From NCBI GenBank assembly GCA_964017185.1, contig OZ024872.1:45098188-45162187 (forward strand): DNA of 64,000 nucleotides, written 5' to 3'. The notes below the pieces were generated by a model. The model was not told the DNA's origin and ran no database searches. It worked only from the letters and a program-made list of their open reading frames with translations. The position numbers and the translations under genes are program-made. Origin of the DNA: Rugalucina vietnamica (Eukaryota > Mollusca > Bivalvia > Lucinida > Lucinidae). Below are positions 1 to 64,000 of this stretch, piece by piece; the first letter of the stretch is position 1, and the number at the start of each line of letters is the position of its first letter.

Positions 1-384
1 ACATGCTCGCTAAAAATTTAAGATTCCACACTGACAAAATGAACATCGACAAAATACAATGTTTAATTTTGTCTTCCCCCATATGCGTTGAAAGAATAAT
101 TGGTTTGAAAAATTTTCACATCCTTATCTTTGTCACACACAATAAGCCAGTCTTCTGATATTCATAATATTGGGCCTACCATACATTTTCCTTAAAACAA
201 ATAGGGTCTGTTAGAAAGAACTCATAACAATTAGTAAGTGTTGCATTTCTTTTACATTTGAGTATACAATACAGCCTGAAACTCTATTGAAACATAACTC
301 TTTAAAAGGAAAAGTTCTCAAAAAATATCATGCCAATTAACAGAATTTATATCTCATGATTCTTAGATAAATATCAAAGTATAT

Positions 385-617
385 GAACCGCAACATGAAA
401 AAACCAACATATTGCATATGCGAAAACAAAGGCGCAGATCAGCTTCGCAGTAACTGCAAAGCTGATCAGCGCTTTTGTTTTCACTACACGTATAGTACAA
501 GTCCTCTACTTTCTAAATCCAAAATTTCCAGCCTCTAGCCATCTTCTGCGCTTGTACAGCTTGGTTTGTGTTGGACCTGCACAAAAACCACATTGTTGTT
601 TTTTTTAGGACGCTGCC
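385..617. repeat. Family A palindromic inverted-repeat element, degenerate
   Basis: Central hairpin with GCTGATCAGC and outer ends resembling GAGCCGC...ACATTGTTG. Ends eroded. Confidence 0.7.
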
Positions 618-1312
618 TATATGTATTATTTTCGAGTTTGTTCCATATAAAGTCCTTGATTTGAGATTCGGTCAGGAAACTCTGAGGACATGACATTTTT
701 CAAGGTATAATTATTTTTTTCTGTGTATGATCAGTTTCGAAGGAAACAATATGATACCAAATTTCCAAGAATGGAAGATTTATTTGTCAGAAAATAGTAG
801 TATATATTAATTTAGTCAAAAGAAACCTTTATTAAGGACTCATAAACGAGTAACTGAATGGACTGACCAGTTTGCTCCAATTGAGACTGCCATTTCAAAA
901 GTTACTACTTTAGACATCTAATTCATAAAACAAACTGCTTTTCACATATAACAAACAAAACAAAATTTTCTTTTATCTCCATTAATAAAATCCCTTTTTT
1001 CATTCATCTGCATTTAAGTCTGTTTTTTCTTTTTCATGCTAATTATTTTAAGATAGGTGAGAATCATAGCAGACAGATTTGCACGTGATGAGACTCAGAT
1101 TTATCCTATAAAGCCTGCAAGATGAGGCAATCTCAGAGCAAGCATTCTCATGAAGGAAATGTTTTCTCACCGGTGCCACAATTTTTAAGATAACATTTAC
1201 TGTATTAAGAATGAATGATTTTTTTTTCTTCGTTAAAGAGCGCAAGTCAACATATTGACTTTCAATCAACCATCGTGAAAGCAGACATTCATTACATCAT
1301 ACACTGAGGATA
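618..1312. other. AT-rich sequence upstream of the GPCR
   Basis: No exon, RNA gene or clear repeat recognised. It should contain the GPCR promoter and 5' UTR, but no core motif stands out. Confidence 0.4.
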
Positions 1313-2916
1313 ATGACTGATGATGGTGTATTATTTTATACTTTTAACGAGTTTAAAGTAACTGGTGGTTATTTTGTTATTTGCTTTATAGCAGTTTTAC
1401 TTGCCCTATTCTGCATCATTTTGAACGGGATTGTAATACACACTATGCTATGCCACAGACAAGTGAATACTATATCCGACTATTTTCTTTCTTGTATGGC
1501 TATATCTGACGTTGCTTGCGGAGTTATTATGGTATATGTCACAAGCTATAGTTTACTTCAATATCAAATATTACACGAGTGTCTGTTTCGGTATGGTCAA
1601 ATCCATGGGATTTTTATCAGTGCAACATTACATCGCCAGGCTTTTACTGTTGACAGATTTATAAAACTGATTTTTCCTCTTCACTACTTCAGAATTTTAA
1701 ATAAAACTGCAGTTGTAGTTATATCTGCTATTATCTGGATTACTTCCCTTGCCATAGGGTTCCTGCCCCTGTTAGGATGGAGGAATGAAGTGTCAATAAT
1801 TGACGGAATCCTGACATGCAGATATTTTGGTGTTTTAACAGCAGGATTCCTTGTGCTGGTGGAAACTTTACTCACAGTCTTAGCATTGTCCATGGTAATT
1901 TTGTATATTATAATTTTTTGCATCGCTCGGAAACAAGCGAAGTCTATTGCGGCTCAGCTCGGAGGATTGACATCGAAGAGTTACTTGGATAAACATTCTT
2001 TAAAACTGGCAAAAACAATCTGCATTGTGGTTGGAATATCCAATATTTGCTGGGTGCCATCATGTAAGTATATTTAAATTATCATTTCACATGAAATGAC
2101 CATGAGTGTACGATATATTTAAATTTCATCATATGACTTTTACAAATGGACATATTTTCAATGAAAATTCATATTGTTGTTACGGACAATGTCATGGACA
2201 TTAACTATTCCTGCGAAAGTGTTAACGTGTGGTCATAACACTTTTTATTACATGACGTTATCCACTGGAAAACAGCGATGTCATATGATATATATCTTTT
2301 TTGAATACATTTTTCTTTAAGTTAATTTATCATTTGTAATTTTATCATGAATGTTTAATACTCGCAGCATTCATCTGAGTCGCGTCGTGAGAAAACCAAA
2401 TTTTTGCCTATGTGAAAACAAATGCGCAAATCAGCTCTGTTGTAACTGCGAAGCTGATCAGATTCTTTGTTTATGCTACATGGAAAGTACAATTTCTCTT
2501 CTTTTCAAATCAAAAATTTCAAGCTTCTGGCCTTTTTCTGTGACTGTACAGGCCAGTTCGTGTCGGACCTGCTTGGAAACCCCAAAGATCTGTTTTCTCA
2601 CAACGCGGCTCATTAGTGAAACCCTACGTACATCAATGTTTATATAAATATGATTTCAGTTCTAGTGATACTCCTTCATCTAATTGGCACCCTCGACAAC
2701 CTAACAGTGTTTGAGAAAGGTCAGCTCATAACCTACAGTTGCACTACTGTGTTTCTAAACAGTCTCATAAACCCTATCGTCTTTGCCTTGAAAATATCAA
2801 CTGTAAACAACAGATTTCGAGACCTCCTTTCAAAGACAAGGGAAGTTTTTTGCTGTCGGAGGAGAAAAGTAGTGCATCCAGCTGTAACTGCAGGAGATAT
2901 TGCTACAATTCTATAA
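1313..2916 (+). CDS. Class A (rhodopsin-like) G protein-coupled receptor, two exons (1313-2063, 2660-2916)
   Basis: The joined exons encode 335 residues: 250 codons plus one base, then two bases plus 85 codons including the TAA at 2914. The donor is GTAAGT at 2064 and the acceptor is TTTCAG ending at 2659. Seven hydrophobic segments are visible. Landmarks are the TM1 Asn in LNGIVI (N38), the TM2 Asp in AISDVA (D66), C90 before TM3, a DRF variant of DRY at 114-116, LPLLGW at the end of TM4, C169 in loop 2, CWVPS in TM6 (about 246-250) and NPIVF, a variant of NPxxY, near 288. Two adjacent Cys after helix 8 could be palmitoylated. The length fits a short-tailed amine/adenosine/lipid-type receptor. 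The LPLLGW stretch recalls adenosine, cannabinoid and S1P relatives, but the ligand cannot be named. The protein should sit in the plasma membrane and couple to a G protein. The start ATG at 1313 is the first in frame before TM1. The gene lies antisense to the dynein gene and may be nested in one of its introns. Confidence 0.88.
2080..2294 (+). repeat. Family D repeat, copy 1
   Basis: Shares long stretches with 25698-25937, including GGACATATTTTCAATGAAAA and TTGTTGTTACGGAC, same orientation. Confidence 0.75.
2377..2611. repeat. Family A element inside the GPCR intron
   Basis: GAGTCGCG...GCGGCTC ends, AACTGCGAAGCTGATCAG core; about 235 bp. Confidence 0.8.
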
Positions 2917-3124
2917 CATCCAATTTAACCCATCTTAGTCATGGGACGTTCGTGTGATAGTCATTTGATATTCTTAACATTCAATTTAACCCATGTTTTG
3001 ATATTCTTGCTAGTGTGACAAACTGGCCACATTGTAAATTCAAATTCACAAAGGTTTTATTTTGACGGACAGATCGGCAAATTATGCCATGACTGTGTAA
3101 CACTTTAGCAAAATATTTTTGTCC

Positions 3125-3130
3125 AATAAA
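3125..3130 (+). promoter_or_regulatory. Candidate polyadenylation signal of the GPCR gene
   Basis: AATAAA 209 bp after the GPCR stop codon, ending just before the family A element at 3134. It is the first good AATAAA after the stop. Transcript evidence is lacking. Confidence 0.35.
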
Positions 3131-3133
3131 AAT

Positions 3134-3360
3134 GAGCCACATTGTGAGAAAACTGGGTTTTTGCCTATACGTAAACAAAAACACTGATAAGCTGTGCATT
3201 ACTGCACAGCTGATCAGCATCTTTGTTTTTGCTACACGGATATTACAATTTCTCTTCTTCTTAAATCTGAAATTTCAAGCTTCTAGCCTGCTTCTTTACA
3301 GATCGGTTTGTGTCGGACATGGTTGGACCCCAAATTGTTTGTTTTCTCACACACAGGCTC
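3134..3360. repeat. Family A element
   Basis: GAGCCACATTGTGAG... ...CTCACACACAGGCTC, with a GCACAGCTGATCAGC core. Confidence 0.8.
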
Positions 3361-3502
3361 ATATATCATTTATCTGCCTTGTGTGGATTCCTTTATATCT
3401 TTCTCCTCACAAATGGCTTGTTAGAGAGATGAAAGTGATACTTTCTTTTGTGATGTATTATGGAATCTTCATGCACAAAAGAAAAACAATCTGTCATTAA
3501 AT

Positions 3503-3622
3503 GAGTCTCAATGCTAGAAAACCAGTCTTAGGATTTCTGACGTAAACAGGCCTGTACAGTCAGAGAAAACAGTAAGAAACTTAAAATTTCAGGTTCAAAT
3601 CCTGTTTTCTCATGATGCAGCT
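3503..3622. repeat. Family A element, internal deletion
   Basis: About 120 bp with both ends but no central hairpin. AAAT on both sides fits a target duplication. Confidence 0.6.
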
Positions 3623-3760
3623 TAAATAACAGATGTCTGTTCCTGAGGCCCATTACAGAAAATGTAAGACCTCGGATTTGATTCACCTTTATGTCTTGAA
3701 TGTACGACAATATGGCATCATTTTCAGTTTTATGGTCTTTTGCTTATGACAATCCTATAT

Positions 3761-3900
3761 GAGCCACAACATGAGAAAAACATTTTTTTTGCCAATGCGA
3801 AAACAAAGACACAGTATCAGCTGTGCAGTAACTGCATAGCTGATCAGCTGATCAGCACCTTTGTTTTTGTTGCACAGATGGTACAACCACTTTCTTCTGT
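3761..3900. repeat. Family A element, right end missing
   Basis: Left end GAGCCACAACATGAG and GCTGATCAGC core. Truncated near the family B element starting at about 3925. Confidence 0.65.
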
Positions 3901-3924
3901 TTTCAACCACCTTCTTAACAAACA

Positions 3925-4202
3925 TCACGAAAACATGTCCGTGTAATGTATACCCCCTTGAACACCACTTTTATATAGTAAAACTGGGGTATGCAGGGGT
4001 ATATCTATTTTTCTTATTTTTGCTCCAAAACATAGATTGTGGGTACTCATTAGAACCGCCTCGGCAAGGCGGTTCTAACGTGTACCCACAATCTATGTTT
4101 TGAGCAAAAATAAGGGAAATATCAACATTTTTCAGCTGAAAATTTTCAATTTTTAAAGCTAAAAAAATCTCTGTTTATTGCACGGGCAAGCTTTCGTAAT
4201 GA
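3925..4202. repeat. Family B palindromic element
   Basis: Core hairpin GAACCGCCTCGGCAAGGCGG flanked by inverted copies of ACAATCTATGTTTTG, with outer ACGAAAACATG-type ends. Confidence 0.82.
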
Positions 4203-4737
4203 GAAATTCCAATCTTCTAGCTTAGCTTCTACTGTGACTGTTTGCATCCGAACTATTGGGCGGAAACCCTGAAGACTGGTTTTCTTGTATTGCAGCTCAT
4301 ATGACATAACTCTTTAATCTAAATCGAGCTAAATCATTAAAATTTTGTACAACGAAAGAAAATGTGGTACTATTTTAACAGACAGTGGATATGTATAAAC
4401 TGCTCTACACCGGCATCGGCATCGTGAAAAAGTCAATTGCATGTGCTGCATGGTCAGCCATTTAGAAATGTACATGTAGCTGATTTTGTGAAACCAGTAT
4501 ACGTAGATACCAATGCCAAATTTACATGACCTCTGCATGAGCATCTATATTACCCTTATTTGATAGCTAAACACCACTCATATTAAATAAAATTAAAGTA
4601 CAATGCCATTACACCACTCATTTATGAAAATAATATATAATGACATATTTTCAAAACTACTTCCATAATACTTGTATTGAGTCTTTGATTTTAGCCACAG
4701 ACTTTTATATGGCCATTTGAATGGTAAATATCCTGCC

Positions 4738-5017
4738 CATTACGAAAACACGCCCATGCAATACACAGAGATTTTTTAAGTTGTAAAAATGGAAAAAAAT
4801 CAGTAGAAAATCTTTGATATTTTTCTTATTTTTGCTCAAAACATAGATTGTGGGTACACGTTAGAACCGTCTCGGCCAGGCGGTTCTAACGAGTACCCAC
4901 AATCTATGTTTTGGAGCAAAAATAAGAAAAAAATGTATACCCCTGTAAACCCCAATTTTGCTATATAAAAGTGGGGTTCAAGGGGGTAAACATTACATGG
5001 ATATGTTTTCCTGATGT
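4738..5017. repeat. Family B palindromic element
   Basis: CATTACGAAAACACGCCCATG ...ACATGTTTTCCTGATG-like ends around the same core hairpin as at 3925. Confidence 0.85.
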
Positions 5018-5108
5018 TTGTTTCCCATTATTACATGGATATGTTTTCCTGATGTTTGTTTCCCATTATTACATGGATATGTTTTCCTGATGTTTGTTTC
5101 CCATTATC
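4995..5108 (+). repeat. Three tandem 38-bp repeats at the end of a family B element
   Basis: A unit starting TACATGGATATGTTTTCCTG and ending CCCATTAT is present three times, virtually identical. The first copy overlaps the family B terminus. Confidence 0.9.
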
Positions 5109-5260
5109 CGAGCACAGTCGTTCAAGAAACTTTCTTCACAGTTTTCAAACAGGTAAGACTCATACCAGGCTGCACAGCCACAGAAGATAACTACAAATTT
5201 ATTTTTTTGTTAGTATAAAATCAAAGTGTTCTTCACTCTACAGCTATTAACAAGCTCGGT

Positions 5261-6331
5261 ATACGGACAAAACACCCCACGGACATAACCCCCCACGTCC
5301 ATTTTGTTATAGGTGGACGAAAACCACCACATGTTTTTTTGAAGGCTGACAAAACACCCCACGCCCAATAGTATAGCGTGGACAAAACACCCCATGCAGA
5401 TTTCAAAATTAGGACAACCCCCCCCCCCCCCTCATGTTTTTCTAAGTTCCCCATATGCCATGACTGAAAATTGATGGCTGTAAAATTTAGGCATAACCAA
5501 ATCTTATGTTTTCTTTATCCAATATAACATGACTAAAAATTGATGACTTGGACAAGAAACCATAACCAAATTTGATTTCAATAAGAATGTCTTATGTTTT
5601 AGCTCCCCATATAACATAACAAAATTGATGACTTGGACATGAAACCATGGCCATTTCTTTATTTCTTTACATTAGTTAATGAAAGCTGCATATGAACTTA
5701 TTTAAGATTTAAACTGTTTAATGAACAGATCTGGTTGTGGTAATGTGTATATGGGCTGTTACAAAAATAATATCACAACATATTTCAAATCATTTTAATC
5801 GACAGACAAACAAGTAATTAACAATTTGACTTCAATTGAAAAACAACCATTTTAGCGCAGACAGATTATAAAGGTGTTTGAGTTAATTGTGAAAATTAAT
5901 TAAATGATTAAAAAATTCAATTACCTTAATAGCACTCAATTAGCACATTATGAGTTTAAAAAATGTACAAACACAATCAGTATACATGTATTTGTTTTAA
6001 TAAGTGATAATTGGAATGGCATCAAAGAAAATATCCATTCATCTACATAGAATTGAAAGAAGGAAAAAGAAGTGATATTAATACCAGAAAATGCATGTTG
6101 TTTGCATTAGGATGCTTCTGTCTGCTTCCATCTGCTTATCTACACTGCAAAAACATGAGGGAGGTTTTGTCCCAATTTTAAAATCTGCATGGGGTGTTTT
6201 GTCCATGTTATACTTTTGGGCGTGGGGTGTTTTGTCAGCCTTCAGAAAAACATGTGGTGGTTTTTGTCCACCTATAACAAAATGGACGTGGGGTGTTTTG
6301 TCCGTGGGGTGTTTTGTCCTACACTCAGCTC
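5261..6331. repeat. Foldback element with GGACAAAACACCCCAC arms
   Basis: The left arm (5261-5455) and right arm (6142-6331) are inverted copies, each carrying several GACAAAACACCCCACG subrepeats. About 690 bp of AT-rich loop between them. Reading frames through the arms (repeated WGVLS/GCFV) are translation artefacts. Confidence 0.85.
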
Positions 6332-6367
6332 AACTCCCTTAATTGTTTGTAATTGGCTAAGATATTT

Positions 6368-6528
6368 GAGCCACATCATGAGAAAAATGGACTTTGCGTA
6401 TGGGAAAACAAAGACGCAGGTTAGTTGTGTAGTAATTGCACACTCCAGCCTACTTCTATGACTGTAAAGGTTGGTTTCTGTTGGACCTGGTTGGAGACCC
6501 AAACTGTGGATTTCTGATGCAAAGCCTC
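6368..6528. repeat. Family A element, internally deleted
   Basis: GAGCCACATCATGAGAAAAA left end and a degenerate right end near 6528; central hairpin shortened. Confidence 0.65.
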
Positions 6529-6725
6529 ACTTATTCTTGTGCCTTGATCATTGATTCTCCTTTTAGACATGAAAGCCATGTAATGAGCATGCAAACAGTC
6601 ACTTAACAGTCTTTGTAGTGTCATGTCATGAAATTGTCTGATATTGTAATAAGTCACATGAAGGTACAGTGAAATTATCAATCCATTATTTGAGCCATAT
6701 CATGAGAAACCTGCTCTTTGCATAT

Positions 6726-6959
6726 GAGCCGCCACATGGGAAAATCAACAATCTGCATAGGCGAAAACAAAGGCGCAGATCAGCTTCGCAGTAACTGCGA
6801 AGCTGATCAGCGCCTTTGTTTTCGCTGCTCGGATAGTACAGTTCCTCTTCTACTTCAATCCAAAATTTCAAGATTCTAGCTCTTTTCTGTGACTGTACAG
6901 GTCGGTTTATGTCAGACCTGGTCGGAAACCACATTGTTGGTTTTCTCACAAGGCGGCTC
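6726..6959. repeat. Family A element, full length
   Basis: GAGCCGCCACATGGG...AAGGCGGCTC, central GCGAAGCTGATCAGCGCC hairpin. Confidence 0.9.
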
Positions 6960-7194
6960 ATGTGTTAAAACAAACATGCAGATCACCTGTGCATAGTTAA
7001 ACAGTGCCTTTGATTTTGCTTTGAGAGAGAACAATCCCCCTTTTGTTAAAATTTGAACTTTCAGGCTTCTAGCCTTCTTCTGAGAGCCTTCTTCTGAGAG
7101 CCAGGGACTAATTTCCCTCCTAGGGCACCCCCTGGTGAAGTAATGTCAATTTGGCATGTCACAAGTTAACCATTCAGATTCAAATATGATTACA

Positions 7195-7253
7195 TGCTGG
7201 TTTGTATCAGACCTGGTCAGAAAATCCTGAAGGTAGGTTTTCTCATGACATAG
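7195..7253. repeat. Family A fragment
   Basis: Right-end fragment: GTCAGACCTGGTC-like and TTTTCTCATGAC...GCTC. Confidence 0.5.
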
Positions 7254-7374
7254 CTCATAATAAGTCACATCAAGGTGTTAGTGGAATGGTCAATCCATCA
7301 TTACTCCTTTGCTGGTAAAATTACTACAGCATGAACAGGTTGTTCTAAAGGAAGCAAATACATTATACAAGATA

Positions 7375-7581
7375 GAGCCACCTCGTGGGAAAACCAACAA
7401 TGTAGTTTCCGAACAGGTCTGGCACAAATCAGGCTGTAAAGTCAAAGAAGCAGGCTAGAAGCTTGAGATTTTGGATTTAGATAGTAGAGGAATTGTACTA
7501 TCCGTGTAGCCAAAACAAAGGCGCTGATCAGCTTCGCGGTTACCGCATATGCAGATTGTTGGTTTTCCCATGAGGCGGCTC
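7375..7581. repeat. Family A element, shortened core
   Basis: Both GAGCCACCTCGTGGG and ATGAGGCGGCTC ends, with the second arm of the core hairpin deleted. Confidence 0.85.
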
Positions 7582-7621
7582 ATATATCTTACAACTGTAA
7601 CATATGCATGCAACATAAATT

Positions 7622-7856
7622 GAGCTGAGACGCGAGAAAACTGTTCTTCGGGGTTTCCGACCAGGTCCGACACAAACCGGCTTATACGGTCTCAGAAAAA
7701 GGCTACGAGCTTGAAATTTCAAATATATGTAGAAGAAGAACTGTACTATCTGTGTAGCAAAAAAAAAGGTGCTGATCAGCTGTGCAGTTACTGCACAGCT
7801 GATCTGCACCTTTGTTTTCGCATACGCAAAAATCTGGTTTTCTCATGACATGTCTC
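7622..7856. repeat. Family A element, full length
   Basis: Subtype with GTGCAGTTACTGCACAGCTG core. Ends about 95 bp before the last dynein exon found here. Confidence 0.85.
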
Positions 7857-7950
7857 AATTTATCACTAGGCGACAGTGCTCCCAATGGACTGAAGAGATT
7901 CCAAACTACATAAAAGCAGGGTGTGTAATTACGATGGTAAAGAAATTTAC

Positions 7951-8062
7951 CTTTAACAACATGGGCTCCCCAACTCTGACAGCAGCCTCCAGAGTTCTCA
8001 TGTAGTTAGGGTCTGAAGCTGTTACAACTTTCAGTCTTGTGCCCTCCATTTCACGTATCCAC
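7951..8062 (-). CDS. Dynein heavy chain exon: AAA5, last one found in the window
   Basis: 112 nt. [20 protein letters not shown] and [14 protein letters not shown]. Ends in an intact GTAAAT donor, so the gene model should continue, but I see no further dynein exon on the - strand down to position 1. Confidence 0.94.
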
Positions 8063-9514
8063 CTAACAGAAAAAGAAGTTCTGTTTAATTAAAATATATA
8101 ATTTTGGAAAAAAAAATTGGAATACATACAAAATATTCTATCCATCCTGTCTTATCCAGAAATTGCTTTATACAAACATGCTATACACTCAAGTTCCTCC
8201 CTGCACTTAGGACAAGAGGGTCTGAAGCTGTTGAGAATTCATTGTTAAATTAGTATAAAATAAGAAAAATCTCAAAACTACTTACGCTAAAGCCTGCCCT
8301 TGTGGGTCAATGAGTAGGGGCCATTTGTTGGCTTTCTTAACCATAATAGCATTGGCAGTGGAGTGAGTATCCATGGGTAGGCCTTCATTCTGCCAGATCA
8401 GCACCTAAATGCAAATTAATAAATTAGTACCTGAATGCAGAATAATAAACAGTTAAATTAGTGCAAAAATATGCTCAGTCAAATCAAATTTTCAAAGCAG
8501 CTGACAGCTTGTACATCTCCAGATAATGACAATCATTTATTTGTAAGCTAAGCTTGATCAAAAAGTCTGCTACTTAAAGTAGCAACTTTTCTATTCTTGG
8601 ATATTTGTATAGATTTCACAATGAAGTTACAAATAAAATTTGGAAGACCAAACCAACTTTCATCTCAGATCATAAAAACAGGGAGGACATAATTAAGTAC
8701 TTAAGCCCTACCTGATGTGCATCAGCAGTGTTTTTGATCAGGTTATAATTCTTGGTGATCGGAATCTCTGACGTCTTGCACATCTCAACCCACTGCTTCA
8801 CCAGATCCTTCCGATACTTCGCTGTGAATGGCCCCACATACGCTATACTGGCCGCAGCAATCAGGGTATCCCCCACCAGCCCCTGCAGCTTGAAATCCAG
8901 ATCGTTCACCGACTCTGCCCATCTAACCTTCTCGTCAGCAAGAGCTCCAATGAGAACATTCGCTCTCTTGAGTCTCAGCTCTGTCAGTTTCTTGTGTTCC
9001 TTCAGTGACTCTCTCTGGTCCACACTCTCCTTGTATTTCTGTGTCAGGGTTGTAAGATGGTCCTGGATCTTCTTGAGACTGGCCTGTTTCTGTGCTAGGC
9101 TGTTCTGTGCCAACTTCAAGGCCTCTCGGGCTTCCTCTACCCTCTTCTGTTTGGGCTTCACCATCTATAAAGAAAACATAAAGTATACATTCTACTGATC
9201 CAAATACTTGTGAAGACAATACCTTTTTTGTCAGTGAATGTTGAGTAAGTCTTCAATTACCTCAACAAATCAATCATAAACTGATGCTTATGAAAATGAG
9301 TATATCTTTCACAAACGAATGGCTAATATTGAAATGTTTCAGGATTTTGGTACCTGGTCAAGATCCTCAGAGAGGAACTCTTCAAAATATTTGTGATGAC
9401 CAAGTGGAAGAGTATGGAACTTCGAACCCCAAGGTCCTGGGTTCTTATCCTATCTCCGCTGAGTTGTGTTGTTGAGCAGGACTAATTTAATCACAGGCGC
9501 TCGACGACTGGACT

Positions 9515-9558
<44 letters not shown>

Positions 9559-10451
9559 ATTTTCACCCGTTTGGAGACCCTTACGATATGTTCATGCAAT
9601 TATTTTACCTTTAAAACCTTTTCTATCAATCCTCATCTAACCCTCGTCTATGGGCTACTATATAGACAAGGTCGGAAACGCGGTGTCCTAGTTTAATTGG
9701 GGTCATGGGATTCCCCGCATCTCAAACTAGTACTTCACCCTTTACCGTTATCTCAATGCTGAGTGTCTACTTATGCGCGACTTTGTAAAAGGTCTCACCC
9801 ATTGCCTTCGTCAAAAATAAGCATAGTCGCCCGTAAAATTATATTTTATACCACCACCTGTGTACTTGGATGGGATCCCGAATGTTTTTGTATGGTGACC
9901 TGTCGTTTCTAGAAATCAGTGGAAGGTCACTGTAAATATCGTATGAAAGAATCAATCCTACTGGATAATTGTATTGCATTGTTGCCATGACACTAGATCA
10001 CAAAGTGTTTTGACTGGATATTAATCAAGCAACCTATGAAAACCAACGTAACAAATATCACGCGCTGGCGTAACACGTCGTGTGACCAGTGTATTTATAG
10101 TAATGTCACGGCTAGATTGCCGATTTCATTCGGGATGTCCTCCAATTCTGTAGAATGCTTTAATTGTTAGTTTTTACGGGCGGTTGTGCTTATTTTGAAT
10201 GAAGGCAATGGGCGAGACCTTTTACAAAGACACTCATGTGTTGGCAGCCAGCATTGAAATAACGGTAAAGGGTGAAGTATGACTTTGAGATGCGGGAAAT
10301 CCCATGACCCCAATTAAACTAGGACACCGCGTTTCCGACCTTGTCTATATAGTAGCCCATAGACGAGGGTTGATTGAGGATTGATAGAAAAGGTTTTAAA
10401 GGTAAAATAATTGCATGAACATATCGTAAGGATCTCCAAACGGGTGAAAAT

Positions 10452-10491
<40 letters not shown>

Positions 10492-13400
10492 AGTCCAGTC
10501 GTCGAGCGCCTGTGATTTAATTTACTTCTATTAGCATTGATGCTATCCAGGATGCATTGGCTTCATCCAAGCATACTTGAAAATTGATTGCTGGGATATT
10601 AAAAACAAGAGGACCAATGGTCCTGTAAACGCTCACCTGAGATCTGCTTCATATACCAATAAACATATTTGAATATTATGGTATTTAACCCCAGTGCCGG
10701 GGCAGATGAAGCCCTTGCGCCATTTTTTTTTCTTCAGAATAATCAATATTCTGTCCATTTGCCAATTTCCTGCTGATTTTCCCCTTCAAAGATTTTTGAA
10801 TGTTTTTCGAAATTTTGCCCTATATGGGGCCCCTGCAACCAAACAAAATGAAGGATTAGGACAAAAGTCACATGAAACGTAGAGGACTACTCAATAAACA
10901 TTTCTGCAAAAACAAAATTCAAATATCTCCAACAAGACAGCAAAAACTGGCAATTTTCACTTTTTTCCATTATAAGTCTATGGGAAGCATAAGTTGCCAT
11001 AGCAACCAGAGTTCTTATCCGATCAAAATAAAAAACACAAATATTCGTTCCCCCCACCTATAGATGCTATATGTGAAATATGAAAAGATTCGGCCTGGCA
11101 GCTTCAGAGGAGAAGTCGTTTGAAAATGTTGACGACGACGGACGACGACGACGACGGACGATGCACGGACGCCGGCTCGACCACTATACTATAAGCTCAC
11201 CAGTGAGCCTTCGGCTCAGGTGAGCTAATAAAATGATGCCTGTTACCTTGTAGACTTCATTATAATGCTCCAGTGCTAGAACCCACTCACAGATGGACCT
11301 ACAGGCCAGTGATACCTTCCCTACTGCCTCGGGGTTAAAATCCTGCTGTTTAGAGTACCTCTTCAGTTTGTTGAATGTCTGAAATCCATCACATATAAAA
11401 TAACATCTGTTGAGAAATTGTTGTTCTTTTTGTTGTTTTTTTTTTCAGAATAGTTTTGCTGTTTTATGAACACTTTTCATTTTCTGTGCACTTCAAATCA
11501 AAATAAACCCCCTCAGCTCTCATCTCTGTCAGTCTGCCTATTTCCTCATACGTTGGTTTCAAAATGGCTTATAGCAACAGTTTGGTACACAACAGCATAC
11601 TGAAGATAACCATTTCAAACTACTACAGTCAACCATTTGTGAATAACTGATATTCATGTAAGCTTTATGTAGTTTTGGCATGATTCCAAAAAAAAAATAA
11701 GTATGTTGTTACATTTTGTATTCAAGCAATTACTTGAAAACTTACATTATTACACTTCCATTTTTGTTGTGTATAGTACAGACTCACTTTTACTCTGACT
11801 GATAGACTGTTTTAATCAAACTGGAACAGTTTCTAGACAAACTTTGACCTTAAATTTTAACATAGCAATTCATCTATAAATAAGATGTTTAGCGAAAGGC
11901 ACTTTTGTTGTCAGCACTATTGTAAACATTCAATCTTACCCTATCAGGCAGACTGTTCTTATCAAACTGCAGCAGTTTCTTGAGGAAGTTAGGATCTCCC
12001 AACATCTGTTTGGCTGTCGGCCAGTCGGGCTTCTTTTGGAACAGGACACACACAGCGTTCATCACGGTGTTCACCAGGATAGGGGGGTTGGTGTACACTC
12101 TGAAAAGGAACACAATCACTTTATGTAAATACCTCATAACTCATCAAAAGATACACTGAAAATGATTTGAAACCTTGAATTCGTATTTTTAAATGTTCCC
12201 AGTTTCGATGCTCTACCACCGCAGTCCCCTATATAATGCAGTGATGTAGCAGTAATGATTCATACCTGATTTCTGATATGGAGGCTTTGTCCAGAGTTTC
12301 CAGTGAGGCAATGGCCTGTTGTAAGGCTGGGAGCACTGAGGCAAGATCTTTTTGGCATTCCTAAAAAGAATGTTCAAAACCTCTGTGACACTAAGTCTTG
12401 TAAAATTCAACAGGATGAGATAACATTCAACAATACTTTCTTTTCTTCATAAATTCTACCAAGTTATGCATTCCAGGGTTTCAATGGGCTTGGCTTGCTT
12501 GAATACATATTTCGGATGGAGACTCATACAATAGGGGCAAAACTTCATAATTATTGTGGATAGATATAGGAACTGTAATAACAGCCAATAATATATAACA
12601 TTAGTGAGTAACTGTAATTCTTTCATCAAAATTGCAGACTTACATCAGCGTAATCCTGTACAATCTGAGTTTCTTTCTTCATAATTCCCTCCTCATGTTC
12701 CACAATTTCTCTCACTTGATTCACAGCCTCTGTGTCCTTCTCCAACTGCTGCAGTAATACCTCGGTGTCCTGAAACATTTGTTAGAGTTTGCTGTTACTG
12801 AGTATGAATTTAACATCCCACCAAAAGCCAAGGTCATACAGAGAGGGGACCTTGTTTAAAGTCTCACCCAAAAGTCTGGAGAAGCTCAGGTTCAAGCCTA
12901 CAAACTCTGGTGACAGGATGAGTGTATTCACCATTACTCAACAGCGGCTTCCAAAATGTAAGACTTAAAACACATAATCTGCCCTAGGGACACAACAGGG
13001 CTGAGAATCCTGAAAACAGCATAGGCATTGTATAACCTTAGTTTACCCATCTATGACGAATGGGTTTGTCCATCATTATCAATTGAGAAAGTTCAGTGTC
13101 ATTTTTAGGGGCACAAGGAGTGATTTTAAATTTTTATACCATTTTTCTACAAAATTCTTCTAAGCAAACAGAATAGCCCCAAATGGGATGGGATGCTGTG
13201 TCACAGCCGGAGTTATACTGTTTGCCTGAGTTAAAGTGTTAGGGAGCGCCTTGGTGTAGTGGTAGAGCATCAGACTCCGAATCGAGAGGTCCTGGGTTCA
13301 AACCCCACAGGCGTCAGTGTTTTGTGTCCTTGAGCAAGACACATTAACTCCCAACAGTACTGGTTAAACCAGGAAGAGTTGGCTGTGTCCCGACATGACT

Positions 13401-13502
13401 GAAAAATTGTTGACTGGGACATTAAGCCTCAATACAAACAAGTAGCCATGGGCAACGATCGCTAACCTGAGAGTCAACAAGTACAGTCACTGGACAAAGT
13501 GT

Positions 13503-13535
<33 letters not shown>

Positions 13536-16500
13536 AAAATCTGATCAAAATTGAAGACGCTGGAGGGGCCACAACACTAAAAATAGATTTTTCAAACATT
13601 CAAGGGCAGCTAACTCTGCAGTCCAGGGTCGAATCTGGCTCCAATTCAAACTCATCCAAGATGTTATCCTTGTTTCTTTCAAGAACGAAGAAGATCTGAT
13701 CAAAGTTGAAGGCGCTAGAGTGGCCACAATACAAAATATTGATTTTTCAAACACTAAAGGGCAGCTAACTCCGCAGTCAGAGGTCAGATCTGGCCGAAAT
13801 TCGAACTCATCCGAGATATTGTAGTTATTCTTGTTACCTGCAAGAATGAAGAAGATCCACTGAAAAAACAAACATGCTAGAGTGGCCACAACACAAAATA
13901 TGGATTTTTCAAACACTCAAGGGCAGATAACTCCGCAGTCAGAGGTCGTATCTGGTCGAAATTCCAACTCATCCAAGTTGTTATGGATGTCCTTGTTACT
14001 TCCAAGAATAAAGGAATCCGAATAAAAATGAAGGCGCAAGAGTGGCCACAACACTAAATATTGATTTTTCACACAGTCAAGGGCAGATAACTCTGCAGTC
14101 AAGGGTCGGATCTGGCTGAAATTCGAACTCATCCGAGATGTTATGGCTATCCTTGTTACTTCAAAGTATGAAGAAGATTCGATCAAAATTGAAAGCGCTA
14201 GAGTGGCCACAACACTAAATATTAATTTTTCAAACACTTAAGGGCAGATAACTCCGCAGTCAGAGGTTGGATCTGGTCGAAATTCGAACTCATCCGAGAT
14301 GTTACGAATGTCCTTGTTACTTCCAAGAATAAAGAAGATCCGGATAAAAATGAAGGCGCTAGAGTGGCCACAACACTAAATATTGATTTTTCAAACAGTC
14401 AAGGGCAGATAACTCTGCAGTCAAGGGTTGAATCTGGCTGAAATTCGAACTCATACGAGATGTTATGGCTATCCTTGTTACTTCCAAGTATGAAGAAGAT
14501 CCGATCAAAATTGAAGGCGCTAGAGTGGCCACAACACAAAATAATGATTTTTCATACACTCAAGGGCAGATTACTCCACAGTCAGAGGTCGGATCTCGCT
14601 GAAATTCGAAGCCATCTGAGATATTATGGTTGTCCTTGTTGCCTGCAAGAATGAAGAAGATCCAATGAAAAATAAAGGCGCTAGAGTGGCCACAACATTT
14701 TTCCCATTATAAGTCTATGGGGATTTTTCCAGACGCTCAAGGGCAGCTAACTCTGCAATCTGAGGTCGAACCTTGCCAAAATTCGAACTCATCCGAGATG
14801 TTATGGTTGTCCTTGTTACCTGCAAGAATGAAGAAGATCCATTCAAAAATGAAGTTGCTAGAGTGGCCACAACATTTTCCCCATTATAACTCAATGGGAG
14901 CTATCTGTTGCCATGGAAACCAGAGTTCTGATCCGACCTAGTCCAAAACCTAATGCAACCTTTCCCCCTCCTCAATGATGCTTCAGATAAAATTTGATTG
15001 CGATTGGCCTTGTTGTCTTAGAGATATTCAAGATTGAAAGTGTGAACGCACGGACGGACAGACAGACGGACGCCGGCTCGACTACCATACTACAAGCTCA
15101 CCTTGTGAGCCTTCGGCTCAGGTGAGCTAATAAAAGCAACTATATTACTCAGTTTGAAACTTTAGAACTTTACTGAAATAACTCTTAATCAACTGAAACC
15201 CAGATTTCTTCCAAAAGTTATGCTACCCATTATTTCAGATGAACAACATTATCAAGCTGACATTTGCAGTTTTCACATTATAGACACAACATTGGGTGCA
15301 GTTTTACATAAATATGGGCAGCAAAGAAATGGATTCAGCATCTATCAATTAATTATGTCAAATGAGACTTTTGATTCTTTGTTCCATTAACTGAACAAAT
15401 ATGCCAGACACTGCAAGTCATATGGAGACAATTATAAACACTGGTTTATCTATAAAATCTATAATAGTTTCCTTTTAACAAAAATATCCAGTACACAATC
15501 CCTACCTTTTGTTTCTGTTCAATCTGTGGCCCAATGTTGACCAGCGTGTCCTGCATAGTTCCAACTAGAGAGTTGGCCTCGGACAGCTTGAACAGACCAA
15601 CCAACAAACGATTCCTGTAGAACAGAGTATAATCATATGTGGTAAATAAGCTAATAATCTTAATAGCCAAATACACTGTTTAATTTTGCTACAAAATGAA
15701 TGTCACAACTCCTTGAAGGGAACTCTTTGAAGGGAAGTTAAATTTAATGATGTTGACCCACATCTGTTCAACCACATTGGAGAACAGGCTAGCTATGTTG
15801 GGCGATAGTACAGCAGTTGGCTGATCCTAGCTGGAGAGATACAACCAGAATAAGGTAAGTTCCTAACTTTTAGAAATTTAATTCAATGTAGTAAGAACAA
15901 ACCGATAAAAATGTTTTGGGGAAGTTTGAAATCAAATATCAATAATAACTGTTGTATTTTATCAATTTCACTTTAGCTTAATTTATTGAAAGACAAACTG
16001 AAGTTTTAAGTTAAATGTATCATATTAACCGTAATGTTGATTTGACAACTTCAATAGTAAAACAACATAGTCTTACTTATTATCCATGAAGGCTGTTTTG
16101 TTTTCCTTGAGGAGCCTAGAGTAGAGCCTGATCAGCTCCATGTAACTGCTGGGTGTAGAGTAATAGTGTCGCCTCATCTCCTGCCAATACTTGGAGGATA
16201 TCTCACCAATAGTCTTGTGGATTTCCACACAGGCTACACCTACTTTCTTCTTTAACTCCTACAACATAGATAAAATATAAATATTTCAAAGCTACAAAGT
16301 AAGCAAAGGTGCAATCAGAGCAGAATTCCTGTCCAAAAACCCAAGGAAGGAAACAACCAGGATCCAGTTGTTCAAAGCATCGTTAGCTTAACGATATCGT
16401 TAAGACATAAATTTGTTATTTTTAAAGCAAATATCAGCTAAAGTAACAAATACACTGTTATTTTTTGTTGAAAAAATGTGAGAATCCTTTGCAGTGCAAA

Positions 16501-19500
16501 GGTGCAAAGGATTCTCACATTTTTTCAACAAAAAATAACAGTGTATTTGTAATATTAATGTTTGAAATTTTAACGAAACTTTAACTAACGACGTCGTTAG
16601 TTTTGAACAACTGGGCCCAGAACTTTAAATAAGTACAAAAGCAAATCTTGCAACAAATGTTTACCAGCATCAATTACTGCAGCAATATTGAAATAATGGG
16701 CAAAGTGTTTTATTTTCAAACTCAGACCACAATTAACGTGACAATGCTCATTTTAGGCTCAAAACCAAAGTTTTTCAAGCTCTGATTCTCGTGTGAAATA
16801 TATTAAATACAGATACAAGATTTCATTTGGCAAAATAACCAAGGCTAAAAATCTTCAAAGAAGTCTTTAAATGTATGCGAAGATTGTTAGATACATATTT
16901 CAAGAAATGATCCCCAGAGAAAATATTGCCAATTCTTTAACCTTAAAGTGAAAGGTGATCTATGCTTAACTGTACTCACAGCAATATCAATATCTTTATC
17001 AGCTATAAACTCAGCATTCTCAAAGAATGCCTCGGCTACACTCAACATTGCCTCCTCGTCCCACTCGTCATACCAGTCAATCGTACAACAATTAATCAGG
17101 GCCGGGTTCATACGACATCTCTGCCGGAACCTCCCACCAGCAGGACTCAGTGTCAACACTACATGGAGATTCTGCTGGACTCGCTGAGTGAAGAAGTTGT
17201 AGACCGCCGATCTGGTGTCGGGAATGTCGGCAGCGTCTGCATCCTGTTTGAGGTCCATGGTGATGCCGTCGATTTCTTCATTGTCGAAGAGGTCAGGGAC
17301 TTCTCCCGAGTTGAGAATACAGTTGATGTCTTCTAAGAAACTCTCCTAAAGTTAAAATTGTTTAAAAATTGTTGATTAAAAACAGCAATTACGTCATGTC
17401 ATTCCTAAGTTTATTCCCATGGGAAGTATTTTCAACTCCTAGGCACAAAACAATTCTTACTAAATTGTTTACAGCATTAATTAGTTGGAAAATACAAGAT
17501 TTTTTTTTTTTTTCATTAACATTAACGTCCCAGTCAAAAATCAGATTTTTTTAGTAATGTCTGGATTAGCCCAACACTTTCTGGTTGTTAACCATTTCTT
17601 ACTCAATCTCAAGGTCACAATAAGGTTCAAACCCACTGCCTCTGAATCAGGTGCCCAACACTGTACCACTAGGCCCTACCCCTGATGAAACGTATCCATG
17701 GTAAAGCACGAGTTTGAATTGGGCAATACTTATTAAAGTAGGATACAAACCTTAACAATGTCTGAATCTGTCAGCAAAAAGATCATCTTATCCCCTTTAA
17801 CTCCAGTCTGTAGGAAAACTTTCTTTAGGTCATCTCTGAACTCGGAGGTAGAGTAGCCTCGATGGAGTGTGAGTTTGAACAGATCACAACCAGCTATATA
17901 GCTGGCTAGGTGTGCCACAGTGGACTTCCCACACCCATCCAGACCAACCTATAATGCAGAGAAAGTAAAATATCTGACACTCACTTTTGATATTTTCAAT
18001 ACTTAAAATCTTTCAAACTGAGTAAAATGGGGTTTCTCGGAAAGATTCTGATAAAACTACAAACAGTAAAGATCCTAACCCCAGGGCACCTCACCCCCAC
18101 CCCATGGTCAGCCAGGTCAGATTCTGCACTGTTTGCTTGTATACAAAAGCCTAAATTCAGACTTATGTGCAATAGTAGACCTTAGAGTAAATTTTTACAA
18201 TAAACGATAAATTATATCAGTGAATTAGATCTTGTGCAACTCGGGTGAAAAGCAACCTTTGACAATTCAAACTTCTGCATTTTCTCTGACTGTACAGCCT
18301 GATTTGTGTCGGACCTGTTCTGAAACCACATTGTTGGTTTTCCCACGAGGCAGATCAAATGACCAACATACCAGCAACATATGCCCACCAGGCTGTCTGA
18401 AGATTCTGGCAGCTCTACAGATATGGTCTATGGCATCCTTGAAGAATACCATTCTGGAGGCCTGAAATACAGAAGCACATATCTCAGAACCAGGGTATGT
18501 AAAACATTTATCATGCTATGAGCTCCAATGGGCATGAAATTATCTGGGCTGCTTAAAAACATTAAAATACAAACTGTTGATGGTTTTGATACACTAACAT
18601 TGTTAATGATATAAATGTATAATAACTGTCTTGGGTGATTTAAACCTGAAACTTAAATTGATACCGGCAAGTTAGGTATGAGTACCAAAAACCATTGTAA
18701 TCCAGACAACAGAATATATAAAGTTCTCATATCTGTAGATATCTTATATTATCTCAAAACATGTCACATTACTTTTGCAAAATCAAAAAAAAAATATTTT
18801 TTTTCTATTTGGTGTCCAGAAGCATTAGGATGCTGCATTTTGGTAAGTTATTGCTTCTAAGCGTAACTACTTTACATAAGTAAATCACAATGGAAGAGAA
18901 AAATATTTCTAAGTAAAAAATTAAAATCAAACCATTAAAATGGGGTCAAAATTTTAAAGTTGGGATCTTAAGGGCTTAGGATGCGTCTCTTTTAATCCAT
19001 TTTTCTCTTGTCCGAATGCATTATTTTGCATTAAACATTGTGACGAACATAATAATAATCGTGATCATTAATTGTAACACTAGCAATTGAAAAAGTTATA
19101 ACTTAAACGTGAGCTAAAGGATTCAAATAAACTGGGTGATTTCAAGTGATGGTAGCATTGTCTAACACACAGGGATATAACCTTATCCATGAACAGCTTA
19201 CCGTCTTCTTGGACTCCTGTTAATATTAAAGCATAACGTAAACTGGTCATCGTCAATAGGACATGAAGACAAACATAAGAAAACCAACATTTTGCATAAG
19301 AGAAAACAAAGATGCAGATCAGCTTCGCAGTAACTGCAAAGCTGATCAGCACCTTTGTTTTTGCTATACCGATAGTACAATTCCTCTTCTACTTAAATCC
19401 AAAATTTCAAGCCTTTAGCCTGCTTCTGTGACTGTACAGACTGGTTTGTGTCAAACCACCTCATCAAAAACCACATTGTTGGTTTTCTTATGATGCAGCT

Positions 19501-22500
19501 CATTTTATCACACAACTCGCAAGAATCAGTTAAAACATCAATGACTTTTTATGCTTACACTCACACCGTCACAACTCACACCAAGTTTCTCTGAACAAAG
19601 TCTGTATTCCCAACAACCAAAGCATTAATAAAGCATTTAAAAACAGCTACAAAGCCCCAACCAATATTACTGTTCTAAACAAAACCAACTGTCAACTGTT
19701 ATCTTCCTGTTATGATTAGATAAGGTCTTTGGTAATAACTTTCAGATATTTCTCCGTATTATCAATCATGTTCTGGGTTCCAAAATTAAATCTTCTGAAC
19801 AGTCAACTACAGTTTTTTTTTTCATTAAAAGCCCCACTAAATAGTTTTTTATCCACACTATCACTATACCCCTTAAATCACCATACTACCCATTCAAACT
19901 AACACCATTCCCCTTTAAACTATCACCCCTACCCCTTAAAACAACAAAACACAATGTGATTATCATACCATGGTACGTTCATGTTCAAATTCAACCTATC
20001 AAAATATTGTTTCCATATCAACATTATGCACACTGACAAAGGCAAGTAGATGACTCCAATCAATCTAGGCAACTGTTAAGACTGCTCAGAGTCATCCTTC
20101 TTGGCTCACTGGAAAGCAAAATATCTAAGCTTATTTAATACCTCAACACTTTCATCTCCTCGCTGAAAATTAGTTGCCAAAAATATGGTTATAAAAAAGT
20201 TCCTATGTGGACAAAGCAATACTTATAGTTAATCATTAATGAAATTTGAGCTGCATCATGAGAAAACAAAGATTTTGCATATAAGAAAACAAAGGCGCAG
20301 ATCAGCTTCTAATCCGCGCCTTTGTTTTCACTACATGGATAGTACTATCCCTCTTCTTCATAAATCTGAAAGGTCTAGGGGATTTAAGGCCTGATTTCGG
20401 CCTCATGGTTGGTAAAAAATTTAATTTTGGAATTTTGAGGAGAAAAGTATTGCAAATAGCAGGTATAGGTCCCTGATTATAAATTCTAGCACAACTATCA
20501 CATTCAAATTAGACATGTTGCCATGGCAATGCTCCAAAAAGCATAGAAATACCACTTTTTGCAACTTCGGGTCTATTTTTCACCATTCAACATCATTTTC
20601 AACTGCCGGCCCACGCGACGAACAATTTCCTATTATGAAATAATTATGAAGTATCATCCAGAGATATTGTATGCCAAGTATCATTTTGTTTGTCGTGTGG
20701 GCTGGCAATTAAAAATTAAAAGATGTCTTCAGAAATGGTCAAAAATAGACCAAAAAGTGAAAATGTGCTCTGTCTATGGTTCTTCTGGGCGTTGGCATGG
20801 CAACGCTTGTTGGATAAATGAAGTACTTGTTCTTGTTTTTAATAGAGACATATGGCTGTTTTAAGGAATAGTTTTCTGACCTAAATTTATTTTTTAGCAA
20901 AATCTGAGGCCAAAATCTGACATTTAATGCCCTAGTCCTTTCAAGCTTCTAGCCTGCTTCTGTGACTGTACAGCTTTGTTTGTGTCGCAGTTGTTCAGAA
21001 ACCACATTGATTGTTTTCTCATGACATGGCTCATTTTATTTATAGATGAAAAATGCCTCAATACCACTACCAAAATAGGAAACCATTCAAATAAAGTTAG
21101 AAGTTAAAAACTAGCCCCTTTCCTCCGCTAGTTTATAGATTAAAATTCAGAAATCAAATGCTGAAAATAAAATACCAATGATAAAAAAAAGAAGATAAAA
21201 TATAAAAGATATCTGATATATAAAAGATATCTGATTAAGCCCAGAACGAGACCACACATTTTTTCTCTTATAAATACAGTGTAGTTTGAAATAAAAACTA
21301 GAATTTGATGCAACCTGCATGGTTTTTAAAAACATCCAAAACTTATGCTAGGCCTGACTTATTGCTGAAAATTCTGGCAGAAAAATGATAATTTTTCTGT
21401 CCACAGATAACCAGCTAAATCTATAATAACAGTATAGACATGCACATTACATTCATTTTTTTTCTTCCACATACATTCTAAGTATTTGCAGAGGAGCACA
21501 ATACAAACATGTATGTGTAACAGTTCAATACAATGCATATACCTATCATTTGATACAATAGTGATGCATACATAGTACAATGTACACAGTATTTTGTACA
21601 TATCTATACACATACACAAATATACCCATTATTCTTAAAATTGCTGTATGTGGTCAAGCTACATTACATGTGAACATAACATTACGAAAACTTGCCCATG
21701 CAATATACAGAGATTTTAAAAGTTGTAAATAATTAAAATTTTCAAAAGAAAATCTTTCATATTTTTCTTATTTTTGCTCAAAACATAGATTGTGGGTACA
21801 CGTTAGAACCGCCTCGCCAAGGCGGTTCTAACGAGTACCCACAATCTATGTTTTGGAGCAAAAATAAGAAAAATAGGTATACCCCTGCATACCCCAGTTT
21901 TACTATATAAAAGTGGGGTTTGAGGGGGTAAACTAGACACGGACATGTTTTCCTGATGAATTATCCCTTTCACATATAAAAATACCTCTGTCCGATAGTT
22001 CACAAGTTCAAACTCCTAAAGAAATAACAGAACTAAGTTCAAACAAACTTTCAATCCATTAAATGATGTTACATTTATGAGAGAATTGAAACAATAAAGC
22101 AACAAAGCTCTTTACTTCATTTCAGAGCCATTTTTTTAATTAATAAAAATTGTCTATGTCTAATATCTTAGCCCTAATCTAAGCTCATATAAAAAACAAA
22201 TAAATAAAATAAAACTTTAGAGCTACATGTAAATTTCAGTAATGAAAGAAAATTTAAAATGATTACAAATTTGGATCTCTGAATAGGCATGGTATGTTTT
22301 TAAACATCATACTAGTAATGTGTAAATGGAAAGAATAATTGTTTTGATTTATGGCATGCATTATTTTAGAAGGATTGAAAAAAGTATCAAATCTAAATAT
22401 CACTAACAGAAAAATTTTCTCAAGAAATGCATGAAAAGAACATATTTCAAGTATGTAAAGAATTTCAAAATGTCATTGAACTGACAAAAGTAAGAACCTT

Positions 22501-25500
22501 CAACATATAAAGTTGAATCTAAAATCTAGAACTTACCTCAAAATAAGAAAAGTCAAACTGTTAAAAGTCAGGATTAAGATTCTTACCAAGACAAAAATTA
22601 AGTTGCAGCCACTTGACTGCAAATGAGCCCCGAAGCGAGAAAACCGGTCGTCGGTGTTTTCGACAAGGTCAACAGTCACAGAAGAAAGCTAGAAGCTTGA
22701 AATTTCGAATTTAGGAAGAAGAGCAATTGCTCTATCCGAGTAGCGAAAACAAAGGTGCTGATCAGCTGTGCAGTTACTGCACAGCTGATCTGCGGCTTCG
22801 TTTTTGCATAGGCAAAAATCTGGTTTTCTGATGAGGCGGCTCAAATTATTTATTGCTCACTCATTTGAGCCGCCTCGTGGAAAAACCAACAATGTGGTTT
22901 CCGAACAGGTCCGACACAAACCGGCCTGTACAAGCGCAGAAAAGAGCTAGAAGCTTGAAATTTCGGATTTAAGTAGAAGAGGAATTGTACTATCCGAGTA
23001 GCGAAAACAAAGGCGCTGATCAGCTTCGCGGTTACCGCGAAGCTGATCTGCGTCTTTGTTTTCGCCTATGCAGATTGTTGGTTTTCCCATGGGGCGCCTC
23101 ATTTGTTTTGTGGTTTACATTGCAGTAAACGACTTTTCAGACATGTCCTGATGGAGTCGCCATTTCATAGGCATTTACCAGTACTGTGGGAGCTAACGTG
23201 ACTTGCTCAAAGACTCAGCTTTGGCGGTGTTTCGAGTCCTGAACCTCTCGATCAGGCTCCGAAGTTATAAATCTTTTTTCATGCTCAGCTGAGCTGAGAC
23301 TAAAATTTATCCTGCTCATAAATGTTAAAATGCCTACAATTGTGGGCATTTTAACATTTATTAACTGGATAATTACAAGCTTTGGTGATCTAAACCTGAA
23401 ATTTCAATGTATTTCGGCTATTGAAGTATTATCGAGCATTTTAAATTTCAAGCTCAGCTGAGTTGAGCACCACTAGACAACTGCATTCCCATCACTTTCA
23501 CAATTATTATCACCTCCTTATTTGTGTTCGTTTACAGACTGTACTTGTGAGTCATTATTTAGACTATACCTGTGGTAATTTATACCAGAGAGTTATCTCG
23601 GCTAAATGTGGCCTTGAAACAAACAAACAAACAAACAAATTTAATATTAAACAACAAGTATGTTTTTCTACAATTATTTACGTAAAACAGTCACTCAGAT
23701 ATATGGGTATCACAATCATAAATGAAGAAATCGTAGGTCAGCTAGACAGACAGGATATGAGACAAACAGGAAGAGTCCACAAAGTATGCATATATTAACT
23801 ATATATCAATTAAATAAGCCACAACATGAGAAGACAAACATTTTGCATATGCGAAAACAAAAACGCAGATCAGTTTCGCGGTAACCGTGAAGCTGATCAG
23901 CGCCTTTGTTTTCACTACACAGATAGTACAATTCTTCTACTTTCTAAATCCAAAGCTTCAAGCTTTAAGCCTGCTTCTGTGCTTGTACTAGATCAGCTGG
24001 CTAGCCTTCACTCCGCTCCACTTCGGTACCTCGTTCCACTTTCGCTAGACGGCTTAGCTTAGGTTGCCTTTAAACTATGGTCAAACACATTATGGATTTT
24101 GTAGCAAAATCTAGTTGCTTTATTTGGCGATGCTTGTAAAAGAAATGTATATGTATATGCACCAGAGGTATTTATCTAGAGCTGACACTAATCATGCATT
24201 CTGAAACTACACGGAAACAGAAAATATCAACTTTATTTATTTCTACTTTCAGTTTGATGTGTTCTATTTATAGACATGTGTGTAGTGTTTTCTTTTTGAA
24301 ATATGACATATATAAACAACCCCAAGTATTCGTTGCATTGGAATGGTCGGTTCTCAAGTCATATATGTTGAAAGAGACCTAACTTAACACAGTATTTCCT
24401 TTCTTTGCTGTTCTTGTTGATTTTGACTTTCAACTAACTGTTCAATGTAAGCCGTTCCCGTCGGTGTGGAGTATAACGAAACACCGATGGGAATATCCCG
24501 TCTATGCTTGTACAACTCTTTGTGTCAGACCTGGTCGAAAACCGAAATTGTTTGTTTTCTAATGCGAAGGCTCATACCATATACCCTCTTTATCACCTAT
24601 TTTGCATGGTTTATTATAAACCACGTTCTATCATCATACCTTTGTATTTCCAAAGTTCATTCTCATGTAGAATTCCTCCAGTGTCTGCCTCAGTTTCTTC
24701 TGGTCCGTGACGGGCCGGTACACCCGGGCGGCCGTCTGGTTCTCAAGGTCAAAGAAGTCACCAAAGATCATGTGCTCACTCATAAGCATCTCTGGAGTCC
24801 ATTTTACCTAGTAATCAATATGATTGGTTGAATGGTTTGATTTATGGCTTAACACCGGGGCCCAGTTGTTCAAAATTAACGGCATCATTAGTTGACGATT
24901 CGTTAAAATTTCAAACATGAATATTACAAATACTCTGTTATTTTTTGTTGATAAAATGTGAGAATCCTTTGCATAAAATGTGAGAATCACATTTCATCAA
25001 CAAAAAATAACAGAGTATTTGCTTATATAGTTGGTATTTACTTAACCAGTTGAGGTTTTAACGATGACATTAAGCTAACAAAGTTTTGAACAACTGGCCT
25101 CCGGCCAGGTCAACAATTTTTCTGTTACCAAGCTTAGCCATCACTTTCTGGGTAGTAGTATGTAAACTCGAATATGACAAGCTTAAAGTGTCCGACTCAC
25201 AAACACTAACCAAAACAAAATCTTCACCTACACTGTCTTTATCCAAAACGGCTTGCATAAAAAACAACTGTTCTCTATTCAGTTCTTGACACTATTTACT
25301 TAAGGGTATGAAAAATCATAATCCAAAACATGATACAATCTTTCAAGACATTCACCAGTCATTGGCAGTCAATGTTTTAGCACAGAGAAAACACAAAATT
25401 ATCAAAATTTTACTTTGAAGTAGTCATGTAGACTATCGGACAGGAACTGATAGAAGGCGGCCCTGTCCTCTGAGCTGACCAGCCTGTCGTGGAACACCCT

Positions 25501-28500
25501 GGTAGCCTCATGGGCGAACAGCTGGGCACAACTGTCCTTGCTCACTATCACTGATTCACTGGCTTGGAACAATCCCTTGATCACCTGAAAGCCATAAAGT
25601 TTCTAGTTGTGTATAGATTAGTGAACAAACAATGATTAGTGAACAAACAATGACATATTCTTATGTAAGTTTATAAACATAGAGGATCTTACACCAGTGG
25701 TCATTTCATATGAAATGACCTCGAGTGTAAGATTCGTTTCATCATATGACTTTTAAAATAGGATTTTATCGCCTTCGAAGTGGACATATTTTCAATGAAA
25801 ATTTACATTGTTGTTACGGACGTCGTCAATGACGTTACATATTCCCGCAAAAGTGTTAATACACGCGTGGTCATACGATTTTTATGACATGAAGTTATTT
25901 GCTGGAAAACAGCGACGTCATATGATAAATGACCTTGTTAAGAAGAAGAGAAGATTTTCCGTTTAGAAAGAGCTCTACAATCTATCACCCTCTCTTATTG
26001 CATTTATATACTGTTTTAGCCTGCACCATTTCTACAAATTCTGATCATCTATTTCTACATGCACTGAACTATAATAATACATCTATTTTCTAACATGAAT
26101 ATCATTGACCAAAGTGTGTCATTTATCCCCTATACTTTAGTGCATTTAATACATGTATGTATCATTAAGCCATTCTGAAGACTTTGGAAACTAAAAGGGA
26201 TAACTTTTAATGTTTAGTAAACAGTCAAATGCACCATTTAGTTGTTTTTTATGTTGTCACCCTTTTATGAAGTACAGTTCTGTACCTTGGTCAGATCCCT
26301 GACATTGAAAGTGTAATGTGACTTTGCCGGTGTTGGCAACATGTTACTACACATCCTATAGTACAGTGATATGGAGATATTGACCAGCGGCTGTAAACAT
26401 TCTACAACTTCTGGTGAGAAGTCACCGTCCTGGAAGAACCGTCCTAGCTGGACCTGGTAGATATGCTGTAGTGACCTTGTAGAGGGCTGGGGGAAAGCCA
26501 ACATGCTGAAAATACAATTTTATCCTTTTTACCTCATCAAAAGGTAACAGTAAGCAATCATCAGGAAATGGGGCTATCATAAAAACCAACATGGGGAAAA
26601 AGGTCCGGTACTGGTACAAATACATATAGTAAGCTGAGTGAGCAGCTTGTGTATACTGTATTCAGCCAGGGGTGGTGACAGAAACCAGCCTGATTCTCTC
26701 CCTCTTGCAATTTGTAACAAGAAACTACAGAAGTTATAAACTCTTGTAAAAACACAAAGTAAGGCAGCAATTAGTGTTTAAAGTTGTGCAGCCCTATGCA
26801 ACATTTTTGTTTCTTTCAGTAAAATGTTCATAATTACACAATTCAGTCTAACATGGTTTGGGGTACACTGTTACTGTAAGTTCGTAAATGTTCGTAAGAA
26901 CATTATTTTCACGAATATTCACAAATTCAATGCAATGCAAATTCAAGGTTCTCGCTAAATAAAGAACTTCTTATAGTCATAAAGACTACATGAGCACTCA
27001 TTTGGGAATTCAAAACCTCGCAAATAAATCGAGATATGAAAAATCGCTAAATAAAAGTCACATGAAAATTTCCGAATTAAAAGTACTTCCTGACCCTAAA
27101 AAGCCATTTTAGACAGATTTTGCTATGCATCTTTAAATAAGTTCCACAACAAGTTTACAATATAACTAACTCTTGGCAATACCTACCAGAAGTTCTTCAG
27201 CAGTCTGGGACTGACAGGGTTTCTACCTCCACCAGGGGGACCACAGGCTGCTATTATGGTCACATCTGTTATGTCCTGAGGAAAAACAAAAACATGTGCC
27301 ACTGAAAGCTAAGATGGAGGAAATTGTGGCACACTTGTTATTGAATATCATTTCATATCGACAGACCATCAAACTTCATTAATAGATTTTGAAGTATTTT
27401 TAATTAACACATTCATTTTATTTGAATATGAACACAAGTTTTATCAAGGTACTTTTATTTATGTTTAAAATCAAAAAAATTATACTTTTCATTTACATGA
27501 TTGATGTTTTAAATCTATAAATTGATAGTCACTATAATTAAAGATTTATTGCTAGGCTTATTTGCATATTTTTGCAAAATATGGTCAGTTTTTTTTAATA
27601 GTGAACACTTTTCTAAAATCTATTGAATAAGCAGCACAGGCAGAGGAAGAAAATGGCTGTAAAATATTTTCTGAACCAAATCTTGAAAACAGAATTCAGT
27701 AGACACTGGACAATTTCAAGTTTCATTCACAATCCAAACTTCTATGCTTCTGACACGCTCAACTTAAGCATACAATTAGCTGCTACCTTCCAAGCATTCT
27801 TGGTCGTGTCATAGAACCCATTGAGTTCCAGGAACTGTCTGAGTAGCTCCAGAGGGGGTTGGGCTCCATACTCTTCAGGGGCGGGCATATTCAGGTCATC
27901 CACAAACACTGTCACCTAAAGGTTTAGAGAAATTAAATTAGCATTTTTCTGCAACATCTGCTTCAAAAACTGCACCCATAAAGGATTTTAAAGTGACTTG
28001 AACTGTGGTTTATTTTGCCACTTCTTACATAAAGCACAGATTAGCAAATAATCTCCACACCATTTTTTCTTAAAAGACCTCATACTGACAAATGAGCCGC
28101 CCTGTGGGAACACCAACAATGTGGTTTTCGAACAGGTCCGACACAAACGGGGCTGTACAAGCACAGAAGCAGGCTAGAAGCTTGAAATTTTGGATTTAAG
28201 AAGAAGAGGAAGTGTACTATCCATGTAGCGAAAACAAAGGCGCTGATCAGCTTCGCAGTTACCATCAAGCTGATCTGCGTCTTTGTTTTCACATATGCCG
28301 ATTGTTTTTTTCCACGAGGTGGCTCAAATATTTCTATTTTCCATGTCTAAGTGACTAAATTTAACATAAACACTATTTTTTTAACAAGATGAGAGAAACA
28401 CTTTTAAGGGTGGTTGGGTGGGAATATGGGCCCCTGCCCATTGGGGCCTAAAGAAATAGATGTGCCTCTAGGCAAAGCTTATAAACTACTGACTGACCAT

Positions 28501-31500
28501 CTGATTACTGGTTAACCACTCGGGTCTGAGCTTGTCCAGCAAAAGTGGTTTCATGTCAAACCATTCATACATATAAGCCTTACTGGCTTGGTTGGGTGGT
28601 TAAATTTTAAGCACTTTTGGGTATAAGTCCTATAAAATGGAGGCAATGTCCCGGCATGACCATAGCTGTTACTGGGAACTTAAGCATCAATTCAAACAAA
28701 AAAAAATTCCACAAAATCTTGCAAGGAGTTTTTAAAACCTGGCACAAAAAATATTAACAACAAAATACCTTTCTCCCTTTAGGAGCACCCATCATATTTC
28801 TCCCCTTCTGAATCAGGTTATGTTTGATCTGAGCCTGCAGCCTTGCTGAAGTCGTCTGTGCCGAAAACTGGATCATGGAGTTAATGATTCCTGTACTCTG
28901 CTTCGGTTTTGACGAACCCAGCAAAACATCCATCCCAACTTTATTGTCATCATCCTGCCCCCACTTTGTGAGGTTACTGATGTTCTCCAAGAGTGATGCC
29001 CCTTTCTCTGAGAAATTAAAGATGGATCCCAGTATGGTTCCACTCTTGGTGGAAGTGCCGCCGTCTTTGCCGAGTCGTTTCAGGGCATAGTTGATCACTG
29101 CTGATTTACCCACACCTGACTCTCCTAAAACAGGACAATAGAAATGCATTTTAGCCCATTTTGTGATGCATGGAATGGCAAAACATTATCATTTTTTGGG
29201 GAGTCTACTTTCAATCTTAAGGGACTAAAGAAGTGATTCTTAATTTTGCATTTTGTGTTTGGATGAAATTCTTATCAGCGAACAGAATAGGCCCACATGA
29301 GATGGTGAATTTTAGGTTCTGGAGAAAAGAGGTGTCATACATTTCAGACTTACTTAGTTGATCCCTATTGCCCTAAAAATCAATGTTATTTCAATACAAT
29401 AATTGCCAATTGAGACACTGTTTTACATTTTAGATTGCTACCAATATCAGCCAAGGAACTATTTTCAATTCTTGACTCCCCTGACAAAGAAAGAAATATT
29501 AAATTCCAATTTAATTTTTCATTCATATTTACCTGTAAGCAGTACTGGATGTTTATTCAGCAGCAGCAGACTTGTCAGGAACGAGAACCGTATCACGTCA
29601 ACTGTCGGCACAATGTCTTGTGACTCCTCGGCCCCACCCTTCTTCTGGTCCATAGAGACACCCATTGTTTCACCAATGGTGATGATGGCCCCTTTTTCTA
29701 TAAGGGATTTGGTGGAAGGGACAAGGGCGTCCCAGGGGACAAAGGTGCCATATTCCATGTCAATGAAATAGCTGTAGATTGTTTTGTTTCCTGTGGGCAG
29801 CCTCACACCTGAAATAGATTTTCAGAATCATTGTTTTGCTGTTGTTGTAATTGTTGTTCCATATCCTTACGATAAAAATTTAAGGGGCTTGCATTGGCTG
29901 ATCAACCTGTACATTTCCTCAATCAGATCAGCAGTTTTGTCAATGCCTTCTTTGAATATTACATCTACCAATGTACAACTACAAATGACATTTTATGACT
30001 AAATGTTTTCTGAACATCCCAGACTACAATTTTTCAGGACAATATACATCAGATAGTTTTGCCAAAAGTATCAAAAGTTGCATTATCAAGTACTATGTGA
30101 GTTCAGGACACAACCTAGAGCCAATATGGTTCTAATCCAACCTCTCGCTTCCATGTCCAATGCAATATCCACTAAGCCAAAGGGCTCCCCAACATTAAGT
30201 CTCAGCTGAGCAAGCTCATTTCATACTGGAAACCCAAACTGGCATGCTGAAAAAATTTTACCTAGAGGAGGCTCCACCTCAAACAGCTCCCTCATGAAGT
30301 TATCAAACTCATTACAGATGTTTATATCTTTTTCCCCCTTCTCTGGGCCTCTTCTACTAGAATCATCCTCATCAATGTCCTCCTGACGCTTGAAGTTCCC
30401 ACCTATACTCCATGTGTAGGCAAACACAAACAGCTTCCCAAGAATGTTGATCAACTGAGAGGGGTTCTTTTGAAGGTAGTATTGTTTACGGTCACCAACA
30501 CTGAAGATATAAACAGAAAACACGTCCATGCAATATAAAGAGAATTTTTCAAGCTATGAAATTTGAAAATTACAATGGAAAAGTTTCAATGTTTTTTAAA
30601 CTTTTGCTAAAAAAATTGATTGTGGGTACACGTTTGAACCGTCTGGGTGAGGTGGTTCTAACTAGTACCCACAATCTATGTTCTGGAGCAAAAATAGATA
30701 TGCCCCTGCATACCCCAGTTTTGCTACATAAAAGTGGAGTATAAGTGAGTATCCATTACATGGACATGTTATCATGATGTTTATACATCCTATCTTTTTT
30801 AACTTACAGTGTGGAATGTCAAAAGATTCTTAAGCCTAACAATACAATACGTGTATGTTGCATGCCCCTTAATGGCATAAAAATACATATAAAAGAATAA
30901 CCTTGAAGATCAAAGTTATTTATGGTAAGTAAAACATCAAGTTTACGACAAACAGAGATTTTTACATTAAACAGATTCCTAAACTTTATATTTTATCCAA
31001 ATGTAACGTTGCACTAGAATTAATAGCTGTTATACTTTTTCCTTTAATAAAACTTTTCTGGGAAACAATGATATATCAAAAAGACTGTATGAAAACATGT
31101 TTCCCTACTATTTACTTTCATAACTTTCTGCTAAAACCTTTTCACAAACAGAACTACTTCTTTTGATTACATGTGCAATCTGCATCTGAAATAATCTTTT
31201 AAATAATGTGACATAATTTATTCATCTAAAATATCAGATAAATCTGAATTTTATTCCTGAAATAAAAAGATTAAAAGTATAAACAACAAAACTGCTAACA
31301 ACCTGAAAAACTCAAACACAAAGAATGAACACAAAATTATAATCTATTGCAAAACATTGACTGTCCCCCCAGTTATCGCTTTTTTTTAACAGACACATTC
31401 AAGCAACAGCATACTTGTATTGGATAATACTCTTAAGAAGTGCCTGGAATTAAAAATCCTAATTAATAACCATTACTCATAATTCTTTTAAAAATTAGCA

Positions 31501-34500
31501 AAACCTGTCTACCCACACTGACAGGGCTTCATAAATTCCTGATAAACTCAAATAATCCTGATAAACTCAAAACCAGAGGACCAATGGTCCTGTAAACGCT
31601 CACCTGAGTCTGCTGCATATACCAAAAAACATGTTTGAATATTATGGTATTTAACCCCAGTGCAGGGGCAGATGAAGCCCTTGGGCCGTTTTCTTTTTTC
31701 AGAATAATCAATATTCTGTCCATTTGCCAATTTCTTACTGGCTTTTCCCTTCAAATGACATTTTAACAGTTTTTCCCATTCAAATGCATGGGCAACCCAT
31801 GTTGACCTTGCCATAAACTTGGTCAAGGTCATCACAGGGTCATGATTTATATATACATTGTAGTACTATAGCCATGGATGCTTCACGCCAAGTTTCATTG
31901 AAGTCAATCTATTGGTTTCAGAGAAGAAGATATTTGAAGGGTTTTTACCATATATGGGCATGGCGGCCATCTTGGTCATGTGACCTAGATTATTAATATA
32001 TACATTGGTTCCCCCATCCTATAGATGCTTCACATAAAATTTGGCTTCAATTGGCCAAGTGGTTTTAGAGGAGAAGATGTTTGAATATTATGGTAATATT
32101 ATACAATTATTGACTTCAATGAGGTAGATATAAGGATTTATCTACCTGAAAAAGTGATATTCACCGAGGCCGGAGGCCGAGGTGAATATCACTTTTGAGG
32201 GTAGATAAATCCTTATACCTACCGAAATTGAAGTCAATAACTGTTTTGTTATATGACTTTTCAAGTGTTTTAATGTTTATCTTATAACAAATAAACAAAC
32301 AAAATCATATCAGATGTTCAAGAAGGCTAGACAGAGAGGAACAATTGATTATGATTGAAAGAGAATTTTGTTAGCTCTTAATAAAACATATATTATGGGT
32401 ACTCCCAAGAATCACCATGACGAGGCAATTCCAATGGGTACCAACAACATGGGTTCTTGTGAAAAAATAAACAAAATTATCACCAAATACACCTTATTAT
32501 CTAGTGCTTTGTTTACCTGTAATAAATAGTGTGTTACTGCAAAGCATGTAGATTTCATGAACTGAAATGAGTTCATGCTATTTATAGCTAACTGGCAGGT
32601 TTTAAACATAAACACCAAATCATGTCAATTTCATGAAGCCCATGTTGATTTCATGCTGGTGCTATTTTTGGGTACTCAGGAGCGTAATATAGACTTTGGA
32701 GGTTAATATAGAAAACCTGTCAAAATAATTAACCTCCAGGAACTGGTTTGATCTGGTTTTCATCAGTTTGGTCTGGTTTCAGAGAAATACAAGGATTTAT
32801 TAATACTAAATGATCCAATCAGGAGACAGGAATTCTTTCAGTCATATAACAAATATGTATATTGCCTCCAGGTGTGGGCATATGAGCCCTTAGGTCCATT
32901 TTTTTTTTCAGAATCATTAATATTTAGTCCTACTACCCATTTCCTGCAAGATTTTCACCTCAAATGACTTTTTAAAAGTTTTCCCAATTCCAATGCATTG
33001 GCGACCTATGTTGACCTTGTCTTAAAATAGGTCAAGGTCACCACAGGGTCATAATTTATATACACATTGTAGTACTTCAGCCATTGGTGCTTCATGCCAA
33101 GTTTCTTTGAAATTGGTCCACCAGATTCGGAGAAGATTTTTGAAGGGTTTTTACCTTATATGGGCATGGCAGCCATCTTGGTCCTGTGAACTAAATAATT
33201 TATATATACATTAATTCCCCCATTCAATAGATGCTTCACATTAAATTTGGCTTTGATTCGCCAAGCGGTTTCAGAGGAGAAGATGTTTGAATATTATGGT
33301 AATATACATGTATATTGCCCCGGGGTGGGGGGCACATGAGCCCCTGGGGTCCATTTTTTTCAGAATCATTAATATTCAGTCCTACTGCCCATTTCCTGCA
33401 AGACTTTCACTTTAAAGGGAAACATTACTATTTAATTCCCGCATATGATTTTCATGAAACTTCCTATGCTTTCAGATAATTGTATCCTTGGACTAAAATC
33501 AAAATAAAAGTGGGGAGTCACGGGCCTCGTTTCCATGGTATTAGAACTTTTTGGATGTTTCTCGTACATTTCAGAAAACCGCACTCGTAGCGGACATGCG
33601 TTTTAATATATATGTTATTACTGCAAAAACAACTTAAACACACAATGAGTGTTATTTTCTTACATTTTGGTACTATTTGCTCTTAAACTGAGGAGATTAC
33701 ATGCAAAATTAATTTTCCCGCCATCTTTTCAAACCTGGAAAAAGTATGTATTTTTGCGATATCTCCTAAACTAAGCATATGATTTTGATTAAATTGCACC
33801 AACACATAGGGAACGTGGTAACCATTTAAAAGTTCAAATAAAAAGTGGGGGTCACCGGATTGCGTTGGAAGATATAGAGAAAAAACGTTCAATATTCCCG
33901 CCTTTTTCGTTTTAACGCCAAACGTTGAACTGACGTCGCGTATATTTATGCGACGTCATCAACAGCGAAATAAACGTTTTCACATATAATTAACCTTATA
34001 CACGAATTGGGGTATAGCAGTTGCCACAGAACTTCTTTTAATAAAAATGAACAATATGTATACCCGCTTTAGGCCTTAATTATGCAGAAACAAACAGAAT
34101 AAGATTCTACAGCTTGCAACGTCATTGAGAAATCAAAACAAAACAATGTTAAAAACTACACGTAACATGCACATACTAAACGCCGACGTTGCGCAAACAG
34201 TGTGCTCATAGACAATAGTAATGTTTACCCTTAAATGACATTTTAAAAGTTTTCCCTATTCAAATGCATTGGCGACCTATGTTGACCTTGCCGTAAAAAA
34301 GGTCAAGGTCATCACAGGGTCATGATTTATATACACATTGTAGTACTTGAGCCATCGATGCTTCATGCCAAGTTTCTTTGAAATCGATCCACCGGTTCTG
34401 GAGAAGAAGATTTTTGAAGGGTTTTTACCATATATGGGCATTGCGGCCATCTTGGTCATGTGACCTGGATTATTTATATACACATTGATTACCCCTTCCT

Positions 34501-37500
34501 ATTGATGTTTCACATAAAATTTGGCTTTGATTGGCCAAGCGGTTTCAGAGGAGATGATGTTTGAATATTATGGTAATATACATGTATATTGCCCCGGGGT
34601 GGGGGCATATGAGCCCCTGGGGTCCAATTTTTTTCAGAATCATTAATATTCAGTCCTACTGCCCATTTCCTGCAAGACTTTCACTTTAAATGACATTTTA
34701 AAAGTTTTCCCCATTCAAATGCATTGGCGACCTATGTTGACCTTGCCGTAAAATAGGTCAAGGTCACCACAAGGTCATGATTTATATACACATTGTAGTA
34801 CTTGAGTCATCGATGCTTCATGCCAAGTTTCGTTGAAATCAGTCCACCGGTTCCGGAGAAGAAGATTTTTGAAGGGTTTTTCTCATATATGGGCATGGCG
34901 GCCATCTTGCTCATGTGACCTGGATTATTTATATACACATTGGTTCCCCCTTCCCATAGATGCTTCATGTAAAATTTGGCTTTGGTTGGCCAAGCGGTTT
35001 CAGAGAAGAAGATCTTTGAAAATGGTGGACGACGGACGGACGGACGACGGACGGACGGACGCCGGATCATGGCCATCCTATAAGCTCACCTTGTGAGCCT
35101 GACGGCTCAGGTGAGCTAATAATCCTGGTAAACTCAAATAACCCTGATGAACTCAAAATATTCCTGGTAAACTCAAAAAAATCCAGGTAAACTCAAATAA
35201 TCCTTGTAAACTCAAATAATCTTGATACACTCAAATAATCCTGAAACAATAAACTTTAACAATCCTGCCATTATGAAAACATGCCCATGCAATTTACAGA
35301 GATTTTTAAGTTGTAAAAAAGGAACATTTTCAATAGAAAATTTTTGATATTTTTCTTATTTTTGCTCAAAACATAGATTGTGCCAAGGGGGTTCTAACGA
35401 GTACCCACAATCTATGTTTTGGAGCAAAAATAAGAAAAATAGGTATACCCCTGCAAACCCCAGTTTTTCTATATAAAAGTGGGGTTCAAGGGGGTATACA
35501 TCACACGGACATGTGTTCCTGATGCTAACTCAACAGTGAACCAGCTTACTTAGCTTTCCATTTTTCAATAACTTCTTTCTTAATATCATCAATGTCTCTA
35601 CCAGAAGAGCCAGCACTGCTGACCGATGAGGCTCCACTTCCAGGACGTATATTTGTCATGTAAAGGACAACATCCCACAACGTCTCAAATTTCTCTTTTG
35701 CATTTGCTGACTTATCCCTCTTTCTTCTCTTTTTCGTCTTAAATCTATAGGTTTTTGGGAGTAAATAAACCTGTGTATGATCTACGATCCCCAAACCAGA
35801 CATGAAATAATTCTATACCACACTGTGCACAAAATATTGATATACAAGAAAAAAAAACAACATTGATAACATATAGAGACAAATACACACTACAAAACAA
35901 TATAATTTCCCGTGGTTTGTTTAAGGATGAACTTGACGTGATATAAAATGGGCTTCCAAATTAACCACTACCCTCTCATATATTCACAGACTTCAAAAAT
36001 ACCTTGCTTTTAGGCCTCATATTATGATTATAAATTGGTGTCCACTTCATTTTATGAAGCTGTGGCAAAGTGACTTTAAGCTAGAATACATAGAAATACA
36101 CATACACACATACACAAAAGAAGAGAAAGATTAAATCTGCATAACTTTGATACTGAGTGCAAGCAACCCAGTAAAATTCTAAACGAACAGATCAGAAGTG
36201 TTAGTTATTTTTATGCCAATAATCAGATCATTTATGAACATAATCCAAAATTATAGTAGAACAGAAGTACATATAAGTACATGTATACACACTAAAATAC
36301 AGTAATAAACAAAGTAATACTACCCCAGCCCAGTGATACCAACGATACTGTTAACACACACTCCCTATATGTGACCCCTTATTTACACACCACTGACCTA
36401 CCTGTAAGTTCACACAATATTGAGTCACTCAGTTTACACAATAATGACCTACATTGATGTTCACACGATGTTAACCTACCCTTTCCTGGCCTCTTGGGCC
36501 TGAAGCTCTCGTAGGGTGTCTAAACTTGATCCTACTTTACTAGTATAATGGCAAAAGAATTAACATTTGAGCCATCTCGTGGGAAAACCAACAATGTGGT
36601 TTCCGAACAGGTCCGACACAAACCGGGCTGTACAGCTACAGAAGCAGGATAGAAGCTTGAAATTTCGAATTTAGGTAGAAGAGGAATTGTACTATCCGAG
36701 TAGCGAAAACAAAGGCGCTGATCAGCTTCGCGTTTACCGCGAAGCTGATCTGCGTCTTTGTTTTCGCCTATGCAGATTGTTGGTTTTCCCATGAGGTGGC
36801 TCATTTTATAGCTTATTGTTTTCATAACACTTCAGCAGAAACACCATGTTGGTTCATTGGCATCTAATAAAGACAAGGCACTTAAAATTAGTGTTTTTGT
36901 TTGTTTGTTTGTATATTTTTTACATTACTGTAGATCCGGAAATATTCGCAGGAACTTAATTTTCATTAATATTCGCGAATTTGTTGCCTCGCGAATTCAA
37001 AGTTCTCACTAATAAAGAGTCACTATAAACTTTATAGAATACATGGACACTCACTCGCGAATTCAAGAACTCGCTAATAATTCGGAAATAGAAAATTCTC
37101 AAAATAAAAGTCACGCAAAAATTTCTGAATTTACAGTATTTTATGCTTGTTTCCTTTAAACCTTTGTTTACAGAAAATTCTGACCTGCAGCACGGCCTGG
37201 TCCTCATTTTTCTTGGTTTAACAAGTAAACCCTTCCTCCAACTGACCCAACAGGCGGATTTTAATGTTGCAGAGTAAATTACATCAATGTTCTTGTAAGT
37301 TCTTGTTTCTTCCTTGCATAAACGGTTACTACCCTTTAAATATATTTTTAATAATCCATTTCAATACTGAAAAAAAAATTGAATAAAACAATAAAGATAA
37401 TTTCCAAATACACACCTGACACTGGTAGCTGAAGATTTTGCCGACTGTTCTTCAATGGCGGACATCTCTTCCTTAATCTTGGGCTGTCTTCTAAATCCCC

Positions 37501-39414
37501 GTCTCTTACTCCTCTTTGACGTACGTCCCGAGCTACGACTGGAGGCACGGCTCTCCGATCTATTTGTTTCCGACGTGTCAACGAGGAGAATGTCTTCTTT
37601 GTCTATACAAATTACAAACATTTTTAATAATGAGCTGGGGATAGCTGGTGGAATTTCTTATCCAAAACTAGTTCAGTTAACAAAAATTTCAAGCAAATTC
37701 AAGTGCATTTTTTTTTATGGCTAGAATAAAGCTATATATCAAAAGCTATGAGACATAAAGTTAATCAAAAGCTATAACACATAAAATGGAAATAACTGAA
37801 TGGCTTAGGAGAAATTCAGCTAGCTATGATGGATTTGTCTGAATTGAACCTACCTGGGAAAAAATCTTGCAATACATGCACATTTCAACCTCATTATAAC
37901 ATGCCTCACTATAAAGAAGTTTTCACTATAACACAGCCATGTTATGGCTCCCAAACTGATTATTCTGTTGTACATGAATTGTAACTAACCTCATTATTAC
38001 ACAGTTGCACGTATAACACGGTCTGTTTCTATGGAACCCAAAGATAGCATTATAATGAGGTTGACCTGTAATGTTATTAATTGATTTAGCAAAAGCTTTC
38101 TTTTCCTCCATTGTATGAAGGAAAACATGCTAACATATACACATCTATCAAAAAAAAAACAACAACTAGACTTGAATGAATACACAAAACGAAAAGAAGA
38201 GCACAAATGATAGAACAAAAATTGTTTTTACTAATGTGGATATCTGCAAAATATTTAAGCTCAAGTTTCAATCATGCAAGCCTAAAAAAGATCTTAACTA
38301 GGGAGCCTATCTATTAAATCTTGGAACAGTTTTAAACAAAATAGATATCAAAATCAACGAAGAAATGGGACAAATCCAAGCCTATGTGCATCATTTGCTA
38401 ATCACATTTTCTGTTACTTTCACCTCACATTTTATTTTTCAAAGAAAACAAATGCTCTTTCAATATGTCTGTATAAAGTAAGAAAAGACCACGACTCGAT
38501 GCAATGAAATTAAAAGTCCCAACAAAGACACCAGATGGAAGAGAAAATACATCACAAAACATAACAAAAGATTTTTACGACAAAACATTCAAAGAGGTAT
38601 GAATATTTTCATTAAGCCTGGCAGAATACAAGTTTTTGGTATTTCAAAATAACAAAAGGCTAAGCTATCTGAATGTCAGTCATATAAACACAAAATCATT
38701 CATATACATAAATGAGCCGCCTCATGAGAAAACCAAACCAAAGGCGCTGATCAGCTTCGCAGTTCGCAGTAACTGCGAAGCTGATCAGCATCTTGTTTTC
38801 GCTTCGCGGATGGTACAATTCCTCTCTGCTTGTACAGCTCGGTTTGTGTTGGACCTGTTACGAAACCACATTGTTGGTTTTCTCATGACGTGGCTCAAAT
38901 CATTCAAGGTGCATATATCCTGCAATAAAATATGAGCCGCCTCGTGGGAAAACCAACAATGTGGTTTCCGATCAGGTCTGACACAAACCGAGCTGTACAA
39001 GCACAGAAGCAGGCTAGAAGATTGAAATTTTGGAGTTAAGTAGAGGAGGAATTGTACTTTCCGAGTAGCGAAAACAAAGGCGCTGATCAGCTCCGCGGTT
39101 ACCGCGAAGCTGATCTGCGCCTTTGTTTTCGCATATGCAGATTGTTGGTTTTCCCATGGGGCGGCTCATATTACTAATATCATGAAAGAAAAATCTCATT
39201 TTCCATAAATAACCTAAAATAAAAGTGCAGCTACATGAAAACAATAAAATGCATGTCTATTTCTTAATTAAGCGACCCTGTTGCCAAACCTTTAAGGTAT
39301 CTACTGCTGAACGGTTTCCAAAATGATGATAGCCTGTTTCCTACAATGTTAGCAAAGCAGGGTGAAAGGTTAGGTATGGATGGATGGATGGATGGATGGA
39401 TGGATGGATGGACA

Positions 39415-39447
<33 letters not shown>

Positions 39448-42400
39448 ATGGATGGATGCATGGATGGATGGATGGATGGATGGATGGATGGATGGATGGA
39501 AGTACAGATGTTTAGATGAATGGATGGGTGGGTGTGTGCGTGGATGGACCTCTGAATGAAATGCTGTAAGTTCGGAAATTGTCGTGAGAACTTATTTTTG
39601 CAAATATTCGCGAATTTTATGCCTTGTGAATTCAAGGTGCTAGCTAATAAAGAATCTCTGTAAGCCATATAGACTACATGAACACTCGTAGATTTAAGAC
39701 CTCGTAGTAAATTCGTAAAATAAAAATTGCAAAAATTTCTGAATTTACAGTAACATCATAACTTGTCTCAATGAGAACAAATACAATTGAGGAAGTCAAG
39801 TATTTAGTCTTAATTTAATTAGCCATGTAGAAATAATTTTTAACAGGGGCCAGTTGTTCAAAACCTCGTTAGCGTAACATCACTGTTAAGACCTCAACTT
39901 GTTAAGCAAATACACTGTTATTTTTTGTTGATAAAATGCTCACATTTCATCAACAAAAAATAACAGTGTATTTGTAATATTCATGTTTGAAATTTTAATG
40001 AATCATTAACTAACAATGTCTTTAATTTTTAACAACTGGGCCCTGATGTTTTGGTAAAACAGGGTACTGTATTGGAAATTTATCATTTACATGGCATAGG
40101 ATAGCTTAGAAATAAGATGTATACACGTAGCAATCTGAATTTCAATATGATTTGAAGTTACAATAGGGAGAGATTAAGATAAATGAGCCGCCCCATGGGA
40201 AAACCAACAATCTCCATAGGCGAAAACAAAGGCGCAGATCAGCTTCATGGTAACCGTGAAGCTGATCAGCGCATTTGTTTTCACTACTTGGATAGTACAA
40301 TTCCTCCTCTACTTAACTCCAAAATTTAAAGCTTCTAGCCTGCTTCTGTAGCTGTACAGGCAGGTTTGTGTCAGACCTGTTCGGAAACCACATTGTTGGT
40401 TTTCTCACTAGGCGACTCAAACGTTTCTCATGATTTATATTTTTTATGATTTGATGAGAAAATGATTTGAGGTATACAATATGCATGGTGTATGAATACA
40501 TATTTTCTGGCTAGCACATACTAGCATACTGAACAATATAAAATTACCTCCTTCGGAAGGCAGTTCCTCAACTTTATCTAAAAGGGCAATTGGATGTAAG
40601 CATTTATGAAGCAAAAATGCCTGAAATATTGAATCCAAACTCTTGGCCTCATCTTCGGATATTGAGACTCGTGGAATTTTATAATCTCAACAGCAAATGC
40701 AAATGCATATAGACTGACCTATGTTCAATAACTTTCTCTTCAGAAACTTGTGAAGGCGGACATTTACCTGAAAGCAATTTCATGATTCCAAAGATTTTTT
40801 TTTTTTTTTCAAATCCATTCACAATTGGCTACTAAAATTTACAATGGTTGAAAATCCCCTACCTACCATGGTCAGAAATCTTATTTCAAGTTAAAAACTC
40901 ACACTGCTGACATTTGATGTGATTATAGCAATTATTTACATATGTACAACCAAATGTAAGAGTTTTGCACAATATTTTAACTTTAAATACAAACCTGGAT
41001 TTCCAAAGCCACCGTTCCTGCTCATGAAATCAAAGAACGCCGACAGTATGTGACATAGGCACGAGATGATACTCAGGTCGGGGGCAGGTACACACTGGAA
41101 CCTCTTGTGAGTGTGAAAGAATTTCATTCCCTTCTCAATACTGTAATCAAACAGTGCCTGTAGATGGTGTTTCCCACTGTCTGGCATGTTTCTGGGCAGC
41201 TTTTGTATCCAGGTCTTAACAAATGGCTTCCAGCCCAAATCAACAGGATCCTACAAAAGAGAAAAATGAGACTCGTCAAAAATAAGCACCTTGTAGTTCT
41301 AACTGTCAAACTCCTATTTACATACATTCATTATAACTATCTGAGCAAGATAGTGTAGAATTGTTTGGTTTGTTGTACAAGTTATGGCTTGATGTCCCTG
41401 TCATTAGTTTTTAGTCATATCAGGATGGAGCCAATCGTTAGTGCACTCAACCTGTAATTGTATTTTTCTAAAGGACACATGGAGGAGAATTGGCTACAAA
41501 GTCTGCAACTCCATCAATAGGCCACCACGCTCCTGGCAAAATCATCTGATTCAATTTAACATATGACATTCAAAATGCTTCTGCCGACCTTGAATTGTTT
41601 CTATTAGTTTGCAATAGCAACTGTCATACCATATAAACCATAGCACATCTACTGATGGTAGCTGGCGACGCCTGTGACAGATTATCCACCTCAAACAGCA
41701 ATCTCATCCCCGGGGCGAGGCTTATCCTCTCCCCGCTGGCCAGACACAGGACCTTGGAGTCGTCCAGCACGGTATTAAGGTTCTCCACCCACAGAGTATC
41801 CACCGGTCCGTCCAGGACCAGCCAGCGCCAGTTCATGTGCAGCTCGTCTATCTGGTCTCTGTCCAGGCTCTTGTCGACTTCAGAGGATGTGAGTTCTGTG
41901 GTGGTAATGGTAGCTGTTGCCGGCTAGAATAAGAGAGTGCGTTAAATGGTGTAGAAAAGCATCAAACATGGCATGAATGTTTGTGGGGTTTTTTTTATTT
42001 CTATTCGCTTTGAATGCTAAGACTTCTGGATAATCACAAGCTTTTCTATTCTTTAAGTTGTATATGAGCTACGACATGAGAAAACTAGTCTCTGAGGTTT
42101 CTGACCAGGTGCGACACAAATCGGCCTACACAGTCACAGAAGCAGGCTAGAGGCTTGAAATATTAGCTATAAGTAGAACAGGAATTGTACTATCCGAGTA
42201 GCGAAAACAAAGGCGCTGCCCCTTTGGTTTCGTATATGCAGATTATTGGTTTTCTCAAGATGTTGCTCATTCCTTAAGTTGTATATATAAATGTGCATAA
42301 AACCAGCCTGAATGCAGCTGCTTCTATAAAATTATATAACAGCAACATTACAAACATAACCAGAGGACCACTGGTCCTGAGAACGCTCACCTGAAGCCTG

Positions 42401-45400
42401 ATCCTGGAGTATTAAGTCATCATGAAATGACCTTGACCTAGAATACTCACACACCTTTACTGAAGTCATAAGTTGTCTGCATTTGCAAAATTTCAGGTCT
42501 CAGGCTGCAATATTTTCCAAACCCAGTGATTTATAAGAAAACCATAATTTTAATTTTGATATTTAAATGACTTTGGATCAAGGTCAAGAAATGACCTTGG
42601 CCTTCATTAATTACTTACCTTCATTGACGTCATTGGTTGTCTGCATCTAGCAACTTCCAGGTCTCAGACTGCAACAGTTTCCCAAATATCCATTGTTTTC
42701 GCCTTTTCCCATGTAAAAGCCTATGTTTCCAAAATTGACCTTGCCATAAAATAGGTCATGGTCATCCTATGGTCATCATTTGATCAAACTATGATGGGCT
42801 GGAATCCCAAATGCTACATACCAAGTTTCGCGAAAATCGGCCTGCCGGTTCTGGAGAAGAAAATTTTTGAGTGGTTTTTACCATATATGGGCGTGGCGGC
42901 CATCTTGGTCATGTGACCTGGATTTCCCGATCAAACTTTCGTCTCCCCTACCCATGGATGCTCCACATAAAATTTCACTTTGATTGGCCCAGCAGTTTCA
43001 GAGAAGAAGATCTTTGAAAAGTGTGAATGGACGACAGACTGGCCAAGGTCAAGAGATGACCTTGACCTAAATTAATCACAAACCTTCATCTACTCCATTA
43101 GTTGTTTGCATCTACCACTTTTCAAGCATCAGGCTGCAATAGTTTTCAAAAAATCCGTAGTTTTCACTTTTTCCCATGTAAAAGCCTATGTTTCCAAATT
43201 TGACCTTGCCGTAAAATAGGTCAAGGTCATCCAAGGGTCATCATTTTATCAAACTGATGGGCTGAAGTCCCCGATGCTACATACCAAGTTTCGTGGAAAT
43301 CAGCCCACCGGTTCTGGAGAAGAAGATTTTTGAAGGGTTTTTACCATATATGGGCGTGGCGGCCATCTTGGTCATGTGACCTGATTTTCGCGATCAAACT
43401 TGAAATGCCACTACCCAAGGAGGCTCCACATAAAATTTCAACTAGATCGGCCAAGCAGTTTTAGAGAAGAAGATCTTTGAAATTGTGGACGACGGACGCA
43501 CGACGGACGGACGGACGGACGCCGGATCATGGCCATCCTATAAGCTCACCGTGTGAGCCTTCAGCTCAGGTGAGCTAAAAATAGGTAAGTAAAACACAGA
43601 CACTGACTGTTGCCTTTCAGCTTTATGTGTGTTTCAATTTGAAAGCTTTTCCACATAGTCCAGTCTTTCTGAATTGATGCAAAATGTATTAAGCAAGGTA
43701 CTTTGAGGGTTGGCTGTAAAATAAACTTGTTGAAGTAAACATCTTCTGTCTGACAACCAGATTTTACATACAAAACAATTTCATGCATGATGGGAACTCA
43801 CTGCTTAAACTGTAAGAGTCCAAGTAAAATGGGATGCATAAAATAAATTAGATGCCTAATCAGATCAACTTAAAAGACTAAAAGCACATGTGCTTGAAGT
43901 TTTTCCCTTAAATCTTCCAAATGTCTAAGAGCAGTTCAGAGTTAATGTAGAAATACATTATGGAAAAAAATTAAGCTTCTCATTATTTTCCCCTCAAAGA
44001 TACAGAACAACACACAAAGCAAAGAAAATTCTGGTTACAAAAGCAACATGCATAAATGCACACAACATGTAACAAGACAGAAATCAGTAGTGGTCCTATT
44101 TTTTTAAAAAAGAAAATGCAGTCAGAAATAGAGCAAAATACAAGCAATATCATAAATAAAGACCAGCATATTTTGGAGGCAAATTCTTCTATTTGGACAA
44201 CTTGCATGACTTTTACAATGCCATCAGCAATTTTATAGTGAATCTAGACAGAAGACATTTTACAATATGTAAAATTTAAAAAAAATCTTCATTCAAAAAC
44301 AAGTTCTAATGAAGACTATCATGGATAAGTTGGAGAGTCTTGTATAGTCCATTACAAGAACATACCCATGCAATATACAGAGATTTTTATAAACAAAAAT
44401 TGAAAATTTCATTTGAAAATTTTTAATTTATTTTATACTTTACAGTGAAAACCAATGTATACCAAAACATGATACAGCCCCTTTCAATCGAAATTGCCGT
44501 TTGAGCATTTAGGTCAATCAAATTTGTTCACTCGAGTTTGCCGTTTGTTTGTAAATCAGGTAAATTTTTATTCTATTTTAGAACTGAAAAAGTGTCCCAG
44601 GTGCCAGGTGTTCTTAAAATCTATTCAGCATTTATCTTTAGGTAATGATGTCACCTCTTCTGATAAAAACATTGTAATTGCTTGGTTAAAGCACATTTTT
44701 ATTTCAAATTCTTTGCACAACTACACAATGCATATAAAGAACACACATTTGTAAAAAGATAGAGACAAAAACAGAATTCTATCAATTTAAGCAGTTACCT
44801 GATCGGTATGAGTACTGGCAAAAATTTCACATAGAAAGTTAAAATTTTCACTCGAGTTTGCCGTTTTTAAAGGTCATTTAGTTTGAAGCTGTCACTCAGA
44901 TCAGCAGATCAGTCGATCCAGATGTCTTTGAGGACAACATGAAAAGAAACTCAGATCTTCGGTACACATGGTCTTCTTGTGTGATGCAAATGCTCAAACA
45001 GAAAACTCGAGTGAAAGGGGCTGTAAAATTGATATTTTCATTGATATGAAATTTCACTGATATCAAATCTTACTGATATCAAAACTCACAAGTGACTAAT
45101 ATCAGCCTATATCTTTACTGTAGAAGAGGAACGACTTTTAGCATAAAATAAAAAGAAAATTTGCTTTTTTTTCAGTGAATACCAAAAATATTTTATCTCG
45201 TGAGTTGAAAACATAGATGAAATTTACTTTTTTGAGGTGAATACCAAATATATTTCATCGAGTGAGTTGAAAACATCAAAATTTTCACGAGTGCGTAGCA
45301 CGAGTGAAAATTTAGTTGTTTTCAAGTCACGAAATGAAATATATTTGGTATTTACCAATAAAAAGTAAATTTTCTTTTTATTTTACACAATACACGGGCA

Positions 45401-48400
45401 TGTTCCTATTCACAAAGCAGGCGGTGAAAATGCAAAAACCAAAATTTTTTGAAAACACAAATAATTTTGGTACCACATTGTTCCTAACGTTCTAACTAAG
45501 AAAATGAATACCCACACTTTATGTTTTTGTTTGTAAATAACGGAGTTATAGGCATTTGAATTTCTGAAGTGAGGCACATTTAATGATGTCAAGTAAATGG
45601 AAATGTCAGAAGTAATCCAAACTCTACAGTGAAAATATCGGCTGATATCAATCACTAGTGAAAATATCAATTCTGCAGTGAAAATATCCCTTTTATCCAT
45701 TTTTGATATACATTAATTTCACTGCTAAGTATAAAATAAATCATAATTTTCACTCGTGCTGCACACTCATAAAAAAAACTCACTCAATGAAATAAATTTG
45801 GTATTCATCTCAAAAAAGCAAATATCCTCTATATATTTAATATTTTTTGCTCAAAACACTGATTGTGAGTACATGTATGTTAGAACTGCCTTGCCCAGAT
45901 GGTTCTAACGAGTGCCCACAATCCTTGTTTTGGATCAGAAACAAGAACTAGAGGACCATTGGTCCTGTAGCTCACCTGAGATATTATCACATTGTAAGCT
46001 CATGAGATTTAAATTAATTGAGAATCGACCAATGAAAGTCTATGCATGGACACTACTGACCCCCAGGGCATGGCCAAATTTGACCCAGGGGCATGACTGG
46101 CACAATTTATAATGGGGACTACCAAACATTGCTACATACAAAATATAGAAGCTCTGGGCCTTTTGGTTTCAGAGTAGAAGATTTTTTTAGTTTTTCCCAT
46201 TGTAAGTCTATGGAGACTATCTACCCCCGGGGCGTGGCCAAATTTGACCCCAGGGGCATGGCTGGCACAATTTATGTAGAGGACCATTAGCCATTGCCAC
46301 ATACAAAATATCAAAGCTGTGTGCCCTGTGGTTTCAGAGAAGAAGATTTTTGAATTTTTTTCCCATAGCAAGTCTATTGAGACTATCAACCTCCAGGGCC
46401 TGGCCAAATTTGACCCCAGGGGCATGAATGGCACAATTTATGTAGAGGACCATTAGCCATTGCTACATACCAAATATCAAAGCTGTGGGCCTAGTGGTTT
46501 CAGAGAAGAAGATTTTTTTTAGTTTTTCCTATTGTAGGTCTATGGAGACTATCGACCCGCGGGGCGTTGCCAAATTTGACCCCGGGGACATGATTGGCAC
46601 AATTTATGTAGAGGACCATTAGCCATTGCCACATACAAAATCTCAAAGCTGTGGGCCCTGTGGTTTCAGAGAAGAAGATTTTTGAATTTTTTTCCCATAG
46701 TAAGTCTATGGAGACTATCAACCCCCGGGGCGTGGCCAAATTTGACCCCAGGGGCATGAATGGCATAATTTATGTAGAGGACCATTAGCCATTGCTACAT
46801 ACCAAATATCAAAGCTGTTGGCCTAGTGGTTTCAGAGAAGAAGATTTTTTTAGTTTTTTTCCTATTGTAGGTCTATAGAGACTATCGACCCCCGGGGCGT
46901 GGCCAAATTTGACCCCAGGGGCATGATTGGCATAATTTATGTAGAGGACCATTAGCCTTTGCCACATAAAATATATCAAAGCTGTGGGCCCTGTGGTTTC
47001 AGAGAAGAAGATTTTTTTAATTTTTTTCCCATAGTAAGTCTATGGAGACTATCAACCCCCGGGGCGTGGCCAAATTGGACCCCAGGGGCATGAATGGCAC
47101 AATTTATGTAGAGGACCATTAGCTATTGCTACATACCAAATATCAAAGCTGTGGGCCTAGTGGTTTCAGAGAAGAAGATTTTTTTAGTTTTTCCAATTGT
47201 AAGTCTATGGAGACTATCGACCCCCGGGGCCTAGACAAATTTGACCCCAGGGGCATGGCTGGCACAATTTATGTAGAGGACCATTAGCCATTGCCACATA
47301 CCAAATATCAAAGCTGTGGGCCCTGTGGTTTCAGAGAAGAAGATTTTTTAATTTTTTTCCCATAGTAAGTCTATGGAGACTATTGACCCCCGGGGCGTGG
47401 CCAAATTTGACCCCAGGGGCATGAATGGCACAATTTATGTAGAGGACCATTAGCCATTGCTACATACCAAATATCAAAGCTGTGGGCCTAGTGGTTTCAG
47501 AGAAGAAGATTTTTTTAGTTTTTCCCATTGAAAGTCTATGGAGACTATCGACCCCCGGGGCGTGGCCAAATTTGACCCCAGGGGCATGGCTGGCACAATT
47601 TATGTAGAGGACCATTAGCCATTGCCACATACAAAATATCAAAGCTGTGGGCCCTGTGGTTTCAGAGAAGAAGATTTTTGAATTTTTTTCCCATAGAAAG
47701 TCTATGGAGAGTATCGACCCCCGGGGCGTGGCCAAATTTGACCCCAGGGGCATGAATGGCACAATTTTTGTAGAGGACCATTAGCCATTGCTACATACCA
47801 TATATCAAAGCTGTGGGCCTAGTGGTTTCAGAGAAGAAGATTTTTTTAGTTTTTCCCATTGTAAGTCTATGGGACCTATCTGTTGCCATGGAAACCACAA
47901 TTTTGATACAATCTGCTCCAAAACCTAATGCCATCAATCCCCCAACCCAATTATGGTTCACATTAAATTTGATCAAGATCGGCCAACTAGCTTCAGAAAT
48001 ATTCTTCTTTGAAATTGTGGACGGACGACGACGACGACGGACGACGACGGACGACGACGACGACGGATGCCTGCCTATCCTATAAGCTCACCTGTGAGCC
48101 TTCGGCTCAGGTGAGCTAAAAATAGATATACCCCTATCAACCCCAGTTTAACTTTACTTGAAGCCAGTAAAAACGCAACTTTCAGCATACAACCTATCCA
48201 ACGACTCTTGGATATTTTCATAATGTTATTATATAAAATCATGAAATTGTCGTCCCGATATGAAGGCCATATTCGTCTTGTGCTAAATTAGCAAGTGAAG
48301 TAAAGCGATCTGCGTTTGTCGATTAAGGGACACAACTCAAACATGGACAAAACAAAAGCAAATTCACCTGATCAATCCAGCTATACGTTAACCTTTATGA

Positions 48401-49194
48401 CTAGCTCTTTTGTGTTTAAACGTTCGGTCAATGCCAATATTGCTCTAAAGTCTATGTAAACCATTCCGCAGATTGTTTTTTTTTCAAGTTTTGATCTTAT
48501 AAAAGGCCATCAAAGTCAGTACATTTACCGGAAGTGAATTCAAGAATGCCATTTTTGAAAATTAAAGCTGTCATAAAATGGACCCATATGCTAGAACGTA
48601 ACATCTACTGTGTCTTAACTATGGAATGATTCTGTTTTATTGAAGTTTCGGTAGATTCTCAAAATCTGTGGTATTTTTTTGAAAATTTGAATAATTGGAA
48701 ATTAATCTTGGTCGTTCCATCAGGTGGAATTGTCGGTATTACACAGTTTTTTTGTTGCTGGTATTCGGCCGCATACTTCCGCATTGATATTGGGTTGCTA
48801 TGCAAGGTTGAATGGGTTTAAGATTGAATTTTAATGATTTTGTCATTTTTCACCCAAAATCAACCAGAAGTGCTAAATTGAGTTCAGTTTTCGCTGAACG
48901 ATTCTCGGGCGAGGGGCAAGCTGACTTCGCTATAAACAAAGCGCACAAGGTGTCCCTGAAAGGTAGAAATAACCTGTATATCAGTTGCGTTTTTAATGGT
49001 TTTAAGAATATATAAAAGTGGTGTATAAGGGGTATACATAACATGGAAAATTTATCCTGATACAAAAAACCATTTTGACATGTTTTCCTATTGGAAAAAG
49101 TCTCTTAGCCTCCTATAGAAGGAAACAAATCAATTTCATCTATACCTGATTTTATTGAATTATAAATATTTTTTTTTTACATGGGACACTTGAA

Positions 49195-49271
<77 letters not shown>

Positions 49272-49276
49272 GGTGG

Positions 49277-49338
<62 letters not shown>

Positions 49339-49354
49339 TTGATGATGATAACTG

Positions 49355-49437
<83 letters not shown>

Positions 49438-52400
49438 GCGCCAAGTTATGGACAATCCTGAATCACTTCACTGTGATTAAATCAATCAGAACATGCCTGC
49501 ACACAGACTTGAAGAAATATTATTTTTAAAGTTCATTCTTCCATGCAACATTATCATGCATGACAGTTCATGCCCATAGAATTTATACATGTACTTACTA
49601 TTGTTACTGGCTTCCAGAAAATTCTCTGTACATCATTAGAGGACAAATATTGAAATAAATAAATACAAAATCATCCCACCATAGCCACTGATGTATCATT
49701 CTGGACGAGCAGTACAAAAATTAAAACATCTATGTTTTGAATAGTAGAAAATCAAAAACTTTTACTGATGATATTAAACATTGATGATATATCTGTTTTA
49801 AAAGTTCAGTAAAATGGTATCCCCAAATCCTCAGACAGAAGTGCAAAACCAAACAATCATATCTAACAAATCACATCAGTGGTGCCCTGTGTATTTTTTT
49901 CTGATTATAATCAATACTTAGACAGGCAGAGAATAAAGCACACAGAAAAAACTTTGCTATGGCAGAAGCAATGCAAATGGCAAAATACAAATGCAAAAAT
50001 AAGCAAGAAAGTGAAATTGTGCAATTTTATATGTGTATAGGGTGAAATATGTGAAAATAGTAAATCCCGCATATAAACCATTGTTCCTAAAAACATGCAA
50101 ATTTAACCCTTCTCCTTTATTGAGTATTAACTTACGTTAATTATTCTTAATATTCTGCTACCAACCTGTTAGCAAGTTTATCTATTCAGTTTTATGAGAG
50201 TAAAAGCATATTGGCAACTAAAATATCATTTAGAGAACATTTTATAAGGATACCAAAACCTAACTAATTTAAACATTCTGCCTTTCTAATTCTTAAGATT
50301 AAATAAAGAAAAGAAAAACTGAACATCTACACCATCTATTTATGCATGTATTGAAACATTATAGAAATATATCTTATAGTTAAAACTGAAAATGTCAACA
50401 AAATATATTATTTACAAAATCACTGATAACACTAATTAAATGAAATATGGACCTATCGAACTTTCCTGGGTACCAATACTAAGTCTCTTCAAAAGAAACA
50501 AATATTTTACAGTTTCCTCTGAGGTTATACACAAACCATACTAGAAGATTGACTGCACTTTCAGTTTGGGAACCATAACAAATTTTGTTCAGTTCAGAAA
50601 GCAATAGATAGCACAAATGTGCCCTTAAAATTTGTATTTGGGGCACAATAACATATGACAAGTTTCCTTTGAAATTCTTATATATTTACAGCGAAATAGA
50701 TAACGATGTGTACTGCGTATGTACGCACGATTTTTTGCCCTGTACGCATAGAAATATCAGATCTGTGCGTACCATGTACGCAGTAAAAATCAGCGGTACG
50801 CAAACAGTTTACGATTTAATGCGTACACAGATAAAAATACCTTTAAAATTGTCACAAAATGACAATTTGTCAACTAGTATTGTGAGGCTTCTCTGTCAAC
50901 AATCGAAAAGTAGTTACAATATGAATGCAGCTTCTGATCGTTTCATATTACATACCATGCAATATATATATTATGTATCTTCAGTAGTTATACCATAAAC
51001 GTGTATTCCGTTCAGTGTCTGTTAACCAAATGTTTATTCATGAATTTATTAGTAGTGTGTCACTTTGGTTTATTGAATAGGCATTTTGCATCGATTTCTG
51101 GTCATATTTTTTTTAATTCAAACTTGATGTATTCCATGTTCTACAGCCATGCCAGTTATGTTTTTCCTCACTTTTGCTTTCTTATTATCTATACTGGATA
51201 CAAAAGTATGGTTTAACAAGCCTTCTATGACAGAATAACATGTAATTTTAGGATTATCAACCAGTTTACTTGAATTTTCATACTTGAATAAATGGTCTTA
51301 TCCATACGTGTGCATATCTATAAGTTTGATTCTGAATGAGAGGCTAGAATATGAACCTTCAGAAAACGCCTACACAGTAATATTGTCGGTACGCACTGTA
51401 CATTTATTCTGATGCGTACAGTACGCATTGCGAAAAATAATTATCTACATCACTGTATTTACATACCCTGGTGTGATCAGTCATCACTGAGCCTGAGGTA
51501 CTGGGTCGCGTATCATCTGAGTTGTGTTTAGACAGCTCCTTGGAGAACTTTCTCACCGCCATAGCAATAAGACCATCAGTCCAGTCGTAGGTCAGAGGAT
51601 CTGTCTCACCATATAGTTCACCAAGCTTCACACATTTTGGGTTGACAGTGAATACCTCACAGTGCCCTTTCTTGGCTCTGTTGTGCTGTAAATGAAAATG
51701 AGAAAATCTTGTTAACTTGTTTTTTTATTTCTTATTTCTTATATGCCAACAGGTGACAGAACCAACCAAATCAATATTTCATGATATTGTTTTAAAAACA
51801 GTGTGTGTCTATGAATTCAGGACATTAATATCCAGATTTGATAATCTCCCTCCTTCCTGAGCCATGATAGTAGGCAGCAACACCAAAGCCCTCTGTAGGA
51901 TACTTCTAACCGTAGTCTTCCCACACATGGTCTGGCCTATTAATATGCTACAATCTTTGACCATGATCTGATGGTACAGATGGTATATTAAATTCAACAC
52001 ACCACAAAAACAACAATCCCTTTCCCTCCTTTATCCTGTTCGTCATCCTGTGCTTTGAAAGTTGGCAGCAATACCAGCACCCTCTGTTGAATACTTCTGA
52101 CCACTGTCTTCCAACTGCCTATCTGTCCTATCAACATGACGCCATGTCAGACCATTATCTGACACAGGATTTTAAGCAACTTACCACAAAGACAGCCTTT
52201 CCCTTCCCTCTACCCTTCTGTTTATTATCTTCAGCTGTTAGAGTCGACAGCAACACCAAGGCTCTCTGAGTGTAGTCTTTCCACTGCCTGTAGGGCCCAC
52301 CAACACCATGCAGGGCCATAATCTGATTGTAGGTTGCTACATATCTAAGACTTAGATAAAATCCAACTTACCACAAACACAGCCTTTCCTTTCCCTCCTT

Positions 52401-55400
52401 CCTCCTGTTTATCGTCCTGAGCTGTGATGGTTGGCAATAACACCAAAGCCCGCTGTAAAATACTCCTGACTGTAGTCTTCCCGCCCCCTGTTGGGCCAAC
52501 CAACATGACACCATGCCGGACCATGATCTGATTGTACAGCTGCTTAACCTTCTCTATCTGATGAGGCCAGATCTGTAAGCTCTGCTCTCGTACAGACATT
52601 GATATGGCTTTCTGAAAAGAATAATTTTGGTTTGAATTTTAATCATAAATGGCTTATAATTTTGAGGATAGCATAGCTACATTTTGTATATTTATCTTTC
52701 AATGTCTGAATATCTTTTTTGGTAAAGCAATGTAAGAAAGTTGTATGACATACGTACATGGTAGTTATTTTCGTTTGATAGATATACTGTATCGAACAAT
52801 CCCATATCTGTTGAAGTATCGAATTTCCTTTTAGTAATGTGTTTAGCCCTCAAATTGTCATTAAATCCGATTCATTTCATGAAATTACAAGGTATGTGCC
52901 TAACTTATGCTAAACCTACAGAAATCTGGGACTCTAAGTACTTTTTTTGAATTGTTAAAATATGGAATCATCATGTAGTCGAACCTTCAAAGATCATACA
53001 TTAAAATATTTACTTTTTTAATGTAGGAAATAATCTTGCTTGCTTTTTCATTTTGAACTGAAACTAACATGAACCAATGCAAAGTTAATCATTCTGATGA
53101 TTCCAGAACAAAGTTGTCAATAATACCAACCTCCAACACGCCATGATCAGGGTCTGGTGGTTTGACCCCTGGGAACAGGTCAGCCAGGATACTCTCAAAC
53201 AGTGGTACATCCTCAGCCAGAAACTTAGGCAGATTGGCCTCTCTTAGGGAGTGGATAAGGATGAAAGATTCCTCTTTCTCTGTAAGCTTTTGTTTCATGG
53301 CATCAAACCTTCATTGGGGATGAAAAAAACAATAGTTTTTGCAATCAATTAAGATTCGATAGATTTGTTTAGGCTGACAGTAGTTATTTTATTCCAAAAA
53401 CTTCAAATCTGAGAAAAGTAAGTATTTTGCCTAAGTTTTAAGTAGATACAGCAATAATTTGTAAATTGCTTCACAAAGTAATACAAAAACTTTTATATGC
53501 CAAACAAAGAATTCTTACATTCTTGAGAAGACAATGAAGGCAGCAACTACAATCTAGCAAAAAGATATGAACAATGTAACCAGTAATCCATCAATTTCTT
53601 ACTTTTGTTGAGCCTGCAGTCTCCCATGGCCTGCCATAACTAACACTGACTTAATGGCTCTCATTCCAAAGTCATAGTGGTCCTGCTGAGACAGTTGTCG
53701 ACTCGCCAGCTGATACAGGTTCACAATCTTCCCTGACAGGGACTTGGCATCCTGGAAGCCCTCGGAGAACAACATGATCTCAGCGATTAGAGGGTAGTCA
53801 GGGACCATCATGGCAACTTGTCGGAACAGGGATTTGAGGTTGTCAGGTAGTTCTACTCGACCAGCATAGCTGCAGATAGATAAGTGTTTTATCATACATT
53901 TTTATCTATCATGCGTTTAGGAAAAAAATTACCTACCTCCCACTTTGAATGAAATCACTTTTACATAGGAAAGATTCAAATTTCATATCTCTATCCCCCA
54001 CAGTTTAACAAATATCCTTATACGCTGTTTTACAAAAAACAAAGGCGCAGATCAGCTGTGCAGTTTTCCCTACTCAAATAGTGCAATCCCTCTTCTTCTT
54101 AGCATGTTTCTGTGACTTTTTCAGGCCAGTTTGTGTCGAGCCTGGTCGGAAACCAGATTGTTGGTTTACTCACTCGTAAGGCTTAATTGTAATGAACCTT
54201 CTTCAAAAAGCCTTTATGTTTGTTTGTTTGTTTGTTTATTTGTTCTCCTTACCTGGGATTCATGGTGATGAAATATCCACAAGTAGCGTTCAGTTTGATA
54301 TCCTTCCCTTCAAACATGAACATCGGAGCATTGGCATCCTTAGCATTTTTGATGGTCAGAATCTGCTGGGCAACGACAGACAGAACTTCAAGGTCTATTC
54401 TGTTGAACTCGTCAAAGCAGCACCAGCTTCCAGACTGTGAGAGGCCAGAGAAGAACTTGCCCAGCATCTTGTAGTCAAGGCCCTCTGAACAGTTGAAGAC
54501 TACACACTGTTTACCCATGGCCTGCAAGAAAATTCTAAATGTTTTTTCTAAGGTTAGCCTAGTAAATTGGAAACAGATCAGACCTGAAAATTGCCCACCT
54601 TTGCTAAATCTTTGACTGCTGGTCCTGCAGTTGACCCTCCCAGATGCAGGTGTATAACACCTGTTAATGTCAGGTAACACCTGTCAGTCAGTCATGTTAC
54701 CAAAAGTCTCTTCAGTTAACTACATTGACCTACCTTAGCCAGATCCTTGACAGTTTCAGTTTTCCCTGTGCCTGCCGGTCCTGCAGGTGACCCTCCTAGG
54801 TGCAGGTGTAGGGCACCTGTCAGGGTTAGGTAACACCTGTCAGTCAGCTGTGTTACCAAAAGTCTCTTCAGTTAACTACATTGACCTACCTTAGCCAGAT
54901 CCTTGACAGTTTCAGTTTTCCCTGTGCCTGCCGGTCCTGCAGGTGACCCTCCTAGGTGCAGGTGTAGGACACCTGTCAGGGTTAGGTAACACCTGTCAGT
55001 CAGCTTTGTTACCAAAAGTCTCTTCAGTTAACTACATTGACCTACCTTAGCCAGATCATTGACAGTTTCAGTTTTCCTTGTGCCTGCTGGTCCTGCAGGT
55101 GACCCTCCTAGGTGCAGGTGTAGGGCACCTGTCAGGGTTAGGTAACACCTGTCAGTCAGCTGTGTTACCAAAAGTCTCTTCAGTTAACTACATTGACCTA
55201 CCTTAGCCAGATCCTTGACAGTTTCAGTTTTCCCTGTGCCTGTCGGTCCTGCAGGTGACCCTCCTAGGTGCAGGTGTAGGGCACCTGTCAGGGTTAGGTA
55301 ACACCTGTCAGTCAGCTATGTTACCAAAAGTCTCTTCAATTAACTACATTGACATACCTTAGCCAGATCCTTGACAGTTTCAGTTTTCCCTGTACCAGCT

Positions 55401-58400
55401 GGTCCTGCAGGTGACCCTCCTAGGTGCAGGTGTAGAGCACCTGTTAATGTCAGGTAACACCTGTCAGTCAGTGGTGTGATCACAAGCCTAGAGGAACAGC
55501 CCAGGTACTCGTAGCCATATAGGAAAGAGGCATTACTCTGGTAAACTTGGCAGTTATTGGTGGTCTCATCCCATTCATATCGCAGTTGCCTGCAAGAAAC
55601 ATTACGAAAACTTGTCCATGCAATAGACAGAGATTTTTTCAGCTGTAAAAAAAAAAGAAGGAAATTTCATCAGAAAAATCTTGATATTTTTCTTATTTTT
55701 GCTCCAAAACATAGAGTGTGGGTACTCCTTAGAACTGCCTCGGCAAATAGGTATACCCCTGCATACCCCATTTTTGCTATATAAAAGTGGGGTTCAATGG
55801 GGTATTCACTGCACGAACATGTTTTCCTGATGGGATGTCAAAATTTACAGGATTTCAATTTTGAAGTAAAATAACATTGAGAATAACAAACACAGAATAC
55901 ACTTTTCTTGCTCAAGCCTCTCTGATCTCTAAAGCTAAAGCTTAGGAAAAGTAACATGGAATTTCACTTTGAGTTGAAAAGAGTGACATAAAAAGAGCAA
56001 AAATCATCTCAGCTGCATTAAGTAGAGAGGATTGCTATAGCTTGGTTGAATTGTCATAACAAAAAAAAAAAGCACCATAGATTAAACTCAGCAACTTCTA
56101 TTTAGAATTTATTCATAATTTTTGTTCAAGTACATACTTTGTCCATTCGAAGTCATCCCTCTTGGTGACATCTTGGCTGATCATATTACTAATGATATCA
56201 CGACTGTGAACGTCAATGGTCAGCAACGCCTCTATACTCATGGTCTGATAAGCCGGCATGTTTCCCGACACTAGGCCCGCCAGGCTGCTCAGGTGATCTA
56301 TCATCTTGTCTTTGACCTCTACCAGGGCTGCTTTGGGGTCGGACTGGTCGAAAGCTCTCACCACATCCTTGTTGAACATAATCTGAGCCTGGAAACAGAA
56401 ATTGAGAATTTGCATTTAGGGCTGTTAAACAGTTTTGTAGACAGTGTCCAAAATTAAGCTGATTTTGGTAGTTAAAGCCATTTTCAAACAAGTCATTCAA
56501 TTTTTTGCATGTGAAAAAACAAATCCACTGCAAATGAGCCGCCTCATGAGAAAACCAACAATCTGCATAGGCGAAAACAAAGGCGCAGATCAGCTTCGCG
56601 GTAACCGCGAAGCTGATCAGCGCCTTTGTTTTCGCTACACGGATAGTACAATTCCTCTTCTACTTAAATCCGAAATTTCAAGCTTCTAGCCCTTTTCTGT
56701 TACTGTGCAGGCCGGTTTGTATCAGACCTGTTCGAAAACCACATTGTTGGTTTTCCCATGAGATGGCTCAAATATCAATGACATTTCATCAGCCCACCAT
56801 ATTTCTAGGATCTAGCAATTATCACATAAGCACTAGTATAGAAACACAAATGGCTTGAAAAATTTAGATACATATCATCAATATATTGCAAAACAAAATT
56901 AATCAGCATCTCAATGAAATAATACTTTACAGATAAAGCCAAATCAAAACCTGAGCTATGAGCGTTGTCTAACTACATGTGACCTGAATACAATTCACAC
57001 AAAAAAGTTGGTTTGTTTGGTGATTATAGAGCAGTTCACAATCAATACTTACCACTGTAAGAACAACTTGTCCAGGATGTTTGAGAACCCACTCCTTCAG
57101 ATCAATCCCTAGCCAGTCGGACAAACCTAGCTTCAGATGTCTGCAAAGAAACATCACAGCAGTTAAAAGGCAGCATCAAGACATCATGATTGAACAGGTT
57201 TTATAATAACACTTTATAATATTCAGTAGAAGGAGGGAAAACAGAATAAACAATCAACAACCATAGTGGTTTGACTTTTTACTGGAATGACATGTTTTGG
57301 TTGTTCTACAAACTTTTTCAACCTCAGGATATCATACATGTACACAATTTCTTGTACGTGTACTAAAAGATATGTTAGTGTAGTTTTCTGATGAATCATC
57401 TTTTGAGATATTTGATGGCTGCAAAGGAGATTAGTTTTGTACTGATACTACATGTATTTCAATCATGAAATAAACTTTTTATCATTATTACTCTCACTAT
57501 TACTTTCAAAAGAAGTAAGACAGCTAAGAAATAAAATCAAGGAGCAGACTTACTTTTTGACAGTTTCAAACATTCCACTTTCCACATTCAGTAGCCATCT
57601 TACCACTTCTCCTCTGGCCCGCACTTTCCTGCAAGGTAAAAACCAATGTAAAGATGTAAATCTAGCACAAAATAAGATATATGTTTACAAAAAGCAAAGT
57701 ATGTCTGAGGTCTTCATGAATTTTATCTTAACTGGTTTGAACAAAACAAAACATGCACCAAAAATAACATTTGCAAATTACCAATTCAAACGATCAAATT
57801 TAAAATAACCAATGACAAACTTTGCTATTAAGTTCCATGGATGAAACAGAAATTCAAACAAAGTCAAAGATAACCAAGACAGAGTTACCTTCCCATCGGT
57901 ACCACTTCTCCCTCAGCTGACATCATTGACATCACAGTGGGCTGTTGCCGTGGCAACTGTTTGATCTCTAAGGACTTGATGTTGCCAAAACACTTCCCAA
58001 GGTGGGGCTGAAATGAGAAGGAAAGGTGTCTATTTCTATGCTTACAGAATTCCATGGTGAGTCAAGTAATCTATCAAGAAACATTTTATAGATTTCAGAA
58101 AGTAGCAAAGTGTTAGTTACATTTGTTTCTGAACTAAGGATAGGAATAAAATCTCAGGATTTTCATCTCAAAATCACCAGCATATCATTTTTTTCTAAAG
58201 AAAATTTCCTTGTTTTGTGACTTAACAAAGCCGCTGAAATACATATTCATCATTTATGAAGGAAACTGTTTTGGCCTTAAATGTTGGGGAAACTGCACCA
58301 TAAGCTATGATAGTGAAAACAAATATGATATATATTCAGTGTGCACGGTTTTATTATCACTGAAGTGAATATATATATGATAGATGATGTGAATTTCAAA

Positions 58401-61400
58401 ACGTACAAACAACAAGAGCACATACATATCCTTTCCATACATAATTGTCAATTGTTAAAAAATCTTTTTCAATGTCTTACCAGGTAATATTTGCCCTGCA
58501 ATGATTGTTTCAAACTATATTTCAACTTTTTCATTAATGCACAACAAGTCAGGATTCTCAGTGCCTTGTTTCTTAACCCGATACACTCCAGTGTATGTGA
58601 TTTTAGGTCTACTACCTGATTAAGATTTCATGATATATTCCCTCTACAGCTTGAAAAGACTTTACTACATTACAAAACACTTCAAACTTTAGAAACAATT
58701 ACAGCAATTTGAAAGTTGGATGAGTGAATTTTGGTTTAGCATCCCAGTCAACAATCCCAGTCAACAAACTTTCAGTATTGTCATATTGGAGGGCTTCCTA
58801 CTACATATTGTGTAGCTAAACCAGATCTATTCGGAGTAATGATAGCTCCAATGTTTTACCTGTACAGCATTTGGATCATTGGACTGTCCTAGAATTTCCA
58901 ACAATTCATCATTACTGAGGAAGTAGAATCTAGGGAAGACAACTCTCTTAGAATCCAGATGATCCTGAAACAGAGATGAAATCTACAGTTATGGTCCCTG
59001 AAATACATGTACTATCGCTGGTACAAAGAACAAGAATTCTCACTAGCCACGATCGAGATATAGGTAAATTAAATCTTATCTGGAAAAAGTTGTACATGTA
59101 TTTACTGTCATAATTCATGGAACAGCTCTTCTTTTACCAATAATACACAGCACCCATGAAAACAAGACTAAAGGTGATTCAGTTACAAAAGAGATAACAA
59201 TTTAGCCCTCGACAAAACACTTCAATAATGCTGTTGCAATGATAACCTTCTTGTCTTTACCAGTTGAATAGCCCATCAATTTTTCTTATCTATTTGTTTT
59301 TGCTGCCTTTTCTATTTTTCACTACACCATTGTAAGGATTTAAGCATTCATACCTCAAGACATTTCTGTATTTTCTCCAGTGAGACATTACAAGACTGTA
59401 AAGTCTCTAGTGTCCCTGTGGCTGTGGCACATTTCATGGCATTTGGTCGGTCCTGAACCTTCCTCATGATCTCTTTCCAGGCCTTGTCTACCTGGTTAAA
59501 CATCTGAGATTCATTGGGTAATTGCCTGGAAAAGACAAATATTTATCATGCAAAATCCTGAAAATGGTTACTTCAAAATGTTTACATTCTTTCACATAAT
59601 TTAGACAAAACTGAGACAAGCTCGAGCAAAAACTGACAAATTTAAGTAACAATAACCATCTTTGGGTTATCAATGCAGACCCATGTCAAACTTACTCTCA
59701 AAAAAACTTTTTCTTACTGCAGTCTCCATCTTCACAACATTTGCACATAATGCTCTAAATTTTAATGCTGCCATATTCTAAGTTTTATGTTTGTAGGAGC
59801 AACATGCTAGCATAATGAAAGCCTTTGTAATTTTTTGTATAAAGATATTCAAGCATACCTGGAAATATCTGGTGTAGAAAAGATTTGCTCCAGATACAGC
59901 CAGTTCCTCTGGCAATTCATCCATTCCTCCAGAGTCTTGGCAAATATATTCAGTTTCCTCTCCCACTCCTCTACCTGGGGCTTAATCGGCCCCACATATC
60001 TGGAGCCCCTAATGGTTGCTATGGTAACCTGACTCTCCTCCAGCTGAGCCATGATGTCGTCGGCCCCAGCAATGATGAAGGTGTCTCTCTCGGGGTGGGC
60101 AATGTAGCGGAAGTCGGTGCATTGCCACAGGTCAACAATCTGGAAAACAAGGCAGTATTGTAGTTGCGAAATAGAACTGAATATATGCAATGTCATGCAC
60201 CAGCCATTTGCAACCACACAAAAATGTCAGTGCAATGAAAAATTAAATGACTAGGGTGGGGGAATTAGCTGTTGTTGTTTTGTTGTTGTTGTTGCTGTTT
60301 TTTGGGTTTTTTTTACCCTATGACTTGACCCCGCAGTTCAAAGCTTATGGCAGGTTTACTGGATAAAAAAGTCAAATTCTCATGTATCCCAGGGCCTGGG
60401 GGCCATGGTTACAAATGATAGGTATAGATAGGTATGCTTTAAATTATGTACTAAGAAGTCAGATTTTTATGAGCTGCATTCTTATAAATTCTTGAAAAAG
60501 AAGAAAATAATGTCATTACCTTTTGCAGCATGCTCTCCAGTGTAGCTTCATTGCTGGCTGTTGTTGAGATATCTTGAATCTTCTCTTTGTGCTTGAATAT
60601 CTGTAATAAAATAACTGTGTAACAAGAAAGTAGCATTTCAATCACCGACTTTCCCTTACAAATTAGTCTAGTCAAAGACTTGATACTTTCTGAATAGCTT
60701 GTCGGCAACTCCTACTGATTGTCAATGTTTTGATCTGCGGACATCAGAGGTTCTGGCAAGTCTGTGTTGACTTGACGTTTTTACTTTCATATGTCTAGTA
60801 AAGTTTATTTTCTTCAAGCTACAAAAGCAGATATATTAAATGCAGGTTCATAATAATAATCTTTATTTAAAGTCGCATACATATATAAACAATCAACTTA
60901 AGGTCTGTAGAGCTTTTTATTGCGACTATCTAAGAACATATAACACATATATACATACTGAAAGAGCTTTTTATTGCGACTATCTAAGAACATATAACAC
61001 ATACATGTATATACATACTGAACTGTGGAAATGTGACTTGCTCAAGGCCATAACAGACGACACCCCTGACAAGGATCGAACCAGGGACTGTGACAGTCCG
61101 CTTCACAAATCCTTCAGATTAAAATCATGCAAAACTGAAAATTCACTGCACATTGAGACTGACATATTTTGATGAAATTGTTGCACACTGAGATTAACAT
61201 ATTTTGATGAAATTGTATATGTAAAATCATATAAACTCACATTCATTTCCAGCAGACTCCCCAGTGTGAAGGACTTGTCTTTACTGATGGTCTTCCCTAT
61301 CAGTCTCTCTATCTGTTGCCAATGTCTCGGCCTCAGGAACTGGTTCCTTAAGCTAGTGATCACTGGCATTCCTTGTTTGAAGTCCATTACTTTCTCTTTC

Positions 61401-61551
61401 AGTCTGGGTACCACCTCATTGTGTGGTAACCCTGAAAAGCAGAAATAAAATGTTATGAATTTTTAGCTGGAGAGTTGAAAGGCCAAGGGCAACATACCAA
61501 GATTGTCATGTGGAAACTGTAAGTTGTGGTGCCAGGACACACCATTTAAGC
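7951..61551 (-). CDS. Axonemal dynein heavy chain, DNAH6/DNAH14-like, central part (42 exons, incomplete at both ends)
   Basis: This is the motor subunit of a ciliary inner-arm-type dynein: an ATP-driven, minus-end-directed microtubule motor in the axoneme. Reading the - strand, the exons join in phase throughout to about 2,540 residues. In order they encode part of the tail (DHC_N2), the linker, AAA1 (Walker [11 protein letters not shown], Walker [10 protein letters not shown]), AAA2 ([18 protein letters not shown]), AAA3 ([16 protein letters not shown]), AAA4 ([16 protein letters not shown]), the stalk coiled coils around the microtubule-binding domain, and the start of AAA5. A full chain has about 4,000-4,500 residues, so roughly 1,000 N-terminal and 1,000 C-terminal residues are outside the window or lost. 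Three insertions (AAA2, AAA2-AAA3, AAA3) are unusual. Resemblance to DNAH6 ([24 protein letters not shown]) is from memory; DNAH14 is the main alternative. All splice sites are GT-AG. Confidence 0.93.
8286..8404 (-). CDS. Dynein heavy chain exon: AAA5
   Basis: 119 nt. [20 protein letters not shown] and [13 protein letters not shown], the AAA5 'W...GLP.D..S..N.I' and 'WPL.IDPQ.QA' motifs. Confidence 0.97.
8712..9164 (-). CDS. Dynein heavy chain exon: stalk coiled coil 2 and start of AAA5
   Basis: 453 nt, 151 codons, the longest exon. Coiled coil 2 ([20 protein letters not shown] and on), [11 protein letters not shown], then [16 protein letters not shown], the conserved start of AAA5 ('YGPFT..YR' region). 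Donor GTAGGG. Confidence 0.97.
9398..9491 (+). repeat. SINE, 5' part (split by a foldback element)
   Basis: tRNA-like head (AGGTCCTGGGTTCTTATCC B-box region) then GTTGTTGAGCAGGACTAATTTAAT. It continues at 10515. Confidence 0.65.
9492..10514. mobile_element. Foldback transposable element with about 340-bp inverted arms
   Basis: Identical 26-bp ends starting CACAGGCGCTCGACGACTGG, followed in both arms by a long poly-T/poly-A run and about 300 bp of well-matched inverted sequence. Flanked by the 7-bp direct repeat ATTTAAT (9485-9491 and 10515-10521). No transposase visible, so non-autonomous; superfamily unresolved. Confidence 0.9.
10515..10604 (+). repeat. SINE, 3' part
   Basis: Resumes the SINE interrupted at 9491 and ends in GATTGCTGGGATATTAAAAAC, the tail shared by other SINEs in the window. 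Confidence 0.65.
10605..11229. mobile_element. Family C composite element, short form
   Basis: Starts AGAGGACCAATGGTCCTG...GCTCACCTGAG and ends CTTCGGCTCAGGTGAGCTAA after a GACGACGGACGACGACG tract (about 11131-11162). Confidence 0.88.
11247..11378 (-). CDS. Dynein heavy chain exon: microtubule-binding domain end
   Basis: 132 nt, 44 codons. [20 protein letters not shown] matches 'F.P..V...S.AC.S.C.WV', the end of the microtubule-binding domain. Confidence 0.96.
11940..12099 (-). CDS. Dynein heavy chain exon: microtubule-binding domain
   Basis: 160 nt, 53 codons. [18 protein letters not shown] and [20 protein letters not shown] are the conserved microtubule-binding domain helices at the stalk tip. 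Confidence 0.97.
12266..12360 (-). CDS. Dynein heavy chain exon: stalk before the microtubule-binding domain
   Basis: 95 nt. [20 protein letters not shown] matches the invariant 'L..A.PAL..A..AL..L.K' segment leading into the microtubule-binding domain. Confidence 0.95.
12644..12769 (-). CDS. Dynein heavy chain exon: stalk coiled coil 1, continued
   Basis: 126 nt, 42 codons, highly charged heptad-like sequence ([20 protein letters not shown]). Confidence 0.9.
13243..13440 (+). repeat. tRNA-derived SINE
   Basis: Head with A-box-like TGGTGTAGTGGTAGAGC, anticodon-arm-like ACTCCGAATCG and B-box GGGTTCAAACCCC. The body has GAGCAAGACACATTAACTCC and the tail is GACTGGGACATTAAGCC. The tRNA head resembles an Arg-type tRNA. 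Confidence 0.85.
13441..15131. mobile_element. Family C element with about eight tandem core units of ~163 bp
   Basis: Degenerate left end at CGATCGCTAACCTGAG, a poly-T run (13503-13533), then units repeating GGGCAGATAACTCCGCAGTC and CATCCGAGATGTTATGG from about 13600 to 14890, a GGACGGACAGACAGACGGACG tract, and the CTTCGGCTCAGGTGAGCTAA end. Confidence 0.85.
15506..15614 (-). CDS. Dynein heavy chain exon: stalk coiled coil 1
   Basis: 109 nt, 36 codons. [20 protein letters not shown] and QIEQKQK: the first stalk helix, with the usual 'R...GL.KL..A...V..M' pattern. Confidence 0.93.
16077..16258 (-). CDS. Dynein heavy chain exon: AAA4-stalk transition
   Basis: 182 nt. [19 protein letters not shown] is the conserved 'TP.SYLELI..Y' motif that precedes coiled coil 1 of the stalk. 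Confidence 0.96.
16362..16619. repeat. Family F palindromic element, copy 1
   Basis: CCAGTTGTTCAAA...TTTGAACAACTGGGCC ends and long inner inverted repeat around TAACAGTGTATTTGTAATAT. Confidence 0.88.
16980..17345 (-). CDS. Dynein heavy chain exon: AAA4 C-terminal part
   Basis: 366 nt, 122 codons. [38 protein letters not shown] and [12 protein letters not shown] are all canonical. 'CCTIDW' is a dynein hallmark. Confidence 0.97.
17505..17692 (-). repeat. tRNA-derived SINE on the minus strand
   Basis: On the - strand: TAGTGGTACAGTGTTGGGC head, GGGTTTGAACC B-box, tail GACTGGGACGTTAATG and a poly-A. Confidence 0.75.
17751..17948 (-). CDS. Dynein heavy chain exon: AAA4 Walker A
   Basis: 198 nt, 66 codons. 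P-loop GLDGCGKST, differing from the usual GVGGTGKQS by Asp, Cys and Ser-Thr. Also [19 protein letters not shown] and [13 protein letters not shown] (Walker B region). Confidence 0.96.
18258..18357. repeat. Family A fragment beside a dynein exon
   Basis: Right half only: TTTGTGTCGGACCTGTTCTG and GGTTTTCCCACGAGGCAG, ending 15 bp from the exon at 18372. Confidence 0.7.
18372..18461 (-). CDS. Dynein heavy chain exon: AAA4 before Walker A
   Basis: 90 nt, 30 codons. [20 protein letters not shown] is the conserved 'LV.F.DA..H..RI.R..RQ' motif. Ends GGHMLL directly before the P-loop exon. Confidence 0.95.
19267..19501. repeat. Family A element
   Basis: Core CTTCGCAGTAACTGCAAAGC; degenerate outer ends. 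Confidence 0.78.
20248..21032. repeat. Family A element split by another inverted-repeat element
   Basis: Left part 20248-20371 and right part 20939-21032 join at CTGAAA/TTTCAAGC to restore the family A consensus. Much of the central hairpin is deleted. Confidence 0.85.
20372..20938. mobile_element. 567-bp inverted-repeat element nested in family A
   Basis: Ends GGTCTAGGGGATTTAAGGCC and its degenerate inverse GCATTAAATGTC-type ending CCTAGTCC; both arms reach GGCCTCA. About 34-bp inverted ends, no obvious target duplication, no transposase. Confidence 0.75.
21681..21959. repeat. Family B palindromic element
   Basis: CATTACGAAAACTTGCCCATG...GGACATGTTTTCCTGATG with the GCCTCGCCAAGGCGG core. 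Confidence 0.87.
22625..22842. repeat. Family A element
   Basis: GAGCCCCGAAGCGAG...ATGAGGCGGCTC; AAAT on both sides as a 4-bp target duplication. Confidence 0.87.
22867..23100. repeat. Family A element, second of an adjacent pair
   Basis: GAGCCGCCTCGTGG...GGGGCGCCTC, flanked by ATTT on both sides; 24 bp from the previous copy. Confidence 0.88.
23817..23985. repeat. Family A element, right end missing
   Basis: GCCACAACATGAGAAGAC left part and GTGAAGCTGATCAGCGCC core; the right end is replaced by unrelated sequence. Confidence 0.7.
24497..24572. repeat. Family A fragment
   Basis: GTGTCAGACCTGGTCG...TTTGTTTTCTAATGCGAAGG, right end only. Confidence 0.6.
24640..24807 (-). CDS. Dynein heavy chain exon: start of AAA4
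   Basis: 168 nt, 56 codons. Contains [10 protein letters not shown] and [20 protein letters not shown], matching the 'FGDF' and 'Y....D...L...L..YL' pattern before AAA4. A 6.2-kb intron follows. Confidence 0.95.
24858..25104. repeat. Family F palindromic element, copy 2
   Basis: GGGGCCCAGTTGTTCAAAA...TTTTGAACAACTGGCC with inner arms around ATTTTTTGTTGATAAAATG. Confidence 0.88.
25414..25584 (-). CDS. Dynein heavy chain exon: AAA3-AAA4 junction
   Basis: 171 nt, 57 codons, with [20 protein letters not shown], the conserved 'W.HE..RVF.DRL' helix (Trp replaced by Phe). Ends exactly before GTAAAA; one base earlier would give a stop at the junction. Confidence 0.96.
25698..25937 (+). repeat. Family D repeat, copy 2
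   Basis: Better preserved than the GPCR-intron copy. Short inverted ends GGTCATTT(C/A)ATATGA / TCATATGATAAATGACC are visible. Confidence 0.75.
26286..26505 (-). CDS. Dynein heavy chain exon: AAA3 C-terminal part
   Basis: 220 nt, 73 codons. Contains [17 protein letters not shown] and [18 protein letters not shown], the canonical '[13 protein letters not shown]' motif. Confidence 0.97.
26872..27090. repeat. Family E repeat, copy 1
   Basis: TACTGTAAGTTCG...GAATTAAAAGTAC-type ends and an ATTCAAGG...CTCGCTAAATAAAGAAC body shared with 36927 and 39563. Confidence 0.7.
27187..27275 (-). CDS. Dynein heavy chain exon: AAA3 sensor region
   Basis: 89 nt. [20 protein letters not shown] is the conserved 'PPGGGRN' motif of dynein AAA3. 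Confidence 0.97.
27787..27915 (-). CDS. Dynein heavy chain exon: AAA3 Walker B
   Basis: 129 nt, 43 codons. [19 protein letters not shown] is the near-invariant AAA3 Walker B 'F.DDLNMP', followed by [17 protein letters not shown]. Confidence 0.97.
28094..28325. repeat. Family A element, full length
   Basis: GAGCCGCCCTGTGGG...CACGAGGTGGCTC; AAAT target duplication on both sides. Confidence 0.9.
28570..28710 (+). repeat. SINE 3' part
   Basis: CAATGTCCCGGCATGACC...ACTGGGAACTTAAGC then a poly-A run; the tRNA-like head is not clear. Confidence 0.5.
28769..29124 (-). CDS. Dynein heavy chain exon: AAA3 Walker A with an insertion
   Basis: 356 nt, 118 codons. Begins [17 protein letters not shown] (P-loop GESGVGKS) and ends [19 protein letters not shown] and GAPKGRK. 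Between the P-loop and FSAQT lie about 77 residues; from memory DNAH6 has about 26. That leaves about 50 inserted Ser/Gly/Asp-rich residues. Confidence 0.95.
29533..29808 (-). CDS. Dynein heavy chain exon: AAA3 before Walker A
   Basis: 276 nt. Contains [39 protein letters not shown] and NKHPVLLTG, ending at the first glycine of the AAA3 P-loop, which is split across the intron. Confidence 0.96.
30115..30192 (-). repeat. tRNA-like SINE head on the minus strand
   Basis: - strand TTTGGCTTAGTGGATATTGC A-box region and GGTTGGATTAGAACC B-box-like sequence; no tail seen. Confidence 0.55.
30262..30500 (-). CDS. Dynein heavy chain exon: AAA3 N-terminal part
   Basis: 239 nt. [19 protein letters not shown] is the conserved 'LF.F...WS.GG' motif before AAA3. 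It is followed by an acidic/basic stretch and [12 protein letters not shown] family B element starts about 8-10 bp upstream of the acceptor. Confidence 0.95.
30508..30780. repeat. Family B element abutting a dynein splice acceptor
   Basis: AGAAAACACGTCCATGC end starts 8-10 bp from the exon at 30262-30500. Core GAACCGTCTGGGTGAGGTGG. Confidence 0.82.
32112..32240. repeat. Near-perfect hairpin inside family C
   Basis: Arms TGACTTCAATGAGGTAGATA...GTAGATAAATCC meet at CGAGGCCGGAGGCCGAGG. Probably a small inserted palindromic element. Confidence 0.85.
33420..34220. mobile_element. ~800-bp inverted-repeat element flanked by TTAA
   Basis: Ends GGGAAACATTACTATT and AATAGTAATGTTTACCC, flanked by TTAA(A) on both sides. 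The uninterrupted family C copy at about 34680 reads CACTTTAAATGAC, which confirms the insertion site. TTAA targeting suggests piggyBac-type mobilisation; no transposase present. Confidence 0.85.
35268..35524. repeat. Family B element, partly deleted core
   Basis: CATTATGAAAACATGCCCATG...CATGTGTTCCTGATG. One hairpin arm is lost. Ends 25 bp from the exon at 35550. Confidence 0.82.
35550..35744 (-). CDS. Dynein heavy chain exon: end of the basic insertion
   Basis: 195 nt. [20 protein letters not shown], then [11 protein letters not shown], then a Ser/Gly-rich stretch and [15 protein letters not shown]. It joins in phase to the AAA3 exon at 30262-30500. A family B element ends 25 bp inside the following intron. 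Confidence 0.7.
36480..36539 (-). CDS. Dynein heavy chain small exon in the AAA2-AAA3 insertion
   Basis: 60 nt, encoding [15 protein letters not shown] in the joined frame. Acceptor ATTATACTAG, donor GTAGGT. A family A element ends about 30 bp upstream of its acceptor. Confidence 0.6.
36569..36802. repeat. Family A element, full length
   Basis: GAGCCATCTCGTGGG...ATGAGGTGGCTC, ATTT on both sides; 30 bp upstream of a dynein splice acceptor. Confidence 0.9.
36927..37140. repeat. Family E repeat, copy 2
   Basis: TACTGTAGATCCGGAAATATTC...AATTTCTGAATTTACAGTA inverted ends; TA at both borders suggests Tc1/mariner-type TA targeting. Confidence 0.78.
37416..37602 (-). CDS. Dynein heavy chain exon: basic Ser/Arg/Lys-rich insertion
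   Basis: 187 nt. After [18 protein letters not shown] it encodes a run of Ser, Arg and Lys ([21 protein letters not shown]) and an acidic stretch. Not a known dynein domain. It is placed in the gene by phase and splice sites, and looks like a disordered, NLS-like basic linker between AAA2 and AAA3. Confidence 0.66.
37885..38072. repeat. Inverted-repeat element with AACCTCATTATAA ends
   Basis: CAACCTCATTATAACATGCC...AGCATTATAATGAGGTTG, with internal repeats of CTCA(T/C)TATAA. Confidence 0.65.
38714..38895. repeat. Family A element, shortened
   Basis: GAGCCGCCTCATGAG...GACGTGGCTC; AAAT target duplication; part of both arms deleted. Confidence 0.87.
38934..39167. repeat. Family A element, full length
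   Basis: GAGCCGCCTCGTGGG...CATGGGGCGGCTC with ATAT on both sides; core GCTCCGCGGTTACCGCGAAGC. Confidence 0.92.
39376..39535 (+). repeat. (ATGG)n microsatellite
   Basis: About 160 bp of GGAT/ATGG tetranucleotide with a few interruptions. The long Ile-His-Pro-Ser reading frame across it is an artefact. Confidence 0.95.
39563..39753. repeat. Family E repeat, copy 3
   Basis: CTGTAAGTTCGGAAATTGTCG...AAATTTCTGAATTTACAG inverted ends, same body as 26872 and 36927. Confidence 0.78.
39846..40043. repeat. Family F palindromic element, copy 3
   Basis: GGGGCCAGTTGTTCAAAAC...TAACAACTGGGCCC with inner arms around ATTTTTTGTTGATAAAATG. Confidence 0.88.
40185..40418. repeat. Family A element, full length
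   Basis: GAGCCGCCCCATGGG...CTAGGCGACTC with GTGAAGCTGATCAGCGC core; flanks AAAT / AAAC. Confidence 0.9.
40548..40577 (-). CDS. Dynein heavy chain micro-exon in the AAA2-AAA3 insertion
   Basis: 30 nt with an excellent acceptor (TTGCCCTTTTAG) and GTAATT donor. Encodes [10 protein letters not shown] across its junctions. It is the only segment here whose phases join the exons on both sides. Confidence 0.6.
40995..41250 (-). CDS. Dynein heavy chain exon: AAA2 C-terminal subdomain
   Basis: 256 nt, 85 codons plus one base. Starts [19 protein letters not shown], the conserved region after 'R..MVY'. Ends [13 protein letters not shown], where the basic insertion begins. Confidence 0.94.
41630..41923 (-). 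CDS. Dynein heavy chain exon: AAA2 Walker B
   Basis: 294 nt, 98 codons. Opens with the rest of the Ser/Thr-rich insertion ([18 protein letters not shown]), then [20 protein letters not shown] (Walker B), [20 protein letters not shown] and MVYM. It follows a 9.5-kb intron, the largest resolved in this gene. Confidence 0.96.
42066..42268. repeat. Family A element, deleted core
   Basis: GAGCTACGACATGAG...CAAGATGTTGCTC; most of the central hairpin missing. Confidence 0.78.
42359..43578. mobile_element. Family C composite element
   Basis: AGAGGACCACTGGTCCTGAG...GCTCACCTGAAG start, two core blocks with CCATATATGGGCGTGGCGGC, GACGGACGCACGACGGACGG tract, CTTCAGCTCAGGTGAGCTAA end. Confidence 0.88.
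44476..45023. mobile_element. TA-flanked 548-bp inverted-repeat element
   Basis: CAGCCCCTTTCAATCGAAAT...CTCGAGTGAAAGGGGCTG with about 37-bp inverted ends and TA on both sides. CACTCGAGTTTGCCGTTT occurs twice inside. Tc1/mariner-like target, no transposase. Confidence 0.82.
45222..45379. repeat. Long hairpin
   Basis: Arms containing GGTGAATACCAAATATATTT and its inverse, apex GAGTGCGTAGCACGAG. Confidence 0.82.
45834..45944. repeat. Family B core fragment
   Basis: TTGCTCAAAACACTGATTG...GAACTGCCTTGCCCAGATGG...ACAATCCTTGTTTTGGA: the B hairpin with accumulated mutations. Confidence 0.7.
45945..48120. mobile_element. Family C element with about 11 tandem ~166-bp units in a dimeric pattern
   Basis: Start AGAGGACCATTGGTCCTG, then units each with AGTCTATGGAGACTATC, GGGGCGTGGCCAAATTTGAC and TTTCAGAGAAGAAGATTTTT. 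Landmarks fall at about 46033, 46205, 46371, 46537, 46702, 46868, 47035, 47202, 47368, 47528, 47697 and 47859. 'GGGCCTAGTGG' and 'GGGCCCTGTGG' types alternate through most of the array. GACGACGACGACGG tract and CTTCGGCTCAGGTGAGCTAA end. Confidence 0.92.
48121..49194. other. Intronic sequence without recognised features
   Basis: Part of the 9.5-kb dynein intron. Degenerate B-like fragments at both ends (near 48122-48150 and 49010-49065). No exon seen. Confidence 0.45.
49195..49439 (+). repeat. (GAT)n microsatellite
   Basis: About 245 bp of ATG/GAT trinucleotide with an internal GGT block (about 49256-49278) and one interruption near 49338-49357. PolyMet, polyHis and polySer frames here are artefacts. 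Confidence 0.97.
49440..51466. other. Intronic sequence; GTACGC-rich repeat at its end
   Basis: Mostly AT-rich. From about 50690 to 51430 the motif GTACGC or its inverse GCGTAC recurs about eight times, densest near both ends, suggesting a degenerate inverted-repeat element ending 35 bp before the exon at 51467. No exon found. Confidence 0.4.
51467..51685 (-). CDS. Dynein heavy chain exon: AAA2 middle
   Basis: 219 nt, 73 codons. [20 protein letters not shown] and [15 protein letters not shown] are standard AAA2 positions. The exon ends in a Ser/Thr/Asp-rich stretch ([20 protein letters not shown]) where other dyneins run directly to Walker B, which begins a low-complexity insertion. Confidence 0.95.
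51838..51985 (-). pseudogene. Decayed copy 1 of the AAA2 P-loop exon
   Basis: Encodes [33 protein letters not shown] and PTIMAQE. The GxxxxGKT motif survives, but the 3' end and donor are lost. Landmarks repeat about every 180-200 bp across copies 1-3 and the true exon. Confidence 0.75.
51995..52165 (-). pseudogene. Decayed copy 2 of the AAA2 P-loop exon
   Basis: Recognisable QIMV-stop-HGVMLIG, then a P-loop with Gly replaced by Trp (WKT), then [17 protein letters not shown]. In-frame stop, no usable donor. Confidence 0.75.
52184..52340 (-). pseudogene. Decayed copy 3 of the AAA2 P-loop exon
   Basis: Closest copy to the true exon. It keeps NQIM...HGV, a readable GKTT region after a frameshifting deletion, [17 protein letters not shown], the GKGKAVFV end and the GTAAGT donor. 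The deletion before the P-loop breaks the frame. Confidence 0.75.
52372..52611 (-). CDS. Dynein heavy chain exon: AAA2 with Walker A
   Basis: 240 nt, 80 codons, with [20 protein letters not shown] (P-loop GPTGGGKTT) and ending GGKGKAVFV before a GTAAGT donor. Three decayed copies of this exon lie in tandem in the following intron (51840-52340). Confidence 0.96.
53131..53308 (-). CDS. Dynein heavy chain exon: AAA1-AAA2 junction
   Basis: 178 nt, 59 codons. Contains [20 protein letters not shown] and LFPGVKPP, the canonical start of AAA2. Confidence 0.96.
53603..53869 (-). CDS. Dynein heavy chain exon: AAA1 sensor/C-terminal part
   Basis: 267 nt, 88 codons plus carried bases. Contains [16 protein letters not shown] (usually NPGYAGR; here NPSYAGR after joining) and [19 protein letters not shown], both near-invariant in dyneins. 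Confidence 0.97.
54034..54184. repeat. Family A fragment
   Basis: Half hairpin GCGCAGATCAGCTGTGCAG, then CCAGTTTGTGTCGAGCCTGG and the eroded right end. Confidence 0.7.
54253..54521 (-). CDS. Dynein heavy chain exon: AAA1 with Walker B
   Basis: 269 nt, beginning [20 protein letters not shown] and containing [20 protein letters not shown] and CGYFITMNP. The Walker B Asp-Glu pair (FDEF) is intact, so AAA1 should hydrolyse ATP. Confidence 0.97.
54598..54733 (-). pseudogene. Decayed fifth copy of the AAA1 P-loop exon
   Basis: Same unit as the 156-bp array, but about 24 bp covering the Walker A lysine region is deleted and several substitutions are present. It is the oldest-looking, most distal copy. 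Confidence 0.7.
54734..55357 (-). pseudogene. Tandem array of four copies of the AAA1 P-loop exon
   Basis: Four head-to-tail copies start at 54734, 54890, 55046 and 55202, each exactly 156 bp, in register with the true exon at 55358. Each carries the exon part from [10 protein letters not shown] to TVKDLAK plus a GTAGGT donor and about 42 bp of intron-like sequence. Three copies keep an intact P-loop: 54734 and 54890 GPAGTGKT, 55202 GPTGTGKT. The 55046 copy has Gly to Arg in the P-loop. Within each copy 38 codons (114 nt) are open and in frame. The 42-bp spacers are too short to be ordinary introns, so splicing in several copies is unlikely; one copy as a cassette is conceivable. The array sits within the intron between 54522 and 55357. 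Confidence 0.85.
55358..55589 (-). CDS. Dynein heavy chain exon: AAA1 with Walker A
   Basis: 232 nt, 77 codons. Runs from QLRYEWDE through [19 protein letters not shown] to [16 protein letters not shown], the main ATP-hydrolysing P-loop of the motor. The 3' half of this exon plus intron sequence is copied four more times just downstream (54734-55357), with a fifth decayed copy beyond. A family B element begins about 11 bp upstream of its splice acceptor. Confidence 0.97.
55601..55831. repeat. Family B element abutting the AAA1 P-loop exon acceptor
   Basis: ATTACGAAAACTTGTCCATGC starts about 11 bp from the exon border at 55589; ends ACATGTTTTCCTGATG. Half of the core hairpin is deleted. Confidence 0.82.
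56138..56388 (-). CDS. Dynein heavy chain exon: linker end
   Basis: 251 nt. Contains [19 protein letters not shown] and RDDFEWTK, the last linker helices before AAA1. An ordinary conserved dynein segment. Confidence 0.96.
56536..56769. repeat. Family A element, full length, best preserved
   Basis: GAGCCGCCTCATGAG...CATGAGATGGCTC, AAAT on both sides, perfect core GCTTCGCGGTAACCGCGAAGC. Confidence 0.92.
57053..57140 (-). CDS. Dynein heavy chain exon: linker
   Basis: 88 nt, 29 codons after one carried base. Contains [14 protein letters not shown], the linker 'W...HPGQVVL' motif. Confidence 0.93.
57554..57628 (-). CDS. Dynein heavy chain exon: linker
   Basis: 75 nt. It encodes [20 protein letters not shown] after joining, equivalent to the 'RG.VE.WL..VE..M' linker segment. 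The donor is placed so that the joined frame reads TVKKHLKLG. Confidence 0.92.
57889..58007 (-). CDS. Dynein heavy chain exon: linker
   Basis: 119 nt. Begins [14 protein letters not shown] and ends [10 protein letters not shown], matching the usual 'PHL.KCF..I' and 'S.EGE.V' linker positions. Confidence 0.94.
58735..58785 (-). repeat. SINE tail on the minus strand
   Basis: - strand GTTGACTGGGATTGTTGACTGGGATGCT: the tail motif twice in tandem; no head seen. Confidence 0.5.
58860..58964 (-). CDS. Dynein heavy chain exon: linker
   Basis: 105 nt, 35 codons, containing [20 protein letters not shown], one of the best-conserved dynein linker motifs. Confidence 0.97.
59354..59525 (-). CDS. Dynein heavy chain exon: linker
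   Basis: 172 nt, 57 codons. It contains [15 protein letters not shown] and LEKIQKCLE, the standard linker helices preceding the conserved [11 protein letters not shown] segment in the next exon. Confidence 0.96.
59859..60139 (-). CDS. Dynein heavy chain exon: DHC_N2/linker start
   Basis: 281 nt. It encodes [37 protein letters not shown] and [11 protein letters not shown], all strongly conserved dynein linker signatures. Donor GTATGC, acceptor TTTTCCAG. Confidence 0.96.
60520..60600 (-). CDS. Dynein heavy chain exon: DHC_N2
   Basis: 81 nt, 27 codons, in phase with both neighbours. The [12 protein letters not shown]...EATLESML stretch is the conserved helix before the linker. Confidence 0.9.
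61000..61110 (-). repeat. tRNA-derived SINE fragment on the minus strand
   Basis: - strand B-box CCTGGTTCGATCCTTGTCAG and GGCCTTGAGCAAGTCAC body. Preceded on the + strand by a 51-bp direct duplication (GAGCTTTTTATTGCGACTAT at 60909 and 60963). Confidence 0.6.
61241..61431 (-). CDS. Dynein heavy chain exon: DHC_N2 tail segment
   Basis: 191 nt, 63 codons after two carried bases. It contains [14 protein letters not shown] and [15 protein letters not shown], the typical 'RHW' signature of the dynein N-terminal region 2. Acceptor CTTTTCAG, donor GTGAGT. Confidence 0.92.
61498..61551 (-). CDS. Dynein heavy chain, tentative most upstream exon
   Basis: 54 nt between a strong acceptor (TTATTTCCTCAG) and donor (GTATGT). 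The only phase that joins the next exon is open and gives 18 residues containing [12 protein letters not shown] do not recognise this segment as dynein, so it could be a chance exon. Phase and splice sites are the only support. Confidence 0.45.
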
Positions 61552-61815
61552 CTGAGGAAATAATTCTGTTTACTTTCAATATACCCTCGATATCGTCGTT
61601 TAACTATCGATCGACCTTAAATTTACCTTGATACTATGTATACGCGCTTATATTTATTTTTAGCCAGAGAGTGACAACGAAGTATTTTTGGATCGATGAC
61701 CTTGAGTTTTATGCTTCGTTTACAATGTAATCAGATATTTAGCATGTGTGATCATGGTGATCAGCCATCGTTGTCCAAACATAAAAGTCATAGTTGTTAC
61801 TTGGTGGTTATAATT

Positions 61816-62056
61816 GAGCCGCCTCGTGGGAAAACCAACAATGTGGTTTTCGAACAGGTCTGACACTAACCAGCCTGTACAAGCACAGAAAATAGCCAGA
61901 AGCTTGAAATTTTGGATTTAACTTGAGTAGAAGAGGAATTGTACTATCCGAGCAGCGAAAACAAAGGCGCTGATCAGCTTCGCGGTTACCGCGCGAAGCT
62001 GATCTGCGTCTTTGTTTTCGCCTATGCGGATTGTTGGTTTTCCCATGAGGCGGCTC
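61816..62056. repeat. Family A element, full length
   Basis: GAGCCGCCTCGTGGG...CATGAGGCGGCTC, core CTTCGCGGTTACCGCGCGAAG. Confidence 0.9.
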
Positions 62057-62125
62057 ATAAATTAGCCGCTTGTTGGCTCATTTGCTCATGCACACCAACA
62101 ACATAAGTATATAGTAACTGTGTCA

Positions 62126-62333
62126 CATTACGAAAACTTGCCCATGCGTTATACAGATGCGTTATACAGATTTTAAATATTTTTGCTAAAAACATCGAAT
62201 GTCGAACCACGTTAGAACCGCCTCGCCGAGACCCACAATCTATGTTTTGGAGCAAAAATAAGAAAAATAGGTATAGCCCTGCATATCCCTTTTTTGCTAT
62301 ATAAAAGGTTAACGCGGACATGTTTTCGTGATG
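62126..62333. repeat. Family B element, shortened
   Basis: CATTACGAAAACTTGCCCATG...GGACATGTTTTCGTGATG with a small duplication (GCGTTATACAGAT) and a mostly deleted core. Confidence 0.78.
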
Positions 62334-62635
62334 GACTCTCCCAGCTTCTGAACACCATATTGCACATGAGGCTTTTCCGTAGACAACTGTCATGTTTCAG
62401 ATTTTATTTTCAAATACTTGATGGTATTAGAAAGAGGGGAACTGAACTTCCGTAAGACAACATGAAGATTTGTCTGACATTAAACCCCAAAGCTAATCGA
62501 ATTGACCGAACGATTTGTTGTGTTAACGGCTGTGTTAAACGAAGACATAGACTAGAAACAGTGTAAATTTTAACCCAGCTGTCGTGTAAAACCACATAGA
62601 ACTTGACAGACGTTTTGCGTAGTGAAACAGTGTCG

Positions 62636-62790
62636 TAGGGTGATCTGGGGGAAGAGCATCGGACTCCGTATCGAGACCCCCAAATGCGGTGGCGTGTTGT
62701 GTCATTGAGCAAGACTCATTAACTCGCCTGCAGCTATGTCTCCGTCTCGACACAAATGGATATTTGTTGACTGGGATGTTAAGCCATTAC
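62636..62790 (+). repeat. tRNA-derived SINE, degenerate
   Basis: GAGCATCGGACTCCGTATCGAG anticodon-arm region, TTGAGCAAGACTCATTAACTC body and TGACTGGGATGTTAAGCC tail, as at 13243; B-box eroded. Confidence 0.7.
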
Positions 62791-64000
62791 CAGTCTGACA
62801 AAACTAACCTTCAACTTATCTTTTACACTGATTCATTTGTCGCTGGCATGTCGGCTTTTTAATTAACAGATACAACTATTTATTATCATTTCTCTCCCTC
62901 TTGAAATTCAAAAGGGAATAACTTTAAAAGGCATAAAGACAAGTTTCAACTAGAATGTCCATCATAACCATGGTAAACAAATATTAAGATAATATCAAAA
63001 ATAATCTCTGGGGTCGAGGCTCATGTCTTATATAGTTTTATATTCGTGACAACTATGCTAAGTGTAATTAATAGTGCTCAAATCGCCCGGAACTCCTGTC
63101 TCAATATGATCGTACTGTTTAGGTGGGACGTAAAACACCAATAAAAGATACCAACAGAATCTTACTGAAGAGGACAGAGATAGATCACTGGATGGCAAAA
63201 CATTGAGTAGGCCTATTTGTAAACATACCTGTAGGAATGACTATTTAACAATGGATATTGACCAGAGTTTCAAATTGTATAAGATAAGATCTGTTTAGAC
63301 AAGTGAAGTGGTAAGTCCTAGATCAACCAGTTTATCGTCCGATGGACCGATTTATGGACTGATATTGTTAGTTGTCCATCTGTTTTCAATATAAACATCG
63401 ACCCCGAGGTTTTATGAAATCATAATGGACATATGCATTTTATTCGTTTGAGATCAACCAAGTAACTCGTTTAAACGCATCAAGGTCGGTGGGTTAATTT
63501 GGAAATATTGTGAAATTAGTTTCGGAATGTGGATATTCATGTTATCTAAATTTTCCGGCATCAATCATTTATGAATCTCGGGTATGATTTTCAGATATTA
63601 CCAAGCAGTGTAGATATGGATTGAATCAGATTCAAAATAATGTTTATTGGATCCGAGGTTTTACACAAGTATATCGACAGACATACAATGACATACAATG
63701 AGTATGTATAATTCAGGTGAGTCGGCTGTCGACATACCGAGACATGAAACCCATATCGTTATACTCGCACGAAAGTAACCTTTTGCGTATTACAAATGGC
63801 TCGGTCGACAGCACACTTGCTCCCATGGTATCTGTACCGACCTGGTGCTAAACCTAGCTTCTCTTACCAATGTTTAATATATTTGGTCCCATTTAGATAA
63901 TAATAGTCTTTGTATCAACTACCATGTTGAAAGTTGTAAAATTTCAGTAATTCTCTCTGGCTCTATGTTGCCAAATCTAAAGGGTCACTGACGAGACTTT
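62791..64000. other. Sequence upstream of the first resolved dynein exon
   Basis: No exon or strong repeat recognised apart from a SINE-tail-like GTGGGACGTAAAACACC near 63124. Presumably dynein intron, with N-terminal exons beyond 64000. Confidence 0.4.

Follow-up and report, generated by a model that had tools for sequence, protein, structure and literature searches.

The window, a stretch of 64,000 nt from Rugalucina vietnamica, carries on its minus strand a gene whose predicted product is an axonemal dynein heavy chain of the DNAH6 class, with both the hydrolytic site of AAA1 and the stalk. The best PDB match was DNAH6 (E 6e-72), and Pfam searches returned AAA_6, 'Hydrolytic ATP binding site of dynein motor region' (E 4.5e-76), and MT stalk (E 4.4e-21). 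Judged by eye, a locus on C17 in the same genome resembles DNAH6 more closely than this gene does; the array-bearing gene may therefore be DNAH14, an assignment that we make as an assumption. All features described below lie on the minus strand. The AAA1 P-loop exon (55358..55589, 232 nt) was delimited by the PDB match, Pfam AAA_6 and its splice sites (acceptor TTTCTTGCAG|, donor AAG|GTATGT), and the next exon of the gene (54253..54521, acceptor TTTTCTTGCAG) by translated search and splice sites. The AAA2 P-loop exon (52372..52611) encodes GPTGGGKTT and ends at the donor GTG|GTAAGT.

The array behind the AAA1 exon

Behind the AAA1 exon, within its own intron, lie four 156-bp units that repeat the 3' half of the exon together with its donor, and then a fifth, divergent copy. 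TRF reported a period of 156, 5.5 copies, 94% matches and a score of 1495; self-alignment gave the same spacing, and the repeat register is far beyond chance. The copied part, the last 114 nt of the exon (B1, 55358..55471), recurs in exact 156-bp register at 55315, 55159, 55003 and 54847, with the divergent copy, B6, at 54691. Coordinates, TRF and self-alignment bear out the preliminary description with regard to the gene, the AAA1 exon, the 156-bp register and amplification in situ.

The copies B2 (55202..55315), B3 (55046..55159), B4 (54890..55003) and B5 (54734..54847) all have the donor GTAGGT and a 114-nt frame free of stops. As previously counted, three of the four keep the P-loop GxxGTGKT: B2 (with an adjoining Ala to Thr change), B4 (Ala to Val upstream) and B5, whose 38 residues are identical to those of the exon. 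The P-loop of B3 carries, besides the Gly to Arg change already recorded, a Lys to Asn change. B6 (54599..54691), rightly described before as a decayed fifth copy, is old and divergent; an in-frame 21-nt loss takes out the P-loop core codons GTGKTET, its donor is GTGGGC, and it runs on into the rest of the intron.

The length of 42 bp given for the spacer was correct, but only ~24 nt of it are intronic. The first spacer (55316..55357) comprises the donor GTATGT, ~24 nt of intron and then 18 exon-derived nt. These 18 nt agree with the preceding codons of the exon at 11-12 of 18 positions, which was equalled by 24 and 43 of 20,000 shuffles in the two spacers tested; the unit thus consists of ~132 nt of exon and 24 nt of intron. 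Since the copies include 18 nt from the upstream part of the exon, they derive from an already fused exon, and a reading in which ancient separate exons were fused by intron loss was rejected. An intron seen by eye at unit position 11 in five other dynein loci had made that reading attractive.

When the AAA1-array DNA was compared with the whole genome, five other places were 72-82% identical, and none was closer among the best candidates scored. That no genomic relative above 82% identity was found in this comparison, and the exact register in place, support local tandem duplication. No living paralogue that could be the source of the AAA1 array was found by DNA or protein search of the genome. 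Hairpin-driven slippage was set aside as well: folding of the 114-nt DNA gave z values of -1.3 (B1) and -1.9 (B2) against shuffles, suggestive at most, and adjoining exon pieces gave +1.4 and +0.8.

The working exon has the look of a mosaic in which a B6-like and a B2-B5-like lineage are combined. B6 differs from all four array copies at 13 sites; the exon is B6-like at the 5 leftmost (21-36) and array-like at the next 8, and the chance of such a split, calculated by hand, is 1 in 1287. The mosaic is perfect only if sites at which the array copies disagree are set aside: the exon is array-like at position 35, left of the B6-like position 36, and at 72 it agrees with B6 and B3. This structure suggests that exon and array probably exchanged sequence.

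A second, older array behind the AAA2 exon

Three partial copies, all decayed, form a separate and older array behind the AAA2 P-loop exon. Copy c2 (52162..52331) has lost 5 and 13 nt and retained the donor GTAAGT; c3 (51977..52161) has an in-frame TGA, a P-loop Gly to Trp change and the donor GTGTGT; c4 (51845..51976) is the most divergent and has lost its 3' end. Both arrays are laid out alike, with the exon 3' part, a donor and a short gap of ~23-42 nt. Behind the other 38 exon peptides of the gene, no exon copies were found, so that arrays occur in 2 of 40 (peptides chosen by eye, with some exons missed; e07, which matched as two adjoining pieces, was counted as one place). At other dynein-like loci of the genome, 19 matches to homologous exons were inspected over 1.5 kb on each side, and none had an array; for AAA1, copies were sought at 15 of the 17 other places in the genome, two being without a locus. 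The preliminary description had missed this second array, together with the silent bias of the older copies and the AG|GT route treated below.

Substitution patterns of old and young copies

Codon models reject the hypothesis that the copies were dead since birth (omega 1) for the AAA2 copies jointly and for B6, with samples that are small (38 and 55 codons). On the AAA2 copy branches taken together, omega is ~0.32, and setting it to 1 costs 9.9 units of 2dlnL. In 400 null simulations with omega 1, none reached 9.9 with omega <1 (the largest value, 12.0, had omega >1), and one gave an omega as low as that of the AAA2 copies; under other AAA2 tree shapes, whether a clock was imposed or not, 2dlnL was 7.5-15. 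For B6, omega over positions 37-114 is 0.08 (2dlnL 9.4 against omega 1). The stem of B2-B5 has omega 0 over all 114 nt (2dlnL 14); within positions 37-114, it has zero length and is uninformative, so that the sign of constraint on this stem comes from a short patch, which recombination may have introduced.

Between the exon and c4 in a pairwise test, the p values for dead-since-birth were 0.035, 0.064 and 0.078 under three codon-frequency settings, a rejection that is weak or absent. Between the exon and c2, replacement divergence is ~1/10 of silent divergence (counts corrected by hand), and dead-since-birth expects at least half; AAA2 silent sites are near saturation. A conveyor model, with each copy a dated snapshot of the exon, was also computed and was rejected with omega-1 copies; a codon test on copies only is unfair to this model and was left out of the support.

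The young AAA1 copies look neutral: the B2-B5 tips have an omega of ~2, not different from 1, and the differences among these copies are 4 replacement and 1 silent. The dN/dS comparison among copies that the preliminary description had called for thus divides them into near-neutral young tips and silent-biased old copies, and its suggestion of neutral array expansion holds for B2-B5 but not for the older copies, in which most changes were silent. From this silent-site-biased history, the older copies probably passed through a period of translation.

Splice sites and predicted products

Each of B1-B6 contains two AG|GT tetramers, after nt 11 and nt 31 of the exon half. Splicing from an AG|GT of the exon to the same AG|GT of a copy would swap the half and leave the length unchanged for B2-B5: with cuts at either site, each of these copies gives a normal-length in-frame product, which in the case of B5 is the identical protein. 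Most copies could therefore still substitute for the normal exon half, as far as their frames indicate. Splice sites were scored with a hand-written matrix, and some of its picks, several in number, are doubtful. On this scale, the two AG|GT donors reach 4.5 and 5.5, the 13th and 34th percentile of the predicted donors of the gene, and the exon's own donor 9.0. The array acceptor at AG|GT 31 scores 7.1, near the predicted median of the gene, against 5.4 in the exon, and the rise came about via silent changes. In five other dynein loci of the genome, the sequence read by eye places an intron precisely at the first AG|G. For AAA2, reading by eye revealed no AG|GT pair with which a copy could take the place of the exon half.

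Taken as candidate exons, the array copies have strong donors and weak to middling acceptors by the same matrix. The single 38-residue cassette previously proposed would indeed be in frame with introns of 198, 354 and 510 nt for B3-B5, and of merely 42 nt for B2, but its acceptors are weak (1.1-5.5; the median of the predicted sites of the gene is 7.3). The GTAGGT donors said to compete with the true donor are real, but their use without other splicing leads by read-through to a stop (VCQCS*) at codon 83 of the exon's translation, so that competition would lower output and not add an isoform. The AG|GT swap, which would keep the motor at normal length, would be a better route to the use of copies than a 38-residue insertion.

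Discussion

The reading that we judge probable, if by a modest measure, is a birth-and-death of tandem partial exons in two P-loop exons, in which the copies are now mostly spliced out and the old ones were probably once translated. Unequal exchange or slippage during replication would have duplicated, head to tail, a segment that reaches from inside the exon over its 3' end and ~24 nt into the intron, and this segment would then have been re-amplified. By splice logic, the donor in the exon itself, as the first, would normally end the exon, so the array would leave with the intron and the protein would be unchanged. Copies would age, die and be replaced, with B2-B5 young and neutral and B6 and c2-c4 old, and sequence was probably exchanged between the working exon and the array. 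The likeliest way of the old AAA1 copies into the protein would be AG|GT-to-AG|GT splicing with the length kept; as no AG|GT pair was seen in AAA2, this route to past translation works on the sequence only for AAA1.

An alternative that we find unlikely, though it carries appreciable weight, is that the arrays are purely neutral, with all copies dead from birth and the silent bias produced by small samples, saturation or tract exchange with divergent alleles. The neutral evolution of B2-B5, the breakage of c2 and c3 by indels and a stop, the near-saturation at AAA2 and the weak c4 test all agree with it, as does the mosaic look of the exon, which means that allele exchange may occur. It conflicts with the rejection of dead-since-birth in both arrays, which held even when the exon lineage had its own free rate, and with the low replacement divergence between the exon and c2. 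The silent bias would be explained without alternative splicing if the older copies came, by recombination, from another functional gene copy, either a lost paralogue or a very divergent haplotype. We regard such a source as improbable: B6 joins an intron start that by eye is unlike the spacer, and the exon looks mosaic, but the search with the AAA1-array DNA gave no locus above 82% identity among the best candidates scored, and the closest of the other exon proteins has 73% identity, whereas the 38 residues encoded by the array are almost unchanged (the source search for the AAA2 copies used the exon's protein only).

It is also doubtful that the copies are cassettes in current use, with AG|GT splicing joining the first part of the exon to B2, B3, B4 or B5 and yielding mixed full-length motors whose AAA1 P-loops differ slightly. 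Every product would be in frame and of normal length, the AG|GT 31 acceptor is better in the array than in the exon, five other dynein loci appear by eye to have an intron at the first AG|G, and duplication of AGGT segments is a documented path of intron gain (PMC4974935); however, the donors are weak and stand next to a strong constitutive one, B2-B5 bear no sign of constraint since their origin, and the P-loop of B3 is broken. The insertion of one 38-residue copy after the exon, adding a second P-loop, has very little to recommend it. Such an insertion would be in frame for B2-B5, and an AG stands at the start of each copy, but the acceptors (1.1-5.5) are pyrimidine-poor, the 42-nt intron of B2 is very short, and the strand, P-loop and helix that form the core of the AAA+ fold in AAA1 would be doubled. 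Tandem arrays are prone to assembly errors, yet an artefact is highly improbable here, with private differences in three of the four young copies, two unrelated arrays, and an extent of <1 kb for each array, which would fit one long read.

Among known systems, the AAA1 array is reminiscent of intron gain by tandem AGGT duplication (the Rogers route), for which PMC4974935 gives ATP2A1 and fission-yeast genes with an intron over four 24-bp duplicates. As in those cases, the units lie head to tail within a gene, AG|GT in each provides both possible intron ends, and the peptide would be unchanged; AG|GT stands at the same place in B1-B6. Here, the dynein unit spans the 3' end of the exon (a potato case in PMC4974935 likewise spans an intron-exon boundary) and carries its own donor, so that either half can end the exon, and the exon donor is still strong. 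Moreover, this single gene has two arrays, each on a P-loop exon, and copy-spanning splicing is hypothetical here. With tandem duplicated exon substitution and mutually exclusive exons, as described in PMC9741552, the locus shares homologous tandem copies of a protein part, most of which would give an equal-length product; in contrast to those exons, the acceptors are putative, the working copy is continuous with the upstream half of its exon, and the young copies are unconstrained.

Purifying selection probably marks the past of the old copies (AAA2 c2 and c3 are now broken) and is not seen in the young ones. Partial-exon pseudogene arrays arise by unequal exchange, and the dynein arrays are like them in decay, in copy number and in the frameshifts and stops of old copies, but differ in the coding-constrained history of the old copies. 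The omega of 1 that would mark copy branches as neutral pseudogenes fits the B2-B5 tips, is weakly opposed by c4 alone, and does not fit the AAA2 copies jointly or B6. Our literature searches found no paper linking a dynein heavy chain to tandem exon duplication and none that treats DNAH14 together with molluscs and dynein heavy chains; the pairing of axonemal dynein heavy chains and mutually exclusive exons gave only cancer work, and partial exon duplication only unrelated work.

The passage from tandem duplication to an intron or alternative exon is mostly inferred from old, completed cases, as we summarize PMC4974935. The present gene holds several stages together: young neutral copies, a mosaic-looking exon, old and probably once-coding copies and the intron site of sister genes. 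With little confidence, we also consider that behind its first two ATPase exons the gene has, or had until recently, reservoirs of exchangeable P-loop exon halves, which would be spliced in and would exchange sequence with the working exon. If this were true, one locus would make motors with several same-length ATP-binding loops in AAA1 (formerly also in AAA2), perhaps with one form lacking the AAA1 P-loop core (B6), and the AAA1 swaps would take place at AG|GT, where sister genes have a real intron. We know of no dynein whose main ATPase loop varies within one gene; if the copies are used, the main ATPase loop of this motor would do so.

Tandem partial copies of two P-loop exons

The gene on the minus strand encodes an axonemal dynein heavy chain, with Pfam matches to MT in the stalk and to AAA_6 in AAA1 (E 4.5e-76). 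Its best solved relative is DNAH6; a locus on another contig (C17) is, by eye, closer to DNAH6, and the window gene is therefore taken as a DNAH6 relative, possibly DNAH14. Forty exon peptides of this gene, read by eye between 61.4 and 8.0 kb in the window (C4:45098188-45162187 of a 1.09 Gb genome in 47 contigs), were considered. Only two of them, those of the AAA1 and AAA2 P-loop exons, had extra copies in the window; the AAA3 (29134) and AAA4 (17948) peptides had none there. No same-strand copies were found within 1.5 kb on each side of 19 exon matches in other dynein-like loci (15 AAA1, 4 AAA2).

The AAA1 P-loop exon lies at 55589-55358 (minus strand), and its last 114 nt (B1) are repeated on that strand from 55315 (B2), 55159 (B3), 55003 (B4) and 54847 (B5), in the 156-bp register given in the preliminary description. 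The frames of all four copies are open, as also described there, and the P-loop is intact in B2, B4 and B5, with a Gly to Arg change in B3. The decayed fifth copy corresponds to B6, which follows B5 from 54691 (minus strand) and has lost GTGKTET in frame. Of the reported 42-bp spacer, ~24 nt are intron, and the other 18 nt come from preceding exon codons. Behind the AAA2 P-loop exon (52611-52372, minus strand), copies c2, c3 and c4 occupy 52331-51845 on the same strand, with identities to the exon over aligned columns of 79, 73 and 62%, respectively; c2 shows 5- and 13-nt losses, c3 contains a TGA, and the 3' end of c4 is gone.

Other tandem arrays in the window have periods near that of the exon array, namely, 11 copies of 166 bp inside a large intron of the dynein gene (46046-47880) and ~8 copies of 161/177 bp (13535-14898); neither matched the exon array in the window self-comparison. 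Direct repeats of ~455-463 bp, mostly 83-93% alike, lie between dynein exons (31666-35023 and 42579-43482), and a dispersed repeat of ~240 bp (56531-56773), with a near-palindromic core at 56571-56635, occurs in at least 15 other places, its copies in the window lying in both orientations. An ATG/CAT trinucleotide tract of 243 bp (49195-49437) leaves all three minus-strand frames open. Near the window start, on the strand opposite to the dynein gene, a plus-strand open frame of ~271 codons (1259-2074) matches the family of rhodopsin-like 7TM receptors (7tm_1, E 2.6e-20).

Substitution patterns and splice sites

Over 114 nt, the exon and B5 differ by 8 silent and 0 replacement changes, versus 1 silent and 4 replacement changes within B2-B5 (Fisher 0.007, by hand). 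In codon models, the AAA2 copies gave omega ~0.32, and fixing omega at 1 since duplication cost 7.5-15 units of 2dlnL across the tree shapes and clocks tried; none of 400 data sets simulated under the null combined an omega below 1 with a 2dlnL as large as the 9.9 observed. For c4 alone against the exon, this null was rejected weakly or not (p 0.035-0.078). Omega was 0.08 for B6 at positions 37-114 (2dlnL 9.4). The stem leading to B2-B5 had omega 0 when the full 114 nt were used (2dlnL 14), but zero length over positions 37-114. Neutral array expansion, as proposed earlier, thus fits the young B2-B5, whose tips (omega ~2) are indistinguishable from 1, but not the old copies (omega ~0.32 and 0.08). 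These results make the old copies look formerly coding and the young copies not.

There are 13 sites at which the four array copies agree with each other and disagree with B6. In the AAA1 exon, the five leftmost of them (positions 21-36) match B6 and the remaining eight match the array, giving just one switch (1 in 1287, hand calculation). Two sites varying among array copies were excluded. At position 35 the exon is array-like and at position 72 it equals B6 and B3, and since the order is imperfect once both are included, we consider it likely rather than certain that the exon is a mosaic of B6-like and array-like sequence.

An exon ended at any copy's donor without further splicing would read V C Q C S stop. 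AG|GT tetramers after nt 11 and nt 31 of the unit would permit hypothetical exon-to-copy joining at full protein length, with predicted products of 166 residues across two joined exon pieces for B2-B5 (the B5 protein being identical) and seven residues fewer for B6. With an approximate scoring matrix, the AG|GT donors score 4.5 and 5.5 vs 9.0 for the exon's own, and the acceptor at nt 31 reaches 7.1 in the array, compared with 5.4 in the exon and a median of 7.3.

Judged from genomic sequence by eye, an apparent intron lies exactly after unit nt 11 in five other dynein loci (L019, L024-L027; the L024 donor alternatively four nt further on); on contig C13, an apparent intron and the second AG|GT are two nt apart. 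Apparent introns beside the AAA1 P-loop fall at several spots no more than ~30 nt apart in these five loci and in L018, L023 and L028 (unit nt 11 in the five, others near 6, 20 and 33); across these spots the window gene and seven loci (L008-L011, L016, L017, L021) match without interruption.

Probable origin and past use of the copies

The arrays probably arose in place by tandem duplication of parts of exons, in a birth-and-death process, the copies probably being mostly spliced out. From the substitution pattern, the old copies were likely translated in the past; the AG|GT route would account for this in AAA1, but no equivalent was seen by eye in AAA2. Present use is rather doubtful, because the young copies are neutral and the AG|GT donors weak. 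A tandem-duplication intron model (PMC4974935) and tandem exon substitutions (PMC9741552) are already known. As far as the literature searched shows, what is new is the presence of a pair of these arrays, with a probable coding past, on P-loop exons within a single motor gene.
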